From contig NZ_JAHWDP010000002.1 of assembly GCF_019312585.1 (NCBI RefSeq), positions 496,001-560,000 of the forward strand: a stretch of DNA of 64,000 nt, written 5' to 3'. The translations under genes and the position numbers were made by a program. Every line of letters starts with the position of its first letter. Position 1 is the first letter of the stretch. The notes under the pieces were generated by a model, which was not told the origin of the DNA, did not search any database, and saw nothing but the letters and a program-made list of their open reading frames with translations. Positions 1 to 64,000 of the stretch are shown here, piece by piece. This stretch comes from Halomarinibacterium sedimenti (GTDB lineage Bacteria > Bacteroidota > Bacteroidia > Flavobacteriales > Flavobacteriaceae).

Positions 1-449
1 TTTTGAAAATAATTAATTCCTTCATTAAAACTTCCTAATCTTGAGTGTTCTTCACCCAGTCTAGAATAAGTAATACTAATGAACTTTGGATTAGAAAGTT
101 TCTCCGCAGCTTCAAGCGATTCAAATAAATTTTCAGAAATAAAGTCTAATGCGTTTTCATTTTCTTTAGTGTACAAATTAAAATAAGCTGCTTTTAATTT
201 ATAATAGTAGTAATATCCTAAATTTGATAGTTTCTTATCTGAATAGTCCTTCAACTCACTCATATAATAAAGACAACTATCTTTATTACTACGTTTAAAG
301 TGTTTTATTAATTCATAATACGTTTTAGAAACAACAGTGTCGTTGGCCTTTTTTGTAGAAATTATTTTTTTTAAGGAATCAATTGCAATTTGGTTTTGTC
401 CAAAAGAAATGGAGCAGAATAACAAAATAATGAGCGAAAACTTATGCAT
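1..449 (-). CDS. Secreted protein, probable TPR-type helical repeats (truncated at window edge)
   Basis: The reading frame starts at an ATG at 449 and stays open to base 1, so only about 149 N-terminal residues are present. Residues 1-18 form a signal peptide ending in SFGQ. The rest is helical and rich in Lys, Tyr, Leu and Glu (a YYYYKLKAAYFNLY stretch, then a segment ending GEEHSRLGSFNEGINYF), which resembles tetratricopeptide repeats. Bacteroidota regulators with a periplasmic TPR region and a cytoplasmic kinase or LuxR domain often begin like this, but the C-terminus that would decide this lies outside the window. Confidence 0.6.
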   Translation of the reverse strand, partial: MHKFSLIILLFCSISFGQNQIAIDSLKKIISTKKANDTVVSKTYYELIKHFKRSNKDSCLYYMSELKDYSDKKLSNLGYYYYYKLKAAYFNLYTKENENALDFISENLFESLEAAEKLSNPKFISITYSRLGEEHSRLGSFNEGINYFQ

Positions 450-538
450 TTTGTAGATTAGGTAAACCTAAAATACATAATTTAAAGCATATTTGCTATG
501 CATGTAAGTCAATATGAAAAAGTAAATTGATTTATTGG

Positions 539-3500
539 TTACTTAAAAGCGATAAACTGCTTCCTAGTTTCTAGAACATCCTTTACATATTTTCTAAACT
601 CTGGATATTGATCGGGTTCAATATTTTCATAACTCATCACAGCTTTTACAGTTACTTTTAATTGGGTTTCCTTTGTTTTTTCATACGTAATGGTATACGA
701 ATGTCCTTTAAAGGAGAATTCCTTACTTTCAGGTATTTCTACAAAAGTATGCCCCTCCTCTATGTTAATAAGCATGGAATCTTCATACACATCTGTATTT
801 TCGTATTCCAAATAATTGATAGGATATTTTCGCTCATTTAAACTTACCACAGATTGATTATAGGGTATTGAAAAATATGGCAATTGGAAGGTTTTCATGC
901 TCCCTATTTTATTCAATTTTTCATTCAAGGTAATGGTAGTCTCAAAAGCAACTTTATCGTCACCTACTTTTTTATCTACTTTATCAACAGAGACAAGTTC
1001 AACATCCACCTTGGTTCTGTTCAATAAATCATCAGATATTTTTTCCTTTTTTACATTTTCGTTATCGTCGCTTAACAGTTCGATATAATAAGAACTTAAG
1101 TGGCCTGTTACAGATGTTGTTAAATGAATATTCGAACTTTCATCAGCAATATCAACGATATAATCATTTAAAAAAGTAGATTTCTTTCGGTTAACATTAT
1201 ATATTTTAAAAAGTTCATTGCCTTGTATTGCACCTTTGTTATAAGGAATCTCCAAACCTGTAGCATTTCGCAAGGAAACCGGAAGCGCTTTATAAGGCAA
1301 ATACTTATCTGTTAATTCTAAAAACTGAGGTTTTCCATCAATTGTTACCTTCACAATACAATGATTAAAGTCTGTTGAAGGAAGGATGAGTGCGTTTTTT
1401 CCATAGTCTGAAGTCAATACAAGAACCAAATTAACATCCAACCCAGCTTCTTTTCCTAACACTGCAAACAATGTTGAAAAATCCTTACAATCGCCCAACT
1501 TGGTTTTTATGGTTTTTTCTGGTTTTTGAGGTACAAATCCACTTTGCTTAAAACTCACATAGCTGTATGAAAAATTTTCTGTAACATATTCGTAAATTTT
1601 CTTCGCTTTTTCATCATCTGAAAGGTTAGCCACTCCATTTGGAAAAATCTTTTTAAAAGCATCTTCAACGGTTTGGTCAAATTCCATTTGCTCTCTCACC
1701 AAATCTGAATACCAATTCGAAATCTCGTCCCAAGATTCGATAGAGCTTAAATGAAGCTCTCTTGCTATATCCGAATAGGTAGGCATAAAATCTTCACTCA
1801 TGGGAAGTTCTTTATCATTTTTTACACTCCATTCGTGTACATAAAAATCACCTTCTTTCGATTTCTTATACGGAATTTCACCATTGGTCACCTTAAATTT
1901 CAAGTTGTCTTCTTGCATAAACAATCGGAATGTTTTTTCAGTTACAGGGTAATAGCTATTAAACCCACGTGTGTCTACATAATCTTTATAAAATCTTCCA
2001 GAACGTGAAAAACTTCCTTCAAAATCGATTAAAACAACGTCGCCTATTTCGAGTCCGTTAAACACAAAATTAGACCCACTCTTTTCTGCAGGAGAAATAC
2101 TTTTATCTTTCTTTACAATTTCAGATTTGTAAATAGCGTAATCACCGTAGAGACCTAAATTATATTCCTTTAAACGGTCAATTCCTTTTTGGGAAGTAAC
2201 TTCATAAATGTATGTGCCTTTGTACCTTCCGCCACCGCTTGGGTACTTTTGTACATCCACTTGATCTAGTAAAAAGTTAACACCGTAGTTGTTTGTTTTA
2301 ATTTTACCTCTATTAGCTTCAATAAAGGAATAGAATTCTTTTAATCTAAAATAATCTAACGGATCCTTTACTTTTTTAAGGTCGTAAATAAGCTTTCTTA
2401 ATTCGCTATCGCTGCTGTTTCTTTCAATTGCTTTTTCGTAATAAACCAAAGCTTCTACTGTCTTATCCAGTTGGCGTAATGCTTCTGCCTTTAATTTTAA
2501 AAACACAAAGGTATCGGGGTAGTTTTCGATTCCCATTTCTATGTAAGGCAAAGACTCTTCATAACGCTGATAATCGTGTAAATAGGCTATGTATTCTTGA
2601 ATAATGGCATTGTCATAATCTATTTTTTTAACCGATTCATTCAAAATTTCAAGTGCTTCGTCCTTTCTATTTTGCTTTTCGTAATAATAGGCTAAACTTA
2701 AATCAACGTCATAATTAAAATGCTGAGCCTTATTTTCTTCTAACTTTTTAATCGTTTTTTCATCGTTATTAAACAATTGACTGTAAAACATTACAAAGGT
2801 GCTATACAAAGAGGAAGGGACACTGGGGTCTTCAATAAACTTATCAAGTGCTGCTTCCACTTCACTCATACGCTGTCTGCGTAATTCCAAAAGTAAATCG
2901 GTTGCAGTAGCTATAAAGGAGTAATCTACAACTTGTGAAAGCTTCTTAAGCGTGGATTCGTAAGTCTCTATATCCATTTTATAGAGTTCATCAAAGTTTT
3001 GAAACTTATTCATCAACGACAAATAATAATTTGGGTCGAAAGTTTCAATGTTTTTTATAATCTCATTATAACTTTCAGAATCACCCGCACTGTTATGTAT
3101 CTCGGCCAAAATAGATTTAATAAAAGTACTATTTGGGTATTCCTCCAACCAAGATTCTACCATTTTTTTGGCCTTTTCAAATTCAGAATTACGCATATAA
3201 GCCATCACCAAACTGAATCTGTTTAAATCTTTATCTCCTTTTTTATCGGCCAATCGATTTTCAAAAAAGGTATAAAAAGGATTTGGAATTTCTTTAGGAG
3301 CAATTTCTGCCAACGTACTTATTGAATACTCTTTGTTTGTAAGATTAACCGATACATTTTTTATCGGGTTCCCAGCATCGTCCACTATCTTAATCATAAA
3401 ATAAGGGTAGGTTGCATAAGAGGCTGTTTTTACCAACAACCTATTATTCCCCTTTTTCAGATTTACGGCAATGGTGTAGGCATCCATTTCGGTTAAGCGA

Positions 3501-4303
3501 TCCTTATCATTTTCAAAAACCAAAACATCGTTTACAAACAACTGGAAAATTCCGCCCTTCCCTACTTTTAAATTCACTCTTTGGTCAACAGCAGAATCCA
3601 CAAAAGTTTGTGCGTAATTTATCCCTGAAATAAGTTCGGAATGATTTAAGAAAAACTGATAGGGCTCTCCAGAATTTTTTGCTGCATACCAATTTACCGA
3701 ACCATTTCTCCTTGTATTAAATGGAGTTTCGGTAACCGCAGTGGTCTCTGGAGGGTACTGAGTGTCTAATCCACTGTTATTTAAGTTTTCAAAGGGGCCA
3801 CAATATTCCCATTGGGTTACACTTTCAATTTTTTTATTGAGTGCCAAATAGTTATCCCAATTATTTTGGTAGCGTTCCACCACCGATTTATAATAAACAT
3901 ACCCATCCCTAACGGTGTTGTTTTTCATGGTTTTTTCGTCCAACTCTTTAATGGAAGAAACATTATAGGAGTTAAATCCTGATTCTAAATAATCCCCTAA
4001 TGCATAAGGGAAAAACCAATGAGCAAATAAATAATTTTCATAATTTGGGTAGGTAGCAAGTTCTTTTAAAAAGTTGTCCTCCCTAAGCATCAACCCATTC
4101 TCCATACGCACAATTTGACGCAATAACGACGTTTCAACATCTTTAACAAATCCCTTTTTACTTACCATTTCAAGGGCTTTTGTTCTATTATTAGCGTGCA
4201 ATTCTTGCCAAATTTTACTCGGATTTTGTGCAACTAAAGAAATACTGAAAGAAAAAAAGAAAAACAATAAAATACTACGGAAGTGTGACGTGGAAACATT
4301 CAT
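539..4303 (-). CDS. Large secreted DUF3857/transglutaminase-domain protein with TPRs
   Basis: A 1254-residue exported protein. Residues 1-26 are a signal peptide (hydrophobic core ending LVAQ). Residues about 200-330 look like a PA14 or jelly-roll fold (FQLFVNDVLVF, NRLLVKTASYA). TPR-like helices follow at about 370-640, then a DUF3857-like beta region, then a transglutaminase core. That core has Cys in KLGDCKDFS (about residue 940), His in DFNHCIV (about 985) and Asp in LELTDKY (about 1000), so the catalytic triad looks intact. Proteins of this family are common in Bacteroidota; their substrates are unknown to me. The ATG at 4303 is chosen because the in-frame TTG at 4312 overlaps the promoter -7 box. 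Confidence 0.85.
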   Translation of the reverse strand: MNVSTSHFRSILLFFFFSFSISLVAQNPSKIWQELHANNRTKALEMVSKKGFVKDVETSLLRQIVRMENGLMLREDNFLKELATYPNYENYLFAHWFFPYALGDYLESGFNSYNVSSIKELDEKTMKNNTVRDGYVYYKSVVERYQNNWDNYLALNKKIESVTQWEYCGPFENLNNSGLDTQYPPETTAVTETPFNTRRNGSVNWYAAKNSGEPYQFFLNHSELISGINYAQTFVDSAVDQRVNLKVGKGGIFQLFVNDVLVFENDKDRLTEMDAYTIAVNLKKGNNRLLVKTASYATYPYFMIKIVDDAGNPIKNVSVNLTNKEYSISTLAEIAPKEIPNPFYTFFENRLADKKGDKDLNRFSLVMAYMRNSEFEKAKKMVESWLEEYPNSTFIKSILAEIHNSAGDSESYNEIIKNIETFDPNYYLSLMNKFQNFDELYKMDIETYESTLKKLSQVVDYSFIATATDLLLELRRQRMSEVEAALDKFIEDPSVPSSLYSTFVMFYSQLFNNDEKTIKKLEENKAQHFNYDVDLSLAYYYEKQNRKDEALEILNESVKKIDYDNAIIQEYIAYLHDYQRYEESLPYIEMGIENYPDTFVFLKLKAEALRQLDKTVEALVYYEKAIERNSSDSELRKLIYDLKKVKDPLDYFRLKEFYSFIEANRGKIKTNNYGVNFLLDQVDVQKYPSGGGRYKGTYIYEVTSQKGIDRLKEYNLGLYGDYAIYKSEIVKKDKSISPAEKSGSNFVFNGLEIGDVVLIDFEGSFSRSGRFYKDYVDTRGFNSYYPVTEKTFRLFMQEDNLKFKVTNGEIPYKKSKEGDFYVHEWSVKNDKELPMSEDFMPTYSDIARELHLSSIESWDEISNWYSDLVREQMEFDQTVEDAFKKIFPNGVANLSDDEKAKKIYEYVTENFSYSYVSFKQSGFVPQKPEKTIKTKLGDCKDFSTLFAVLGKEAGLDVNLVLVLTSDYGKNALILPSTDFNHCIVKVTIDGKPQFLELTDKYLPYKALPVSLRNATGLEIPYNKGAIQGNELFKIYNVNRKKSTFLNDYIVDIADESSNIHLTTSVTGHLSSYYIELLSDDNENVKKEKISDDLLNRTKVDVELVSVDKVDKKVGDDKVAFETTITLNEKLNKIGSMKTFQLPYFSIPYNQSVVSLNERKYPINYLEYENTDVYEDSMLINIEEGHTFVEIPESKEFSFKGHSYTITYEKTKETQLKVTVKAVMSYENIEPDQYPEFRKYVKDVLETRKQFIAFK

Positions 4304-4339
4304 AAATAGCAAAATATTCTAGTTTTTATATAGTTTCAA
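4303..4339 (-). promoter_or_regulatory. Promoter of the DUF3857/transglutaminase gene, near-leaderless
   Basis: On the minus strand TTG (4339-4337) is separated by 20 bp from TATTTTG (4316-4310), a shortened Bacteroidota -7 box. Only six bases lie between the box and the ATG at 4303, so the transcript would start at or next to the start codon. Confidence 0.5.
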
Positions 4340-4433
4340 CAAATAAAACATTTTAATTAAATCTTAAAAAGAGAAAAAGTGATTTTCTGCAAAAATTAAC
4401 CTGTATTTTCGGTAAAAACCTTTTTAAAAACAA

Positions 4434-4463
4434 AAACCAATCACTTGGGGGTATGATTGGTTT
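4434..4463 (-). terminator. Intrinsic terminator of the S74 repeat-protein gene
   Basis: A perfect 10-bp inverted repeat (AAACCAATCA / TGATTGGTTT) with a 10-nt loop lies 27 bp after the stop of the S74 gene. On the minus strand the stem is followed by a T-rich tract. Confidence 0.75.
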
Positions 4464-4490
4464 AAGCACGAGATAAATTAAGAACTATTC

Positions 4491-7400
4491 TTAATTTTCG
4501 TTTGGGTCAATTTTAAGTAACAATGCCTCCACCTTTTTTAATCGATCTTCGAGAGTGGCTATTTTTTCATTTTGAGTATTGATAATCTCTTGCTGTTCCT
4601 TTACTGCGTTTATTAAGACAAAATCCATAGCACCATAATCTACTCCTAAATAGGTTTCTGACTTTGTTCCATCTTCAGACTTGTATTCCCAATCTTTTAC
4701 CATATAAGGAGCTATTTTTTGTAATTCTTGAGCAATGGTTCCTACACCTGTATCGGTAGGCATTCCCGCTTTACCATTATAGGTAAACCAAACGGGATTT
4801 ATTTTTTCCACAACCGAAAGTCCTTCACTAAAAGGACGAACATTTGTTTTTAATCGAGCATCCGAAGTTACGGTCCAAGCTGAAGAAGTAGGCTTGGCAG
4901 CAGAATTGGTACTCAATTCTAATTGATACGCTGGGGCAGAAAGACCAATACCAATAGGATCGGCAAAAAAGTTAGCTGATGCTCCAAAACCCCAACTAAA
5001 GTAGGTGCCATTATACCACAAAGCTTCACTACCATTAACTTGTAAAGCAACACCCGTACCAATTCCTTGATTAAGATTTGCCATCCCATTTACGGAAAAG
5101 CGCTGTGTAGGAGCAATAGTACCCACACCAACCCTATTATTTACTTCGTCTACAAATAAAGTTCCAGAATCTACATTTAAAGAGCCTGTATTCACTTCAA
5201 CATCGGCATTAAAGCGCAATAAATTGTTATCGAATTCTCCATAGATAAGCGCATTATTGGCATTTACATTAGAGTTTTCAATGTATAGTTTATTACTACC
5301 CGTTTCATTATAACCAGCGTTGTAACCTAAAAAAATATTTCGGTTTCCGCCTGTATTTTGATAACCTGCTTCTTCTCCAATAGCAACATTGCCTAGTCCT
5401 GCTGCCATTTGGCCTAAAACCTGATAGCCTAATCCAATATTACTATCTCCATTGATTAGAGCAGCTAAAGACAAATTACCAACAGCTACATTATTTTCTC
5501 CTGAACCCTTGTTGTATAATGCATTATTGCCAATAGCAGTATTTCCTATTCCACTTGTGTTATTATAAAGAGCAGCATTTCCCAATGCTGTATTATCATT
5601 TCCAGATGTATTTCCGGATAAAGCAGAAAGACCTAATGCTATATTGCCACTGCCGTCCGTATTTGAAATCATTGTGCCATATCCTACGGCTATATTATCA
5701 CTACCATCAATATTATTTTCAAGTGAATAAGCTCCAATACCAATATTGGAAGAGCCAATAGTGTTAGTAAATAGACTACGATATCCAATGCCAATATTAA
5801 CACTACCAGTTGTATTGTATAAACTAGAATGCCCTATAGCAACATTGCCTACGCCTATACTATTCGAAATCAAAGCATTAAAACCGATGCCCAAATTGAA
5901 ATTGTCTGAACTGTCATCATTAGCTCCAGCTCCTATTCCAAAGAAAATAGAAGACCCATCATCAGTTCCATCATTATCACTTTTTCCATCGATTAAGTCA
6001 TTTATCCTTTCTGCGCCTAAAGTAGGTGTTGTCCATGTTAGCACACCAGCTCCATCTGTTTGTAGTATTTGATTTACGGTACCATCTACCGTAGGAAATT
6101 GATACGCATTATTAATATCAAAAGTTCCATTTATTCTAACCAAGTCATTATCAAATTCACCGTAAATAAGTGGGGTCGTACTGCTTGAATTCTCGATATA
6201 TAGTCTATTGTTTAAAACACTGTTCTGCCCAGCTCGATAGCCTAAAAGGACATTTCCTGAGTTTGTATTGGTTGTCCCATTACTACCCGCTAATTGCCCA
6301 AGGAAAACATTATTACTTCCATTAACACCATCTCCAGCACTCCCACCAATGGCGACATTATCATTTCCTGTAAGGTTATCTCTTAAGGTGCCGTGTCCCA
6401 TAGCCACATTTCCGGCTCCTGTTGTATTTGCCGTTAAAGAATACCTTCCATAGGCCATATTAAAAAAACCGATAGTATTATTTACAAGTGCTTGCGATCC
6501 TAAAGCAATATTTTGCGTACCTGTTGTATTATTTTCTAAAGCCGCAAAACCAATTGCAATATTATCATTAGCTGAAGTATTTAGTCGCAATGCCGAAAAG
6601 CCTATTCCTATATTACCATTTCCGGTAGTGTTTAAAAGTGCATTAGTCCCAACCGCGACATTACTAAAACCTGAAATGTTATTTGCCAAGGCATTCACAC
6701 CTAAAGCAATGTTATCCACGCCTGTAGTATTATCGAACAAAGAAGAATAACCTACGGCAATATTATTGACTCCAACTGTATTGTTATTTAAAGAAAGAGA
6801 ACCAAAGGCTGCATTAAAGGAACCAGTAGTGTTATTACGCAACGCTTGATATCCAAATCCATTGTTATATTCCCCAATGGTATTTTGATTAAGAGAAGTT
6901 AATCCAAATGCGCTATTAAAATCTCCTGTTGTATTATTACGTAAAGAAAAGCCACCCACAGCAGTGTTTCCGTTACCTGTGGTGTTGAATAACATTGCGT
7001 TTGGGCCTACTGCAACATTGTTATCACCGTTATTTTGAGGGAGAACATACTGACCTATAGCTATATTATTATTTCCAGTGCTATTGTTAATTAAATTACC
7101 CACCCCAATTGCTATATTTCCGCTTCCTGTGGTATTATTTGTTAAACTACTTCGCCCAATTCCAATGTTTCTATTATCTGTTAAATCATCATTCAATCCA
7201 GCATCTATCCCCAAAAAAATGGAAGAGCCATCATTTGTTCCATCATTATCTGATCTACCATCTGTAAGGTCATCTATTTTTTCTGCTCCTGTAGTTGGTG
7301 ATGCCCAACTTATGGAGCCAGCACCATCGGTTTGTAATACTTGATTTGCAGTTCCATCTGCCATTGGAAATTGATACGCATTATTAATGTCGAGTGTTCC

Positions 7401-8495
7401 ATTTATACGAAGCAAATCGTTATCAAATTCACCATAAATTAGAGGGGTTGTACTATTTGAATTTTCAATATAAAGTTTGTTACTACCAGTTTCATTAAAA
7501 CCTGCGTTAAAACCAATTGCAACATTATACCCACCTGTACTATTTTGATTAAGAGCTTGCCTTCCAATGGCAATAGACCCATTACCAGTAGTATTGTTTT
7601 CCATTGAAGAATAACCAATACCAATATTATCATCTCCACTGGTATTTTGAGATAAGCTATATGCTCCCGAAGCAATATTATAATTCCCGGTCGTATTATT
7701 AAATAAAGCCCCTGTACTTAAAGCTATATTAAAACCACCCCAGGTATTATTAAATAGACTATTATATCCTATAGCGAGATTGTTTGACCCTGTCGTATTA
7801 AATGTCATGCTATAATTGGCGATAGCAGTATTATAATTCCCAGTTGTATTTGAAAATAATGTGCTTAAACCAATACCTATATTTCCAGCTCCAGTCGTAT
7901 TAGAAGGCAGACTATAATTACCTAAAGCAGTATTGCCCACTCCTACGGTATTTGAATTTAAACTGCTTGTTCCTAGTGCAACATTTGAGGATCCCGAAGT
8001 ATTGCTTCTTAGGGAATGAAACCCAATTGCAGTATTAGAAAACCCACTTGTATTACTTAATAACGACTCAAAACCTACACCTACATTTTGGTTATTGGAT
8101 AAGTCATCATTACTTCCTGCATTTATACCAAGATAAACTGAAGAACCGTCATTCGTTCCGTCCATATCAGATCGCCCATCAATTAGGTCATTTATCCTAT
8201 TTACACCTGTAGCAGATACCCATGTAGAAATTCCGTTATCCCAATAATAAAACCCTTTAGAAGGAGCTCCATTTCCTGTCATAAAAAGCATCATCCCATC
8301 TTGTGCAACTCCAGGGTTTATTGCTGGAAATTCATCCGCTCTTGGAATCAAAATTCCATCTGTATTTGCTGGGGTTACAACATTACTTGCCGAAATATCC
8401 AAAGTAGCATTTGGGTTCGTATTACCAATTCCTACTTGGGCAAACACACCAGATGCTATAAAATAAAAGCCGATTAAAATGAATGTTTTTTTCAT
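4491..8495 (-). CDS. Giant 17-residue-repeat surface protein with C-terminal S74 intramolecular chaperone
   Basis: A 1334-residue exported protein. The signal peptide is MKKTFILIGFYFIASGVFAQ. The body is about 42 units of a 17-residue repeat, consensus NxAIGxxSLxxNTTGxx, in three arrays of roughly 12, 18 and 12 units. Each array is preceded by a linker with DLxDGRSDxDGTNDGSS (about residues 95, 415 and 835) and ends in KLYIENS...IYGEFDN. The repeats resemble the NxxAxGxxA beta-roll of trimeric-adhesin heads. Residues about 1205-1300 match the peptidase S74 domain of phage tail spikes (SDARLKTNVRPF, GTIAQELQ), followed by a short coiled coil at the C-terminus. S74 domains usually trimerise the fibre and may cleave themselves off. 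No type IX tail is seen. Function as an adhesin or surface fibre is inferred. Confidence 0.85.
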   Translation of the reverse strand: MKKTFILIGFYFIASGVFAQVGIGNTNPNATLDISASNVVTPANTDGILIPRADEFPAINPGVAQDGMMLFMTGNGAPSKGFYYWDNGISTWVSATGVNRINDLIDGRSDMDGTNDGSSVYLGINAGSNDDLSNNQNVGVGFESLLSNTSGFSNTAIGFHSLRSNTSGSSNVALGTSSLNSNTVGVGNTALGNYSLPSNTTGAGNIGIGLSTLFSNTTGNYNTAIANYSMTFNTTGSNNLAIGYNSLFNNTWGGFNIALSTGALFNNTTGNYNIASGAYSLSQNTSGDDNIGIGYSSMENNTTGNGSIAIGRQALNQNSTGGYNVAIGFNAGFNETGSNKLYIENSNSTTPLIYGEFDNDLLRINGTLDINNAYQFPMADGTANQVLQTDGAGSISWASPTTGAEKIDDLTDGRSDNDGTNDGSSIFLGIDAGLNDDLTDNRNIGIGRSSLTNNTTGSGNIAIGVGNLINNSTGNNNIAIGQYVLPQNNGDNNVAVGPNAMLFNTTGNGNTAVGGFSLRNNTTGDFNSAFGLTSLNQNTIGEYNNGFGYQALRNNTTGSFNAAFGSLSLNNNTVGVNNIAVGYSSLFDNTTGVDNIALGVNALANNISGFSNVAVGTNALLNTTGNGNIGIGFSALRLNTSANDNIAIGFAALENNTTGTQNIALGSQALVNNTIGFFNMAYGRYSLTANTTGAGNVAMGHGTLRDNLTGNDNVAIGGSAGDGVNGSNNVFLGQLAGSNGTTNTNSGNVLLGYRAGQNSVLNNRLYIENSSSTTPLIYGEFDNDLVRINGTFDINNAYQFPTVDGTVNQILQTDGAGVLTWTTPTLGAERINDLIDGKSDNDGTDDGSSIFFGIGAGANDDSSDNFNLGIGFNALISNSIGVGNVAIGHSSLYNTTGSVNIGIGYRSLFTNTIGSSNIGIGAYSLENNIDGSDNIAVGYGTMISNTDGSGNIALGLSALSGNTSGNDNTALGNAALYNNTSGIGNTAIGNNALYNKGSGENNVAVGNLSLAALINGDSNIGLGYQVLGQMAAGLGNVAIGEEAGYQNTGGNRNIFLGYNAGYNETGSNKLYIENSNVNANNALIYGEFDNNLLRFNADVEVNTGSLNVDSGTLFVDEVNNRVGVGTIAPTQRFSVNGMANLNQGIGTGVALQVNGSEALWYNGTYFSWGFGASANFFADPIGIGLSAPAYQLELSTNSAAKPTSSAWTVTSDARLKTNVRPFSEGLSVVEKINPVWFTYNGKAGMPTDTGVGTIAQELQKIAPYMVKDWEYKSEDGTKSETYLGVDYGAMDFVLINAVKEQQEIINTQNEKIATLEDRLKKVEALLLKIDPNEN

Positions 8496-8507
8496 AACGA
8501 TAATTAT

Positions 8508-8642
8508 TTATTTTTTAATCTTAATCGATTTAATAATCTTATTTTCCAACAGTATATTTAACTTGTAAGTACCGCTCTTTAAATGGTCTATACTTAGGTA
8601 AATTTTTTCCTCATGGATGTCTCCATTTGTGTTATTGGACAT
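8508..8642 (-). CDS. Small ORF immediately upstream of the S74 repeat protein (44 aa)
   Basis: Reading the minus strand from the ATG at 8642 gives a 44-residue protein. It ends 12 bp before the S74 gene start. Its second half (SIDHLKSGTYKLNILL, then ENKIIKSIKIKK) has the look of the short beta-rich C-terminal module common in Bacteroidota exported proteins. The frame stays open upstream to a TAA at 8704-8706, and that extension (KKLPYTFTSIKSVL) also looks protein-like. It has no ATG, only a GTG at 8648. The gene may therefore start at a rare codon, or be the remnant of a longer gene. No signal peptide is visible. Function unknown. Confidence 0.5.
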   Translation of the reverse strand: MSNNTNGDIHEEKIYLSIDHLKSGTYKLNILLENKIIKSIKIKK

Positions 8643-8776
8643 AAGCACCGATTTTATTGAAGTAAAAGTATAAGGTAACTTCTTGCCTTTATGGAAGAGA
8701 TGTTTTTAAAAATAGAAGATATGTTACAAGGCTATAAAAATGACAGGATTACAAAGAGGGGATTTGTCTTTATTTC

Positions 8777-11700
8777 TTACTGTTGTTGAAATTCTTGAGG
8801 AGTGCAATGGTACACTTCTTTGAAACATTTAATAAAATAGGAAGGAGTATTAAACCCAACCTGATAGGCTATTTCTGAAACTGTGGCGTCCGACTCCTTC
8901 AAAAGGGTGAGTGAAAGTTTTAATCGTTGAGATCTAATAAACTCTGAAGCAGACATATTAAAAATAGCCTTTAACTTACGATGCAATTGAGTTCTGCTTA
9001 GAAGCATGGCGGTTGCAAATTGCTCGCTATTAAAACTGGTTTGTGTAATTTCCTCATCCAGTATAATCTTAAGTTTGTTCAGGAAATTAGTCTCTGTAGA
9101 GGTTATAGCCAATTCTGGTTGGATACTAAAATCTTTACTAAATCTTTGCTGCAATAACCTTCTATTTTCAATAAGCTTTTCCACCCTTAGCTTTAGGTTT
9201 TCACTATTAAAAGGTTTAGTAACATAAGCGTCGGCTCCTGTTTTTAGCCCAATCATTTCGTTTTCCTCACCTACTTTGGCAGTTAATAGAATAATGGGGA
9301 TATGACTGCTAAGTTCGTTGTATTTTAACTCGTTACATAACGATATTCCATCTTTCACAGGCATCATGACATCGCTAACAATGAGGTCTGGTATTTGCTT
9401 TAAAGCTTTTTCTATTCCTATCTTACCATTAGAGGCTTCAATAATATCATAAGAGTCCTTAAAAATGGAAACTACAAATTTTCGAATATCCGTATCATCT
9501 TCAACAATTAAAATCTTGGCCTTTCCTACCGAGGTGGTTTTATCCCTTTTTACTTCAGAAAAAACAACCTTATCACTAGTATTATGTATTATATCTGAAT
9601 CATCAAAAGCACTTTTTACAATGGGTAAAGTAACCGTAAACTGAATTTTATCTTTAGCGACGGTATTGGCTATAATGCTTCCCTTAGAAAGAGTTATTAA
9701 TTCCTTGACTAAGGCTAACCCTACACCAACTCCCTCCGCATTAGTATCGTCTTGATAAAACCGATGAAACAACCTACTTAAATCGGTAATGTTTACCTTT
9801 TGATAACTATTAATTAGTGATAGTAATAAATAGTTATCTTTTTTATTAATATCGAGAATAATATCCGTGTTTTCAGGAGCATATTTAATGGCATTTGAGA
9901 ATAAATTGGAAACTACTTTTTCAATAATATCTTTATCATACCAAGCATTGGCTAAATCTTCCGAGGGGAAATGAGTTTGTATAGAAATATGTTTTTGCGC
10001 CGCTTTATATTTAAATGCCTCCACTAGTTGCTTGAGTAATATTATTAAGTCACCTTGACGTACTTGCAACTTTAATTGCCCAGAGTCTATTAAAGACAAA
10101 TCCATCATTTGGTTGACAAGATTGAGCAACCTATTGGCATTTTGTTTTACTAAAGTGAGTTCCTTTCTATCTTCTTCAGACAGTTCCCTTTTTGTTAATT
10201 GATGATCAATAGGACCAGAGATAAGTGTTAGGGGTGTTCTAAATTCATGCGAAATGTTAGTGTAAAGAGTTGTCTTAAACTCATTAAGTTTTATTAGTCG
10301 TTCGGTTTCAGCATGTTCTAATTGTAATTTCGTTTTTACATCCCATCGAAACTTTAAATACCAATAAATACCATAAAGTAGTAACAACAACAATAACAAA
10401 TAGGTCACCTTCATGACATTGGTAAGATACCAAGGTTTTAAAATGCGAAATGAGTATTCTACAGGGACTTTATTCCATTCCCCATCATAATTACTCGATA
10501 GCACCCTAAATGTATAATTATTGGGAGGTAAATTGGTGTAGTGGGCTATGTTAGAAAAATCTGGAAAAGTCCAATCTGTGTCATGATTAACTAATTGATA
10601 CCGATATAGATTTAGTTCCGGTTGCGAAAAATGTAATCCAGCAAAAGTAAAAGTAAGTGTGTTTTGGTCATGAGTAAAAACAGCATTAGGAGTCATAGGC
10701 TGTTTATTACCAAAGAGCTCAACCTGAGTAATCACGGTTTTTGGTGCTGCAGCATTGAGTGTTAACTGGTTTGGATTAAACCAATTAACGCCTTCCAACC
10801 CACCAAAATAGAGCAGATTATCGTCCCCTTTATAGTAGGCCCCCGTATTAAACTCCAATGCTTGTAATCCACTACTCGTGGTATAATTTTCAATATAGCG
10901 CTTATTCGCTTCCTTTAAATTGAATTTGGTAATACCCTTATTAGAACTTAACCATAAATTTCCTTGTGCATCTGGTAAAATACTATAAATAACATTATTA
11001 GCAAGCCATTGGTCAATGGTATAAACTTTAATAGATTTATCCTCAATATTGTACATTTTTAAGCCATTTCCATTGGTTCCAATCCAAAGCTTGTTATTTT
11101 CAAAATACAGCGATTTTATCTTGTCTGGAATCTCATGAATCTTTTCAATTTTTTCTTCGGAAGCATCCCATAAAAAAAGCCCGTGGTCTTCGCTCCCAAT
11201 CCATAAATCATTGTTGGTTCCTTCTTCAATCGTTCTAATATTATTAGAAGTTAGCGCACTGTTCTCAGAATTTATTTCCTTCAAAATTCCTTGACTCCTA
11301 TCAAATAATACCAAGCCACGATCGCGAGTACATAACCAGATATTGGATGCGCGATCCCTATACATCTTCCAGATAGTCATTTTGGAAGTTTCAGGGAAAG
11401 ATTCCATCTTTCCGCTTGCACTCATAATTTGTAATCCCTCCCCTTGATGCCCTATCCACAATTCATGATGATAAAACATCAAACTCATAATACGATCACT
11501 TCGCAGATTTGAATTTTCTGTAGAATACGTTTTGTACTTTTCCTGCTCTAAATTCACTGCCGAAAGTCCCTTTCCTGAAGTCCCTATCCAAATAGTATGA
11601 TCCTCATCCACAGTAATAGCTCTGGCAAGGTCTACAAATACGTTATTTGGAGTTTGTGAATTGGTAATAACCTGAAACTTAAACAAATGCTCGTCGTAAT

Positions 11701-12691
11701 AACTTAGCCCTCCCCCATCGGTTCCTAACCAAATGGTTCCCGTATAATCCATATACAAACTTAAAACATCGTCATAACTAATTCCGAAGGCATTTTTATT
11801 ATTCACTAAAAAATGCTTAACCTTCTCATTAGTAAAATCATATACATACACCCCATCACCATAAGTAGCAATCCATAAGTTATTGTATTGATCTATTAAT
11901 AAATCCTGAATGTTTAGCGTTTCAGGAAGGTTAGGGTGCTTCACTATATGTAGTATTTCAGTATCTGGAAACTTATAAAAAAGCCCAGAACCAAAAGTAC
12001 CAACCCATAATCTTTTTTCTTTGGATGTCGCTAAAGCACTAAAATGAGCTCCATTGCCCTCACTTTCAATTTTTGAAATATTACTGTTTCCTATTTTAAA
12101 TACCCCACCTGAAGCTGCTACAAAAAGTGTGTTGTCTATTTCAAGAAATTCAAAAATATCCTGCCCATTCAATTCCTTATTAAATATCTGTGTTGTATCT
12201 CTTGTAGTATTAGATATGGTAAAAAGCCCCTCACCATAGGTTCCAATAAAATAATCATTTTTCTTATTCTGAAAAATACAACTTGGGCTGGGAATACCGC
12301 TTAAAGTCTTAAAAGTTTCATTTTCTCTATCAAACTTTTCCAATGTACCACCACTGCCAATAATCCATAATGTACCTCCCCTATCCATGTAAACTTTCCC
12401 TAGATTGCTGAACGTAGGCCGTGTAACGTCTTCAAATTGTTTGTTGTAAAAAGTAAAAGATTTTCCGTCATATTTATTAAGTCCATCTTGTGTTGCAAAC
12501 CACATATAACCAATCGAATCTTGAGAAATGCTAACCACACTATTTTGCGACAAACCATGTTCTACGGTCAATTCTTTAAAAGAAATCTGCTTTAAATTTG
12601 AAATAGACTTGGCGTCTTTAGGCTCAACATTTTGTGCCAGTAACACAAAAGGTAGCAATAATAAAAAGCCTAAAATTCTAAAAAAGTTCAT
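8777..12691 (-). CDS. Hybrid two-component system sensor/regulator (beta-propeller, kinase, receiver, AraC HTH)
   Basis: A 1304-residue one-protein signalling system. In order it has a signal peptide (1-19), a periplasmic two-propeller sensor made of Reg_prop repeats (about 30-650, with motifs such as LWIGTDGGGLSYY), a Y_Y_Y domain (about 660-745) and a membrane helix (about 757-780). The kinase follows, with phospho-acceptor His in NISHEFRTPL (about 815), N box SNLFSNAIKYAPEN and G box GVGVGLAL. Then come a receiver with phospho-Asp in DLIVSDVMMP (about 1106) and an AraC-type DNA-binding domain (about 1215-1304). The length is typical. Such proteins usually sense glycan breakdown products and switch on neighbouring SusC/SusD loci. 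No SusC/SusD pair adjoins it here; the nearest same-strand target is the S74 repeat protein. Confidence 0.93.
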   Translation of the reverse strand: MNFFRILGFLLLLPFVLLAQNVEPKDAKSISNLKQISFKELTVEHGLSQNSVVSISQDSIGYMWFATQDGLNKYDGKSFTFYNKQFEDVTRPTFSNLGKVYMDRGGTLWIIGSGGTLEKFDRENETFKTLSGIPSPSCIFQNKKNDYFIGTYGEGLFTISNTTRDTTQIFNKELNGQDIFEFLEIDNTLFVAASGGVFKIGNSNISKIESEGNGAHFSALATSKEKRLWVGTFGSGLFYKFPDTEILHIVKHPNLPETLNIQDLLIDQYNNLWIATYGDGVYVYDFTNEKVKHFLVNNKNAFGISYDDVLSLYMDYTGTIWLGTDGGGLSYYDEHLFKFQVITNSQTPNNVFVDLARAITVDEDHTIWIGTSGKGLSAVNLEQEKYKTYSTENSNLRSDRIMSLMFYHHELWIGHQGEGLQIMSASGKMESFPETSKMTIWKMYRDRASNIWLCTRDRGLVLFDRSQGILKEINSENSALTSNNIRTIEEGTNNDLWIGSEDHGLFLWDASEEKIEKIHEIPDKIKSLYFENNKLWIGTNGNGLKMYNIEDKSIKVYTIDQWLANNVIYSILPDAQGNLWLSSNKGITKFNLKEANKRYIENYTTSSGLQALEFNTGAYYKGDDNLLYFGGLEGVNWFNPNQLTLNAAAPKTVITQVELFGNKQPMTPNAVFTHDQNTLTFTFAGLHFSQPELNLYRYQLVNHDTDWTFPDFSNIAHYTNLPPNNYTFRVLSSNYDGEWNKVPVEYSFRILKPWYLTNVMKVTYLLLLLLLLYGIYWYLKFRWDVKTKLQLEHAETERLIKLNEFKTTLYTNISHEFRTPLTLISGPIDHQLTKRELSEEDRKELTLVKQNANRLLNLVNQMMDLSLIDSGQLKLQVRQGDLIILLKQLVEAFKYKAAQKHISIQTHFPSEDLANAWYDKDIIEKVVSNLFSNAIKYAPENTDIILDINKKDNYLLLSLINSYQKVNITDLSRLFHRFYQDDTNAEGVGVGLALVKELITLSKGSIIANTVAKDKIQFTVTLPIVKSAFDDSDIIHNTSDKVVFSEVKRDKTTSVGKAKILIVEDDTDIRKFVVSIFKDSYDIIEASNGKIGIEKALKQIPDLIVSDVMMPVKDGISLCNELKYNELSSHIPIILLTAKVGEENEMIGLKTGADAYVTKPFNSENLKLRVEKLIENRRLLQQRFSKDFSIQPELAITSTETNFLNKLKIILDEEITQTSFNSEQFATAMLLSRTQLHRKLKAIFNMSASEFIRSQRLKLSLTLLKESDATVSEIAYQVGFNTPSYFIKCFKEVYHCTPQEFQQQ

Positions 12692-12787
12692 TAATATTCC
12701 AGTCTATATCTAAATATACTAAAGAAATAGTGAAAAAAGGAAAGAATTGATGGGTCGAAACTAATATTGTTACTTCACCCACTCATT

Positions 12788-13330
12788 TTAAAAAGAGATA
12801 TTTACAAAGGGAAGTATAGGACTTGTATAAACACTTTCGTCTTCATTATAAAGCACATTATATTTTGCCCCAATGGTAATTTTCTCGGTTACGTTCATAC
12901 CAGCACCAAGAAATAATGCAGCGTCCCAATAGTTGTTTTTCATTTTTCCTGTTGGGGTTTCGGTTTCGGTAGAAACGTTTAATTCGGCAAACTCCAATAA
13001 GGCAGTCAACATCTTAATGGGTGTGTACTGAAAAATAACATTACCTCCAATGGTCGTGGTATTCTGAATATCTTTTAAAGCTGTATAACTTCCCTGCACA
13101 CCACCACCAAAACTAATCTTTTCGTTAGCTTGATACGTAATATTGGGTGCTAAGCTAATATTGGTTCCACCTATAAAACTTAGTCCAAATCCAACACCAA
13201 ATTTCCATTTATTGGGTTTAGCAGAAGTACTATCTATTACCTTTATTTCTGTTGTTTGAGATTGGACTCCTTCACTATAAATAAGTATAATAGTAGTGAA
13301 AAGGATGGTGAAAATAAATTTGTTTTTCAT
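12788..13330 (-). CDS. Small outer-membrane beta-barrel protein
   Basis: A 180-residue protein with an N-terminal signal peptide (hydrophobic to about residue 24, SQTTE following). It then alternates hydrophobic and polar residues in about eight strands rich in Gly, Thr and aromatic residues (FGVGFGLSFIGG, AALFLGAGMNV, ITIGAKYNVLY). It ends in Phe (FVNISF), as expected for a barrel inserted by the BAM complex. The strand count suggests an eight-stranded barrel of the OmpW/OmpA-N kind. It lies between the DegT aminotransferase and the hybrid sensor. I cannot assign a substrate. Confidence 0.65.
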   Translation of the reverse strand: MKNKFIFTILFTTIILIYSEGVQSQTTEIKVIDSTSAKPNKWKFGVGFGLSFIGGTNISLAPNITYQANEKISFGGGVQGSYTALKDIQNTTTIGGNVIFQYTPIKMLTALLEFAELNVSTETETPTGKMKNNYWDAALFLGAGMNVTEKITIGAKYNVLYNEDESVYTSPILPFVNISF

Positions 13331-13355
13331 AAGTGAGGTATTACTTTACAAAATA

Positions 13356-14573
13356 TTATAAAGTAGATTTATGATGGGAATATAAACTATTTTCTATTAC
13401 TGACTTCATTTTAAGAGCCCTTTCCTTAACCTGCTCTTCACTCCAACCAATTTTCACCAAGCTTGAAATGGTGCGCCCCATCCAAAGGTCACTCTTTGAA
13501 AAATTAGTATTGTTTAAATCTTGTATCTGATTCTGAATCTCTTGCGGAAGATTACCCATGCTCTTTAAATGGCGAAGGTGCTCCCAGCCATTAATGTAGT
13601 GCCAGTTGTTTTTAAACCAATAGAAACAAGCATCCACTCCAGCTTCTCCTAAAGCTTTATGGGCTTTTTCAGTTAATTCTTGGGTAGGTAAAAAGAAGTT
13701 TAAAAAGGAATAATTTTCTTCGCCACCTTCGGGTACGGTTCTAAAAGTGACCCCATCTACTTTGGATAATTCATTTCGTAAAATGGTGTAGTTTTTTTTC
13801 TGAATAGCTAAAAAGGTATCTAGCTTCTCCAATTGCCCTAAACCAACCGCTGCGTGCAATTCTGAAATTCTAAAATTATAGCCCAAATGCGGATGGGTTT
13901 CGGCACCACGGTCGTTCCCAATGTGGTCGTGGCCGTGATCCTGATACTGATCTGCATTTAAAGCAAATTGTTTCGTATTGGTAATAATTCCGCCCCCTTC
14001 TCCACAGGTAATGGTTTTTACAAAGTCAAACGAAAAGCAACCCAAGTCTCCATAGCTTCCTAAGGGTTTTCCATCATACGTTCCTCCTAAAGCTTGACAG
14101 GCATCTTCTAATAAAATAAGGTCGTGTTTTTCGCAAATAGCTTTTAATTCTTTTAAACGTGCCATAGAACCGCACATATGTACGGGCATCACACATTTGG
14201 TTTTAGGAGTAATGGCTGCTTCCACTGCTTTTGGGTCTAACGTAAGCGTATCGTCAATATCTACTAATACCGGTACAGCACCCAATGCCATAATAGATTC
14301 AAAACTGGCCACAAAAGTAAAGGTAGGCATAATCACTTCGTCCCCTGCTCCAATTCCAGCCGAAGCCAGCGCCACCGTTAAGGCAGCTGTGCCACTCGAC
14401 ACCAATTGGCAATACTCCGCACCCATTCGTTTTGCAAACGCTTTTTCAAACGTTTTAGCTTTCCAATGGCTATTTCGCATGCCGTCAAATCCGTAGCGCA
14501 TTAATACACCACTTTCCATGACATCGTTTACATGTTTGCGTTCTTCTTCTCCAAATAATTCGAATCCAGGCAT
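13356..14573 (-). CDS. DegT/DnrJ/EryC1/StrS family PLP-dependent aminotransferase
   Basis: A 405-residue sugar-aminotransferase-family enzyme. The family moves an amino group onto a keto-sugar or keto-cyclitol using pyridoxal phosphate. The aldimine Lys is in SFDFVKTITCGEGGG (about residue 185), matching the family signature. The N-terminal half also has SSGTAALTVALASAGIG, and LEDACQALGGTYDGK contains the Asp that contacts the cofactor ring. Length and architecture are complete. There are no other sugar-nucleotide genes nearby, so the substrate cannot be inferred. The gene has its own promoter about 110 bp upstream and diverges from the glycerate permease gene. Confidence 0.88.
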   Translation of the reverse strand: MPGFELFGEEERKHVNDVMESGVLMRYGFDGMRNSHWKAKTFEKAFAKRMGAEYCQLVSSGTAALTVALASAGIGAGDEVIMPTFTFVASFESIMALGAVPVLVDIDDTLTLDPKAVEAAITPKTKCVMPVHMCGSMARLKELKAICEKHDLILLEDACQALGGTYDGKPLGSYGDLGCFSFDFVKTITCGEGGGIITNTKQFALNADQYQDHGHDHIGNDRGAETHPHLGYNFRISELHAAVGLGQLEKLDTFLAIQKKNYTILRNELSKVDGVTFRTVPEGGEENYSFLNFFLPTQELTEKAHKALGEAGVDACFYWFKNNWHYINGWEHLRHLKSMGNLPQEIQNQIQDLNNTNFSKSDLWMGRTISSLVKIGWSEEQVKERALKMKSVIENSLYSHHKSTL

Positions 14574-14596
14574 TCTTTATGGGTTTTGGGTTATGG

Positions 14597-14631
14597 GTCT
14601 TAAGTCTTAGGTCTTAGGTCTTAGGTCTTAG
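14597..14631. repeat. Five tandem copies of a 7-bp unit in the leader of the DegT gene
   Basis: The heptamer GTCTTAG occurs five times in a row; the first copy has one mismatch (GTCTTAA). The array lies between the promoter at 14682-14712 and the start codon at 14573, so it would be in the 5' untranslated mRNA. Copy number may vary between strains. Confidence 0.85.
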
Positions 14632-14681
14632 ATAAATTTATACATATTCGCCTTTTCTCTTCACCCCTCATAGACGAGCCA

Positions 14682-14712
14682 CAAAGGTAAGGGTTGCGTG
14701 GGGAGTGTGCAA
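14682..14712 (-). promoter_or_regulatory. Promoter of the DegT aminotransferase gene
   Basis: On the minus strand TTG (14712-14710), a 20-bp spacer and TACCTTTG (14689-14682) match the Bacteroidota -33/-7 consensus exactly. The expected transcript start is near 14675, giving a leader of about 100 nt that contains the heptamer array. Confidence 0.75.
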
Positions 14713-14815
14713 TAGCTATGAAATCCAAATAATTCAAGTTTCGGAAAAAAACGTAACTTTCTAATCGCTGAAAAACACTACCTAATTTAATGCCAAGTAA
14801 CTTAACCAACCCCCT

Positions 14816-16141
14816 ATGAACCTTCTCCTAATCATTTTAGCTGTACTCGTTTTTATCGTTGTTGCCATTGCCAAATTCAAAATACATCCTTTTATCACCC
14901 TCATTCTTGCCGCGATTATGATGGGGTTTTTTATGGGATTAGACGGAACGACCATCCTTAATACCATCAGTGAAGGCTTTGGAAATACCCTTTCGAGCAT
15001 AGGGATCATTATAGGGTTGGGAGCCGTCATTGGTACCTTTTTGGAAAAATCAGGTGGGACTTCCATTATAGCCAAATATATTTTAAAACTCATTGGCGAT
15101 AAAAAATCACCCTTAGCCATGAACCTCACAGGAATTTTAGTATCCATTCCCGTTTTCTGCGATTCGGGGTTTATTATCCTTTCCTCCTTAAACAAGGCAC
15201 TCAGTAAAAAAACAGGAATCTCCATGGTGGTGTTTGTAGTAGCCCTTTCTACAGGACTCTACGTTTCTCACGTCTTTATTCCTCCCACTCCTGGACCCCT
15301 AGCCGCTGCAGCAGCCTTAGAAGCCGACTTAGGGTTGGTTATTTTACTTGGGATTGCCATTGCGCTTCCCACCGCTTTTGTGGGCTATCTTTGGGCTGTA
15401 AAATCTGGAAAAAAACTCACTGTAACCGAAGAAACAACCTTTACTAAATCCGAAGAAATCCCCGAAAGCAAATCTTCATTTCTAGCAGTGCTATTACCCA
15501 TACTCATTCCCATTGTATTAATTGCTCTTCGCTCCATTGCCCAATATCCTTCTCATCCCTTTGGAGAAGGAACCCTTGCTACTATCTTTTCCTTTATTGG
15601 TCATCCGCTTCCAGCGTTGTTTATTGGTATTCTTTTCGCCGTGCAACTAGTAACCAAAAACACCCCTGTAAAAGAACGCCTTACGTGGATATCTAGTTCT
15701 TTAAAAGAAGCGGGAGTCATCATTCTTATTACAGGAGCAGGAGGTGCTTTTGGGAGCATCCTTCGTTCAGGAAATTTAGGTGAAATCATTGAAGCCAATT
15801 TCTCAGGTATTGAAGTGGGTATCTTTTTACCTTTTCTCCTCGCTGCTATCCTAAAAACGGCACAAGGTTCCTCTACGGTTTCTATTATTACCACGGCAAC
15901 CATCATTGCCCCTATGATGGGTACTTTAGGGCTTGACAGTGAACTATCTCGTGCCCTTTCTGTTCTTGCAATTGGAGCAGGAGCCATGACAGTTTCTCAT
16001 ATCAACGATAGCTACTTTTGGGTGGTTTCTCAGTTTTCTGGGATGGATACCAAAACTACCCTTAAAAGCCATTCCCTCGCCACCCTCTTTCAAGGCATCA
16101 CCGCGATAGTTTTATTATCTGTAATCCAAATATTCGTTTAA
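14816..16141 (+). CDS. GntP-family permease, probable glycerate:H+ symporter
   Basis: A 441-residue integral membrane protein of about 12 helices. It belongs to the GntP (gluconate permease) family: signatures include PVFCDSGFIILSSLNKALSKK, HVFIPPTPGPLAAAA and AQGSSTVSIITTATI. GntP members import gluconate, glycerate or related sugar acids with protons. The glycerate kinase gene lies 139 bp downstream on the same strand, which makes D-glycerate the likely substrate; this is inferred from context. The translated start MNLLLIILAVLVF begins directly in a membrane helix. A hairpin sits between the two genes, so co-transcription is possible but may be attenuated. Confidence 0.88.
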   Translation: MNLLLIILAVLVFIVVAIAKFKIHPFITLILAAIMMGFFMGLDGTTILNTISEGFGNTLSSIGIIIGLGAVIGTFLEKSGGTSIIAKYILKLIGDKKSPLAMNLTGILVSIPVFCDSGFIILSSLNKALSKKTGISMVVFVVALSTGLYVSHVFIPPTPGPLAAAAALEADLGLVILLGIAIALPTAFVGYLWAVKSGKKLTVTEETTFTKSEEIPESKSSFLAVLLPILIPIVLIALRSIAQYPSHPFGEGTLATIFSFIGHPLPALFIGILFAVQLVTKNTPVKERLTWISSSLKEAGVIILITGAGGAFGSILRSGNLGEIIEANFSGIEVGIFLPFLLAAILKTAQGSSTVSIITTATIIAPMMGTLGLDSELSRALSVLAIGAGAMTVSHINDSYFWVVSQFSGMDTKTTLKSHSLATLFQGITAIVLLSVIQIFV

Positions 16142-16217
16142 ATAAGATGAGTTTTAATGTCTTACATAGTATTATTATTCTACAAAATAGCTTTTTAGAA
16201 GGGGTCTTTTTCTTTGG

Positions 16218-16247
16218 TACTTTCTTTTGGACAAGCAAAAGAAAGTA
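16218..16247. repeat. Perfect 12-bp inverted repeat between permease and glycerate kinase genes
   Basis: TACTTTCTTTTG and its exact complement flank a 6-nt loop (GACAAG). No T-tract follows, so it is a poor intrinsic terminator. It resembles dispersed palindromes scattered in Bacteroidota genomes, and may instead stabilise or attenuate the transcript. Confidence 0.75.
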
Positions 16248-16280
16248 TAAAACGAACCAACCCAATGAAAATAAGAAACA

Positions 16281-17405
16281 ATGAAAATAGTCATAGCACC
16301 AGATTCCTTTAAAGAAAGCCTTTCGGCTAAAGCCGTAGCCGAAAACATCGCCATAGGCATCAAAAAAGTACTACCTCAGGCAGAGACACTACAAATCCCA
16401 ATTTCTGATGGCGGCGAAGGACTCCTCGAAGCCTTGGTACCCGCTCGTAATGGAACCTTGGTGACGGTAACGGTAAAAGACCCACTCCTCCGCCCCATCC
16501 AAGCGCAGTACGGCATCCTTGGCGACGGTACTACTGCTGTGGTAGAAATGGCAACCGCCTCGGGATTGGAACTCCTCACCGAAGCTGAAAAAAACCCCAT
16601 GCGTACCTCCACCTACGGCACAGGACAACTCATTATAGATGCCCTCGATAAAGGCTGTACCAAAATCATTGTAGGAATTGGCGGTAGCGCCACCAACGAT
16701 GGCGGTATGGGAATGATAAAAGCCTTGGGCGGAAAATTCCTAAACGCGAAAGGCAACGACATTGGCGAAGGTGGCGGCGCTTTAGCAAACCTCCACACCA
16801 TAGACTGCTCTCAGTTGGACACCCGTATTGCCCAGTGTGAGTTTATAGGCGCGTGCGACGTTTCCAATCCCTTAATTGGTCCACAAGGTGCTTCTATGGT
16901 CTTTGGTGCACAAAAAGGCGGAAGCCCAGAACAGCTAAAACAGCTAGACCACAACCTAACCCACTACGCAAACATCATACAAAAAGACCTAAACAAAGAC
17001 GTAGTCACTATCCCCGGCGGTGGCGCAGCAGGCGGTATGGGTGCCGCACTCCTTACCTATTTCAACGCGCAATTAGAACGAGGCATTGACCTAATTTTAG
17101 AAACCCTCCAACTCGAAACCCACATCCAGGATGCCGATTGGGTCATTACAGGCGAAGGCAAAATAGACCAGCAAACCCTCTATGGAAAAACCATTGCAGG
17201 CATTGCCGCCTTAGCAAAAAAACACCACGTACCCGTCATTGCCATAGCGGGGAAAGTGGAGCCCATAGATGACCTCTACCACCTAGGCGTAACCGCTACC
17301 TTCTCCATTGTAAACCAACCCATGACCCTACAAGAAGCCATGGCACAAACCGATAAATTGATACAAGCCTGTGTGGAAAATGTATTTAGGACGCTTATAG
17401 CCTAA
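16281..17405 (+). CDS. Glycerate kinase (GarK/GlxK type)
   Basis: A 374-residue enzyme that phosphorylates glycerate with ATP to 2-phosphoglycerate (3-phosphoglycerate in some members), feeding glycolysis. Family signatures are complete. The N-terminus is MKIVIAPDSFKESLSAKAVA. Further in are IPISDGGEGLLEAL, IVGIGGSATNDGGMGM, IPGGGAAGGMGAAL and the C-terminal VITGEGKIDQQTLYGK. Length fits the family (about 370-380). Together with the upstream GntP permease it forms a glycerate uptake and use unit. Its base composition is clearly more GC-rich than the AT-rich genes that follow. Confidence 0.95.
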   Translation: MKIVIAPDSFKESLSAKAVAENIAIGIKKVLPQAETLQIPISDGGEGLLEALVPARNGTLVTVTVKDPLLRPIQAQYGILGDGTTAVVEMATASGLELLTEAEKNPMRTSTYGTGQLIIDALDKGCTKIIVGIGGSATNDGGMGMIKALGGKFLNAKGNDIGEGGGALANLHTIDCSQLDTRIAQCEFIGACDVSNPLIGPQGASMVFGAQKGGSPEQLKQLDHNLTHYANIIQKDLNKDVVTIPGGGAAGGMGAALLTYFNAQLERGIDLILETLQLETHIQDADWVITGEGKIDQQTLYGKTIAGIAALAKKHHVPVIAIAGKVEPIDDLYHLGVTATFSIVNQPMTLQEAMAQTDKLIQACVENVFRTLIA

Positions 17406-17470
17406 CCCGCTCCAATACGTATTTACGGGTAGATGCTAAAAAGTATTATTGTTTATATTTGAAAGTGCGG

Positions 17471-17533
17471 TGACCGGATACCCATGATAGAAAACTTACG
17501 ATATCACCCTTAATCACCGGGATAACCATGATA
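17471..17533. repeat. Imperfect direct repeat upstream of the alpha/beta hydrolase
   Basis: TGACCGGATACCCATGATA (17471-17489) recurs as TCACCGGGATAACCATGATA (17514-17533), differing at three positions plus one extra base. It sits in the 173-bp gap between glycerate kinase and the hydrolase, at the left edge of the cassette-like island. It could be a regulator-binding pair or part of a repeat element. Confidence 0.6.
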
Positions 17534-17543
17534 AAAGGTAACA

Positions 17544-17577
17544 TATAACGAGTTGTGCAACATTAAAAACAACATCT
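17544..17577. repeat. Left border repeat of the hydrolase (core GTTGTGCAAC)
   Basis: The core GTTGTGCAAC (17552-17561) is preceded by ATAACGA. The same unit occurs inverted just after the hydrolase stop codon (GTTGCACAAC at 18518-18527, with ACACCGTGTATAA outside it). The gene is therefore bracketed by inverted copies of one short element. Confidence 0.6.
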
Positions 17578-17578
17578 G

Positions 17579-18511
17579 ATGAAAATTAGAAACAGCATTT
17601 CAACATTACTTTTTACAGCTTTTTCGTTGCTGTTTACTTCATATGGTAACGCACAAATAGCAGATTCTATAAAATATGAAAATGGATTTCTTTACTATCA
17701 CGAATATGGTTCTAAAAAGCTACCGCCAATAATTATTTTGACTGGTGGACCCGGAAGATCATATAATCAATTAGAAGGTCTTGCAGAAACAATAAGCCCG
17801 AAATTCAGAAGTATTTTACTTGAACAAAGAGGCACTGGAAAATCAATTCCGATTCCATTTGATTCAACGACTGTGAATATTAATGCAGTAACTAAAGACA
17901 TCAAAACATTGATGGATAGTTTAAAAATTAAAAACTCTATTATTCTTGGGCATTCTTGGGGCGGAATGTTGGCTATGAATTTTGCCTCTGAATTTCCAAA
18001 TAGTGTGAACCATTTAATTTTAGTTGCACCTGGACCTCATAAAGATGCTGAAAATGGATTTAATGTAATGTTTACTAACCGCAGGCATACAAGAAGTTTA
18101 AAAGAAGAACAACGCCTGAATCAATTAAGTGAACTTATAGCAAACAAACAAGCCGATTCTTTAGAAATAATTGAAGCAGAGAGATTATCGAGACGAGCTT
18201 ACATTTTTGCAAACCCAATTCCAGATAGCATATTTCAAAAAATCAATTCAGATAACAACAGTAAAACAACAAGTTTACTTATAAAGGACATATTTAAGAA
18301 TTACGATGTTTCAAAATCACTTAATAATTATAAAAGACAAATCGATATAATTTCTGGAAGGCAAGATGTTGTTGGCTTCTTTTCGTATGAACTAAAACAA
18401 GATATACCAAAAGCCAACATTCATTGGATAAACGAATGTGGACATTTTCCGATGTATGAGCAACCAAATGAATTTTATAAAATATTATATAAAGTTTTGA
18501 ATGTGGAATAG
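17579..18511 (+). CDS. Exported alpha/beta-hydrolase, proline-iminopeptidase-like
   Basis: A 310-residue protein. Residues 1-25 are a signal peptide (ending SYGNAQ), so it acts outside the cytoplasm. The fold signatures are the oxyanion segment LTGGPGRSYNQ (about 53-64), the nucleophile elbow ILGHSWGGMLAMNFA (Ser near 125), an Asp in ISGRQDVVGFF (about 261) and the catalytic His in ECGHFPMYEQP (about 287). The GGPG and GHSWGG pattern is that of the prolyl aminopeptidase (S33) group, but substrates across this group vary widely. The gene is much more AT-rich than its neighbours and is bracketed by inverted repeats, suggesting it was acquired. Confidence 0.8.
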   Translation: MKIRNSISTLLFTAFSLLFTSYGNAQIADSIKYENGFLYYHEYGSKKLPPIIILTGGPGRSYNQLEGLAETISPKFRSILLEQRGTGKSIPIPFDSTTVNINAVTKDIKTLMDSLKIKNSIILGHSWGGMLAMNFASEFPNSVNHLILVAPGPHKDAENGFNVMFTNRRHTRSLKEEQRLNQLSELIANKQADSLEIIEAERLSRRAYIFANPIPDSIFQKINSDNNSKTTSLLIKDIFKNYDVSKSLNNYKRQIDIISGRQDVVGFFSYELKQDIPKANIHWINECGHFPMYEQPNEFYKILYKVLNVE

Positions 18512-18660
18512 AAAAACGTTGCACAACACCGTGTATAATTCATTGTTAGTATTCGCCTACTTACGAAAATCTTCGTGGATTTTCTATTCGGTCTGTATTT
18601 GCTAAATTAGTTGCTGAGACACGCAACGAAATCATGCACAAAACCGTTCCCTGTAATTAC
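18512..18660. repeat. attC-like hairpin element between hydrolase and methyltransferase
   Basis: This 149-bp stretch can fold on itself. GTGTATAATTCATTG (18531-18545) pairs imperfectly with CAACGAAATCATGCAC (18624-18639), and the centre holds a perfect 7-bp hairpin (GAAAATC / GATTTTC, 18565-18584). The ends carry GTTGCACAAC and CCGTTCCCTGTAATT. A long imperfect palindrome placed right after a promoterless gene resembles integron attC sites or the related repeats of flavobacterial genomes. No integron integrase is in the window. Confidence 0.5.
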
Positions 18661-18674
18661 TACGATACAAGCGT

Positions 18675-19388
18675 ATGAAAGAAATCTACGAGACTAAATT
18701 TGTTGAAAAATTATTTGACAAAATGAGTAGTTCGTATGCTAACATGAATTACATAACCTCATTTGGATTTAGCGAAAGATGGAGGCGACAATGCATTGCA
18801 GAAATTGAAATCGACAAAGGAAAAACAGTGGTCGATTTAATGACTGGAATGGGAGAATGTTGGAAACATATTTTAAAAAAAACGGACAATGACGCAAAAC
18901 TAATCGGACTTGACTTCTCAACAGAAATGATTAATCGTGCCAAAAAAAACAGTAAGAAGTTCAAAAAATCAACCATTGAAATTCTTAAAGAAAACGTTTT
19001 TGAAAACTCGATAGCGAATGAAACTGCCGATTTTATCGTATCTGGATTTGGATTAAAAACCTTTAATGATGAACAACTTAAAAAATTGGAAATCGAAATT
19101 AACCGAATACTTAAACCAAACGGGAAATTTTCACTTATTGAGGTTTCTGTTCCCAATAGTACATTTCTAAAACCATTTTTTATGTTTTACTTGAAACATG
19201 TGATTCCCATTATAGGAAAATTATTTCTTGGAAGTCCAGAGACATACAAAATGCTAGGAGTTTACACAGCAGAATTTGGTAACTCAAAAAATGTCTATCA
19301 AATTTTTAATAATCTAAAATTTGAAGTTGAATATATAGAATATTTTTATGGTTGTGCCAGTGGAATTAAAGGACGGAAAATAGCATAA
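18675..19388 (+). CDS. Class I SAM-dependent methyltransferase (UbiE/COQ5-like)
   Basis: A 237-residue cytoplasmic protein. The Rossmann motif I is VVDLMTGMGE (52-61), motif II is LIGLDFSTEMI, and a third segment is ADFIVSGFGLKTF. LKPNGKFSLIEVSVP matches motif post-III of menaquinone/ubiquinone-type methyltransferases. C-terminal hydrophobic residues (FLKPFFMFYLKHVIPIIGKLF) resemble the UbiE lid region. It sits alone in an AT-rich island, so it is probably not the housekeeping menaquinone enzyme. A similar short sequence (CGTTCCCTGTAATT at 18645-18658, CGTTCCTACAATT at 19403-19415) lies on both sides of the gene. The substrate is unknown. Confidence 0.8.
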   Translation: MKEIYETKFVEKLFDKMSSSYANMNYITSFGFSERWRRQCIAEIEIDKGKTVVDLMTGMGECWKHILKKTDNDAKLIGLDFSTEMINRAKKNSKKFKKSTIEILKENVFENSIANETADFIVSGFGLKTFNDEQLKKLEIEINRILKPNGKFSLIEVSVPNSTFLKPFFMFYLKHVIPIIGKLFLGSPETYKMLGVYTAEFGNSKNVYQIFNNLKFEVEYIEYFYGCASGIKGRKIA

Positions 19389-19487
19389 TTGTCTGGCAAC
19401 AACGTTCCTACAATTCAACATCGGTTATCCAGTACTTAAATCTTCCAAAAGTGAATAGCATAGAGTTACAATTTTGAATGGTAACCT

Positions 19488-19603
19488 GAAGGACTTCTAG
19501 GAATAGTGTAGCGCCAAGCGAAAGTGCGTTTTTCGAAGAAAAAAGAGAGCATGTAGCGCAGGAGCAAACGGTGTTGCAATACAACAATTCCCTCAAGTCC
19601 TTC
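19488..19603. repeat. Large imperfect hairpin repeat
   Basis: GAAGGACTT (19488-19496) pairs exactly with AAGTCCTTC (19595-19603), and the adjoining sequences (to 19509 and from 19583) also pair with few mismatches. The stem is thus about 20 bp around a loop of some 70 nt. It looks like one copy of a dispersed non-coding element. Confidence 0.6.
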
Positions 19604-19611
19604 TTGACTTT

Positions 19612-19631
19612 CCTGCCTGCCGGCAGGCAGG
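19612..19631. repeat. Perfect 20-bp palindrome
   Basis: The sequence CCTGCCTGCCGGCAGGCAGG is its own reverse complement and is strikingly GC-rich for this AT-rich spacer. In translation it gives the LPAGR signature seen in many spurious Bacteroidota proteins, which marks it as a dispersed genomic repeat. Confidence 0.85.
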
Positions 19632-19780
19632 TTTGGTTCAAGCTACGCTTGCAATCTTCGCATACATATCTATGTACGCTCGCTTGTGTGTCAAGACAAA
19701 AATGAACAAATAAAAAATTAATGATACACTTTTTTCTAGGCAATACAAAAAAGAAAATAGAAAAACCTACTCCATAGCTA

Positions 19781-19861
19781 AGCCCAGTCTAGTCCCAGTC
19801 AAAGCCCAGTCAAAGTCCAGTGTAAGTCCAGTGTAAGTCCAGTGTAAGTCCAGTGTAAGTA
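19781..19861. repeat. 11-bp tandem repeat array upstream of uvrB
   Basis: The unit GTCCAGTGTAA occurs four times in tandem, preceded by diverged copies built on AGCCCAGTC and AGTCCCAGTC. The array ends 16 bp before the -7 box of uvrB, so it overlaps the position of the -33 element. Confidence 0.85.
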
Positions 19862-19876
19862 CACCACTAATTTTCG

Positions 19877-19884
19877 TACCTTTG
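19877..19884 (+). promoter_or_regulatory. uvrB promoter -7 box
   Basis: TACCTTTG matches TAnnTTTG exactly and lies 19 bp before the uvrB ATG at 19904. No clear TTG is present 20 bp upstream, where the tandem array ends. Confidence 0.5.
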
Positions 19885-19903
19885 TAAGTCCTAAAAAAGA
19901 TGA

Positions 19904-21904
19904 ATGAAATTCCAAATTGTAAGCGATTTTACTCCTACGGGAGACCAACCCGAAGCCATTAAACAACTGGTCGTAGGACTTAAAAATGGCGAGGAACACC
20001 AAACCCTTTTGGGAGTTACGGGTAGTGGAAAAACCTTTACAATAGCGAATGTAGTACAGGAAGTGCAACGCCCTACCTTGGTACTCGCGCACAACAAAAC
20101 CCTCGCGGCACAATTATACAGTGAGTTTAAGCAGTTTTTTCCTCATAATGCTGTAGAGTACTTTGTATCTTATTACGATTACTACCAGCCAGAAGCATAC
20201 ATCCCCAGCAGTGGTGTGTATATTGAAAAAGACCTTTCCATCAATGAGGAAATAGAGAAAATGCGATTGAGTACTACCTCTTCCCTCCTTTCGGGGCGAC
20301 GTGATGTCTTGGTAGTCGCTTCGGTGTCGTGTTTATACGGTATCGGGAATCCTGTGGAGTTTCAGAAAAACATTATCGAACTCCACAAAGGGCAGATTAT
20401 TTCTCGCACCAAGTTGCTGCATCAACTCGTACAAGGGCTGTATTCTCGCACCGAACTTGATTTCCACAATGGGCGCTTCCGAATTAAAGGGGATACCGTA
20501 GATGTGTATCCGGGGTATGCCGATAATGCTTTCAGAATTCACTTTTTTGGCGATGAAATTGAAGACATTGAAGCTTTCGACCCCCTCACGAACGAGATTA
20601 TTGAAAAATACGAGCAACTCAATATCTACCCAGCCAATATGTTTGTGACCTCGCAGGACGTATTGCAGAATGCCATTAAAGACATTCAAGACGATTTACT
20701 GAAACAAGTAGAATATTTTAAGGAAATCGGAAAACACCTCGAAGCAAAACGCCTTGAGGAACGCACCAACTTTGACCTTGAAATGATAAAGGAATTGGGC
20801 TATTGCAGCGGCATTGAAAACTATTCGCGTTACCTCGATCAACGTTTACCGGGAACGCGTCCGTTCTGCTTATTGGATTTCTTCCCTAAGGATTTTTTAA
20901 TGATTGTGGACGAAAGTCACGTATCCATTCCGCAGGTGGGTGCCATGTATGGCGGTGACCGTAGCCGTAAAGAAAACTTGGTTGAATACGGTTTCCGATT
21001 GCCTGCTGCTATGGATAATAGGCCTTTAAAATTTGAAGAATTTACTTCCATGCTCCATCAGGTAATCTATGTAAGCGCCACCCCCGCCGATTACGAATTG
21101 GAACAAAGTGGCGGTGTGTATGTGGAGCAAGTCATTCGCCCTACGGGCTTATTAGACCCACCGATTGAAGTACGCCCAAGTTTGAATCAGATTGATGATT
21201 TACTGGAGGAAATTCAGTTACGCGTTGAAAAAGACGAACGTGTGTTGGTCACCACGCTTACCAAGCGAATGGCAGAAGAATTAACCAAGTATATGGCCCG
21301 TATTAACATTCGTTGTCGCTATATTCACAGCGATGTGGATACCCTAGAACGAGTCGAAATTATGCAGGATTTACGCCTTGGGTTATTTGATGTTTTGGTG
21401 GGTGTTAATCTCCTACGTGAAGGGTTAGACTTGCCCGAAGTGTCACTGGTGGCAATCCTTGATGCCGATAAAGAAGGCTTTTTACGCAGTGCCCGATCCC
21501 TTACGCAAACGGTAGGTCGTGCAGCACGTCACCTCAACGGAAAAGCCATCATGTATGCCGATAAAATTACCAAAAGTATGCAAGCAACCATCGACGGTAC
21601 GGAATACCGCCGAAGCAAGCAAATAGCGTATAACAAAGCAAACAATATTACACCAACCGCTATTATAAAGTCATTGGAAAATTCTTTGACCAAAAAGAAA
21701 ACCGATGCCTATACTTTTGACACTGCCGAAATTTTAGCTGCGGAAGAAAATGCGAAATACTTAACCAAACCTCAGATTGAAAAGAAAATCCGTGACACGA
21801 GAAAGGAAATGGAGAAAGCTGCTAAAGACCTAGATTTTATGATGGCTGCCAAGCTTCGAGATAAGATAAAATCATTTCAAAAGCAATTGCAGGAATTGGC
21901 ATAA
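19904..21904 (+). CDS. uvrB: Excinuclease ABC subunit B
   Basis: A 666-residue DNA repair helicase that verifies lesions handed over by UvrA and loads UvrC. The Walker A is GVTGSGKT (37-44). The beta-hairpin that clamps DNA is seen as VSYYDYYQPEAYIPSSGVYI. Helicase motifs include VIYVSATPADYE, VGVNLLREGLDLPEVSLVAI and QTVGRAARH. The C-terminal UVR domain (TRKEMEKAAKDLDFMMAAKL) that contacts UvrC is intact. The length is normal. An overlapping ATG four bases upstream is in another frame; the start used gives the conserved MKFQIVSDFTPTGDQPEAI. Confidence 0.98.
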   Translation: MKFQIVSDFTPTGDQPEAIKQLVVGLKNGEEHQTLLGVTGSGKTFTIANVVQEVQRPTLVLAHNKTLAAQLYSEFKQFFPHNAVEYFVSYYDYYQPEAYIPSSGVYIEKDLSINEEIEKMRLSTTSSLLSGRRDVLVVASVSCLYGIGNPVEFQKNIIELHKGQIISRTKLLHQLVQGLYSRTELDFHNGRFRIKGDTVDVYPGYADNAFRIHFFGDEIEDIEAFDPLTNEIIEKYEQLNIYPANMFVTSQDVLQNAIKDIQDDLLKQVEYFKEIGKHLEAKRLEERTNFDLEMIKELGYCSGIENYSRYLDQRLPGTRPFCLLDFFPKDFLMIVDESHVSIPQVGAMYGGDRSRKENLVEYGFRLPAAMDNRPLKFEEFTSMLHQVIYVSATPADYELEQSGGVYVEQVIRPTGLLDPPIEVRPSLNQIDDLLEEIQLRVEKDERVLVTTLTKRMAEELTKYMARINIRCRYIHSDVDTLERVEIMQDLRLGLFDVLVGVNLLREGLDLPEVSLVAILDADKEGFLRSARSLTQTVGRAARHLNGKAIMYADKITKSMQATIDGTEYRRSKQIAYNKANNITPTAIIKSLENSLTKKKTDAYTFDTAEILAAEENAKYLTKPQIEKKIRDTRKEMEKAAKDLDFMMAAKLRDKIKSFQKQLQELA

Positions 21905-21972
21905 AGCAACTCGTTTTAACTTTGCTTACCTTTAGTCTTTGAAATTGTCAACCGCCACAAAAAAGCTCAACT

Positions 21973-22851
21973 ATGGATGCTAAAATCGTCATAGCGCATC
22001 GAGGTGCCTCGGGATATCTTCCCGAGCATACCCTACCAGCCAAAGCCATGGCGTATGCGATGCATCCTGATTATTTGGAGCAAGATGTGGTGTTAAGCAA
22101 AGACGATGTGCCTATCGTGATTCACGATATCCATTTGGATGCAGTAACCAATATTGCTGAACTATTTCCTAACAGAAAACGCAAAGACGGACGCTATTAC
22201 GTCATCGATTTCACTTTTGAAGAATTAAAAACACTCAGTGTGGTGGAGCGATTTAACTTGGAAACAGGAGAAATTGTGTTTCCGAAGCGCTTTCCAAAAG
22301 GGAAATCACGATTTGGACTGCATTCCTTTCAAGAAGAAATTGAATTGATTCAAGGTCTGAATAAAAGTACGGGTAACAACATTGGTATCTATCCTGAAAT
22401 AAAAGAACCTGCCTTCCACCGAAAGGAAGGAAAAGAAATTTCAGAAATAGTTCTGAAAGTACTTTCGGATTATGGCTATACAACCAAAAAAGACCCTTGT
22501 ATATTGCAGTGTTTTGATGCTTCGGAATTACAGCGTATTCGCAAGGAATTAAAAAGCGACTTATTTCTCGTGCAATTGATGGAGTTTGAAAATGAGATTC
22601 CATTTATTCCACAATTTGCTGAATATGCAGACGGAATAGGACCTTGGATAAACTTGCTTAACGATGGAAACTTGATGCAATTGGCTAAAGACAATAACTT
22701 AATGGTACACGCCTACACCCTTCGAAAAGATGACTTGCCAACGGGGGGAACTTTTTCCGAAGTATTAAAAGAAGTCCTGTTTAAGCATAATGTTGACGGA
22801 GTTTTTACCGATCACCCAGATTCCGTAATTCAATTTATAAAAAATAATTAA
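21973..22851 (+). CDS. Glycerophosphodiester phosphodiesterase
   Basis: A 292-residue GDPD-family enzyme that hydrolyses glycerophosphodiesters to glycerol 3-phosphate and an alcohol. Catalytic motifs are [12 protein letters not shown] (9-20), [17 protein letters not shown] with its metal-binding Glu and Asp and catalytic His, and [19 protein letters not shown] lies near the end. Unlike the periplasmic GlpQ enzymes it has no signal peptide, so it is probably cytoplasmic. The stop codon shares a base with the start of the next gene (TAATG), which points to translational coupling with the pseudouridine synthase. Confidence 0.92.
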
Positions 22852-23633
22852 TGGCACATCATCCAGATTCAACACGACTTAATAAAGCCATTAGCGATAG
22901 CGGATTTTGCTCTCGCCGTCAAGCCGACACCTATATTGAAAAGGGGTTAGTAACTGTCAATGGTGAAGTCGCTACCTTGGGCGACCGCGCGATGCCAGGT
23001 GATGAGATTCGAGTAGAGGGAAAACTCATCACCGAAAATGACAATTTGGTGTATATCGCTCTCAATAAACCTGTGGGCATTACGTGTACAACCGATACTC
23101 GAGTAAAAGGAAATGTCGTTGATTTTATCAATCACAAAGAACGTATTTTCCACATTGGAAGGCTAGACAAACCCAGTGAAGGCTTGCTTTTAATGACGAA
23201 TGACGGTGATATCGTTAACAAAATACTTCGGGCTGGCAATGACCACGAAAAGGAATACATCGTAAAAGTAGATCGACCCATTACCGATGATTTTATCAAC
23301 CGAATGCGCAATGGAATTTATTTGGAAGAATTGGAAACAGTAACAAAAAAATGTACTGTAGAAAAAATAAGTCGGTTTGTGTTTCGGATTGTATTAGTTC
23401 AAGGATTGAATCGTCAAATTAGACGCATGTGTGAATATCTGGAATACGAAGTAGTTTCGTTACAACGTATTCGTATTATGAATATTAAATTAGGAAATTT
23501 ACCCGTTGGAAAATGGCGTGACTTAACAAAAGAAGAACTTAAAGGACTTCGGGATTCTATTAAGGATTCGGAAAATAGTTCCTTTGTAGATGTACAAGAA
23601 AAAAAGACGCAGGGAAAACGGAGAAATCGATAA
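22851..23633 (+). CDS. rRNA pseudouridine synthase, RluF-like
   Basis: A 260-residue RsuA/RluB/E/F-family enzyme that converts a uridine of 23S rRNA to pseudouridine. It has an N-terminal S4 RNA-binding domain ([18 protein letters not shown], about 9-55) and the catalytic Asp106 in [19 protein letters not shown]-terminal family signatures are [19 protein letters not shown]. RluF (position 2604 in E. coli numbering) is the closest match by motif style, but RluB and RluE share the same core, so the target site is not certain. It is followed by a strong bidirectional terminator. Confidence 0.88.
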
Positions 23634-23641
23634 AAAAAATA

Positions 23642-23675
23642 ACCGCGCACCGATTGAGGAGTGCGCGGTCTTTTC
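23642..23675. terminator. Bidirectional terminator between rluF-like and hsp20 genes
   Basis: A perfect 9-bp GC-rich stem (ACCGCGCAC / GTGCGCGGT, 23642-23669) with a 10-nt loop has CTTTTC on the right. On the other strand it is followed by TTATTTTTTTTATC. It can stop transcription from both convergent genes. Confidence 0.9.
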
Positions 23676-23701
23676 AACTAACTAACCAAATTTAATTTCA
23701 A

Positions 23702-24136
23702 TTATGAAATCTCAACCATGCGTTTAATATTTTTTGCTTCTTCTACTTTAGGAAGCGCAATGCTTACTATTCCGTGGTCATAATTTGCTTGGATTTTATC
23801 CACATTTATGAGTTCTGGAAGTGTAAACGATCTTTCAAAACTTGAAAAGTTGAACTCTTTATGAGTAAATTTTACACCTTCCTTATCTTCTGTGTTTTCT
23901 TCTTCCGAAGTCTTTTTTGAAGAAACTTTAAGTAGGTTTTTTTCAACTTCTATAGCAATATCTTCTTTTTTCAAACCCGGTACCGCTAATTCGATTACAA
24001 AGGTCGAAAAATCTTCCTTAATATTAACTAAAGGAATGCTAAATCTTTCATAATTAATTGAATCTAACCTGTTTTCAGGAAATAATTCATCCATTATGCT
24101 TGGCAACCATGGGTTACTTTTTCTAACTATTTTCAT
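23702..24136 (-). CDS. Hsp20/alpha-crystallin small heat-shock protein
   Basis: A 144-residue ATP-independent chaperone that holds unfolding proteins for refolding by DnaK and ClpB. The alpha-crystallin domain spans about 38-140: FVIELAVPGLKKEDIAIEVE near the start, FSSFERSFTLPELINVDKIQ in the middle and GIVSIALPK near the end (the family A-x-x-x-n-GvL signature in slightly varied form). Only a short C-terminal extension is present. A perfect 8-bp inverted repeat lies about 80-105 bp upstream and may be a control site. Confidence 0.93.
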   Translation of the reverse strand: MKIVRKSNPWLPSIMDELFPENRLDSINYERFSIPLVNIKEDFSTFVIELAVPGLKKEDIAIEVEKNLLKVSSKKTSEEENTEDKEGVKFTHKEFNFSSFERSFTLPELINVDKIQANYDHGIVSIALPKVEEAKNIKRMVEIS

Positions 24137-24212
24137 GACTTTTTATTGTTTGGATTACACTTTTTAACATTCTATATGCAAATGCAGTTCCAAATCATAA
24201 AAACAGTCATTC

Positions 24213-24241
24213 TGTCTTGTTTATCAGGCAATTACAAGACA
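24213..24241. promoter_or_regulatory. Inverted repeat upstream of hsp20, candidate operator
   Basis: TGTCTTGT (24213-24220) and ACAAGACA (24234-24241) are perfect complements separated by 13 nt. No T-tract follows on the minus strand, so it is not a good terminator for the upstream TerB-like gene. The sequence is not the CIRCE element of HrcA. An operator role is inferred from position only. Confidence 0.4.
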
Positions 24242-24268
24242 TTTTGTCCTAAATGAAAGAATTTGAAT

Positions 24269-24667
24269 TTAATTATAGTAAGATTGAAAAATCGCTACAA
24301 GCTCTTGAGAAGGGATTATTTTATCTTCATACTCATTCATTCGTATCAAGATAGTATCTATTGCACCGGGTCGTATGCCCATTTTAAGACCAAAGTTTCG
24401 CAGGGCAATCACTTCTGACTCATGAGCTACTTTATCAACATTCATGACCATTAGTAACTTATGAAAATGCGTGATTCGTTCCATTTCTGAAAAAAGAGGA
24501 GAAGATGGTTCTGGGTGAGTGAATAATTCATCAATATCTTGAGTTGTTAACCCCATACGAGCACCAATTCTGTGAATAAAATCATATTCTGAAGAATCTA
24601 TTTTACCATCAGCATTGGCAATATAGATTAAGTCACTAAGCAACGATTTTTGGTTCGAATTATTCAT
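24269..24667 (-). CDS. TerB-like (tellurite resistance fold) protein
   Basis: A 132-residue all-helical cytoplasmic protein. The N-terminal part LLSDLIYIANADGKIDSSEYDFI with its acidic DGKID loop, then IGARMGLTTQDIDELF, matches the TerB/DjlA-N family, whose acidic loops may bind metal. The role of stand-alone TerB proteins in Bacteroidota is unknown, and there are no other ter genes here. It lies between sucC and hsp20 on the same strand. Confidence 0.75.
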   Translation of the reverse strand: MNNSNQKSLLSDLIYIANADGKIDSSEYDFIHRIGARMGLTTQDIDELFTHPEPSSPLFSEMERITHFHKLLMVMNVDKVAHESEVIALRNFGLKMGIRPGAIDTILIRMNEYEDKIIPSQELVAIFQSYYN

Positions 24668-24706
24668 ATTGCAATACTAGTAAATTTTGATTAATTTCTA
24701 CAAAAA

Positions 24707-24723
24707 AGCCCCAAAATGGGGCT
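24707..24723 (-). terminator. sucC terminator
   Basis: AGCCCC and GGGGCT enclose a 5-nt loop. On the minus strand the stem is followed by TTTTTTG. It lies 25 bp after the sucC stop codon. Confidence 0.85.
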
Positions 24724-24747
24724 CTTCAATATTAAATATCCTTTTTA

Positions 24748-25938
24748 TTATGAAAGTACCGCTTGTACTTTATCTGCTGCTTCTTGAAACTCAATAGCAG
24801 ATTGTACGTCCAATCCACTGTTATCAATTAATTCTTTGGCGATATCTGCATTGGTTCCTTGCAATCTTACGATAATGGGTACATTGATTGTTCCCATATT
24901 CTTATAAGCGTCCACAATTCCCTGAGCTACTCTGTCACAACGAACAATTCCTCCAAAAATATTCACCAATATGGCTTTTACATTTGGATCCTTTAAAATT
25001 AATTTAAAGGCAGTTTCGACGCGTTCAGCATCGGCAGTTCCTCCCACGTCAAGAAAGTTAGCTGGTTCTCCACCCGCTTGTTTAATTAAGTCCATAGTTG
25101 CCATAGCTAATCCAGCACCATTTACCATACAACCTACATTTCCATCAAGGTCTACATAGTTTAATCCCGCCTCTTTAGCTTCGACTTCAATAGGATTTTC
25201 TTCGCGCAAATCACGCATATACGCATAATCCTTATGTCGGAACAACGCATTATCATCTAAGGTTACTTTCGCGTCTACCGCAATTACTTTATCATCACTA
25301 GTTTTTAACACGGGATTTATTTCGAATAAAGAAGCGTCCGCTTCGGTATAGGCTTTATAAAGTGCTGTAACAAACTTGGTCATTTCTTTAAAAGCTTGTC
25401 CACTTAGTCCTAAATTAAAAGCCACTTTTCTAGCCTGAAAAGGCAATAATCCTTGCGTAGGGTCTATTTCTTCAGTAAAAATTAAATGAGGTGTTTTTTC
25501 GGCCACCGCTTCAATATCCATTCCGCCTTCGGTAGAATACATAATCATATTCTTTCCAGTAGCGCGATTTAACAACACGCTCATATAGTACTCTTCTGGC
25601 TCGTTGTCGCCTGGATAATATACATCTTCGGCAATTAATACTTGATGCACTTTTTTCCCCTCGGCGCTTGTTTGTGGGGTAATAAGGTTCATCCCTATAA
25701 TCTGACCCGAAAGTTTTTCTACTTCTTCAAGGCTTTTAGCAAGTTTAACACCGCCTCCTTTTCCACGTCCGCCTGCATGTACCTGTGCTTTTATTACGTG
25801 CCAACTTGTACCTGTTTCTTCAGTTAGTTTTCTTGCCGCCACAACAGCTTCCTCGGGAGTTTGAGCAACCACACCTCTTTGAATTGCTACGCCAAAACTA
25901 CTTAATATTTCTTTTCCTTGGTATTCGTGTAAATTCAT
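24748..25938 (-). CDS. sucC: Succinyl-CoA ligase (ADP-forming) beta subunit
   Basis: A 396-residue subunit of the TCA-cycle enzyme that makes ATP or GTP from succinyl-CoA. The N-terminus MNLHEYQGKEILSSFGV and the glycine-rich loop HAGGRGKGGGVKLAKS (about 52-66) belong to the ATP-grasp domain. The C-terminal ligase domain has FLDVGGTADAERVETAFK and NIFGGIVRCDRVAQG (about residue 331). The alpha subunit gene sucD is not adjacent, as is usual in Flavobacteriaceae. It is a single-gene unit with its own terminator. The promoter box TACTTTTG lies at 25970-25963 on the minus strand. Confidence 0.98.
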   Translation of the reverse strand: MNLHEYQGKEILSSFGVAIQRGVVAQTPEEAVVAARKLTEETGTSWHVIKAQVHAGGRGKGGGVKLAKSLEEVEKLSGQIIGMNLITPQTSAEGKKVHQVLIAEDVYYPGDNEPEEYYMSVLLNRATGKNMIMYSTEGGMDIEAVAEKTPHLIFTEEIDPTQGLLPFQARKVAFNLGLSGQAFKEMTKFVTALYKAYTEADASLFEINPVLKTSDDKVIAVDAKVTLDDNALFRHKDYAYMRDLREENPIEVEAKEAGLNYVDLDGNVGCMVNGAGLAMATMDLIKQAGGEPANFLDVGGTADAERVETAFKLILKDPNVKAILVNIFGGIVRCDRVAQGIVDAYKNMGTINVPIIVRLQGTNADIAKELIDNSGLDVQSAIEFQEAADKVQAVLS

Positions 25939-25962
25939 TTTTGATCTGTTTTTTCAGAACCA

Positions 25963-25970
25963 CAAAAGTA
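25963..25970 (-). promoter_or_regulatory. sucC promoter -7 box
   Basis: TACTTTTG on the minus strand fits TAnnTTTG and lies 24 bp before the sucC start codon at 25938. No clear -33 TTG is seen. Confidence 0.45.
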
Positions 25971-26092
25971 ATAAATGTTGCTGTGAATTGTGGTATGTTT
26001 TCAGATTTATGAAAGGGATAGAAGAAGTTTCTGATTTTTAGAGGGAAATTTTATTTCATCCTACTTATTTTTACACATTAATTAAAAAGAAA

Positions 26093-27298
26093 ATGACTCA
26101 TCAAGACCTTTTATCTATTGTTAGGGAATATGAAAGCCCCATTTATGTATATGACGCTTCAAAAATGGAAGCTCAGTATAAACGTTTAAGTAGTGCTTTT
26201 TCGAAAGTAAAAAAGGTAAAGATTAATTATGCTGTTAAAGCACTCTCAAATATTTCGGTGCTTAAATTATTGCATTCTTTTGGAGCGGGTATGGATACTG
26301 TTTCAATACAGGAAGTAAAATTGGCTTTGGATGCAGGTGTTCCTGCTGAAAAAATTATCTATACCCCCAACGGAGTTTCTCTTGAAGAAATTGAAAAAGC
26401 AGCGCAGTTAGGGGTTCAAATAAATATTGACAATCTTTCCATTTTGGAACAATTTGGGACACGGCATCCTAAAACTCCCGTGTGTATTCGTGTTAATCCG
26501 CATGTGATGGCGGGTGGAAATACCAATATCTCTGTTGGTCATATTGACAGTAAATTTGGAATTTCCATCCATCAAATGCCACATATAAAAAGAATTGTGG
26601 AAAATACCAAAATGACTATTAACGGTATTCACATGCATACAGGTAGTGATATTTTAGACATTGATGTGTTTTTATACGCTTCGGAAATTTTATTTGAAGC
26701 CGCCAAAAATTTTAAAAACCTCGAATTTATTGATTTTGGAAGCGGATTTAAGGTCCCATACAAGGCTGGAGATATCGAGACCAACATAGAAGAATTTGGC
26801 GAAAAACTCACAGAACGATTCAATTTATTTTGCAAAAATTATGGTAAAGAGTTGACGCTAGCCTTTGAGCCAGGTAAATTTTTGGTTAGTGAAGCTGGAA
26901 AGTTTTTAGTAAAAGTAAATGTGGTAAAGCAAACTACTTCAACTGTTTTTGCACAAGTAGACAGTGGTTTTAATCACTTAATTCGCCCTATGCTTTATGG
27001 GAGTCAGCACGAAATTGAGAACATAAGTAACCCTAATGGAAAGGAACGTTTTTACAGCGTGGTAGGTTATATTTGTGAAACCGATACCTTCGCCAATAAC
27101 CGCCGTATTTCTGAAATTAGGGAAGGGGATATTTTATCTTTTAGCAATGCTGGAGCCTATTGTTTTACCATGGCAAGTAATTACAATTCTCGGTACCGCC
27201 CAGCTGAAGTATTATGGCATAAAGACAAAGCACACCTCATTCGAAAAAGAGAAACCTTTGAGGATTTGGTAAAAAACCAACTCATTTTTGACCTTTAA
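26093..27298 (+). CDS. lysA: Diaminopimelate decarboxylase
   Basis: A 401-residue fold-III PLP enzyme that decarboxylates meso-diaminopimelate to L-lysine, the last step of lysine synthesis. Lys49 in NYAVKALSN binds the cofactor. GIHMHTGSDI carries the His stacking on the PLP ring, and IDFGSGFKVPYK the phosphate-binding glycines. CETDTFANNR (Cys near 327) supplies the second-subunit catalytic Cys. Its stop is only two bases before the start of the following serine-hydrolase lipoprotein, so the two are probably co-transcribed. Confidence 0.96.
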   Translation: MTHQDLLSIVREYESPIYVYDASKMEAQYKRLSSAFSKVKKVKINYAVKALSNISVLKLLHSFGAGMDTVSIQEVKLALDAGVPAEKIIYTPNGVSLEEIEKAAQLGVQINIDNLSILEQFGTRHPKTPVCIRVNPHVMAGGNTNISVGHIDSKFGISIHQMPHIKRIVENTKMTINGIHMHTGSDILDIDVFLYASEILFEAAKNFKNLEFIDFGSGFKVPYKAGDIETNIEEFGEKLTERFNLFCKNYGKELTLAFEPGKFLVSEAGKFLVKVNVVKQTTSTVFAQVDSGFNHLIRPMLYGSQHEIENISNPNGKERFYSVVGYICETDTFANNRRISEIREGDILSFSNAGAYCFTMASNYNSRYRPAEVLWHKDKAHLIRKRETFEDLVKNQLIFDL

Positions 27299-27300
27299 AT

Positions 27301-28431
27301 TTGAATTATTTCAAAATAATATCACCTATCCTTCTAACTTTTCTGATTGTTTCCTGTAAACAACCCGAAATTTCTCCAATAGAAAAAGTATTGTGGAGTG
27401 CTCATCCCGCCATGTTAAAAGTCTTGCACGACCCTAATTATTTTGAAATTCAGATTCAATATTCTGAGATAAATAGAGACACTACAGGAAAAGTCTATTT
27501 TGTGGATTATGATTTCAGAAATAATCCTGACGCCTATTTTTACCCAGCAAGCACAGTCAAATTACCTGTAGCTATTTTGGCAGCTGAATACTTAGATAGT
27601 ATTTCAAGTGTAGGTATCACCACATCCTATAAGATAAAGGGGGATAGTGTTCTTCATACGGTGGAGGACGATATTCGGCAGATTTTTTCGGTAAGTGATA
27701 ATGAGGCTTATAATAGATTGTATGAACTTTTGGGCAGAGATTATATTAATGCTAAACTAGACAGCAAAGGAATTTCTCCTATGAGAATTTCGCATCGTTT
27801 GGCAATTGAAAATGCTGGAAGACAACAAAGAGATACCTTGGTTTTTTACACTGAAAGGGATACCTTGTATTTGGGTGGTGGAAAAGATTCAATTATTGAA
27901 AACCTACAAATAAAGAAACTACAAAAAGGAATTGGCTTTATGCGAGATGGGGCTCTTGTGAACGAGCCCATGGATTTTTCTGAAAAAAACTACTTCCCTA
28001 TCGAAGCGCAGCACAAATTAATGAAACGACTTTTTTTTCCAGAAGTATTTTCAGAAAATGAACGCTTCAGCATTTCAGAAAACACATTGAATCGTATTAA
28101 AAAAAATATGCATTCTGTACCTCGCAAAAGCGGCTATAAGGAAGATGAGTTTTACGATAGTTATGGAAAATTCTTTCTTTATGGAGATTCCAAGGATCGC
28201 ATTCCAGAGCAATTCAAAATATATAATAAAGTAGGATATGCCTATGGCACACTTACGGAAACTGCTTATATCGTTGATGAAAAAGCTGGTATTGAATTTT
28301 TACTAACAGCTACCATTTTGGTGAATAAAAATGAAATTTTTAACGATGACACATATGAATATGAAGAAATTGGGATTCCCTTTTTAGCACAATTAGGGAG
28401 AGAAATTTATTTACAGGAACACGAAAAGTAA
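27301..28431 (+). CDS. Serine hydrolase lipoprotein, class A beta-lactamase/PBP-like
   Basis: A 376-residue lipoprotein; the lipobox LIVSC places the lipidated Cys at residue 19. The transpeptidase/beta-lactamase signatures are an SxxK motif STVK (84-87) and SDN (132-134). A KVG near GYAYGT replaces the usual KTG. It may act on peptidoglycan or another acyl substrate; resistance to beta-lactams is not implied. Translation appears to begin at TTG (27301), because no ATG precedes the signal peptide in frame. It ends exactly next to the stop of the convergent flavin oxidoreductase gene, leaving no spacer. Confidence 0.78.
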   Translation: MNYFKIISPILLTFLIVSCKQPEISPIEKVLWSAHPAMLKVLHDPNYFEIQIQYSEINRDTTGKVYFVDYDFRNNPDAYFYPASTVKLPVAILAAEYLDSISSVGITTSYKIKGDSVLHTVEDDIRQIFSVSDNEAYNRLYELLGRDYINAKLDSKGISPMRISHRLAIENAGRQQRDTLVFYTERDTLYLGGGKDSIIENLQIKKLQKGIGFMRDGALVNEPMDFSEKNYFPIEAQHKLMKRLFFPEVFSENERFSISENTLNRIKKNMHSVPRKSGYKEDEFYDSYGKFFLYGDSKDRIPEQFKIYNKVGYAYGTLTETAYIVDEKAGIEFLLTATILVNKNEIFNDDTYEYEEIGIPFLAQLGREIYLQEHEK

Positions 28432-29376
28432 TTAGAAAAGATTAGAAACTTCTTTTTTGGCCAACTCATATTCTTTTAGCATATCATGTAAAATAGTAGC
28501 AGCTGGTTTTATATCATGAATGAGTCCGGCAATTTGCCCAATTTCTAATTCTCCTTCTTCTAAATCCCCTTCAAACATTCCTTTTTTGGCGCGAGCGCGT
28601 CCTAGAAGTGCTTTTAAATCATCCACTGTTGGACTTTTTTTATAGAGTTCTTTAACGTCTTGATAAAATTTATTTTTAATCAATCGCACAGGCGCTAATT
28701 CTTTCAGTGTAAGCTCGGTATCACCTTCTTTGGCATTCACTACTACTTCTTTAAAGGCCGGATGAGCGCTGCTCTCCTCCGAAGCGACAAATCGGCTACC
28801 CACTTGCACTCCATCGGCTCCTAAAATCATGGCAGCAAGCATTCCTCTACCAGTGGCAATTCCGCCAGCCGCAATAAGGGGTACGGATATTTGTTCGCGA
28901 ACCATAGGGATTAAAGTAAATGTGGTTGTTTCTTCTCTTCCGTTATGTCCGCCTGCCTCAAAACCCTCGGCAACCACTGCATCTACACCCGCTTCTTGCG
29001 CTTTAAGTGCAAACTTTACACTACTTACTACGTGAACAACAGTGATTCCGTTTTCTTTTAAGTGGGCAGTATACGTTTTCGGATTTCCCGCAGAAGTAAA
29101 TACTATCTTCACCCCTTCGTCAATAATAATATCGATAATTTCCTGAAGGTTGGGGTATAACATAGGTACATTGACCCCAAAAGGTTTATCGGTTGCTTTT
29201 TTACATTTCTGAACGTGTTCCCGAAGTACTTCGGGATACATAGAGCCAGCCCCTAACAAGCCTAATCCACCAGCATTACTAACAGCACTGGCTAATCGCC
29301 AACCGCTATTCCAAATCATCCCAGCTTGAATAATGGGATATTGGATTCCAAAAAGCTGGGTAATATTATTTGGCAC
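28432..29376 (-). CDS. NAD(P)H-dependent flavin oxidoreductase, nitronate monooxygenase family
   Basis: A 314-residue FMN TIM-barrel protein. Family motifs are YPIIQAGMIWNSGWRLASAV, SNAGGLGLLGAG, EGFEAGGHNG and PLIAAGGIATGRGM, with ADGVQVGSRFVAS closing the FMN phosphate site. The family includes nitronate monooxygenases and FabK-type enoyl-ACP reductases, and sequence alone does not separate them here. The His in AGGHNG agrees with the nitronate group. Its start overlaps the stop of the S8 protease gene by one base, which indicates coupled translation. Confidence 0.85.
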   Translation of the reverse strand: MPNNITQLFGIQYPIIQAGMIWNSGWRLASAVSNAGGLGLLGAGSMYPEVLREHVQKCKKATDKPFGVNVPMLYPNLQEIIDIIIDEGVKIVFTSAGNPKTYTAHLKENGITVVHVVSSVKFALKAQEAGVDAVVAEGFEAGGHNGREETTTFTLIPMVREQISVPLIAAGGIATGRGMLAAMILGADGVQVGSRFVASEESSAHPAFKEVVVNAKEGDTELTLKELAPVRLIKNKFYQDVKELYKKSPTVDDLKALLGRARAKKGMFEGDLEEGELEIGQIAGLIHDIKPAATILHDMLKEYELAKKEVSNLF

Positions 29377-30995
29377 TATTGCTTAATAATTTTGAAAGAG
29401 TTTTTTGTTTCTTCTGCAATAACAGTAGCAATATAAATCCCTTGTGGTAAAGAAGAAAGCATCACTTGGTTGCCAGAAGCCGTTACTTGAGTCCTCATCA
29501 CTTCCTTTCCTAAAATATTATACAACGTAATTTCAGCATTGGTAACATTTTGAGGGAACGAAATATTTAAAATATCCTTAACTGGATTAGGATATACGGC
29601 AAAATTATTGTTCAAAAATTGATCTTCGATTCCAAGGTTATGCAACGCATTGTAAGCATCTCTAAAATTGGCTACACCATAACCCATTTCATCTGTTGGA
29701 TTATTATAAATGCTAGCTGTTTCACGAACAATCTGCATAATTTCATAATTTTTTGCATCGGGTTTAGATTGCCATAAGCAGGTTACTGCCCCTGCTAAAA
29801 TAGGAGAACTAAAAGAAGTCCCATTGCTAAAATCGACCGTCCCATTTTCCCGTATTACAGCTGAACCTTGGCCTTGAGCCATCACATCAGGTTTAATTCT
29901 TCCGTCTACCGTAGGCCCTCTAGAACTAAAGGATGCATAATTGCCCGCGGCATTTACCGCACCGACAGCTAATAATCCAATGGCGTCTGCTGGTGTTGCA
30001 ACAGTTCCAAAACCATTACCAGCATTCCCTGCAGAAGTAACTAAAATCATCCCTTTTTCAAAAGCTATGTTGGCCCCTCTTGCCGCAAAAGTGGTTACAC
30101 CGTTTAAGTCTTCATAGGTGTGAGTGTAATTAGGATTATCGTATTCTTGATACCCCAAAGAGGTATTGATAACGTCCACCCCTAGACTATCTGCTCTTTC
30201 GAGCGCCTCTACATACCAGGCTTCCTCACGAGGATTTTCGTCGGGTCCATATTCAGTTCTAAAAAGATAGAGTGAAGCATTAGGTGCTGTACCCACAAAT
30301 TGATTCTCTAAAAACCCAACTATATCACTAGTTGTATTTACACCATGTTGTCCTGTACCCTCTACATTTGTAGTTCGACTAAAAAAATCGAAAGTCCCTA
30401 AGAGTCGGTTATTATTAACAACGTGTGAAAATGCTGGATTAGTAGCAAAATTTGGAAAACCAGAATCTGTCACTCCAATAATCATCCCTTCTCCTGTAAA
30501 ATCTAATTCGTGCAGGTAGTCGCCTTCTATCATTTCAATCTGATTTGCGGCTGCCCCATAATTATATTCAATTCTTGAAGTTTGATTTTCAATTGTAAAT
30601 TTATCTTGAGCCGTTCCTACTGGGTTAGGAAAATTTAAATCTTTATCTGCCCATTCAATATCTGCTACAAAGGAAAGATTTAAAAGAGCTTCAATATCTG
30701 GCATAGTTCCTTGTACATACACACAATTCATCCATTTAGATTTTGCCCAATACGTAATCCCAGATGCATTCTTTATTTGAGTGACATACGCTTCTGTAAC
30801 AGGAACATCTCGTTCGTCAATAAGGACTTCATGAAGCAATTTTCTATCTACGGCCTCTTGCGTTAAAATCGTTAAGGGATTATCGATCGAAAATTGCACA
30901 TTTTCTTTATCTGCAAAAAACACCCATGCATCTTGTATCTGTGCATTCCCAAATTGAAAAACAAAGACCAAAACTAATAATACTACTTTTTTCAT
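29376..30995 (-). CDS. Secreted subtilisin-like (S8) protease with type IX secretion tail
   Basis: A 539-residue exported protease. After the signal peptide (MKKVVLLVLVFVFQFGNAQ) comes a prodomain to about 150. The triad follows: Asp in IGVTDSGFPNF, His in TGQHGVNTTSDIVGF (an unusual variant of HGTxVAG) and Ser in GTSFSSPILAGAV. The last 75 residues form a type IX sorting domain (YPNPVKDILNISF, YNILGKEV, LPQGIYIATV), so it is carried across the outer membrane and anchored or released. The ATG at 30995 is preferred: it begins directly at the signal peptide and lies 10 bp after the mnmA stop. The start at 31028 would overlap mnmA. Confidence 0.92.
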   Translation of the reverse strand: MKKVVLLVLVFVFQFGNAQIQDAWVFFADKENVQFSIDNPLTILTQEAVDRKLLHEVLIDERDVPVTEAYVTQIKNASGITYWAKSKWMNCVYVQGTMPDIEALLNLSFVADIEWADKDLNFPNPVGTAQDKFTIENQTSRIEYNYGAAANQIEMIEGDYLHELDFTGEGMIIGVTDSGFPNFATNPAFSHVVNNNRLLGTFDFFSRTTNVEGTGQHGVNTTSDIVGFLENQFVGTAPNASLYLFRTEYGPDENPREEAWYVEALERADSLGVDVINTSLGYQEYDNPNYTHTYEDLNGVTTFAARGANIAFEKGMILVTSAGNAGNGFGTVATPADAIGLLAVGAVNAAGNYASFSSRGPTVDGRIKPDVMAQGQGSAVIRENGTVDFSNGTSFSSPILAGAVTCLWQSKPDAKNYEIMQIVRETASIYNNPTDEMGYGVANFRDAYNALHNLGIEDQFLNNNFAVYPNPVKDILNISFPQNVTNAEITLYNILGKEVMRTQVTASGNQVMLSSLPQGIYIATVIAEETKNSFKIIKQ

Positions 30996-31005
30996 ATACT
31001 TTTTT

Positions 31006-32196
31006 TTAGGAAATAACTCCACTACCAACTAATTCATCACCTTGATACCATGCAACAAATTGCCCTTCGGTGATCGCAGATTGTGGCTTTTCAAATATAA
31101 CATATAAACCTGAAAGCGTTTTATATAATGTTGCTTTTTCAAGTGGTTGACGATACCGAATTCTAGCTTTTATGTCCATAGTTTCATCTATTTGCAATGC
31201 TAAATCCTCACGAATCCAATGCAACTCATCATCTTTTACAAAAAGACCTCTTCGGTATAATCCCGGATGATCTTTACCCTGCCCTGTATAAATGATGTTT
31301 TCTTTAACATCTGTGTCAATAACAAAGAGGGGTTCTTTGGTTCCACCAACGGCCAGTCCTTTGCGTTGTCCTTTTGTAAAAAAGTGCGCTCCTTGATGTT
31401 TCCCAATTACTTTTCCATCCTTCAATTTATAGGAATACTTTTCTGAAAGAAACCGAATTTGCTCCGCTTCGGAAGTAAATTCTGGCGTTGTTTTTCCATA
31501 TTCCGAAAACGCTGAAGGTACCTCAACTATCAACCCTTCTTTGGGCTTCAATTGTTGTTGTAAAAAATCTGGAAGACGAACTTTCCCTATAAAGCACAAG
31601 CCTTGGGAATCCTTTTTTTCTGCTGTAACTAAATTTTGTTCTGTAGCTATTTTACGTACTTCAGGCTTTTGCAATTCACCAATAGGAAATAAAGTCTTCG
31701 CCAATTGTTCTTGCGATAACTGACATAAAAAATAAGATTGGTCTTTATTGGGATCTTTTCCCGAAAGCAATTGATAGACTTCTTTTCCCTCTTTTTCAAT
31801 CGTTCCTTTTCTGCAATAATGTCCTGTAGCTACATAATCTGCACCCAAATTTAGTGCGATTTTCATAAATACATCAAATTTGATTTCTCGGTTACACAAC
31901 ACATCGGGGTTGGGTGTGCGTCCCATTTCGTATTCGTGAAACATATAGTCCACAATACGTTCTTTATATTGCTCACTTAAATCGATCGTTTGAAAGGGAA
32001 TTCCGAGTTTTTCGGCCACTAACATAGCGTCATTGCTATCTTCTAACCATGGACACTCGTCTGAAATGGTCACAGAATCATCATGCCAGTTTTTCATAAA
32101 CAAGCCAATGACCTCATATCCTTGTTCTTTTAAAAGATATGCAGCAACACTGGAGTCCACACCTCCACTTAATCCTACGACAACTCGTTTCTTCAT
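31006..32196 (-). CDS. mnmA: tRNA 2-thiouridine(34) synthase
   Basis: A 396-residue enzyme that thiolates U34 of tRNAs for Lys, Glu and Gln. The ATP-pyrophosphatase loop is SGGVDSS (10-16). The two catalytic cysteines are Cys101 in [12 protein letters not shown] and Cys201 in GLCFIGKV. The C-terminal part ([33 protein letters not shown]) is the usual beta domain. The length is typical. It is followed 10 bp later by the S8 protease gene. Confidence 0.97.
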
Positions 32197-32236
32197 CTTG
32201 ATTATAGGACGGTAAAGTTATAAAATACTTACGCGA

Positions 32237-32923
32237 TTATCCTTTTTTGAGTGGTTTAGGGTAAATTTCTTCCATTTCGAGTTGGCCATTTTTGTAGTAT
32301 TTCCAAAGCCCATGTTTCTTTCCTTGCCTGTAATTTCCTTCAATTACTACAACACCAAAAGCGTCATAATAAATAGCAGCACCTTCCAATTGATCGTTAC
32401 GATACTGAAGTTTTTTAATCAAAACCCCCTCTGGAGAATAGTATAAATTTTCACCTTCCTTTATTCCATTGACATAGGTAATTTCTTCAGTTACTTTGCC
32501 ATCTGGATAATAGGTAGTTTGTTTCCCGTGGAGTTTTCCGTCTTTATAAAACTCACGACTCATGACTTGTTTGGACTTTTCATGATAGGCAACCCACTCT
32601 CCTTCACGTTCTTTATCAATCATCTTTCCTTCACTAACCAATTTCCCTTTTATGGTAAAATATTGCACCCAAGCCGAGTCATCTTTGTCATTAAAAGTGC
32701 TTACCACTGATGGCTGTTTCCCACATTCTTCACAGTAAAATTTGAAGACACCCACTTCCTTTCCATGATTAAAAGCACCTTCATATCGAATCTGTTGTGT
32801 TCCAGGAAAGGTTTTTTTCCAAACCCCATGACGCTTCCCATTGGCATCCATTTGATTTATTGATTCTTGTGCACAAAGTGAAGAACCAAATAAAATAATG
32901 TAAATATAAAGGGTGTATTTCAT
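32237..32923 (-). CDS. Exported MORN-repeat (YwqK-like) protein
   Basis: A 228-residue protein with a signal peptide (to about residue 18, SSLCAQ). About eight short repeats follow the pattern GxxHGxWKxY/F (GKRHGVWKKTF, GKLHGKQTTYYPDGKV, GKKHGLWKYYKNGQLEMEE), the MORN variant 2 or YwqK-type repeat. These form a flat beta array. In automated annotation such proteins are called toxin-antitoxin YwqK antitoxins, but nothing here supports a toxin partner. It lies between yidC and mnmA on the same strand. Confidence 0.8.
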   Translation of the reverse strand: MKYTLYIYIILFGSSLCAQESINQMDANGKRHGVWKKTFPGTQQIRYEGAFNHGKEVGVFKFYCEECGKQPSVVSTFNDKDDSAWVQYFTIKGKLVSEGKMIDKEREGEWVAYHEKSKQVMSREFYKDGKLHGKQTTYYPDGKVTEEITYVNGIKEGENLYYSPEGVLIKKLQYRNDQLEGAAIYYDAFGVVVIEGNYRQGKKHGLWKYYKNGQLEMEEIYPKPLKKG

Positions 32924-33092
32924 TGTTACTATTTTTAATTAGCTAACGAAATGCCCCTAAAGAAATTTTATAAATCCAACGAAGATTTAAAAAAAAGGCA
33001 TTCCATCTTCCCATTTATCAAATGTTTTATATAGATGAAATAAAACTTTCAAAAATTGTACCGAAGCATTTTCAATAAAACTAAATGCTTTA

Positions 33093-34985
33093 CTACTTTT
33101 TATTTTTTTGTTGTGCTTTTTTCTGAGCTTCAGCTTGCTCCATCATTTCAGCCATTTTTCGCTGAAAACGATTTTGCTTTTTAGGCTTTTTCTTGTTTAC
33201 CTGAATCTTAGCGTGAATCTTATCCTCATCAATAATAAAATTCTTAATCACTACCATAATTCCTATAGTAATCAAGTTTGAAGTTAAATAATACACCGAA
33301 AGTCCACTCGCATAGTTATTGAAGAAAACCAACATAAAGAGCGGTGATAAGTACATTAAAAACTTCATATTAGGCATCCCTGGTTGCTGCTGTTGCTGCA
33401 TGGTAGATCCCATACTCATCATCATATACACAAAGATGGCTATAGAAGCTAATATTGGGAAAAGACTAACATGGTCTCCATAAAAGGGAATATGAAAAGG
33501 AAGTTCTGCCACCACATCGTAACTCGCTAAATCATCTGCCCAAAGGAAACTTTTTTGTCGTAAATCGAATGCCGTTGGAAAGAAGGTAAACAACGCATAA
33601 AAGACAGGAATTTGTAACAAAGCTGGCAAACATCCCTTTAACGGACTCGCTCCTGCTATGTTTTGAAGTTTGAGGGTTTCTTGCTGAATCTTCATGTTAT
33701 TGCCTTCGTACTTCTTTTTTATTTCATCCAATTCTGGTTTTAATACCTTCAATTTTGCCTGAGAAACATACTGTTTGTATTGTACAGGTGACAACAATAA
33801 TTTGAATAAAATGGTCAATACAATAATCGCTATTCCAGCAGGGAACCAATCACTTAGCAAACTAAATACTGGAATAATAAGGTATTTGTTTAAGAAACCA
33901 AACAGCCCCCATCCTAAGGGCATCGCCTCATCTAGATTTCTATCGTAGGTTTTAAAAATTTGGTAATCCGTTGGTCCGTAGTACATATTCATGTCATATG
34001 CCAACGCTCCCCCTTTGGGCTCCAGTAACATTCTAGCACCGTATTTTTTGGTGAAAAGAGTATCCACTTCTTCATCCTTCACTAAGTCCTCGGAAGTGAA
34101 CTTTACTTCTTTAAAAGCAGTATCGGTTAAAATCATAGAGCTAAAAAAGTGTTGACGGAAATTTAACCAAGTGACATCAACTTCGGTCTCTTCATCCTCT
34201 CCAGTAGGAGAAAGTTTACTGTGGTCATCCCCATTTTCGAACTCATAGGTAAGTCGTGTGTAGCGGTTTTCGTAGGAGATACTTTTCGCCTGACGGTAGC
34301 CTTTATAATTCCAATCCAAATACATAGGTTGGGAGGCATCTATTACACCATCCAATCCTTGCGTTCTTAGATTAAAATCAAGCATATACTCGCCTGGTTT
34401 TAACTCGTAACGATACTCTATATAAGCACTTTCGGAAGTTTTTAACTTCATAGAAAGTACTTGATTTTCTCCATTTTTGGATATCCTTGGTTCAAAAAAT
34501 AAATCACGGGTATTTAGTAATCTATTTTCTGCCGAAAACTGAAGATTGAAATCGTTATTTCCATCTTTTATAAGATATACAGGCTCGCCACGGTATTGTG
34601 TTTGGTCTTTTAATTTTGCCTCAACAATGAAGCCTCCTTTATTACTTACGGTTAATTGTAATACATCATTTTCAACAATGGTAGTACCCTCCTTTGCTGA
34701 AGGTAACGTACTTGAATACGCAAAAGAGCCAAGTCTGTTTTGCAATTCTGAAATAGCTAAAGAATCGGATGTATTTACCGTATTTTCTGTTGTTATTGAA
34801 GATTCAAACACAGGAGTATTTTGAATATCTGAAGTTGTGGATTCTTCAACAACCTGTTCGGTCTTTGCTTTTTCGGCTTCAATCTCTTCAGGAGTTGGCT
34901 GGTTTTGATAAAGCATCCATAAAAGGATTCCTCCAATCAATAAAAATCCGATTAACGTATTGAGGTCAAATTTTTTTTCTTCCAT
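33093..34985 (-). CDS. yidC: Membrane protein insertase YidC
   Basis: A 630-residue Oxa1-family insertase that puts proteins into the inner membrane with or without SecYEG. A first membrane helix (about 8-24, LIGFLLIGGILLWMLY) is followed by a large periplasmic beta domain (to about 350). Then comes the conserved five-helix core: IAIIVLTILFKLLLSPVQYK with its conserved Arg/Lys position, then SPLKGCLPALLQIPVFYALF. The C-terminal tail is Lys/Gln-rich, as expected for ribosome contact. The pyrG gene is upstream with a 110-bp gap. Confidence 0.97.
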   Translation of the reverse strand: MEEKKFDLNTLIGFLLIGGILLWMLYQNQPTPEEIEAEKAKTEQVVEESTTSDIQNTPVFESSITTENTVNTSDSLAISELQNRLGSFAYSSTLPSAKEGTTIVENDVLQLTVSNKGGFIVEAKLKDQTQYRGEPVYLIKDGNNDFNLQFSAENRLLNTRDLFFEPRISKNGENQVLSMKLKTSESAYIEYRYELKPGEYMLDFNLRTQGLDGVIDASQPMYLDWNYKGYRQAKSISYENRYTRLTYEFENGDDHSKLSPTGEDEETEVDVTWLNFRQHFFSSMILTDTAFKEVKFTSEDLVKDEEVDTLFTKKYGARMLLEPKGGALAYDMNMYYGPTDYQIFKTYDRNLDEAMPLGWGLFGFLNKYLIIPVFSLLSDWFPAGIAIIVLTILFKLLLSPVQYKQYVSQAKLKVLKPELDEIKKKYEGNNMKIQQETLKLQNIAGASPLKGCLPALLQIPVFYALFTFFPTAFDLRQKSFLWADDLASYDVVAELPFHIPFYGDHVSLFPILASIAIFVYMMMSMGSTMQQQQQPGMPNMKFLMYLSPLFMLVFFNNYASGLSVYYLTSNLITIGIMVVIKNFIIDEDKIHAKIQVNKKKPKKQNRFQRKMAEMMEQAEAQKKAQQKNKK

Positions 34986-35011
34986 ATAATTAAAATTAGA
35001 GGTTGATTGAC

Positions 35012-35040
35012 ATCCCCCTCAATCCCCCTTCAAAGGGGGA
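35012..35040. repeat. GC-rich inverted repeat between pyrG and yidC
   Basis: TCCCCCT and AGGGGGA (35023-35040) form a 7-bp stem with a 4-nt loop, preceded by a second ATCCCCCTCA copy. On the minus strand no T-tract follows, so it is weak as a pyrG terminator. The motif looks like a dispersed Bacteroidota repeat and could partly attenuate read-through into yidC. Confidence 0.6.
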
Positions 35041-35095
35041 AGTTTTATTTTGTTTACAACAATCTCGCCTAAAAAAAGGTTCAGACAAATTGTCG

Positions 35096-36721
<1,626 letters not shown>

Positions 36722-36737
36722 TTACCTATACGGGATG

Positions 36738-36745
36738 CAAAGATA
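36738..36745 (-). promoter_or_regulatory. pyrG promoter -7 box
   Basis: TATCTTTG on the minus strand matches TAnnTTTG and lies 28 bp before the pyrG start. A -33 TTG at the usual distance is not obvious. Confidence 0.5.
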
Positions 36746-36833
36746 CAGTTTTTGTGCGGAGGTGGCTAAAGAATTTTGGAAATATTAGAATGATAAATTA
36801 AATCTGAAGTGATTCTTAAAAAAACATCGTAAG

Positions 36834-37052
36834 CTACTTTTTAACCAAAGGCTTCAACAATCCCTCCAACCCATTTATTTTAATTTCGTGCATTTCTTTC
36901 ATCATCCTGCCCAATTTGCCGTCAGGGAATCCTTTTTGAGCAAACCAAGCGAAGTAATATTCAGGGATTTTTAAAAGATAGTGGCCTTCGTATTTTCCAA
37001 AAGGCATTTTGTAGTTAGCAAGCTCAATGAGGTGCGTTTTATCTATTTCCAA
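36834..37052 (-). CDS. DUF3820 family protein
   Basis: A 72-residue protein. The motif MPFGKYEGHYLLKIPEYYFAWF, with FPDGKLGRMM after it, is that of DUF3820, which automated pipelines call a putative quorum-sensing-regulated virulence factor. A similar GKYKG...PxxYLxWL motif occurs at the C-terminus of exonuclease-like proteins, including the one at 62256-63029 (FGKHKGTLV...PGYFGWLL). Its start overlaps the end of the DUF922 gene by 10 bp. Function unknown. Confidence 0.82.
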   Translation of the reverse strand: MEIDKTHLIELANYKMPFGKYEGHYLLKIPEYYFAWFAQKGFPDGKLGRMMKEMHEIKINGLEGLLKPLVKK

Positions 37053-37579
37053 GCGTCCAAGGCATTAAGTTCTTGTGCAACTCTAGTTCGCCATTGGTAT
37101 TCCATTTCTTTTACATTAGAATGGTCACTCTCTTTATCGTATTGCGTTTGCATGGCACGGCGTTCGGCTTCCAACCTATTGTAAATCGTTTCGGCTTTCT
37201 CTTTAAAATCTCTATCGTGACTTAAAGAAGAAAGCGCTTTCCGAAGTTTCCGTGCGTGTAACTCGCTTATATCAAAATGGGTTTGCTCATGTTCTAAAAT
37301 ATATTGAGTCACTCGCTCTGGGCGATACCAAGAAAGATCTGGGTAAAAATTACTCACCACAGCATATTGAATGTTTGCAACGCCATTTCGTTCGCTAAAC
37401 GAAAAAGAAAAAGAAATTCCAGAATTGGTACTCGCCACAAAGCTATCGGCTCGATTGGGCACGCCTCTAAAATCTTCCCAAGTAAGCGGTCTATTTGCGT
37501 CCCAAGCGATTTTTTCTTCTTCAAAAGTAGAAATTATTCCGAAAAAAGGAAGCAAAAAAAGGATAATGATATTCATCAT
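37043..37579 (-). CDS. DUF922-type exported Zn-dependent protease
   Basis: A 178-residue protein with a short signal peptide (to about residue 19). The HExxH-like motif HEQTH (97-101) sits in QYILEHEQTHFDISELHARKL, the signature of DUF922, described as a predicted secreted zinc protease. WDANRPLTWEDFRGVPNRAD near residues 26-45 is the conserved N-terminal part. The stop overlaps the start of the DUF3820 gene, so the pair is likely translationally coupled. Activity has not been inferred beyond the motif. Confidence 0.82.
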   Translation of the reverse strand: MMNIIILFLLPFFGIISTFEEEKIAWDANRPLTWEDFRGVPNRADSFVASTNSGISFSFSFSERNGVANIQYAVVSNFYPDLSWYRPERVTQYILEHEQTHFDISELHARKLRKALSSLSHDRDFKEKAETIYNRLEAERRAMQTQYDKESDHSNVKEMEYQWRTRVAQELNALDAWK

Positions 37580-37616
37580 TTGAATAACGATGGATTTTTA
37601 AAAATATTGAACGTAG

Positions 37617-38021
37617 CTATCCCCAGTTAAACTGAACAAGGCGTTCAATATCTGGATGCAAACTATAATCCACAGGGCAGGTTTTTGCCGTATGTTCTAA
37701 TATTTTTTGATTTTTATCGGAAACTCCAGCAGGTAGCTGCATCTCCACTTCAATTTTTGAAATCCTACGCGGATTGGAAGCCATCGTTTTGGTCACCGTG
37801 GCGGTGGCGCCATCTAAGACAACACCTAAGCCTTCGGCTTTAATGCCCATAGTCGTCAACATACAATTTGCCAATCCTGTGGCCACGGTATCGGTTGGCG
37901 AAAAAGCTTCTCCCTTGCCTTGATTATCGGTAGGCGCATCTGTGATAAAGGTGTCGCCCGATTTTAAGTGCTCGTTTGATGTACGAAGATTTCCTAAGTA
38001 GGTAACTTTTGAGGTAGCCAT
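37617..38021 (-). CDS. OsmC family peroxiredoxin-like protein
   Basis: A 134-residue OsmC/Ohr-fold protein that reduces organic hydroperoxides or handles thiol stress. The two conserved cysteines are Cys53 in GLANCMLTTMG and Cys115 in HTAKTCPVDYSL, with FSPTDTVATGL just before the first. It is closer to the general OsmC group than to Ohr. The start overlaps the stop of the LysM-binding-protein gene by one base. Confidence 0.9.
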   Translation of the reverse strand: MATSKVTYLGNLRTSNEHLKSGDTFITDAPTDNQGKGEAFSPTDTVATGLANCMLTTMGIKAEGLGVVLDGATATVTKTMASNPRRISKIEVEMQLPAGVSDKNQKILEHTAKTCPVDYSLHPDIERLVQFNWG

Positions 38022-39931
38022 TATTTAACAACTTCTATTTTAAGTCCTTCCCCATATTTTAATATATAGAAGGCTTGATTGGTATATCCAGAAAATAACT
38101 TTTTATCGTAACGAAATTTATTTTCAACATATTCTGTTTCCGATTCACTATTCACAGCATCATAAATTGTATCTGCAGCTGCTAAACGCAACAACACGTC
38201 ATACGTTAAATCGAATCCACGCACGGCATATCGATTAGGCAATACACCGTATTTGTTTTCGTAACTCACAATAAAGGCGTCTTTTTCTTCAAAATCATAA
38301 CTTTTACTTACCGAGGGAAATGTAAAATTAAGATTGGCCAAATGCATATTAGAAACATCATCGTATTCAAAATTGTCATTCTTATTCGTTGTGAACAAAC
38401 GCACATTTCCGTTCGAATTCATTCCATTTAAAATACCCACCACATTACTAATAAGGACAGGGTTATTCGATTCTAAAATCACCCAATTCTCTAGGGTCTT
38501 ATCAAGTTTTCCTTGAATATCCGTCACATATAAAAATCCTTTTTCTCTTGGCGAAAGTGTGGTAGCGGATGGAATAGCAGCTAGAACCCGCTGTTTCGTT
38601 TTGCTATCACTATCGGCAATAAGAATCACTTTTTTTCCTTCGTGATTGTCTTTTAAAAACTGAATCATTTGCTGAGTGAGCAGTTCTTCATCGGGAAGCG
38701 TCTGAAACAAATTGGAGGTGAGTTTAATACTTCGATTGCTTAAGGGTGAAAAAACGGGCACATTATCTCCCTTTAATTCTTGTGCGACAAACTCGACACT
38801 TTTACTTAATAGTGGCCCAATAACAGCATCCACTTCTGAAAAATCGTTTTGGGACAGGATGGAGTTTAGTGTGGTTTTGCTTCCTTCAGAATCATACACT
38901 TTTAAATCTATCGAGATCCCTTTGTCTTTGGCAAAGTCTGTTGCCATAAGCACTCCACTATAAAAATCCAACGCAATACGAAGGGTTCTATTTTTCTTTA
39001 AAATATCCTTTTGAGAATCTATAGAATCTGAAACCACTTCAGGCAACTGAAACGGAAGGAATACCACCACATTTTTCTTCCAAGTGTTTACAATAGTATT
39101 CTCAAGGTTAATTTTATTAGCATTTATTGAAATGGCTTCGGAAGCTTCTCTCGGAATTTTTAAAATCATTCCTTCTTTTAATCCGTCTTTTGCATACGGA
39201 TTAAGAGCAACAATTTCCTCTTCTGTTAGTCCTAATTTTACTTTTAACCTATAAAACCCTTCTTTAGGCTGCACTTCATAAAAATCGAATTTTGATTCTT
39301 CAATGGTAGCCGATTCGGTCACGGAGGTTTTAGGAACATTCAATTTAGTGCCAATAGGCAAACCTTCTTTTAATTCTGGGTTTAGTGCTTTTAATTCTAC
39401 TACAGAAATACCATACATACGGGCAATGCCGTAAAAGGTCTCTTTGGGTTGCACCTCATGAATTTGAGTGTCTTTTATAGTCTCAATTTCTGTAGTAACT
39501 TCAGTAGTGGTTTCAGAAATAACTACCTTTTCAAACTGCGGAATTTCAAGTTTATCTCCTTTTCTTAATCCTTCAGAATATAAAAACTTATTGTATTTCT
39601 TAATGTCATCTATGGTCACTCCATATTTTTGAGAAATACTGAAAAGCGTTTCTTTTCTTTTTGTTCTATGCGTTTTAAACCCTGTTACTTTTAATTCATT
39701 TCCGCTTGCGGCAGGAATAATTAAAACACTACTGGAAGTGATTCCGTTTTTAGCATCTGGGTTTAAACGGTAAATTGCCTCTTCGCTTACGCCGTATTTT
39801 TTTGCAATGCTGTACACGGTTTCACCTTTTTCAACTTTATGGGTTTTATAGGTTTCTTGCGAAGGAATTTCGGCATAGCTAATGCAGGAATGCAGCAGAA
39901 GAAAAGAAAAAATGATGATTAGATATTTCAC
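38021..39931 (-). CDS. Four-LysM / periplasmic-binding-protein fusion
   Basis: A 636-residue exported protein. After a signal peptide with a lipobox-like LLHSC (Cys about 16) come four LysM domains at about 30-75, 85-133, 155-200 and 215-262 (HKVEKGETVYSIAKKYGV, EVQPKETFYGIARMYGI). LysM binds peptidoglycan. Residues about 285-630 resemble a type I periplasmic-binding fold of the amino-acid ABC-transporter kind (FYSGVLMATDFAKDKGI, VDAVIGPLLSKSVEFVA, YDVLLRLAAAD). No ABC transporter genes are nearby. An LpoA-like role in controlling cell-wall synthesis is possible, by analogy only. guaA lies directly upstream. Confidence 0.85.
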   Translation of the reverse strand: MKYLIIIFSFLLLHSCISYAEIPSQETYKTHKVEKGETVYSIAKKYGVSEEAIYRLNPDAKNGITSSSVLIIPAASGNELKVTGFKTHRTKRKETLFSISQKYGVTIDDIKKYNKFLYSEGLRKGDKLEIPQFEKVVISETTTEVTTEIETIKDTQIHEVQPKETFYGIARMYGISVVELKALNPELKEGLPIGTKLNVPKTSVTESATIEESKFDFYEVQPKEGFYRLKVKLGLTEEEIVALNPYAKDGLKEGMILKIPREASEAISINANKINLENTIVNTWKKNVVVFLPFQLPEVVSDSIDSQKDILKKNRTLRIALDFYSGVLMATDFAKDKGISIDLKVYDSEGSKTTLNSILSQNDFSEVDAVIGPLLSKSVEFVAQELKGDNVPVFSPLSNRSIKLTSNLFQTLPDEELLTQQMIQFLKDNHEGKKVILIADSDSKTKQRVLAAIPSATTLSPREKGFLYVTDIQGKLDKTLENWVILESNNPVLISNVVGILNGMNSNGNVRLFTTNKNDNFEYDDVSNMHLANLNFTFPSVSKSYDFEEKDAFIVSYENKYGVLPNRYAVRGFDLTYDVLLRLAAADTIYDAVNSESETEYVENKFRYDKKLFSGYTNQAFYILKYGEGLKIEVVK

Positions 39932-39950
39932 TTAGTTAATGGTTTTAATA

Positions 39951-41480
39951 TTATTCCCACTCGATGGTGGCTGGTGGCTTAGAGCTAATGTCGTAAACTA
40001 CTCTATTAACGCCTTTTACACGGTTTATTATATAGTTGGAGGTTTCTTGTAAAAATTCATACGGTAAATTCACCCAATCTGCGGTCATTCCATCGGTGCT
40101 TTCTACTGCTCGCAACGCCACTACTTTTTCGTAGGTACGTTCATCTCCCATTACTCCTACACTTTGCACGGGTAACAAAATAGCTCCCGCTTGCCATACT
40201 TTATCGTATAAATCCCATTTTTTAAGTCCGTCGATAAAAATAGCGTCTACCTCTTGTAAGATACGCACTTTTTCTTCTGTAATGTCCCCCAAAATTCGAA
40301 TCGCCAATCCAGGCCCAGGAAACGGATGTCTTCCCAATAATTCTGGGTCGATGCCCATTTGGGCTCCAACGCGACGTACTTCATCTTTAAATAACATTCG
40401 TAACGGCTCTACCACTTTTAATTTCATAAAATCGGGTAATCCTCCCACATTGTGATGCGATTTAATAGTAACCGAAGGCCCATTCACCGAAACACTTTCA
40501 ATGACATCGGGATAAATCGTTCCTTGCGCCAACCAATCAACATCTTCCACCAAATGTGCTTCGTGATCAAACACTTCAATAAAGGCATTCCCAATAGCCT
40601 TTCGTTTTGCTTCAGGCTCACTCACCCCTGCCAATGCTTTCAAGAAACGTGCCGAAGCATCCACTCCTTTCACATTTAATCCCATATGTTCGTATTGGTC
40701 AAGCACATTTTGGAATTCATTTTTACGTAGCAATCCGTTGTTTACGAAAATACAATACAGATTTTTCCCAATAGCCTTATGTAAGAGTACTGCTGCTACG
40801 GTAGAATCGACGCCTCCACTGAGTCCTAAAACCACTTTATCGTTTCCCAATTTTTCTTTTAACTCTTGTACGGTGGTATCCACAAAAGCAGCAGGCGTCC
40901 AATTGGGTTTCACCCCTGCAATTTCAATGAGGAAATTCTCAAGCAATTGCTTTCCGTGAGTAGTATGATAGACTTCTGGATGAAACTGAATGGCATAGGT
41001 TTCTTCTCCTTCAATTTGGTAAGCGGCATTGGCAACGTCATCGGTACTGGCTAGCTTAATCGCTTTTTTGGGAAGTACTTTTATACTATCACTATGACTC
41101 ATCCACACTTGGGCACCTTCTGGGATTCCTATAAACAAATTGGACGTGTCTAAAATGGTATTGAGCTTGGCTCTTCCATACTCCCTTGTATTAGAAGGAG
41201 CAACTTCACCTCCAAAAAAATGTGCCAAATACTGCGCCCCGTAACAAACGCCTAATAGCGGTAATTTTCCTTTAATTTTGGATAAATCGGGATGTGGTGC
41301 ATCTTCGGCACGTACCGAAAAAGGACTCCCCGAAAGGATGACTGCCTTAAAGCTTGACAAATCTTCTGGAATGTGGTGGTAAGGGTGAATTTCGCAGTAA
41401 ATGTTGAGTTCTCTAACCCGTCTTGCAATAAGTTGGGTGAACTGCGAACCAAAATCTAAAATAAGGACGTTGTTTTGCAT
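39951..41480 (-). CDS. guaA: GMP synthase (glutamine-hydrolysing)
   Basis: A 509-residue enzyme that converts XMP to GMP. The N-terminal class I glutaminase has Cys79 in [12 protein letters not shown] and His167/Glu169 in QFHPEVYHT. The ATP-pyrophosphatase loop is SGGVDST (221-227). The C-terminal dimerisation domain ends [17 protein letters not shown], as in the family. The ATG at 41480 is chosen: the in-frame TTG at 41486 lies inside a promoter -7 box (TATTTTTG, 41491-41484), so the mRNA probably begins at or just before the ATG. Confidence 0.97.
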
Positions 41481-41483
41481 AGG

Positions 41484-41491
41484 CAAAAATA
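41484..41491 (-). promoter_or_regulatory. guaA promoter -7 box, near-leaderless
   Basis: TATTTTTG on the minus strand fits TAnnTTTG exactly and ends only three bases before the ATG at 41480. With the usual distance from box to transcript start, little or no 5' leader remains. Confidence 0.5.
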
Positions 41492-41543
41492 GGGTGTTTT
41501 TTGTTTTTGGCTAAGATAGAATACTAACTTTTTTATTAAAGTT

Positions 41544-43139
41544 TTAAACTTTTAAAACTGTAAATTCATTTACCAACGGCTCCAACTCCTTTTTTAATAC
41601 TGAAAGTAACTCTGCTCCCAACTCCAAATACAATTCTGAAAAATTAAGGGTACGCTCCTGCAAACTTCCTTTGGGGAATAGTTCGTCTTGCATAGCAGTC
41701 AGTCGGTCCAATTGGTCTGCCAACTTTCGTTTTTGGGCTTTTAACAAACGTTTTTCGAGGTTATCGAGTCCGTTGAGCTGCTTCTTTTCTTGCGCTGCCA
41801 CAGCTCCTACAAAGGAGGCATCGGTTTTTTTTGCCAATTCGTATAAGTCCTTAAATTGCTGTTGTAAATGTTTCCGCTGACTTGAAAAATCAATCTCAAT
41901 TTCTGAAAGCTTTTTGGTGTACCACGTTTTGAGTTCGTGTTGTTTTTGGAATACTTCAGAAATAGGCACGTTGAGCTTCTCAAGTTTTTCGGAAAGTTGT
42001 CCTGACACTAACAAGGCCGAATTCCGTAATAATAATAGTGGAAACGGTATAGCAACTGCTTCAAAGTAATCCTTTAACTGAAACCAATACGCCAATTCGC
42101 CACCGCCTCCTATATAACAAAGGTTAGGCAATATTACTTCTTGATATAATGGTCGTAATAACGCATTGGGTGAAAATCGTTCAGGGTGGTTTTGTAGTTC
42201 TGCAAGGATTTCTTCTTTTGAAAAAGAGATGTCGGTATCGTTTACATAAAACATTCCCTCTTTCTCAATAATACGTTCTCGCACTCCTTTCTGTAAATAA
42301 AACAAGTTTATCTCCCTTGGATGCACTTGCTCGCCATATCCTGCTTCGATCAACTTTTGGGTCGTTTCCGTTACTTTTTTAAAGGACAAATTCTCGGTCA
42401 ATTCCTTTTCAGCAAAGGGAATAAAAGCCTTTTTTAGTTCAGCATCATTTCCGTCAATAATGACTAACCCATAATCTTTAAACAATTCGTTGGCTAGATT
42501 TCGGGTAGCGTCTGCAAGGTTATTGTGCTTTACATAACTTTCTGAAAAGAGTTTCAGCAGTTCTTTTGCATTCTTAGATCCACCCCATTCTTTTTTCAGA
42601 AGTTCATACACTTTTTGCAATCCTTCCATAGACAATTCACCTACCGCACCTCCACTATTTCTATCCCAAGCGATTTTCTTTCCCTTAAAATTAAAATAAT
42701 TGATTTCATCAAAATCGTGGTCTTCCGTAGCCATCCAATACACAGGAACAAAGTGATGTTTGGGATAGGCTGCATTAAGTTGTTCCGAAAGATTTATGGT
42801 GTCGAAAATCTTGTATAAAAAATACAAAGGCCCCGTGAACAAATTAAGTTGGTGGCCTGTGGTAATGGTAAAGGTGGTTTCGTTTTGTAATGCTTCAATA
42901 TTTTGTAAGGTAGCTTCCGATGGAGAGCAACATTCGTATTGCTTTTTGAGCTGTTGCACTAAGAGATTTCTCCCTTCAGGGCGAAATGACAATTGTTTTT
43001 CTTTTACTTGAGTTTTAAAATTTTCAAGGTTGGGAAACCGATGATAAAACGTGTTTAGTTCCTCCTTTTGAGCCAAATAATCACAGATGAGTTTTGAAAA
43101 ATAACCCGTTTTGGAGTACGAAATATATTGTTTTGGCAT
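41544..43139 (-). CDS. bshC: Bacillithiol biosynthesis cysteine-adding enzyme
   Basis: A 531-residue enzyme that joins cysteine to glucosaminyl-malate to finish bacillithiol, the low-molecular thiol of Firmicutes and many Bacteroidota. Family motifs are TITTGHQLNLFTGPLYFLYK, FVPVYWMATEDHDFDEI and ALLRPLYQEVILPNLCYIGGGGELAYW. A coiled-coil follows at about 400-470. The length fits (about 530-540). bshA and bshB are not in the window. A promoter box TATTTTTG lies at 43169-43162. Confidence 0.95.
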   Translation of the reverse strand: MPKQYISYSKTGYFSKLICDYLAQKEELNTFYHRFPNLENFKTQVKEKQLSFRPEGRNLLVQQLKKQYECCSPSEATLQNIEALQNETTFTITTGHQLNLFTGPLYFLYKIFDTINLSEQLNAAYPKHHFVPVYWMATEDHDFDEINYFNFKGKKIAWDRNSGGAVGELSMEGLQKVYELLKKEWGGSKNAKELLKLFSESYVKHNNLADATRNLANELFKDYGLVIIDGNDAELKKAFIPFAEKELTENLSFKKVTETTQKLIEAGYGEQVHPREINLFYLQKGVRERIIEKEGMFYVNDTDISFSKEEILAELQNHPERFSPNALLRPLYQEVILPNLCYIGGGGELAYWFQLKDYFEAVAIPFPLLLLRNSALLVSGQLSEKLEKLNVPISEVFQKQHELKTWYTKKLSEIEIDFSSQRKHLQQQFKDLYELAKKTDASFVGAVAAQEKKQLNGLDNLEKRLLKAQKRKLADQLDRLTAMQDELFPKGSLQERTLNFSELYLELGAELLSVLKKELEPLVNEFTVLKV

Positions 43140-43161
43140 AGTTGCGTTTCAGAAAGGTTCA

Positions 43162-43169
43162 CAAAAATA
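43162..43169 (-). promoter_or_regulatory. bshC promoter -7 box
   Basis: TATTTTTG on the minus strand fits TAnnTTTG and lies 22 bp before the bshC start, in the gap shared with the divergent M14 peptidase gene. Confidence 0.5.
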
Positions 43170-43232
43170 AACAGTTTCCCATTTATGAAGCCTAAAGATA
43201 CGTTAATGTTAAAAAATGAAAAGGGGTTTTGC

Positions 43233-43240
43233 TATCTTTA
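43233..43240 (+). promoter_or_regulatory. Promoter -7 box of the M14 peptidase gene
   Basis: TATCTTTA is one base from TAnnTTTG and lies 22 bp before the ATG at 43263. It faces away from the bshC promoter box in the same 123-bp gap. Confidence 0.4.
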
Positions 43241-43262
43241 ACCCTTCAAAATTTTCTAACCC

Positions 43263-45755
43263 ATGAAAAATATTTTCGCACTTATTTTATTTATTTCCTC
43301 AAGTATTGCTATTGCACAACTTCAATCGCCAGCCGAATTTTTAGGCTATGAAATTGGCACCGAGTTTTCTCGCCATGCCGATGTGGTACGCTATTTTGAA
43401 CATGTTGCCGCCAATAGCAATATGGTGACTTACCAAACCTACGGAAAGACCTACGAGCGTCGTCCGCTTACCTATGCGGTGATCTCTTCTCCTAAAAATC
43501 TTGCCAATATTGAGCAAATACGTACCGATAATTTAAAACAAACGGGAATCTTAAGCGGAAACGCTACTCCGGAAATCGCCATTGTGTGGTTAAGCTATAA
43601 CGTACACGGTAACGAAGCTTCTAGTACCGAAGCCTCGATGCTTACCCTCTATAAACTCATTACCGAAAAACAAGCATGGTTAGAAAATACGGTGGTTATC
43701 ATCGACCCTTGTATTAACCCAGACGGTCGCGATCGCTATGCCAACTGGTACAATCAAGTAAAAGCCACCCCTTACAATCCTGTGCAGCTTGCCACCGAAC
43801 ACAACGAACCTTGGCCAGGAGGTCGCCCAAATCACTATCTGTTTGACCTCAACCGCGATTGGGCGTGGGCAAGTCAAGTGGAGAGCCAGCAACGGATAAA
43901 AATTTACAATCAGTGGTTACCACACGTACACGTGGATTTTCACGAGCAGGGAATTAACGAACCTTATTATTTTGCACCTGCTGCAGAACCCTATCACGAA
44001 ATTATTTCGTCTTGGCAACGTGATTTCCAAACGCAAATTGGGAAAAACCACGCCAAATACTTCGACAAAGAAGGTTGGTTATTTTTTACCCGTCAGTTTT
44101 TCGATTTGCTATACCCTAGTTACGGTGATACCTACCCTACCTATATGGGTTCCATTGGGATGACTTACGAGCAAGCGGGTCACGGACGTGCAGGTTTAGG
44201 GATTTACACCGATGAAGGCTACGAGCTTACCTTGGTGGACCGAGTGGCGCATCATACCACCACAGGGCTTTCTACTGTGGAAATTTCTTCGATGAATGCC
44301 AAAAAATTGAATACCGAATTCAAAAAGTTCTTCGATAATAGCGCTTTAAAGTATAAAAGTTATGTGTTAAAAGGAGATGCCGATAAAATCAATGCGCTCA
44401 CCCAATTGTTAGACTTACACGAAATAAAATACGGCTTTGCCACGGGTGGAAGCGTTAGCGGATTGAATTATCAAGGAAACAAAGGAAGTATGAACGCTGC
44501 GGGAGCCTTGGTAGTAAGTACCAATCAGCCAAAAGGGAAAATGGTAAAAGTACTTTTTGAACAAGACGCCAAATTGGACGAACCCCTTACTTACGATATC
44601 ACTGCATGGAGTCTTCCGTATGCCTATGGATTGGACGCCGTGGCAAGTACCAGTTTGGTTGCGGCTAATGGCACAAATCCAAATTTAAAAGTCATCAATC
44701 AAGTGGCTCCAGCTTCGGCTTTAGCAGGATATATTGTGGAATGGAACAGCCTACAAGACGCTGCCTTTTTAGCCGATTTACTCCAGCAAGATATTAAAGT
44801 GCGCTTTTCGGAAAAGGACTTGAGTATCCAGGGGCAGAAATTCAGTAAAGGAAGCTTGGTGATTACCAAAAGTGATAACCGCACCAACGAAAAATTCACC
44901 GAAATTGTCACCAAAACAGCCAACAAACACCATAGAAATCTGAATGTGGCCACCACTAGTTTTAGCGATAACGGTACCGATTTTGGCTCGACCGATGTAA
45001 AAATTATCAACAAAAACCGAATTGCCATGCTTAAAGGAAGTGGCGTGTCCTCTTTAAGTTATGGTGCATTGTGGCATTTTATGGAGCAACAACTCAAGTA
45101 TCCTGTAACGTCCATCGATACCGATGATTTTAGTGTGGAAGCCCTTAGCAAAATTGATGTTTTGGTATTGCCTAGTGGTTGGTACAATCGTTTTTTAAAC
45201 GACAGTACTTTAGGCGATTTAAAAGCCTGGATACAAAAAGGAGGGAAAGTCATTGCCATTGATAATGCCCTAAAGAGTTTTGTAGATAAGGATGGGTTCG
45301 ACTTAAAGAAAAACGCCAAAGACGAAGCCGAAAAAGAAGAAGATAAGCCCAAAGGCAATCTTACGCCTTACGACCAACGTGAACGCGCCAGTGTCACCAA
45401 CTTTATTACAGGAAGTATTTACAAAGTGAAACTAGACCCCTCCCACCCTATGGCGTTTGGCTATGGCGACACCTATTACAGTTTAAAACTGGGGAACGAT
45501 TCCTACCAATTTTTGGAAAATGGGTATAATGTAGGCTATATCGATGGCGATGCCGTAAGCGTTTCTGGATTTTCAGGAAACGATGCCAAAGCAGGACTTA
45601 AAAACTCTTTAGTCTTTGGAGAATCCCAACTAGGAAGCGGTAGCATTGTCTATTTGGTAGACGATGTCATGTTCCGTTCTTTTTGGGAAAACGGAAAGCT
45701 ATTTTTTGTAAACAGCCTTTTTATGGTAAATAGCAACGTGTGGGTGCTAGATTAG
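43263..45755 (+). CDS. Exported M14-family zinc carboxypeptidase-like protein
   Basis: An 830-residue protein with a signal peptide (to about residue 18, IAIAQ). The M14 domain covers about 20-360: zinc ligands His115 and Glu118 in YNVHGNEASSTEAS and His in HVHVDFHEQG (223-227). The substrate-binding region is IDPCINPDGRDRY with PGGRPNHYLFDLNRDW, and the probable catalytic Glu is in MTYEQAGHGRAG. Residues about 360-830 form a long C-terminal extension with a class I glutaminase-like segment (IDVLVLPSGWYN, GKVIAIDNALKSF). This architecture is widespread in Bacteroidota. No type IX tail is seen. Confidence 0.9.
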   Translation: MKNIFALILFISSSIAIAQLQSPAEFLGYEIGTEFSRHADVVRYFEHVAANSNMVTYQTYGKTYERRPLTYAVISSPKNLANIEQIRTDNLKQTGILSGNATPEIAIVWLSYNVHGNEASSTEASMLTLYKLITEKQAWLENTVVIIDPCINPDGRDRYANWYNQVKATPYNPVQLATEHNEPWPGGRPNHYLFDLNRDWAWASQVESQQRIKIYNQWLPHVHVDFHEQGINEPYYFAPAAEPYHEIISSWQRDFQTQIGKNHAKYFDKEGWLFFTRQFFDLLYPSYGDTYPTYMGSIGMTYEQAGHGRAGLGIYTDEGYELTLVDRVAHHTTTGLSTVEISSMNAKKLNTEFKKFFDNSALKYKSYVLKGDADKINALTQLLDLHEIKYGFATGGSVSGLNYQGNKGSMNAAGALVVSTNQPKGKMVKVLFEQDAKLDEPLTYDITAWSLPYAYGLDAVASTSLVAANGTNPNLKVINQVAPASALAGYIVEWNSLQDAAFLADLLQQDIKVRFSEKDLSIQGQKFSKGSLVITKSDNRTNEKFTEIVTKTANKHHRNLNVATTSFSDNGTDFGSTDVKIINKNRIAMLKGSGVSSLSYGALWHFMEQQLKYPVTSIDTDDFSVEALSKIDVLVLPSGWYNRFLNDSTLGDLKAWIQKGGKVIAIDNALKSFVDKDGFDLKKNAKDEAEKEEDKPKGNLTPYDQRERASVTNFITGSIYKVKLDPSHPMAFGYGDTYYSLKLGNDSYQFLENGYNVGYIDGDAVSVSGFSGNDAKAGLKNSLVFGESQLGSGSIVYLVDDVMFRSFWENGKLFFVNSLFMVNSNVWVLD

Positions 45756-45765
45756 AAGATACTAG

Positions 45766-46422
45766 ATGCTAAAAGCAGTTCTTTTTGATATGGATGGGGT
45801 GATTGTAGATACCGAACCCCTACACCGTAAGGCCTATTTTAAGATGTTTGAAGAAATGAATATTCCCGTTTCTGAAGCGCTTTACACCAGCTTTACAGGA
45901 CAAAGCACCCTAGAGATTTGCCAAACATTAGTAAGCACCTTTTCGCTTACCCAAACCCCACAAAGCTTAGTGGTGTGTAAACGCAAGCATTTTAAATATT
46001 TATTTGAACACGACAACCCCCTCCAACTGCTCCCTGGAGTGTTGGAGTTAATACAGGACTATTACCATAACGGACTTACCCTCGTACTCGCCTCCTCGGC
46101 GTCGATGACCAATATTAACCGAATTTTTGATCGCTTTGACCTTAACAAATACTTTGTCGCCAAACTAAGCGGTGCCGACCTTGCCAAAAGCAAACCCCAC
46201 CCCGAAATTTTTATCAAGGCCGCTCAAGCCTCGGGACACTCCAAAGCACAGTGTATGGTGATTGAGGACTCTACCAACGGCATTGCCGCTGCGAAAAGTG
46301 CTGGGATATTTTGTGTGGGTTATAACAGCCTCCATAGCGAAGACCAAGACTATAGCCTAGCCGATAAGGTGGTGGGAGATTTTAGGGAATTGGGATTTGA
46401 GAGAGTGAAGGGGTGGGTTTAA
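45766..46422 (+). CDS. HAD-superfamily phosphatase/phosphoglucomutase-like
   Basis: A 218-residue HAD hydrolase of the beta-phosphoglucomutase/phosphatase subgroup. Motif I is FDMDGVIVDTEPLH (nucleophile Asp8, Asp10), motif II LASSAS, motif III KSKPHPEIF and motif IV VIEDSTNGIAAAKSAG. The cap between residues 16 and 80 is helical. Substrates in this subgroup range from sugar phosphates to pseudouridine 5'-phosphate, and none can be chosen here. It lies 10 bp after the M14 gene, probably co-transcribed. Confidence 0.9.
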   Translation: MLKAVLFDMDGVIVDTEPLHRKAYFKMFEEMNIPVSEALYTSFTGQSTLEICQTLVSTFSLTQTPQSLVVCKRKHFKYLFEHDNPLQLLPGVLELIQDYYHNGLTLVLASSASMTNINRIFDRFDLNKYFVAKLSGADLAKSKPHPEIFIKAAQASGHSKAQCMVIEDSTNGIAAAKSAGIFCVGYNSLHSEDQDYSLADKVVGDFRELGFERVKGWV

Positions 46423-46490
46423 TTTATTTCAAAAATATCAATGGGAAGTTCTCCTGTTTTTTGGGAATAGGTGTTTGGTTTTATTTAATG

Positions 46491-47024
46491 CTAACGCCCA
46501 TTTTTTAGGGTTAGATAATCATTTTCAAACATGAATAAAACTTTTTCGGGAGGAGGTTTCATTTCATAATCTGGATCACTGTTCATAAGAATTTCGGTCA
46601 TACTCTGTGCTTTTTTGTTTTTCCAAAATCCAGCTTTTGTGAATCCTATGGCGCATATTTGGTTATTTTGCTTAAAGGTTTGTCTATGATATACCCATTT
46701 GTCATCTGAGCCTTCTAATTTTAAGGTGATGTCAAACTTTTTAAACATTCTTAGGGGCTTTTTGTATATAATTTTTTGGGATGCTAAAACACCAAACATG
46801 CCTTTTTTTATAGTATTCTCATACAGCTTTGACCGAAAAACTACTTCGTATCGAATTAGGTCCATATAGTAGAAATATTTTGAATTAGCCATAAACCGAA
46901 AGGATTCGCAATCCAAAATATTAACTCTTCTTGTCCGAGTTAACTTAGAAGTAGGTTTAACTTTTTTCCAGAATATTCTTGACCCAATGTAGATATAGAT
47001 CATGTGTACCCAATAATAAATCAT
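46491..47024 (-). CDS. Hotdog-fold acyl-CoA thioesterase-like protein
   Basis: A 177-residue protein resembling the 4-hydroxybenzoyl-CoA/THEM6-like thioesterase group. FRFMANSKYFYYMDLIRYEVVFRS carries the central helix with a D-x-x-R pattern. Strands such as KPLRMFKKFDITLKLEG, WVYHRQTFKQ and CAIGFTKAGFWK follow. The usual catalytic Asp near the helix N-terminus is replaced by Asn/Ser (MANSKYF), so activity is uncertain. The N-terminus is hydrophobic (YYWVHMIYIYIG) and a second in-frame ATG exists at 47003. Confidence 0.65.
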   Translation of the reverse strand: MIYYWVHMIYIYIGSRIFWKKVKPTSKLTRTRRVNILDCESFRFMANSKYFYYMDLIRYEVVFRSKLYENTIKKGMFGVLASQKIIYKKPLRMFKKFDITLKLEGSDDKWVYHRQTFKQNNQICAIGFTKAGFWKNKKAQSMTEILMNSDPDYEMKPPPEKVLFMFENDYLTLKNGR

Positions 47025-47106
47025 AGTTTAGAATTTTAGTTTTTAGTCCTTATGTTTCTGAGATTCAAAATTACTTTCAGCTTGGTGTATCCTCAAAACC
47101 AATGTG

Positions 47107-47592
47107 TTAATCCAATTTTGTCTTTATTAATTGTTCAATTTCGTTAAAGGATTGGTTTCTGGCTTGGTCCTGCCACAGATAAATGAGGATATTTTCAGAC
47201 AAAAATATCTTGCCGTTGGGATCATTAGGATTATTTGCAAGCATATCCTTTTTTATTTGTTTGGCAACTTCTGGTGAACTCGTTTCTAAGCCAAAAATGC
47301 CAATTTCAGAAGTATCTTCATAGACTGAAAACAAGCCTTTTTCGATATCGGGTACTAAGGTTGAACCTAGATGCATCATGCGCATAAAACATACTAAAAA
47401 ATCAGAATCTGAAGAAATAAAGGGATTGGATTGAATACCACAAGGCAACTTGTCACTACTCAGTATGGGTTTCAATTTACATCCCCTAGGAAGTTCTTGT
47501 TCTGAAAAAATAAAGTCTTCTAATGCTACATTTGAAATAGTAGGGTTTTGAAAACATAAAACACTCAAAATAATAACAAATACTAATTTCAT
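47107..47592 (-). CDS. Hypothetical exported protein
   Basis: A 161-residue protein with a signal peptide (MKLVFVIILSVLCFQNPTIS). I do not recognise a family. It has three Cys in the mature part (GCKLK, PCGIQ, VCFMR). The C-terminal half (EVAKQIKKDMLANNPNDPNGKIFLSENILIYLWQDQA) reads like a small alpha/beta domain. It lies between the thioesterase and the lipase genes on the same strand. Confidence 0.6.
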   Translation of the reverse strand: MKLVFVIILSVLCFQNPTISNVALEDFIFSEQELPRGCKLKPILSSDKLPCGIQSNPFISSDSDFLVCFMRMMHLGSTLVPDIEKGLFSVYEDTSEIGIFGLETSSPEVAKQIKKDMLANNPNDPNGKIFLSENILIYLWQDQARNQSFNEIEQLIKTKLD

Positions 47593-47678
47593 AGTGACGA
47601 AATTTTTAATAACAAATCAGAAAATATACCTCCAAAAGGTATACTATAGTACTTGCTAAAATAAGGATTTACCATTAC

Positions 47679-48713
47679 TTATTTGGCACAGGTCAATGGA
47701 CCAGACCCCAACCATTTTAAATAATGGTTATGAGCGTGTTGCTGTCCCACTTGTTCAAACCACTGTTCCAATGGGTCTTTTCCTGTAACAGAGAAAATCT
47801 CTTTTCCCGTATTGAGCGCAATACTTCCTCTATACTGATTTACAGGCGTGTACCAAGATTTATTTATGGCTTCACTTATATCTAATGATGCTTGAATAGC
47901 ATCACAAGCTTCGGCTAGACTAACTGTAATTCCATCGTAGGTAACAGTAATATTGTGTGCATTTGGTGCTGGAGATGGGAATAAATTCCCTACGCCTATA
48001 ATATTGGTTGCCGAATAAGGCACGACATCAATTTCGTTATAATAACGCCATGTATGTGTTAAGTTGGCATCAAATTGTTCTGCAAAACCTGCATTCCATG
48101 AACAAGGGGCGGCAAAAGTGAGAATCGAAAAAATGGTTGGCATTGTGTATCCACCTTTTAATAATTCGTATTGTAACCAAGGCCCTACAATGGTTGCAGA
48201 ATTGGCGCCAAGGCTATGTCCTGTTATGCAAATCCATTTTTCTTGAGGAAAAGCATTTTTTTGTAGAAAACTTAACATGGTATCACCATTATTATCTACC
48301 AACTGCATTAAATTGGTAAGAGATTCGCTTGAACCTTTCGAAATCTTAGGATTAATGCTAGTATCGTCGGTATACGTCCATGGTACCTGTGTAAATAAAT
48401 TAAAGTCTTGTTTAAACCAATTATCGAATGCACCCCACGAAAAATTTAAAATCGAGCCTCGAATGGCAATTACATATTGAACACCATTATATGCTATAAA
48501 GGCCCAATCTCCCTGAATAGCTTGAACAGGCTCCCAAACAAGTTGCCAACTAGGCAAATATTGTTTTAAGGTATTTTTTACGGAATTGGAACCGTCTAAT
48601 GAACAATAAGTAATAGATGCCATTTGCATGGCAATTACATCGCCTATGGCTCTTGAATTTGTATCTTTTGTATTTTGAAATCCGCTACCAATACTTTCTA
48701 CTTCTGTTTTCAT
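47679..48713 (-). CDS. Class 3 lipase-family protein
   Basis: A 344-residue alpha/beta hydrolase of the lipase class 3 (fungal/plant triacylglycerol lipase) type. The nucleophile elbow is CITGHSLGANSATIVG (Ser near 166), preceded by YVIAIRGSILNF, the oxyanion strand. An Asp is present in YYNEIDVVPYSA, and a His follows in APNAHNITV. There is no signal peptide, so it is probably cytoplasmic or exported by another route. It starts 12 bp after the stop of the PsiD-like decarboxylase gene, and the two look like one operon. Its substrate is not known. Confidence 0.82.
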   Translation of the reverse strand: MKTEVESIGSGFQNTKDTNSRAIGDVIAMQMASITYCSLDGSNSVKNTLKQYLPSWQLVWEPVQAIQGDWAFIAYNGVQYVIAIRGSILNFSWGAFDNWFKQDFNLFTQVPWTYTDDTSINPKISKGSSESLTNLMQLVDNNGDTMLSFLQKNAFPQEKWICITGHSLGANSATIVGPWLQYELLKGGYTMPTIFSILTFAAPCSWNAGFAEQFDANLTHTWRYYNEIDVVPYSATNIIGVGNLFPSPAPNAHNITVTYDGITVSLAEACDAIQASLDISEAINKSWYTPVNQYRGSIALNTGKEIFSVTGKDPLEQWFEQVGQQHAHNHYLKWLGSGPLTCAK

Positions 48714-48724
48714 AATGTTTAGTT

Positions 48725-49978
48725 TTATGGAATTACCGTAGCAATTCGTGAGTTAATTTTAATATTACTAGAATTTAAACCCGGTTTTTGACCATGAAAG
48801 TCAAAATCGAGTTTTACATGAGGTTGAAAAATTAAGCAATGCGTAGAGCCTCCAAAATGAAACATTCCTATCTCCTCTCCTTTTTCTACGTGTTGTCCTT
48901 CGTACACGGTAATGTCGCAAGTAGATACTTCAGCCATTCCTACGGGCATAAAACACATGAGCCCAATGGCGGGATTATCGGCTTCAATAAAGATTAAGGC
49001 TCTTGTAGCGACCTCGGTAATATACCCCTGCGATTTATTAGGCCCCGAAGGATCGTAGCCTTCGGCCAAGGTTTCCGAATAATAGGTGCCGTCAATCACA
49101 TAGGCTTTTTTTATAGTGCCGCTTACAGGGCTATGCCAACGATGGTAACTCAAGGCGCTTAAAAAGGCTTGGTATACGGTACCGTTTTCAAATAATTGGG
49201 TGTAGGGATCGTGATTGAGCATATGCGACAAGGCATAGGGTTGTCCTTTAATCCAAAAGGTGTTTTGTAGTGGTACATTTACACTTTTTCGGTAGGGTGC
49301 CGACTCACACGCGTTTACAATCACGTTGTCATCTTCAGGACTCGCCACAGGCCGAATGCCTTCTCTAAACTCGCGTGTAAAGAAATCGTCCCAGGAGGTA
49401 AATCCGTAATGCGGTAGCGTGGGATCGCACACAAAGTCTTCGATAAAGGTGGGCATTGCTTTTTTGGCATCTTCCCCAAACCATCCACTACGCGGATTTT
49501 CATTCAGCACATAGGCAGAGTCTTTTGAGTCTAGAAATTTTCCCCATTCGTTAAGCACCTTTTTTAATTGTGCATTAAGGCGAGGGTCCAAAAACGCAGC
49601 AAAACCAGCCGAGGTTCCCATGCTATAATCAAAAATGGCATTAATAGGGAATCCCACCAAACCCGTTTCATTATATTCGGGAGCTTTGGTTATAATGGTA
49701 TTGATGAGTTCCAGTGCATGCAAATAATTACGCACTTGCGGACCTCCGGCAGGATTGTGCTTGTATTTCTCTGGCACTTGCTCAAACATAAGGTTAAAAA
49801 GCATATACAGTTTGGCATCACCTTCAATTAAATTTTTTAAATCCTCTACGACAGGATGCCACTCTTTTGGGGTATTGTCTACCTCAACAATAAGATCCTT
49901 TAACCAATTTTGAAGAAATTTTACATCACTGGGTAACCATTCGCCTACACGATAGGGAGTATTCATTTGTACATCCAT
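48725..49978 (-). CDS. Phosphatidylserine-decarboxylase-family protein, PsiD-like
   Basis: A 417-residue pyruvoyl-type decarboxylase. The self-cleavage site is GGST (Ser378, in GMFHFGGSTH), where chain cleavage would create the pyruvoyl cofactor. The N-terminal domain (about 20-170) and motifs such as LPHYGFTSWDDFFTREFR, ACESAPY, HMLNHDPYTQLFENGTVYQ and LSYHRWHSPVSGTI are, from memory, close to fungal L-tryptophan decarboxylase PsiD. They are unlike the shorter membrane PSDs. No membrane helix is visible. It may decarboxylate an amino acid rather than phosphatidylserine; this is inferred. It is followed by the lipase gene. Confidence 0.85.
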   Translation of the reverse strand: MDVQMNTPYRVGEWLPSDVKFLQNWLKDLIVEVDNTPKEWHPVVEDLKNLIEGDAKLYMLFNLMFEQVPEKYKHNPAGGPQVRNYLHALELINTIITKAPEYNETGLVGFPINAIFDYSMGTSAGFAAFLDPRLNAQLKKVLNEWGKFLDSKDSAYVLNENPRSGWFGEDAKKAMPTFIEDFVCDPTLPHYGFTSWDDFFTREFREGIRPVASPEDDNVIVNACESAPYRKSVNVPLQNTFWIKGQPYALSHMLNHDPYTQLFENGTVYQAFLSALSYHRWHSPVSGTIKKAYVIDGTYYSETLAEGYDPSGPNKSQGYITEVATRALIFIEADNPAIGLMCFMPVGMAEVSTCDITVYEGQHVEKGEEIGMFHFGGSTHCLIFQPHVKLDFDFHGQKPGLNSSNIKINSRIATVIP

Positions 49979-50092
49979 ATTACTGCTTTTTTGTTATACT
50001 CAAAGCTAAATGTAATCCGCTACAATTCAAGTAAGTACAAATACGTAATTCTCGAATTCAAATTTTCTTCGGAAAATTTAAAGTCAAAAATG

Positions 50093-50100
50093 TATCTTTA
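50093..50100 (+). promoter_or_regulatory. Promoter -7 box of the TPR lipoprotein gene, near-leaderless
   Basis: TATCTTTA, one base from TAnnTTTG, ends five bases before the ATG at 50106. A clear -33 TTG is not seen. Confidence 0.4.
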
Positions 50101-50105
50101 ACCTC

Positions 50106-51047
50106 ATGGAAAAACTCCTATTTTTATTCTGCGTTTTAAGCTTTTTAGGCTGTAAAAATCACTCTGAAGAAGTTGAAATTTCCAATGATTGGAATCATCC
50201 CTATCAAGCGATTGCTCAAAGTGGCGATACTTTATTTTCAGCAACACCAGATGAAAAACTTTCGGCTCAATACCTAGAAAAGAAAAAAGCCTTCGAGAAA
50301 GACCCAGACAGTTTAGAAAATTTGATATGGTATGGTCGCTTTCAAGCCTATACTGGAGATTATCGTAAGGCTATTGCGATTTACAGTTACGGATTGGAGC
50401 AGTTTCCTAACCAACCAAGATTGTTGCGCCACCGTGGCCACCGATATATAACAGTTCGTGAATTTGACAAAGCCATAGCCGATCTTTCTCTTGCGGCTGA
50501 ACTTATAAAAGATACCGAAAACCAAATTGAAGAGGATGGCATGCCCAACGCACAAAACATCCCTGTGAGTACTTTGCATGGGAATATTTATTACCATTTG
50601 GGATTGGCCTATTACCTAGACCGCCAATTACCTAAAGCCTTGGATGCTTTTAAATCCTGTTTATCAACCTCAAATGCTCCAGATAATGTGGTTTCGGCAA
50701 CGCACTGGATTTATATGATACAAAACCGAATGGGTCGCAAAGAAGCGGGAGATAATTACCTTCGGAATATAAAACCAGGCATGAACGTAATTGAAAACAC
50801 CACCTATTATCAGGCGTGTCTTTTTTACAAAGGGGAAATTCCGTTAGAGGAATTATATCCTTTCCCAACAGAAGAAAGTGCTTCAAACAGTGCCTTAAAA
50901 TATGCCATTGGAAATTGGGTTTGGTATAACGGAAACCCACAAAAAGGAATGGAAATTTTTGAAGAAATCTTAAAAGGCAATGATTGGGCTTCCTTTGGCT
51001 ACATCGCCGCCGAAACAGATTTAGCGAAACCGTATATCCAAAGGTAA
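50106..51047 (+). CDS. TPR-repeat lipoprotein
   Basis: A 313-residue lipoprotein; the lipobox LSFLGC gives a lipidated Cys at residue 16. Tetratricopeptide-like helices occur at about 75-110 (WYGRFQAYTGDYRKAIAIYSYGLEQFP), 110-145 (LRHRGHRYITVREFDKAIADLSLAAEL) and 168-200 (YYHLGLAYYLDRQLPKALDAFKSCL). Such proteins scaffold other proteins in the envelope. The TonB receptor gene follows 88 bp later on the same strand. No enzymatic motif is seen. Confidence 0.85.
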   Translation: MEKLLFLFCVLSFLGCKNHSEEVEISNDWNHPYQAIAQSGDTLFSATPDEKLSAQYLEKKKAFEKDPDSLENLIWYGRFQAYTGDYRKAIAIYSYGLEQFPNQPRLLRHRGHRYITVREFDKAIADLSLAAELIKDTENQIEEDGMPNAQNIPVSTLHGNIYYHLGLAYYLDRQLPKALDAFKSCLSTSNAPDNVVSATHWIYMIQNRMGRKEAGDNYLRNIKPGMNVIENTTYYQACLFYKGEIPLEELYPFPTEESASNSALKYAIGNWVWYNGNPQKGMEIFEEILKGNDWASFGYIAAETDLAKPYIQR

Positions 51048-51135
51048 ATAGTAATAGGACACTTTATTTTTTCTCAAGATAATTTTATTCAATAAAAAAA
51101 GGTAATTTAGGTATGTAAACAAACAACCTAACATT

Positions 51136-53826
51136 ATGAAAAAAATTATTTTTGGTATGCTTTTTTGCCTTATGGGCTTCTCAGTACTTTCTCAAACTAC
51201 CGTAAAAGGAGTTATTAAAGACAACAACAACATTCCTCTTTCAGGTGTGAATGTGGTAGAAAAAGGAACTTCCAATGGAGTTACAAGCGATTTTGATGGT
51301 AAGTATTCTCTTCAAGTTTCTGAAAATGCAGTGTTAGAATTTAGCTATGTAGGTTTCGAAACCCAAGAAATGGCTGTAAATGGGCAAAGTGAGATAAATG
51401 TAATTCTCACGGAAGGATTTCTGCTGGATGCAGTACAATTAGTGGGTTCACGTAGCTCCAAACGCACCGCCACGGACACCCCTGTTGCGATCGATATAAT
51501 AGATGTACAAAGTGTTACAACACAAGCTGGTAAAATAGAAATTAATGAGTTGTTACAATACGCAGCTCCTTCTTTTAATGCTAATAAACAATCTGGATCT
51601 GATGGAGCAGACCATATTGATCCTGCTTCACTGAGAGGATTAGGTCCCGATCAAACATTGGTGCTTATTAATGGTAAAAGAAGACACCAATCTTCTTTGG
51701 TTAATATCTTTGGAACAAGAGGTCGTGGTAATACGGGAACCGATTTAAACGCAATACCAGCATCGGCTATAAAGCGTATAGAAATTTTAAGAGATGGTGC
51801 TGCTGCGCAATATGGCTCTGATGCTATTGCTGGGGTCATAAATATTGTATTAAAAGATACCACGGATGAGGTAACAGGGTTTGTAAATTATGGTGCCTAT
51901 AGTACCAATGCCGATGTAGATACTAGTGCATTTGCCGAAGACGATTATGGAGTTTGGAATACCGATGGTTTTCGTTTAGAAACCGATACTGACGGAAATA
52001 AAATTGGATCGGATCAAAGTTTTGATGGAGGTTCTGTGAAAGCTGGTGTTAACTATGGAGTGGCATTAGGTGAAAAAGGAGGTTTTGTAAATTTCACAGG
52101 AGAATACCTAAAGAAAAATAAAACACTACGTCCTGCATTCGATTTTAGAAAAGGATTTGGAGAAGCAGCAATTGAAGGGTTTAATTTTATGGGAAACCTT
52201 GTTCTTCCTGTTAGTGAATTTACAGAAATCTATGCCTTTGGAGGAAGAAACTATAGAGATACCGATGCCTATGCTTTTACTCGAAATGGCGGTGCTCGTG
52301 TGATTCCTTCAATTTATCCTAATGGATTTACACCAAGAATTACCTCAAATATTATAGACAATTCTGTTTCTTTTGGGGTAAGAACCGATTTAGGAAACGA
52401 ATGGAAAGCCGATATTAGTAATACTTGGGGAAAGAACAACTTTCACTATTTTATAAAAGGCACCCTCAATGCTTCCTTGGGAGCAACTTCCCCTACCGAT
52501 TTTGATGCTGGTGGGCACTCGTTAAGTCAAAATTCATTTAATGTCGATTTTTCAAAATATTTTGAAGATGTTGCCAGTGGTTTAAACCTTGCATTTGGTG
52601 CAGAATATCGTACCGAAAGATTTACCATTTTTGCTGGAGAACCTGGCTCTTATGGCACTTTTGATGAGGATGGAATTATCATCACCAATCCAGCAACACA
52701 AACTCAGCCGGTAGATCCTATTTCTGGAGATCCTAGACCAGGAGGGTCTCAAGGATTTCCTGGGTATAGCCCAGCCAATGAAGTAGATAGAAGCAGGTCT
52801 AACGTATCCTTATATACAGATGCTGAAGTAGATATTTCGGATGCATTTTTATTAAGTGGTGCTGTACGTTACGAAAACTATAGCGACTTTGGAAGTACGT
52901 TAAACGGTAAATTAGCTACTCGAATTAAAGCGTCTGATGATGTTAATGTGAGAGCTTCCGTAAGTACTGGTTTTAGAGCCCCATCACTCGTTCAAATTTA
53001 TTACAACTTAAGATTTACCAACTTTGTTGGAGGAGAAGCCTTAGAGTCTGTATTATCGCCAAACAATAGCCCTGTAACTAGATCTTTTGGAATTGGACCG
53101 CTACAAGAAGAAACTGCCTTTAATGCTGGATTAGGAGTTACAGGAAAATTTGGAAGCTTTACGGCTACGGTAGATGGTTATTTTATAAGTATTAAAGACC
53201 GTATTGTATTAACCGGAAATTTTGATGCTACCAACATTCCAGGGGTAGAAGCTGCACAGTTTTTCGCTAACGGAGCCGATACAGAAACTTTAGGTTTGGA
53301 TGTCGTTCTCTCTTATAGAACAGCCCTTGGTAATGGAACCTTTAATGCTGCATTTGTAGGGAACTTAAATGATATGGAAATTACCAAAGTAAAAAATGGA
53401 AGCTTAGACGAACAGACCTTTTTTGGAGAAAGAGACAAATACTTTTTATTGGCTTCTGCTCCTGACAGTAAATTTGGTTTAAATCTTATGTACGCCATCG
53501 ACAAATGGAATTTCGCCGTTTCTGAAACTCGCTTTAGCGAAGTACAACTTTTAGATTTTCAAATGTTTGAAGATCCTGCAGATTATGGTGGTTTTAATAA
53601 CCTAGTTGCAGCAGCTACAGATACCTACGGAGCAAAATTTGTAACAGATTTAACCATTGGATATCAACTTTCAGAGGGTGTTAAGTTAAGTATTGGAAGT
53701 AACAACTTATTTAACGTTTACCCAGACCAACAAGATGACTGGACCGAAGCAGGAGGATATTGGGATTCTGTACAAATGGGATTTGGCGGAGCCTATTACT
53801 TTGGACGTTTGGATTTCAATTTTTAA
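51136..53826 (+). CDS. TonB-dependent receptor with carboxypeptidase-regulatory domain
   Basis: An 896-residue outer-membrane transporter. The signal peptide (to about 19) is followed by a beta-sandwich carboxypeptidase-D-regulatory-like domain (about 22-100, KGVIKDNNNIPLSGVNVVEKG). The plug domain (about 115-235) has LRGLGPDQTLVLINGKR and RIEILRDGAAAQYGSDAIAGVIN. A 22-stranded barrel ends in RLDFNF, with the terminal Phe. A TonB-dependent import role for a siderophore, vitamin or oligomer is known for the family. No SusD partner follows, so it is more like a siderophore or small-molecule receptor than a glycan one; the ligand is not known. Confidence 0.93.
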   Translation: MKKIIFGMLFCLMGFSVLSQTTVKGVIKDNNNIPLSGVNVVEKGTSNGVTSDFDGKYSLQVSENAVLEFSYVGFETQEMAVNGQSEINVILTEGFLLDAVQLVGSRSSKRTATDTPVAIDIIDVQSVTTQAGKIEINELLQYAAPSFNANKQSGSDGADHIDPASLRGLGPDQTLVLINGKRRHQSSLVNIFGTRGRGNTGTDLNAIPASAIKRIEILRDGAAAQYGSDAIAGVINIVLKDTTDEVTGFVNYGAYSTNADVDTSAFAEDDYGVWNTDGFRLETDTDGNKIGSDQSFDGGSVKAGVNYGVALGEKGGFVNFTGEYLKKNKTLRPAFDFRKGFGEAAIEGFNFMGNLVLPVSEFTEIYAFGGRNYRDTDAYAFTRNGGARVIPSIYPNGFTPRITSNIIDNSVSFGVRTDLGNEWKADISNTWGKNNFHYFIKGTLNASLGATSPTDFDAGGHSLSQNSFNVDFSKYFEDVASGLNLAFGAEYRTERFTIFAGEPGSYGTFDEDGIIITNPATQTQPVDPISGDPRPGGSQGFPGYSPANEVDRSRSNVSLYTDAEVDISDAFLLSGAVRYENYSDFGSTLNGKLATRIKASDDVNVRASVSTGFRAPSLVQIYYNLRFTNFVGGEALESVLSPNNSPVTRSFGIGPLQEETAFNAGLGVTGKFGSFTATVDGYFISIKDRIVLTGNFDATNIPGVEAAQFFANGADTETLGLDVVLSYRTALGNGTFNAAFVGNLNDMEITKVKNGSLDEQTFFGERDKYFLLASAPDSKFGLNLMYAIDKWNFAVSETRFSEVQLLDFQMFEDPADYGGFNNLVAAATDTYGAKFVTDLTIGYQLSEGVKLSIGSNNLFNVYPDQQDDWTEAGGYWDSVQMGFGGAYYFGRLDFNF

Positions 53827-53846
53827 AAAACTCCCCATTTAAAACT

Positions 53847-53870
53847 AAAACCCTCCTTTAGGAGGGTTTT
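53847..53870 (+). terminator. Terminator after the TonB receptor gene
   Basis: A perfect 10-bp stem (AAAACCCTCC / GGAGGGTTTT, 4-nt loop) runs into seven consecutive T residues. It lies 20 bp after the stop codon and two bases before the convergent glycosyltransferase stop. Confidence 0.92.
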
Positions 53871-53871
53871 T

Positions 53872-55083
53872 TTATTCAGCCTTGATTTTATGTTTTTCCT
53901 CAATCCATTTACTCATAAACTTGGTGGCTTGTAGCGATTGATGCTGCAGAATTTGCCCCATGAAATGGGCTTGTCGATGTTGTTTCAATTGAGTTTGTAG
54001 TCGGTTTATTTTTTCAATAAAATCTTTTGAAAAATTTTCCCGTTTAAAATGCTTTGCTACCACTTGAAAGGCTTCTTTTTGCTGTTCTTTCCAGATTTTT
54101 TCTTGGGAATAAAGTGGTACCGAAGCATCCACAAACGCTGAAACATCCTCTCTTGAAATAGCTATGGTATACATCCCTTCTGCGCCAATGGATGTAGTAA
54201 CTGCAGGGGTTCCGTTTATTGCTGCATCCAATAGCTTTCCTTTTAATCCTGCGCCAAATCGTAAGGGGGCTAAACACACTTTTGCTTTTTCCATCACGGT
54301 TTTTACATTTTCGGCCCAGCCTTTTATGATAAAACCTTCCTTTTTATTATGCATTTCTAAAATATGTTTGGGGGCATACGCTCCGTAGATATGCAATTCG
54401 GCTTCGGGAAGTTGTTGTTTTATTTTGGGCCAAATATCATTTTTCAGAAAAACGACTGCATCTACATTGGGCGCATGTAGAAAATTACCTATGGAAATAA
54501 AATGCTGGCGCTCTTGAAAGGAAGGAACATTTTCTGAATTTTCTTCGAACAAAAAGGGGAGGTAGTATAGTATTCCCAAAGGAATTTGAAATGTATCCTT
54601 CAGCAGTGTCATTTCAGCTTCCGAAATGATTAACGACAAATCGCTACGTATAATGCTCGCCAATTCTCGTTTTGCCGTTTCTGAAAACAAATCGATTTCC
54701 ATATTTTTTTTAAAAGCCTCTTCTCTCGCCTTTCGTAGAAAATGTAAATCTTCTGTGTCTAAAATCCGAAGCGCATTAGGACAGTTTTCTGCCACCCGCC
54801 AACCAAATTGTTCTTCGGTGATATAGCGATCAAAAAGCACGATGGAGGGGTTAAGTTCTGTTACAAAAGAATCAAAAGAAGCATTATTTAATAAAATAGT
54901 CCTTGTTGTAATCTCTCGATGCTGTAATGTTTCAGAATATTCTGTTTCAGAAGCCGTAGATGCAAATGTGATGGTATATCCAGCCTCTTGAAAAAGTGAA
55001 ATTAATTGCATCATTCTGTTACCCGCGGCCGTGGTGCTAGGCTCAGGAAATGTATGGCCGATAATAAGAAGTTTGAATTTCAG
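53872..55083 (-). CDS. Glycosyltransferase (GT-B fold, group 1 like), non-standard start
   Basis: A 403-residue protein when begun at CTG (55083). Downstream of it the first ATG is at 55014, but the preceding in-frame sequence (KFKLLIIGHTFPEP, then STTAAGNR) is the typical first strand and loop of a GT-B glycosyltransferase. The only codons between the stop at 55093-55095 and that strand are CAT, TAT, ATT and CTG. The C-terminal half has LHIYGAYAPKHILEMH, VCLAPLRFGAGLKGKLLDAA and the usual E-x7-E-like GAEGMY. The donor and acceptor are unknown. The gene follows the Cys-rich lipoprotein with no spacer. Confidence 0.75.
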   Translation of the reverse strand: MKFKLLIIGHTFPEPSTTAAGNRMMQLISLFQEAGYTITFASTASETEYSETLQHREITTRTILLNNASFDSFVTELNPSIVLFDRYITEEQFGWRVAENCPNALRILDTEDLHFLRKAREEAFKKNMEIDLFSETAKRELASIIRSDLSLIISEAEMTLLKDTFQIPLGILYYLPFLFEENSENVPSFQERQHFISIGNFLHAPNVDAVVFLKNDIWPKIKQQLPEAELHIYGAYAPKHILEMHNKKEGFIIKGWAENVKTVMEKAKVCLAPLRFGAGLKGKLLDAAINGTPAVTTSIGAEGMYTIAISREDVSAFVDASVPLYSQEKIWKEQQKEAFQVVAKHFKRENFSKDFIEKINRLQTQLKQHRQAHFMGQILQHQSLQATKFMSKWIEEKHKIKAE

Positions 55084-55092
55084 AATATAATG

Positions 55093-56319
55093 CTACAATA
55101 CATTCAAAGATACGGATGCCATCTCAATTTTTGAACTTTCTTTAGCAGTAACAGTCCAAGCAACAAACAAGGTATCTCCTACTTTTTCCAATTGTGGGAA
55201 GCCGCTAGCACGTTCACGACTGGTTTTTGAAATCGTAATGGGTACTCCATTATCACCATTGGAAGAAACTTTTACCAATTGAATGACCTCATCCTCTCCT
55301 TGAGGTTCCATCCATAAAACAGCAGCTTCCGTTTCAGAAAGCATCACTATATCTACCCTTCCTGTTGCATTGCCAGCATCTACTCGAATTGGGTTTTTAT
55401 AGTTTCCTGAAAAAGCGACATTTACTTTTCCTTCATCTCCTACGCCTGTAAACCAGGCTACCGCTGTGGAACTTTCATATGTATCAACAGCAGGACCATT
55501 GACAGGACAACCTGCTATTTTCCATTGGTCATTGCCAATAGTTATTGGTGGTAACCAATTACTATCTCGTGTCCAACGTTTCATTGAAATATCTCTTACT
55601 TCTTCTTCGCTTCTGTCCCTATAAACGACAATTAATTCATCATTTGAACCAATTGCCGCTGCAGTATTACAGCAATCACAAACACGATCATCAAGAATTT
55701 TATCATAATCTATCGTGCCATCTTCAAATACGATGGCTCCTCGCAAATTCATAGCACTATTCCCATGTTCAGAATGATTTTCATGACCTCCTGCGGTATT
55801 TCGACCATCTAACCAGGTCACAAAAAAAGAATTAGACACATAGGGTTGTATGGAAACAAACCCGTGTTCACTTTTTGTTCCATCGTTATGTAGAATAAAA
55901 TTACGTTTCCACGTTTTGGTGGAATCGTTGTAAAGATTCAACTTAACATCGTAGGTATAGGTTCCGTCTGCCGATTTTTGAAGATAACTTGTAAGAATGT
56001 TTCCGCTATTTTCGGCAATTTGAGGGAAATCTGCCCAGTTAACAAACCAATCGGTCCCCGAAATAATTTCTTCAGAAGGCAACCAAACCCCATCGCTATA
56101 TTTTGAATAATTTAAAATGGAGAGTGAATCTTTTTTTGAAATCCAAGAAAGAAATAGTTCCTCTCCATTACTGAATAATCGAGGCAGTGAGCTATTTTCA
56201 GCCGAAGGATTTTTTATGGAAACAACAACCTCATTTACCTTTTGGGCTGTTTCTTGCTTTTCAGAAGTTTCTTTGCAACTCCAAAAAAACACCACCGAAA
56301 AAAAGAAAAAATATTTCAT
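55093..56319 (-). CDS. Lipoprotein with sialidase-like beta-propeller and CDCC motif
   Basis: A 408-residue lipoprotein; the lipobox VFFWSC puts the lipidated Cys at residue 15. The remainder reads as a six-bladed propeller of the sialidase/neuraminidase type, with repeated strands such as FFVTWLDGRNT and SGFPQLEKVGDTLFVAWTV. Its hallmarks are DDRVCDCCNTAAAI (about 207-220) and AGCPVNGPAV. The four Cys could bind a metal or form disulphides. Automated annotation may call it exo-alpha-sialidase, but the Asp-box and Arg triad are not clear, so enzyme activity is doubtful. It sits 9 bp after rimO. Confidence 0.65.
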   Translation of the reverse strand: MKYFFFFSVVFFWSCKETSEKQETAQKVNEVVVSIKNPSAENSSLPRLFSNGEELFLSWISKKDSLSILNYSKYSDGVWLPSEEIISGTDWFVNWADFPQIAENSGNILTSYLQKSADGTYTYDVKLNLYNDSTKTWKRNFILHNDGTKSEHGFVSIQPYVSNSFFVTWLDGRNTAGGHENHSEHGNSAMNLRGAIVFEDGTIDYDKILDDRVCDCCNTAAAIGSNDELIVVYRDRSEEEVRDISMKRWTRDSNWLPPITIGNDQWKIAGCPVNGPAVDTYESSTAVAWFTGVGDEGKVNVAFSGNYKNPIRVDAGNATGRVDIVMLSETEAAVLWMEPQGEDEVIQLVKVSSNGDNGVPITISKTSRERASGFPQLEKVGDTLFVAWTVTAKESSKIEMASVSLNVL

Positions 56320-56328
56320 TATAAAATA

Positions 56329-57636
56329 CTAGCTTTTTGCGAGTTCTCCGTACAAATCAAAGTCGGAAGCATCTGTAATTTTAATTTGGAAAAAATCACC
56401 GGTTCTCAAATAACCTTCTTCTGCATTTATCAACACTTCATTATCCACATCTGGGCTATCAAATTCAGTTCTTCCCACATAATATCCACCTTCTTTTCTA
56501 TCGATAAGCACACGGAATTCCTTTCCAATTTTTTCCTGATTTAACTCCCAAGAGATCTGCGATTGAATATCCATAATTTCATTGGCACGCTCCATTTTCA
56601 CTTCCTCCGGAACGTCGTCCTCCAAATTGTAAGCATGGGTATTTTCTTCGTGGGAATACGTAAAACAACCCAAGCGTTCAAAACGCATTTCTTGAACCCA
56701 CTGCTTTAAGGTTTGAAAATCTTCTTCGGTTTCGCCGGGATATCCCACAATTAACGTAGTTCTAATAGCCATTTCTGGTACCGCTTCGCGAAATTCTTTC
56801 AGCAATTTTGTTGTTTTCTCTTGAGTTGTTCCGCGGCGCATAGATTTTAGAATACTGTCTGAAATATGCTGCAAGGGAATATCGATATAATTACAAATTT
56901 TAGGTTCGTTACGCATCACTTGCAACACTTCCATAGGAAAGCCTGTGGGAAAGGCATAATGCAAACGAATCCATTCAATACCTTCTACTTTAACAAGCTC
57001 CTTGAGTAATCTAGCTAAATCTCTCTTTTTGTATAAATCCAACCCATAATAGGTTAAATCTTGTGCAATAAGAATAAGTTCTTTTACGCCGTTTGCAGCT
57101 AATTTTTCAGCTTCGATTACCAAATCTTCAATAGGTGTGCTTCGGTGTTTTCCTCGCATGATGGGAATGGCACAAAACGAACAGGGACGATCGCAACCTT
57201 CGGCTATTTTTAAATACGCGTAGTTTTTAGGGGTTGTGGTAAGACGTTCTCCAATAAGCTCGTGTTTGTAATCGGCACCAAGGGCTTTCAATAAACCAGG
57301 TAATTCGGTAGTTCCAAAATACTCATCAACATTTGGGATTTCTTTTTGTAAATCGGGTTTGTATCTTTCCGAAAGGCAGCCAGTCACAAATACTTTATCG
57401 ACCAATCCTTCTTCTTTTTTCTGAACAAATTCCAAAATGGTATTCACACTTTCTTCCTTTGCATTGGCGATGAATCCACAGGTATTAATCACTACAATAT
57501 TGCCTTCCTCTTCGTGAACAACCTCTTTATTATTGGCACGTAGTTGCCCCATGAGCACTTCACTGTCGTAAACATTTTTGGAACAGCCCAAGGTCACTAC
57601 ATTGATTTTGTTCTTCTTTAAACTCTTAGTCCGCAT
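56329..57636 (-). CDS. rimO: Ribosomal protein S12 methylthiotransferase
   Basis: A 435-residue radical-SAM methylthiotransferase that modifies Asp88 of ribosomal protein S12. The N-terminal cluster cysteines are Cys18 (TLGCSKN), Cys53 (NTCGF) and Cys87 (VTGCLSE). The radical-SAM triad is Cys148, Cys152 and Cys155 in CDRPCSFC. A TRAM domain ends the protein (EFRVLIDRKEGGYYVGRTEFD). The start at ATG 57636 is preferred over the longer TTG start at 57660, because a promoter box TATCTTTG (57665-57658) overlaps the latter. Confidence 0.96.
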   Translation of the reverse strand: MRTKSLKKNKINVVTLGCSKNVYDSEVLMGQLRANNKEVVHEEEGNIVVINTCGFIANAKEESVNTILEFVQKKEEGLVDKVFVTGCLSERYKPDLQKEIPNVDEYFGTTELPGLLKALGADYKHELIGERLTTTPKNYAYLKIAEGCDRPCSFCAIPIMRGKHRSTPIEDLVIEAEKLAANGVKELILIAQDLTYYGLDLYKKRDLARLLKELVKVEGIEWIRLHYAFPTGFPMEVLQVMRNEPKICNYIDIPLQHISDSILKSMRRGTTQEKTTKLLKEFREAVPEMAIRTTLIVGYPGETEEDFQTLKQWVQEMRFERLGCFTYSHEENTHAYNLEDDVPEEVKMERANEIMDIQSQISWELNQEKIGKEFRVLIDRKEGGYYVGRTEFDSPDVDNEVLINAEEGYLRTGDFFQIKITDASDFDLYGELAKS

Positions 57637-57657
57637 GGATTCTTTGATTTGAAGCTG

Positions 57658-57665
57658 CAAAGATA
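57658..57665 (-). promoter_or_regulatory. rimO promoter -7 box
   Basis: TATCTTTG on the minus strand fits TAnnTTTG exactly and lies 21 bp before the ATG at 57636. It overlaps the alternative TTG start. Confidence 0.5.
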
Positions 57666-57687
57666 CTTTAAACTATGGAAAGGAAAC

Positions 57688-58275
57688 CTATTTAGGCTTG
57701 TAATACAATTCTAAAATGGATGCAAGTGGTTTTTTACCTAATAAAACTGCATCTATTTCTTTTTGAACACTTTTAGGAAGTAAGGGTGCTAATGGTTGAG
57801 GCACTTTGGGGATTTTTGGAAAATTCTCTTCCAATTTTTTATCCCACTCTGGATAGTATTTTTCTAAATCGTCTGGATAAACCATTTTACGTTTAGTCCC
57901 TTCGTCTGCAGCTTTAAACGGCATAGAAATATTTAAATAGCCGTAATCATCGGTAAGTTGTTCGCCCGGATGAATATCTCTAATGGCTATTTCAAAATCG
58001 TAGGCCGTGGAAAGACAATTGGATTTAAAACTATGATTTACAAATCGTCCATGATCCCAGCAAAGCACAAAGTTCCCGCTGCTATTTCGAAAGCTATATG
58101 TTTCTAAGATATCTTGGTACAATTCATTCATTTTCTGAAATTGCTTTGGAGTAAAAGTTCTGTCTAATTCGTCAAGTACCCAAGTAATAGTGCCCGCGGG
58201 AATAAACTGAGTGGCTACAACACCGTGACCAATTTCATCGTTGATAAAGCTCAACTCGGTATGTGGATGAATCAT
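57688..58275 (-). CDS. SET-domain protein, putative protein-lysine methyltransferase
   Basis: A 195-residue single-domain protein. GHGVVATQFIPAGTITWV opens the SET fold, GRFVNHSFKSNC (FVNHS at 78-82) is the SAM- and substrate-binding NHS motif, and GEQLTDDYGYLN (LTDDYG at 107-112) is the ELTxDYG signature. SET methyltransferases are chiefly eukaryotic histone enzymes, though bacterial forms that modify chromatin-like or ribosomal proteins are known. The target here is unknown. It lies 24 bp after ftsY on the same strand. Confidence 0.85.
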   Translation of the reverse strand: MIHPHTELSFINDEIGHGVVATQFIPAGTITWVLDELDRTFTPKQFQKMNELYQDILETYSFRNSSGNFVLCWDHGRFVNHSFKSNCLSTAYDFEIAIRDIHPGEQLTDDYGYLNISMPFKAADEGTKRKMVYPDDLEKYYPEWDKKLEENFPKIPKVPQPLAPLLPKSVQKEIDAVLLGKKPLASILELYYKPK

Positions 58276-58299
58276 AAAGTGAATTAATTTTAAGCGAAG

Positions 58300-59253
58300 T
58301 TACTTAAAAAAAGAATCCACAAACTCAAACTTATTAAAAACTTGAAGGTCTTCTATTCCTTCTCCCACACCAATATATTTTACAGGAATTTGAAACTGAT
58401 CGCTAATTCCAATTACCACACCCCCTTTGGCAGTTCCATCCAATTTAGTGACTGCAAGGGAGGTCACCTCTGTGGCTGCAGTAAATTGTTTGGCTTGTTC
58501 AAATGCATTTTGTCCCGTAGAACCATCCAACACTAATAATACATCATGGGGTGCATTTACCACTACTTTTTGCATCACCCGTTTTACCTTAGTAAGCTCG
58601 TTCATTAAATTCACTTTATTGTGTAAACGACCAGCGGTATCAATAATTACCACATCTGCATCTTGATTCACCGCACTTTCTAATGTATCGAAAGCAACAC
58701 TTGCTGGATCACTTCCCATACTCTGTTTTACTATGGGAACATCGGTTCTATCTGCCCAGATTTGAAGTTGATCAATCGCGGCAGCACGAAAGGTATCGGC
58801 AGCACCTAACACTACTTTTTTTCCTGCTTTTTTAAATTGATAGGCAAGTTTTCCAATGGTTGTGGTTTTTCCAACACCATTTACTCCTACCACCATAATT
58901 ACATACGGTTTTTTTCCTTCAGGAATTGCAAATTCTGTCGCTTCACCTGTATTGGTTTCACTTAAAAGTCCCGCTATTTCCTCTCTTAGAATTTGATTTA
59001 ATTCTTCAGTTCCCAAATACTTATCTTTAGCTACTCGAGCTTCTATACGCTCAATTACTTTTAGAGTTGTATTTACACCAACATCACTAGACACTAATAC
59101 TTCTTCTAAATTATCAAGGACATCGTCATCTACTTTACTTTTACCGGCAACAGCCTTGGAAAGTTTATCGAGGAAAGTGTTTTTAGATTTCTCTAGACCT
59201 TTATCAAGTGTTTCCTTTTTTTCTTTGGAAAATATTTTTTTAAAAAAACTCAT
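58300..59253 (-). CDS. ftsY: Signal recognition particle receptor FtsY
   Basis: A 317-residue SRP-type GTPase that docks ribosome-nascent-chain complexes to the membrane. The helical N domain is about 20-100. G motifs are GVNGVGKT (123-130), DTFRAAAIDQL, DTAGRLHNKVNLM and TKLDGTAKGG, and the C-terminus closes with YIGVGEGIEDLQVF. There is only a short acidic/basic N-terminal A region, as usual in this phylum. A terminator-like hairpin precedes it, after DUF4295. Confidence 0.97.
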   Translation of the reverse strand: MSFFKKIFSKEKKETLDKGLEKSKNTFLDKLSKAVAGKSKVDDDVLDNLEEVLVSSDVGVNTTLKVIERIEARVAKDKYLGTEELNQILREEIAGLLSETNTGEATEFAIPEGKKPYVIMVVGVNGVGKTTTIGKLAYQFKKAGKKVVLGAADTFRAAAIDQLQIWADRTDVPIVKQSMGSDPASVAFDTLESAVNQDADVVIIDTAGRLHNKVNLMNELTKVKRVMQKVVVNAPHDVLLVLDGSTGQNAFEQAKQFTAATEVTSLAVTKLDGTAKGGVVIGISDQFQIPVKYIGVGEGIEDLQVFNKFEFVDSFFK

Positions 59254-59303
59254 GTATTTGAAATGAGATTATGTTTTGTTAAAGCAATCATCAAAAATAC
59301 AAA

Positions 59304-59329
59304 AAGCCACCTTCGTAAAAAAGTGGCTT
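59304..59329 (-). terminator. Terminator/attenuator between DUF4295 and ftsY
   Basis: AAGCCAC and GTGGCTT make a 7-bp stem with a 12-nt loop. On the minus strand it is followed by TTTTTGTATTTTTG. It lies 22 bp after the DUF4295 stop, so ftsY transcription may be separate or reduced. Confidence 0.7.
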
Positions 59330-59351
59330 CAGGTATATATTGTACGGTTGA

Positions 59352-59504
59352 TTATTGTTTGTTCAACCAGTCGTTTACTGCTTCTGGTGCCATAATAGCT
59401 TCCACAAAGGTATAAGCTCCAGTCTTTGGCGACTTTACCATTTTTATTGCTTTTGTTAAACGCTTAGATCCGGTTTGTAACGTTGCTACTGATTTCTTTG
59501 CCAT
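59352..59504 (-). CDS. DUF4295 small protein
   Basis: A 50-residue protein read from the ATG at 59504; it is too short for typical ORF lists. It begins MAKKSVATLQTGSKRLTKA, is strongly basic in its first half and ends APEAVNDWLNKQ. DUF4295 is found in Bacteroidota next to rpmG and rpmB, exactly as here. It may be a ribosome-associated or assembly protein; that role is inferred from position and charge. The gap to rpmG is 12 bp. Confidence 0.85.
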   Translation of the reverse strand: MAKKSVATLQTGSKRLTKAIKMVKSPKTGAYTFVEAIMAPEAVNDWLNKQ

Positions 59505-59516
59505 GACGCTCTATTT

Positions 59517-59699
59517 TTACTTGATTTCTTTATGAACAGTCATTTTCTTCAAGATTGGGTTGAATTTCTTCAACTCCATTCTATCTGGAGTGTTCTTTTT
59601 ATTTTTGGTAGTGATATAGCGAGAAGTTCCTGGCATACCACTTTCTTTATGCTCTGTGCATTCTAAGATTACTTGAACTCTGTTTCCTTTTTTAGCCAT
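59517..59699 (-). CDS. rpmG: 50S ribosomal protein L33
   Basis: A 60-residue ribosomal protein. [20 protein letters not shown] is the start; [21 protein letters not shown] matches the conserved core. The CxxC zinc pair found in some L33 forms is absent, so this is the zinc-free type. It lies 26 bp after rpmB. Confidence 0.95.
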
Positions 59700-59725
59700 T
59701 GTAAATAGACTTTATGGTTATGCAA

Positions 59726-59965
59726 TTACTTTGAAAGATGACCGTTTGCACGAGCTTCTTTAATCACTGCAGAAATTCCTTTTTTGTTAATATTTTTCAT
59801 TGCCGAAGTAGAAACACGTAATGTAATCCACTTATCTTCTTCAGGAATATAAAAACGCTTCTTAACCAAGTTAACGTTAAACTTACGCTTGGTTTTGTTC
59901 ATCGCGTGGGATACGTTGTTTCCAACCATCGCCTTTTTTCCAGTTAGCTCACAAACTCTTGACAT
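59726..59965 (-). CDS. rpmB: 50S ribosomal protein L28
   Basis: A 79-residue ribosomal protein. MSRVCELTGKKAMVGNNVSH is the conserved N-terminus, followed by RKFNVNLVKKRFYIPEEDKW. It heads the operon rpmB, rpmG, DUF4295 and has a consensus promoter. Confidence 0.96.
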   Translation of the reverse strand: MSRVCELTGKKAMVGNNVSHAMNKTKRKFNVNLVKKRFYIPEEDKWITLRVSTSAMKNINKKGISAVIKEARANGHLSK

Positions 59966-60000
59966 AACCTAATTTTTGATAGTTATTTTTAAACAGGGTG

Positions 60001-60031
60001 CAAATTTAATAAAATTAATTGTGGTGTACAA
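60001..60031 (-). promoter_or_regulatory. Promoter of the rpmB operon
   Basis: On the minus strand TTG (60031-60029), a 20-bp spacer and TAAATTTG (60008-60001) match the Bacteroidota -33/-7 consensus. The transcript should start near 59994, giving a leader of about 30 nt. Confidence 0.78.
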
Positions 60032-60041
60032 CAAAAGAAAT

Positions 60042-61289
60042 TTAGTTTTTTGAAATTTCTTTTAGAAGCATTTCAAAAGCCTTATTTACCGACTTTCTAA
60101 TAACGCGTTCACGTGCTTTCCCAAAGAGAAATTTTTCCGAAACAACACCGCTAGGGCCAGCAATAGCAATGCATACCGTACCCACCTCATCATCGCCATC
60201 GCCCTTACTAGGTCCTGCAATCCCTGTAGTCGCAACAGCATAATCACTTTTAAATATTTTTGTGGATTGGATTGCCATCGCCTCTGCAACTGGAATACTT
60301 ACCACATTATGCTTTTTTATAAGCGCTGCATCTACCCCTAAAATCGAAGTTTTTAACTCGGTTGCATACGGTATAATACTTCCTCTATAAAAACTGGAAA
60401 CCCCAGCCAATTGGGTAATTTCTTCGGCAATAGCGCCTCCTGTACAGCTTTCGGCTAAACTTAAGGTCTTTCCTTGTTTAATTAATAAAGAACCTATTCT
60501 ATCGACCACCGAAGTTTCTTCTTCAAAACCAATGGCAATATCTTTTAATTTTTCTACAAGTTCGTCCATTAATATATCAACGTCCTCTTTTACTCTTACC
60601 TCATCATTACTTTTTGAGGATAATCTTAGTCGGACTCTTCCCATAGAAGGCAAATACGCTAACTTTATATGTTTGGGCAATCCATCTTCCCATTCTTCAA
60701 TTCTTTCGGCAATGGCGCTTTCGCCCAATCCGTAGGTAAGTAAGGTTTTATGGTAGATAAAGGGTCGCTGGAAATGTTCAATTACTTTCGGAAAGACTTT
60801 TTCCGTGAGTAAATATTTCATTTCATAGGGCACACCAGGCATCGAAACAAACACCACGCCGTCTTTTTCCATCCACATACCTGGAGCGGTTCCGTGTTCA
60901 TTCAAAAGAATTGTCGCTTTTGAAGGAACCAAAGCTTGATCCAAATTCATTTGAGTAGGTGTTTTCTGAAAATACTTATCGAATAAATACTGAATATGCT
61001 TTTTAGTTACGGCATCTTCCACCAATGTATCCTCAAAAAATTCGCAAAAACATTGTTTTGTAATGTCGTCTTTGGTAGGCCCTAAACCCCCCGTAACTAA
61101 AACTAAATCGGCTCTTTGTGAAGCCTCTTTAAAGGTGGAAAGGATATGCTCTCTGTCGTCTTGAATGGAAGTAATTTGATGCACCTGCACCCCAATTTTA
61201 TTGAGTTGCTGACTTATAAAAGCCGAATTGGTATCTACAATTTGGCCTATGAGAATTTCATCACCAATGGTAATTATTTCGGCAAGCAT
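60042..61289 (-). CDS. cinA: CinA family nicotinamide-nucleotide amidase/competence-damage protein
   Basis: A 415-residue two-domain protein. The N-terminal molybdopterin-binding-like domain (about 1-170) has ITIGDEILIGQIVDTNSAF and VTGGLGPTKDD. The C-terminal CinA domain (about 255-415) has LSLAESCTGGAIAEEI and ATTGIAGPSKGDGDDEVGTV. In other bacteria the C domain deamidates NMN to recycle NAD, and the N domain has ADP-ribose hydrolase activity. Its start immediately follows the Hpt stop codon (no spacer). Confidence 0.95.
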   Translation of the reverse strand: MLAEIITIGDEILIGQIVDTNSAFISQQLNKIGVQVHQITSIQDDREHILSTFKEASQRADLVLVTGGLGPTKDDITKQCFCEFFEDTLVEDAVTKKHIQYLFDKYFQKTPTQMNLDQALVPSKATILLNEHGTAPGMWMEKDGVVFVSMPGVPYEMKYLLTEKVFPKVIEHFQRPFIYHKTLLTYGLGESAIAERIEEWEDGLPKHIKLAYLPSMGRVRLRLSSKSNDEVRVKEDVDILMDELVEKLKDIAIGFEEETSVVDRIGSLLIKQGKTLSLAESCTGGAIAEEITQLAGVSSFYRGSIIPYATELKTSILGVDAALIKKHNVVSIPVAEAMAIQSTKIFKSDYAVATTGIAGPSKGDGDDEVGTVCIAIAGPSGVVSEKFLFGKARERVIRKSVNKAFEMLLKEISKN

Positions 61290-61631
61290 TTATAGGGCGA
61301 AGTCTTTTTTAAGCTGTTCAAAAACTTTGTGCAGGGTGGTGTTTACTTTTTCTACCGTGTCTTGTATGGCACTTTTATTTTTGGATGATCGCGTCCAGGT
61401 TTCAATAGCTGTAATATCCTTTAATAAATCGATACCAAACATTTCGATATTGGGCTTCATTTTATGAGCAAATTGATAGGCCAATTCTCTGTTGTCATTT
61501 TCCACTGCTCCTACTAGCGCTTCTAAATCTGGTGGGATTTCAGTTAAAAAAGTTTCGGCTACTACTGCCATAAAATCTTGGTCGTCACCAGCTATTTCTT
61601 TTAAACTATCTACTGAATATATTGTACTCAT
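61290..61631 (-). CDS. Stand-alone Hpt (histidine phosphotransfer) domain protein
   Basis: A 113-residue four-helix protein. The phospho-acceptor His is in AYQFAHKMKPNIEMFG, the classic HxLKGxxxxxG site. DFMAVVAETFLTEIPPDLEAL forms the preceding helix. Such proteins relay phosphate between a hybrid kinase and a response regulator, but no kinase or receiver gene adjoins it. It is packed tightly between the FAH hydrolase (1-bp gap) and cinA (0 bp) in one operon. Confidence 0.88.
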   Translation of the reverse strand: MSTIYSVDSLKEIAGDDQDFMAVVAETFLTEIPPDLEALVGAVENDNRELAYQFAHKMKPNIEMFGIDLLKDITAIETWTRSSKNKSAIQDTVEKVNTTLHKVFEQLKKDFAL

Positions 61632-61632
61632 A

Positions 61633-62244
61633 TTATTTAACTTTTATTGAAAAAAGCTCTTTGCTTTCTATGTATCCTTTTAAAACATCATTGGGTGCTA
61701 CCCTGCCAACACCTGCGGGCGTACCGGTAAATATAATATCTCCTATCTTTAATGTGAAATATTTTGAAACATATTCGATTAACTCATCAATTTTCCACAA
61801 CATAAAGGAGGTATTCCCCTTTTGAACCACCTCGCCATTCTTTTGAAGGCTAAAGTTAATATCATTACTATCCTTAAACGAATCTTTAGGTAAAAAATTA
61901 CCTATCACGGCAGCACCATCAAAGGATTTTGCTTTTTCCCAAGGCAATCCTTTTTCTTTTAATTTACTTTGAAGATCCCGTGCGGTAAAATCAATGCCCA
62001 ATCCTATTTCATCATAATACTTATGCGCAAATTTTTTATCGATGTACTTCCCAATCTTATTAATTTTTACCAAAACCTCTACCTCGTGGTGAATGTCTTG
62101 CGAAAATTCAGGAATTATAAAAGGGTTGTTCTTTAATAATACCGCCGAATCTGGTTTGATAAACACAACAGGCTCTGTGGGCCTTTCATTTTTGAGTTCT
62201 GCAATATGCTCTGTATAATTTCTTCCTATGCAAATAATCTTCAT
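61633..62244 (-). CDS. Fumarylacetoacetate hydrolase family protein
   Basis: A 203-residue FAH-fold enzyme. GRNYTEHIAELKNERPTEPV opens the fold; metal-binding Glu residues are in HHEVEVLVKI and later IGLGIDFTARDLQ. GDIIFTGTPAGVGRV is the C-terminal signature. Short FAH proteins such as this are acylpyruvate hydrolases or oxaloacetate decarboxylases in other organisms; which applies here cannot be read from the sequence. It lies in the operon exonuclease-FAH-Hpt-cinA. Confidence 0.9.
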   Translation of the reverse strand: MKIICIGRNYTEHIAELKNERPTEPVVFIKPDSAVLLKNNPFIIPEFSQDIHHEVEVLVKINKIGKYIDKKFAHKYYDEIGLGIDFTARDLQSKLKEKGLPWEKAKSFDGAAVIGNFLPKDSFKDSNDINFSLQKNGEVVQKGNTSFMLWKIDELIEYVSKYFTLKIGDIIFTGTPAGVGRVAPNDVLKGYIESKELFSIKVK

Positions 62245-62255
62245 TATTCGGAAAA

Positions 62256-63029
62256 TTATTGTTTCGTATTCAGTTTACGTAATTTCACTCGAGTGAGCAC
62301 CTTCTTTGTGTACAGCGGAAAATCTGCATTTAACAACCAGCCAAAATAGCCCGGTTCTTTATCCAACACCTCTTCTACCAACGTTCCTTTATGTTTTCCG
62401 AAGTTAAACACCTCTTCTCCATCCTTATTATACCCAATAAATCCTGCAAAATCGGCAAATTCACGATGCGAACTGAAATCGGCTAAAAAATTAATATCAT
62501 TTTCAAGTTCCTCATATTTTGAAAGTTGCGCTTTTAGCACTTCGTAGGTTGCCATAGTATCGGCTTCGGCACTATGCGCATTATCTAGGTTTTTATCGCA
62601 ATAAAATTTATAGGCCGCTTCCAGAGTTCGTTTTTCCATTTTATGAAAAATCGTTTGCACATCTACTGATAGTGCCTTTTTCATATCAAAATCAATATCG
62701 GCGCGAAGCATTTCTTCCGCCAATAACGGAATATCAAATCGGTTGCTATTAAATCCGCCTAAGTCGCTATCCTTTATTAATTGAAACACTTTGGGCGCTA
62801 ATTCTTTAAAGGTGGGCTCGTTGGCGACCATCTCGTCTGTAATACCGTGGATGGCACTAACCACAGGCGGAATGGGCATTTCTGGATTTACTCGCCACGT
62901 GTGGCTTTCTTTATTTCCGTTAGGGAAAACCTTTAAGATAGAAATTTCCACAATACGGTCGCTTGCCACATTAACCCCTGTGGTTTCAAGGTCGAAAAAG
63001 CAAATAGGTTTTTTTAAGTTTAACTCCAT
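62256..63029 (-). CDS. DEDDh 3'-5' exonuclease (DNA polymerase III epsilon-like)
   Basis: A 257-residue exonuclease. Exo I is CFFDLETTGVN (Asp13, Glu15), Exo II is GFNSNRFDIPLLAEE and Exo III is HSAEADTMATY (about 153-158), the DEDDh pattern. Residues about 200-250 (FGKHKGTLVEEVLDKEPGYFGWLL) match the DUF3820-like motif also found as a separate gene at 36834-37052. It heads the operon with FAH, Hpt and cinA. Its promoter box TATTTTTG is at 63053-63046. Confidence 0.92.
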   Translation of the reverse strand: MELNLKKPICFFDLETTGVNVASDRIVEISILKVFPNGNKESHTWRVNPEMPIPPVVSAIHGITDEMVANEPTFKELAPKVFQLIKDSDLGGFNSNRFDIPLLAEEMLRADIDFDMKKALSVDVQTIFHKMEKRTLEAAYKFYCDKNLDNAHSAEADTMATYEVLKAQLSKYEELENDINFLADFSSHREFADFAGFIGYNKDGEEVFNFGKHKGTLVEEVLDKEPGYFGWLLNADFPLYTKKVLTRVKLRKLNTKQ

Positions 63030-63037
63030 GGTATGAT

Positions 63038-63068
63038 TTGTGTTACAAAAATAGGAATACTATCTTCG
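63038..63068 (+). promoter_or_regulatory. Promoter of the glutaredoxin-like gene; overlaps divergent exonuclease promoter
   Basis: TTG (63038-63040), a 20-bp spacer and TATCTTCG (63061-63068, one base off consensus) point right; the ATG at 63078 follows within 10 bp. On the minus strand TATTTTTG (63053-63046) points left to the exonuclease. Both promoters share a 48-bp gap. Confidence 0.55.
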
Positions 63069-63077
63069 TTTTTTGGT

Positions 63078-63701
63078 ATGAACAGACAACTAATTCTATT
63101 TTTTACGCTATTCATGTACGTTCTTGGGTTTTCGCAACAAGACAAAGTTGTGGTTACCGAAAAGAAAAATGGAAAACGCGTAGTACTCATGGCTGAAAAT
63201 AAAACAGCCGACACCCTAAATGTATTTATTATGCTTACCGCACAGGGTTATCGTCGCAGTGCAGACCGTCCCGTGGTCATGAACATTCCTCCTCACAAAA
63301 AGGTGCATGTGATGACCTTGATTGAAATGGAAGACCAAGAGTCGAGCTATACGTACAATCTTATTGTAAACGAAAATCTTGACAACAGCCTTACCCTTGA
63401 ACCTGAAGAAGAGGTCGTGGATATTGAAAATGTATTAAAAGACAAAGTGGTGGTATTTTCTAAAACCGATTGCAAAAAATGTGATAATCTATCTGCATTT
63501 TTGTTTAGAGATCAAATAAATCATCGCAATTTTAATATTGATGAAGACCCTAAACTTTACCGGCAGTTTATGAATTTTATCGATAAGGAATTACAAGAAA
63601 CCACCAAGATTCGGTTTCCTGTGATTTGGAATAAAACCTATACCATTTTTGGGTATGATGATTTAGAAAAAACCATTGAAGAAATTTCCAAAAACAATTA
63701 A
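63078..63701 (+). CDS. Exported protein with glutaredoxin-like domain
   Basis: A 207-residue protein. The ATG at 63078 is preferred to 63033 because it begins directly at the signal peptide (MNRQLILFFTLFMYVLGFSQ) and lies after the promoter. Residues about 25-105 form a beta domain; residues about 125-205 look like a glutaredoxin fold with the CxxC motif FSKTDCKKCDNL, a KIRFPVIWN cis-proline segment and a C-terminal helix. As it is exported, it may act in periplasmic thiol exchange. I know no assigned role for this domain pair. Confidence 0.78.
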   Translation: MNRQLILFFTLFMYVLGFSQQDKVVVTEKKNGKRVVLMAENKTADTLNVFIMLTAQGYRRSADRPVVMNIPPHKKVHVMTLIEMEDQESSYTYNLIVNENLDNSLTLEPEEEVVDIENVLKDKVVVFSKTDCKKCDNLSAFLFRDQINHRNFNIDEDPKLYRQFMNFIDKELQETTKIRFPVIWNKTYTIFGYDDLEKTIEEISKNN

Positions 63702-64000
63702 TCTTCTGCTGGTTGAAGATGCGTAATCGTGTTTACTCCACGCACCTCATAAAAAGCAGTCACTTGATTCCCGTTGGCTTTCACGGTCTCGGCATCGATA
63801 AAAATATCGAAGTTTAAGGTGGTGCCTTCTTCACTTGTAACTGTTACTGTATCGGGTAGATCACCTGCCGTAACTTCTGCTGCGCCGCTTAAAACCCCTA
63901 TTATTTTTTTCCAGCTAGGATCTGTTTTTTCTGGAGCATATTCTCCAAAAACCGATTCGCCTTTAAACTGCAAATCATATAGAAAATTTTCTATATCGGC
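63698..64000 (-). CDS. C-terminal part of an unrecognised protein (truncated at window edge)
   Basis: The frame is open to the last base, giving the final 100 residues; the start lies beyond 64000. A TTG at 63973 could be mistaken for a start, but the coding sequence continues upstream (ADIENFLYDLQ). Beta-rich and acidic (DTVTVTSEEGTTLNFDIFID). No family is recognised. Its stop codon (63698-63700) overlaps the end of the convergent glutaredoxin-like gene by four bases. Confidence 0.7.
   Translation of the reverse strand, partial: ADIENFLYDLQFKGESVFGEYAPEKTDPSWKKIIGVLSGAAEVTAGDLPDTVTVTSEEGTTLNFDIFIDAETVKANGNQVTAFYEVRGVNTITHLQPAED

Follow-up and report, generated by a model that had tools for sequence, protein, structure and literature searches.

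A bacterial PsiD-type pyruvoyl decarboxylase, most likely for arginine, in Halomarinibacterium sedimenti

PsiD is a member of the psilocybin gene cluster and is an L-tryptophan decarboxylase (8x4q, 8zia). Chlamydia encodes AaxB, a PvlArgDC-family pyruvoyl enzyme that decarboxylates arginine, together with the antiporter AaxC. The phosphatidylserine decarboxylase (PSD) of E. coli (7cnw, 6l06) acts on a phospholipid. The arginine decarboxylase (ADC) of A. oryzae (9jer, 9jf5, 9jfn) is described in PMC12283126, which cites Murakami et al. 2024, as pyruvoyl type and as an example of one among at least five convergent forms. The window analysed here, a 64,000-nucleotide stretch of the H. sedimenti genome (NZ_JAHWDP010000002.1, positions 496,001 to 560,000), encodes a bacterial member of the family that contains PsiD and the fungal ADC. 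The evidence makes it reasonably probable that this protein is itself an arginine decarboxylase. The features of the locus are:

48725..49978, minus strand: gene for a PsiD-type pyruvoyl decarboxylase of 417 aa, most likely an arginine decarboxylase (open reading frame, domains, alignment to 9jer, fold match)
49454..49858, minus strand: PSDC N-terminal domain PF12588, residues 41-175 (profile match)
48809..49390, minus strand: catalytic PS_Dcarbxylase domain PF02666, residues 197-390 (profile match)
48845..48847, minus strand: codon of Ser378, the predicted self-cleavage and pyruvoyl residue in GGST (alignment to the two 9jer chains; invariant in a 25-row alignment)
47679..48713, minus strand: Lipase_3 gene on the same strand, lying downstream of the decarboxylase gene after an 11-bp gap (profile match)

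The decarboxylase gene runs from an ATG at 49978 to a stop that ends at 48725 and has no internal stop. The protein matches PSDC with 171.1 bits (cut-off 23.4; E 1.8e-50) and PF02666 with 132.5 bits (cut-off 22; E 2e-38), and contains the motifs SKDSAYVL, LPHYGFTSWDDFFTREFR, ACES, DPYTQLFENG, SYHRWHSPVSG and GMFHFGGST. Ser378 is the last residue aligned to the first chain of 9jer, and the short chain, 9jer_E, covers residues 379-414. No transmembrane-like segment was found in the protein by a 19-residue Kyte-Doolittle scan (maximum mean 1.41), and the enzyme is probably soluble and cytosolic. A sequence-only reading of this DNA, which left the strand unstated, had proposed a decarboxylase with a pyruvoyl-type self-cleavage site at Ser378, an extra N-terminal domain and no membrane helix. 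The intact reading frame with every motif it quoted, the two-chain alignment, the PSDC profile match and the hydropathy scan bear out these proposals.

The domains, the cleavage motif and the conserved blocks of the catalytic domain are visible in the sequence itself, and homology to the solved enzymes suggests how the protein would work. The chain would fold and then cut itself before Ser378 of GGST, converting Ser378 to a pyruvoyl group. The pyruvoyl group and the amino acid substrate would form a Schiff base, followed by loss of CO2 and uptake of a proton. The most likely reaction is the conversion of L-arginine to agmatine, which in H. sedimenti could be converted to putrescine by an agmatinase encoded elsewhere in the genome. 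In relatives linked to an antiporter, exchange of arginine for agmatine could give a proton-consuming acid-stress cycle, and in the operon of one such relative (L104) agmatine could pass on to AguA and AguB.

Full-length copies that are 79-82% identical to the window protein occur in three other Flavobacteriaceae records. Compared with L003, the window gene has 77, 42 and 225 differences at codon positions 1, 2 and 3, respectively, a pattern indicating that the gene is maintained, as under purifying selection. The Lipase_3 and decarboxylase genes are possibly co-transcribed. The region 47000-50300 contains six promoter-like sites (10.5 in shuffles) and three terminator-like sites (2.1 in shuffles), and no Rfam match reached the gathering score within 46000-52000. 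Lipase_3 matches of more than 60 residues in the fetched loci were limited to the window's own copies (L002, L030, L060). Since the gene is unmatched in the loci of other relatives, it is probably not a functional partner of the decarboxylase and was rejected as an operon partner.

The window protein is about equally distant from the two fungal enzymes. It is 46.0% identical to A. oryzae ADC and 45.7% identical to PsiD (phmmer E 2.8e-77 against 9jer and 4.6e-75 against 8x4q), and the two fungal enzymes are 34.0% identical to each other. Sequence alone does not decide between arginine and tryptophan. The predicted model of the window protein (mean pLDDT 82.6; below 50 at residues 1-13 and 301-321) aligns over 314-322 residues with PsiD (Z 31.2), 9jer (Z 29.7) and 9jf5, which contains arginine (Z 29.6), and PsiD is the top Foldseek match. 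The slight lead of PsiD in Foldseek and in Z was counted against arginine. The next family in the fold comparison is E. coli PSD (Z 14.8).

Both domains of A. oryzae ADC align with the window protein (residues 10-378), and the GGS site is common to the two. Unlike the window protein, the enzyme is fungal, carries inserts and has YHCWN in place of YHRWH. Its complex with arginine has been solved, whereas arginine as the substrate of the window protein is something we infer. PsiD belongs to the same family and has the same fold, but its substrate is tryptophan and it lacks N113, W196, F241-W242, Y269 and Q317, which are common to the bacterial proteins and A. oryzae ADC. In 40 bacterial rows, 136 columns reach 90% conservation or more, and 18 of these columns touch a gap; 25 are retained by A. 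oryzae ADC but not by PsiD, and 17 by PsiD but not by A. oryzae ADC. At the level of alignment columns there is no clear specificity signature. E302 and D117 were considered as guanidinium ligands and rejected, because antiporter-linked copies change both residues (Q302 in L104; N117 in L020, L068 and L070); these changes were also counted against the arginine reading.

A tree of 66 rows places the window protein in a 55-row branch (100/100) apart from 11 PSD-like rows, which were picked as the outgroup; the tree is limited by long branches and by PSD-like rows that include no experimentally proven PSD. The window protein is thus not placed inside the phospholipid PSDs, in agreement with the earlier proposal of a PsiD-type two-domain decarboxylase outside that group. 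Four rows form the window clade (100/100), and the antiporter-linked rows fall outside it. Long, weakly supported branches (83/81 and 83/89) place PsiD and A. oryzae ADC among the bacterial rows, and neither adjoins the window clade. Flavobacterial PSD-like proteins of 395-446 aa (L037-L042, L044, L045, L058) form their own branch. The tree leaves out the window copies (W, L002, L030, L060), copies of L003 and of L005 (L031, L032), near copies (L019, L021, L062, L063, L065-L067), a broken frame (L013), partial sequences (L027, L064, L094, L101), PSD-like rows (L043, L046, L048-L055, L057, L059), short loci repeating longer ones (L078, L079, L085-L093, L095-L097) and L111. L001, which is the window genome's other PS_Dcarbxylase gene and had no tblastn match to the queries, is likewise absent.

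Bacterial gene contexts suggest a role in arginine and agmatine metabolism. An antiporter was sought by tblastn in 53 loci with a relative (27 scan loci, 10 plasmid regions and 16 further stretches), several of which have short flanks. A TIGR00905 antiporter scoring over cut-off is located directly upstream and on the same strand in five of the 53: a Pantoea plasmid (L020), Oxalobacter formigenes (L029), an Enterobacter plasmid (L068), a Photobacterium plasmid (L070) and L104 (genome G857). The best solved-structure match of the L068 and L104 antiporters is the arginine/agmatine antiporter AdiC, at low similarity. The gene order in L104 is aguB-aguA-antiporter-decarboxylase, with AguA at 546 bits (cut-off 382) and AguB at 445 bits (cut-off 410) against equivalog models. 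The L104 decarboxylase is 62% identical to the window protein and matches PSD models alone. A Lichenicola plasmid (L157) resembles this operon in carrying an antiporter, a gene annotated as pyruvoyl-dependent arginine decarboxylase, aguB and aguA; identity to the L104 proteins is 75% for AguB, 67% for AguA and 44% for the antiporter. Unlike the PsiD-type enzymes, the L157 decarboxylase belongs to the TIGR00286-like PvlArgDC family, with no PSD model listed; its match to TIGR00286 reaches 29 bits where the cut-off is 107, and its name comes from the annotation of the record. Given the homologous partners in L104 and L157, the slot of the PsiD-type enzyme seems to be taken by an unrelated ADC in L157, a view that draws partly on that annotation. 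Neither an antiporter nor aguBA adjoins the window gene, which differs in this respect from the L157 system.

An antiporter of this family is not enough to identify arginine as the substrate, since the family partners varied decarboxylases. Four plasmid regions encode antiporters 39-44% identical to that of L068 beside other decarboxylases: an ornithine decarboxylase with an arginine deiminase set, an Orn/Lys/Arg-type decarboxylase, a lysine decarboxylase with CadB, and a pyruvoyl histidine decarboxylase. The assignment to arginine comes instead from the aguBA genes in L104 and the L157 operon. Closer relatives of the L068 antiporter do accompany PsiD-type genes. It matches 130 plasmid records (E at most 1e-60), and among the matches listed four have at least 60% identity, namely the Enterobacter and three Photobacterium records, all with an adjoining PsiD-type gene; the remaining 36 listed are 36-45% identical. 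In a set of 150 genomes from the Oxalobacter order, Oxalobacter itself gave the top antiporter match (70%), followed by one at 43%. L070 shares 50-54% identity in the decarboxylase and 68-73% in the antiporter with the other four antiporter-linked loci, and on the tree the distribution of the antiporter requires two changes. On these grounds the pairing may have formed twice, with uneven rates as an alternative. The antiporter-decarboxylase pair of Enterobacter pUPC1 had no DNA match at blastn sensitivity in 5,426 E. coli genomes.

In L068 (1-9251), a conjugative Enterobacter plasmid, the antiporter-decarboxylase pair is preceded by evgA, an HdeD-family gene (129 bits, cut-off 189), yfdX and an efflux pump (EmrA/EmrK and DHA2 families, names taken from the record). 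The region looks like an acid-resistance island. In Caldimonas (L013, 8749-11254), the decarboxylase copy is split over two frames, and 37 bp before it ends a gene of the PAD_porph family (58.8 bits against a cut-off of 25), which is a weak agmatine deiminase match (26.8 versus 381.8 bits). Over whole genomes, there is no clear enrichment of AguA with the PsiD-type gene. AguA scores over cut-off in four of 22 genomes with the gene and two of 22 without it, and at E 0.001, where remote members and fragments count, in 12 and four, respectively. Co-occurrence of AguA was therefore rejected as support for arginine. Within the 22 PsiD-type-bearing genomes alone, SpeA is over cut-off in eight and agmatinase in 11. 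The presence of the antiporter in five of 53 loci, the lack of clear AguA enrichment and the lack of a clear specificity signature were all counted against the arginine reading.

The window genome (2,957,540 bases, 99.95% completeness) encodes a SpeA-like protein of 465 aa (159 bits, below the TIGR01273 cut-off), and its gene is grouped with two others, that of the agmatinase (221 bits against a cut-off of 174) beside it and one that we take to be deoxyhypusine-synthase-like. With this SpeA-like gene present, the window enzyme would be a second source of agmatine. No antiporter is present in the window and none was found in its genome with a query that matched five of eight other genomes; the search of the genome for AguA gave nothing beyond a 28-bit match. 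The SpeA-like gene, the agmatinase, the missing antiporter and the low AguA score weigh against arginine. The SpeA-like gene is present in 12 of 14 genomes of the window's family or order, and the two without it are Aureisphaera (G156) and G009, the latter with no PsiD-type match. Aureisphaera has a PsiD-type enzyme that is 79% identical to the window protein and falls inside the window clade, as well as an agmatinase (193.6 bits, cut-off 174.3), and SpeA, the ADC family searched there, was not found. This combination was counted in favor of arginine.

That the window enzyme acts on another amino acid, whether lysine, ornithine, histidine or one not found in proteins, is rather unlikely. In that case specificity would have shifted within the family, and the flavobacterial clade may differ from the antiporter-linked clades. 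The separation of the window clade from the antiporter-linked rows is consistent with such a shift, as are the absence of agmatine genes from the loci of the window clade, the occurrence of TIGR00905 relatives beside histidine, ornithine and lysine decarboxylases, and the ability of the family to take at least two very different substrates. However, the agmatine genes of L104 and the enzyme swap in L157 name arginine for a 62%-identical relative, and Aureisphaera, within the window clade itself, lacks SpeA yet has an agmatinase.

That the protein decarboxylates tryptophan or another aromatic amino acid, making tryptamine, seems improbable. Its identity to PsiD, the Z of 31.2, the top Foldseek match and the long blocks in common would all fit this activity, but identity to the arginine decarboxylase is equal and the gene contexts in bacteria are of the arginine type. 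PsiD lacks the residues listed above, yet keeps 17 others missing in A. oryzae ADC. The sequence-only reading had named tryptamine or decarboxylation of another amino acid. Tryptamine was dropped as first choice because 9jer is titled an arginine decarboxylase and because of the aguBA and antiporter contexts; the second half of that proposal is the better one.

E. coli PSD resembles the window protein in the fold of the catalytic domain (Z 14.7 over 220 residues, range 14.5-14.8), but is about 20% identical, has a phospholipid substrate and is a 253-residue chain that aligns mostly beyond window residue 136. It is highly improbable that the window protein is a PSD for phospholipid synthesis: although the catalytic domain is common to both and relatives in plasmid records are named 'phosphatidylserine decarboxylase family protein', all eight NCBIfam PSD models that match score below cut-off (best 100 bits against 371; TIGR00163 63 against 111.75), the protein has the PSDC domain and no transmembrane-like segment, some relatives have predicted Tat signals, and another gene of the genome encodes a PS_Dcarbxylase domain (142 bits).

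The relatives of this most likely arginine-decarboxylating enzyme are widely but patchily distributed. A scan of a genome collection revealed 27 loci with 57-82% identity to the window protein in Bacteroidota, Pseudomonadota, Acidobacteriota, Thermodesulfobacteriota, Lentisphaerota and Actinomycetota. PSDC is present in eight of 395 genomes of the window's phylum and, for the orders to which the Pantoea and Oxalobacter genomes belong, in 12 of 295 and five of 300, respectively (centre genome counted in each), and 24 of 72,556 plasmid records have a tblastn match at 1e-20. Such identity across phyla, together with the patchy occurrence, suggests that the PsiD-type family was spread by horizontal transfer. 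Among phages, the two matches were Acinetobacter phage genes named psd, with 27% identity over 46% of the query. Burkholderiales and Aeromonas-like copies are located among unrelated genes, which was counted against the arginine reading.

Several members stand apart from these patterns. L073-L077, L098-L100 and L102 are PSDC proteins, mostly from Burkholderiales, that form their own clade, and the plasmid copies L074-L077 are near Mn-catalase and ferritin-like or Ku/LigD genes. A Lactobacillus intestinalis plasmid copy (L069, 53% identity) lies between a glycerate kinase and a YSIRK surface protein, with no adjoining antiporter. One flavobacterial genome carries a tandem pair made up of a PS_Dcarbxylase gene and the gene of a PsiD-type relative (L115:6049-8664, minus strand).

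Some relatives may be exported. A twin-arginine motif is found in four of 50 bacterial members examined (L009-L012, sharing 66-69% identity with the window protein), and hydrophobic, export-type leaders of other kinds are seen in L008 and L026; starts were chosen by rule (the most upstream ATG or, for 14 added loci, the ATG nearest the match), so leaders may be missed or added. The Tat rows and L008 form one branch of the tree (99/99). A pyruvoyl enzyme needs no PLP, and activity outside the cytoplasm is therefore conceivable.

The window gene adds to a known kind of enzyme, and its antiporter-linked and predicted Tat relatives may be new. No report on bacterial PsiD-type arginine decarboxylases was recognised in the literature covered, which was partial and mostly outside subscription papers, and one may exist. 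As a tentative and possible generalization, several phyla would share horizontally spread arginine decarboxylases of the PSD fold that are labelled 'phosphatidylserine decarboxylase family protein'. On two or more occasions these would have gained a partner from a dedicated clade of arginine/agmatine antiporters, in one case together with aguBA and in one case within a plasmid acid-resistance island; one branch would be Tat-exported, as a PLP-free decarboxylase outside the cytoplasm, and fungal PsiD and ADC would descend from within the bacterial enzymes. If so, a family named after phosphatidylserine decarboxylase would be an amino acid decarboxylase family, and the recent fold class of arginine decarboxylase represented by the A. 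oryzae enzyme, as presented in PMC12283126, would have a broad bacterial side with transport partners. The gene set would allow arginine versus tryptophan specificity to be tested on one scaffold, and the predicted Tat members raise the question of PLP-free decarboxylation outside the cytoplasm.
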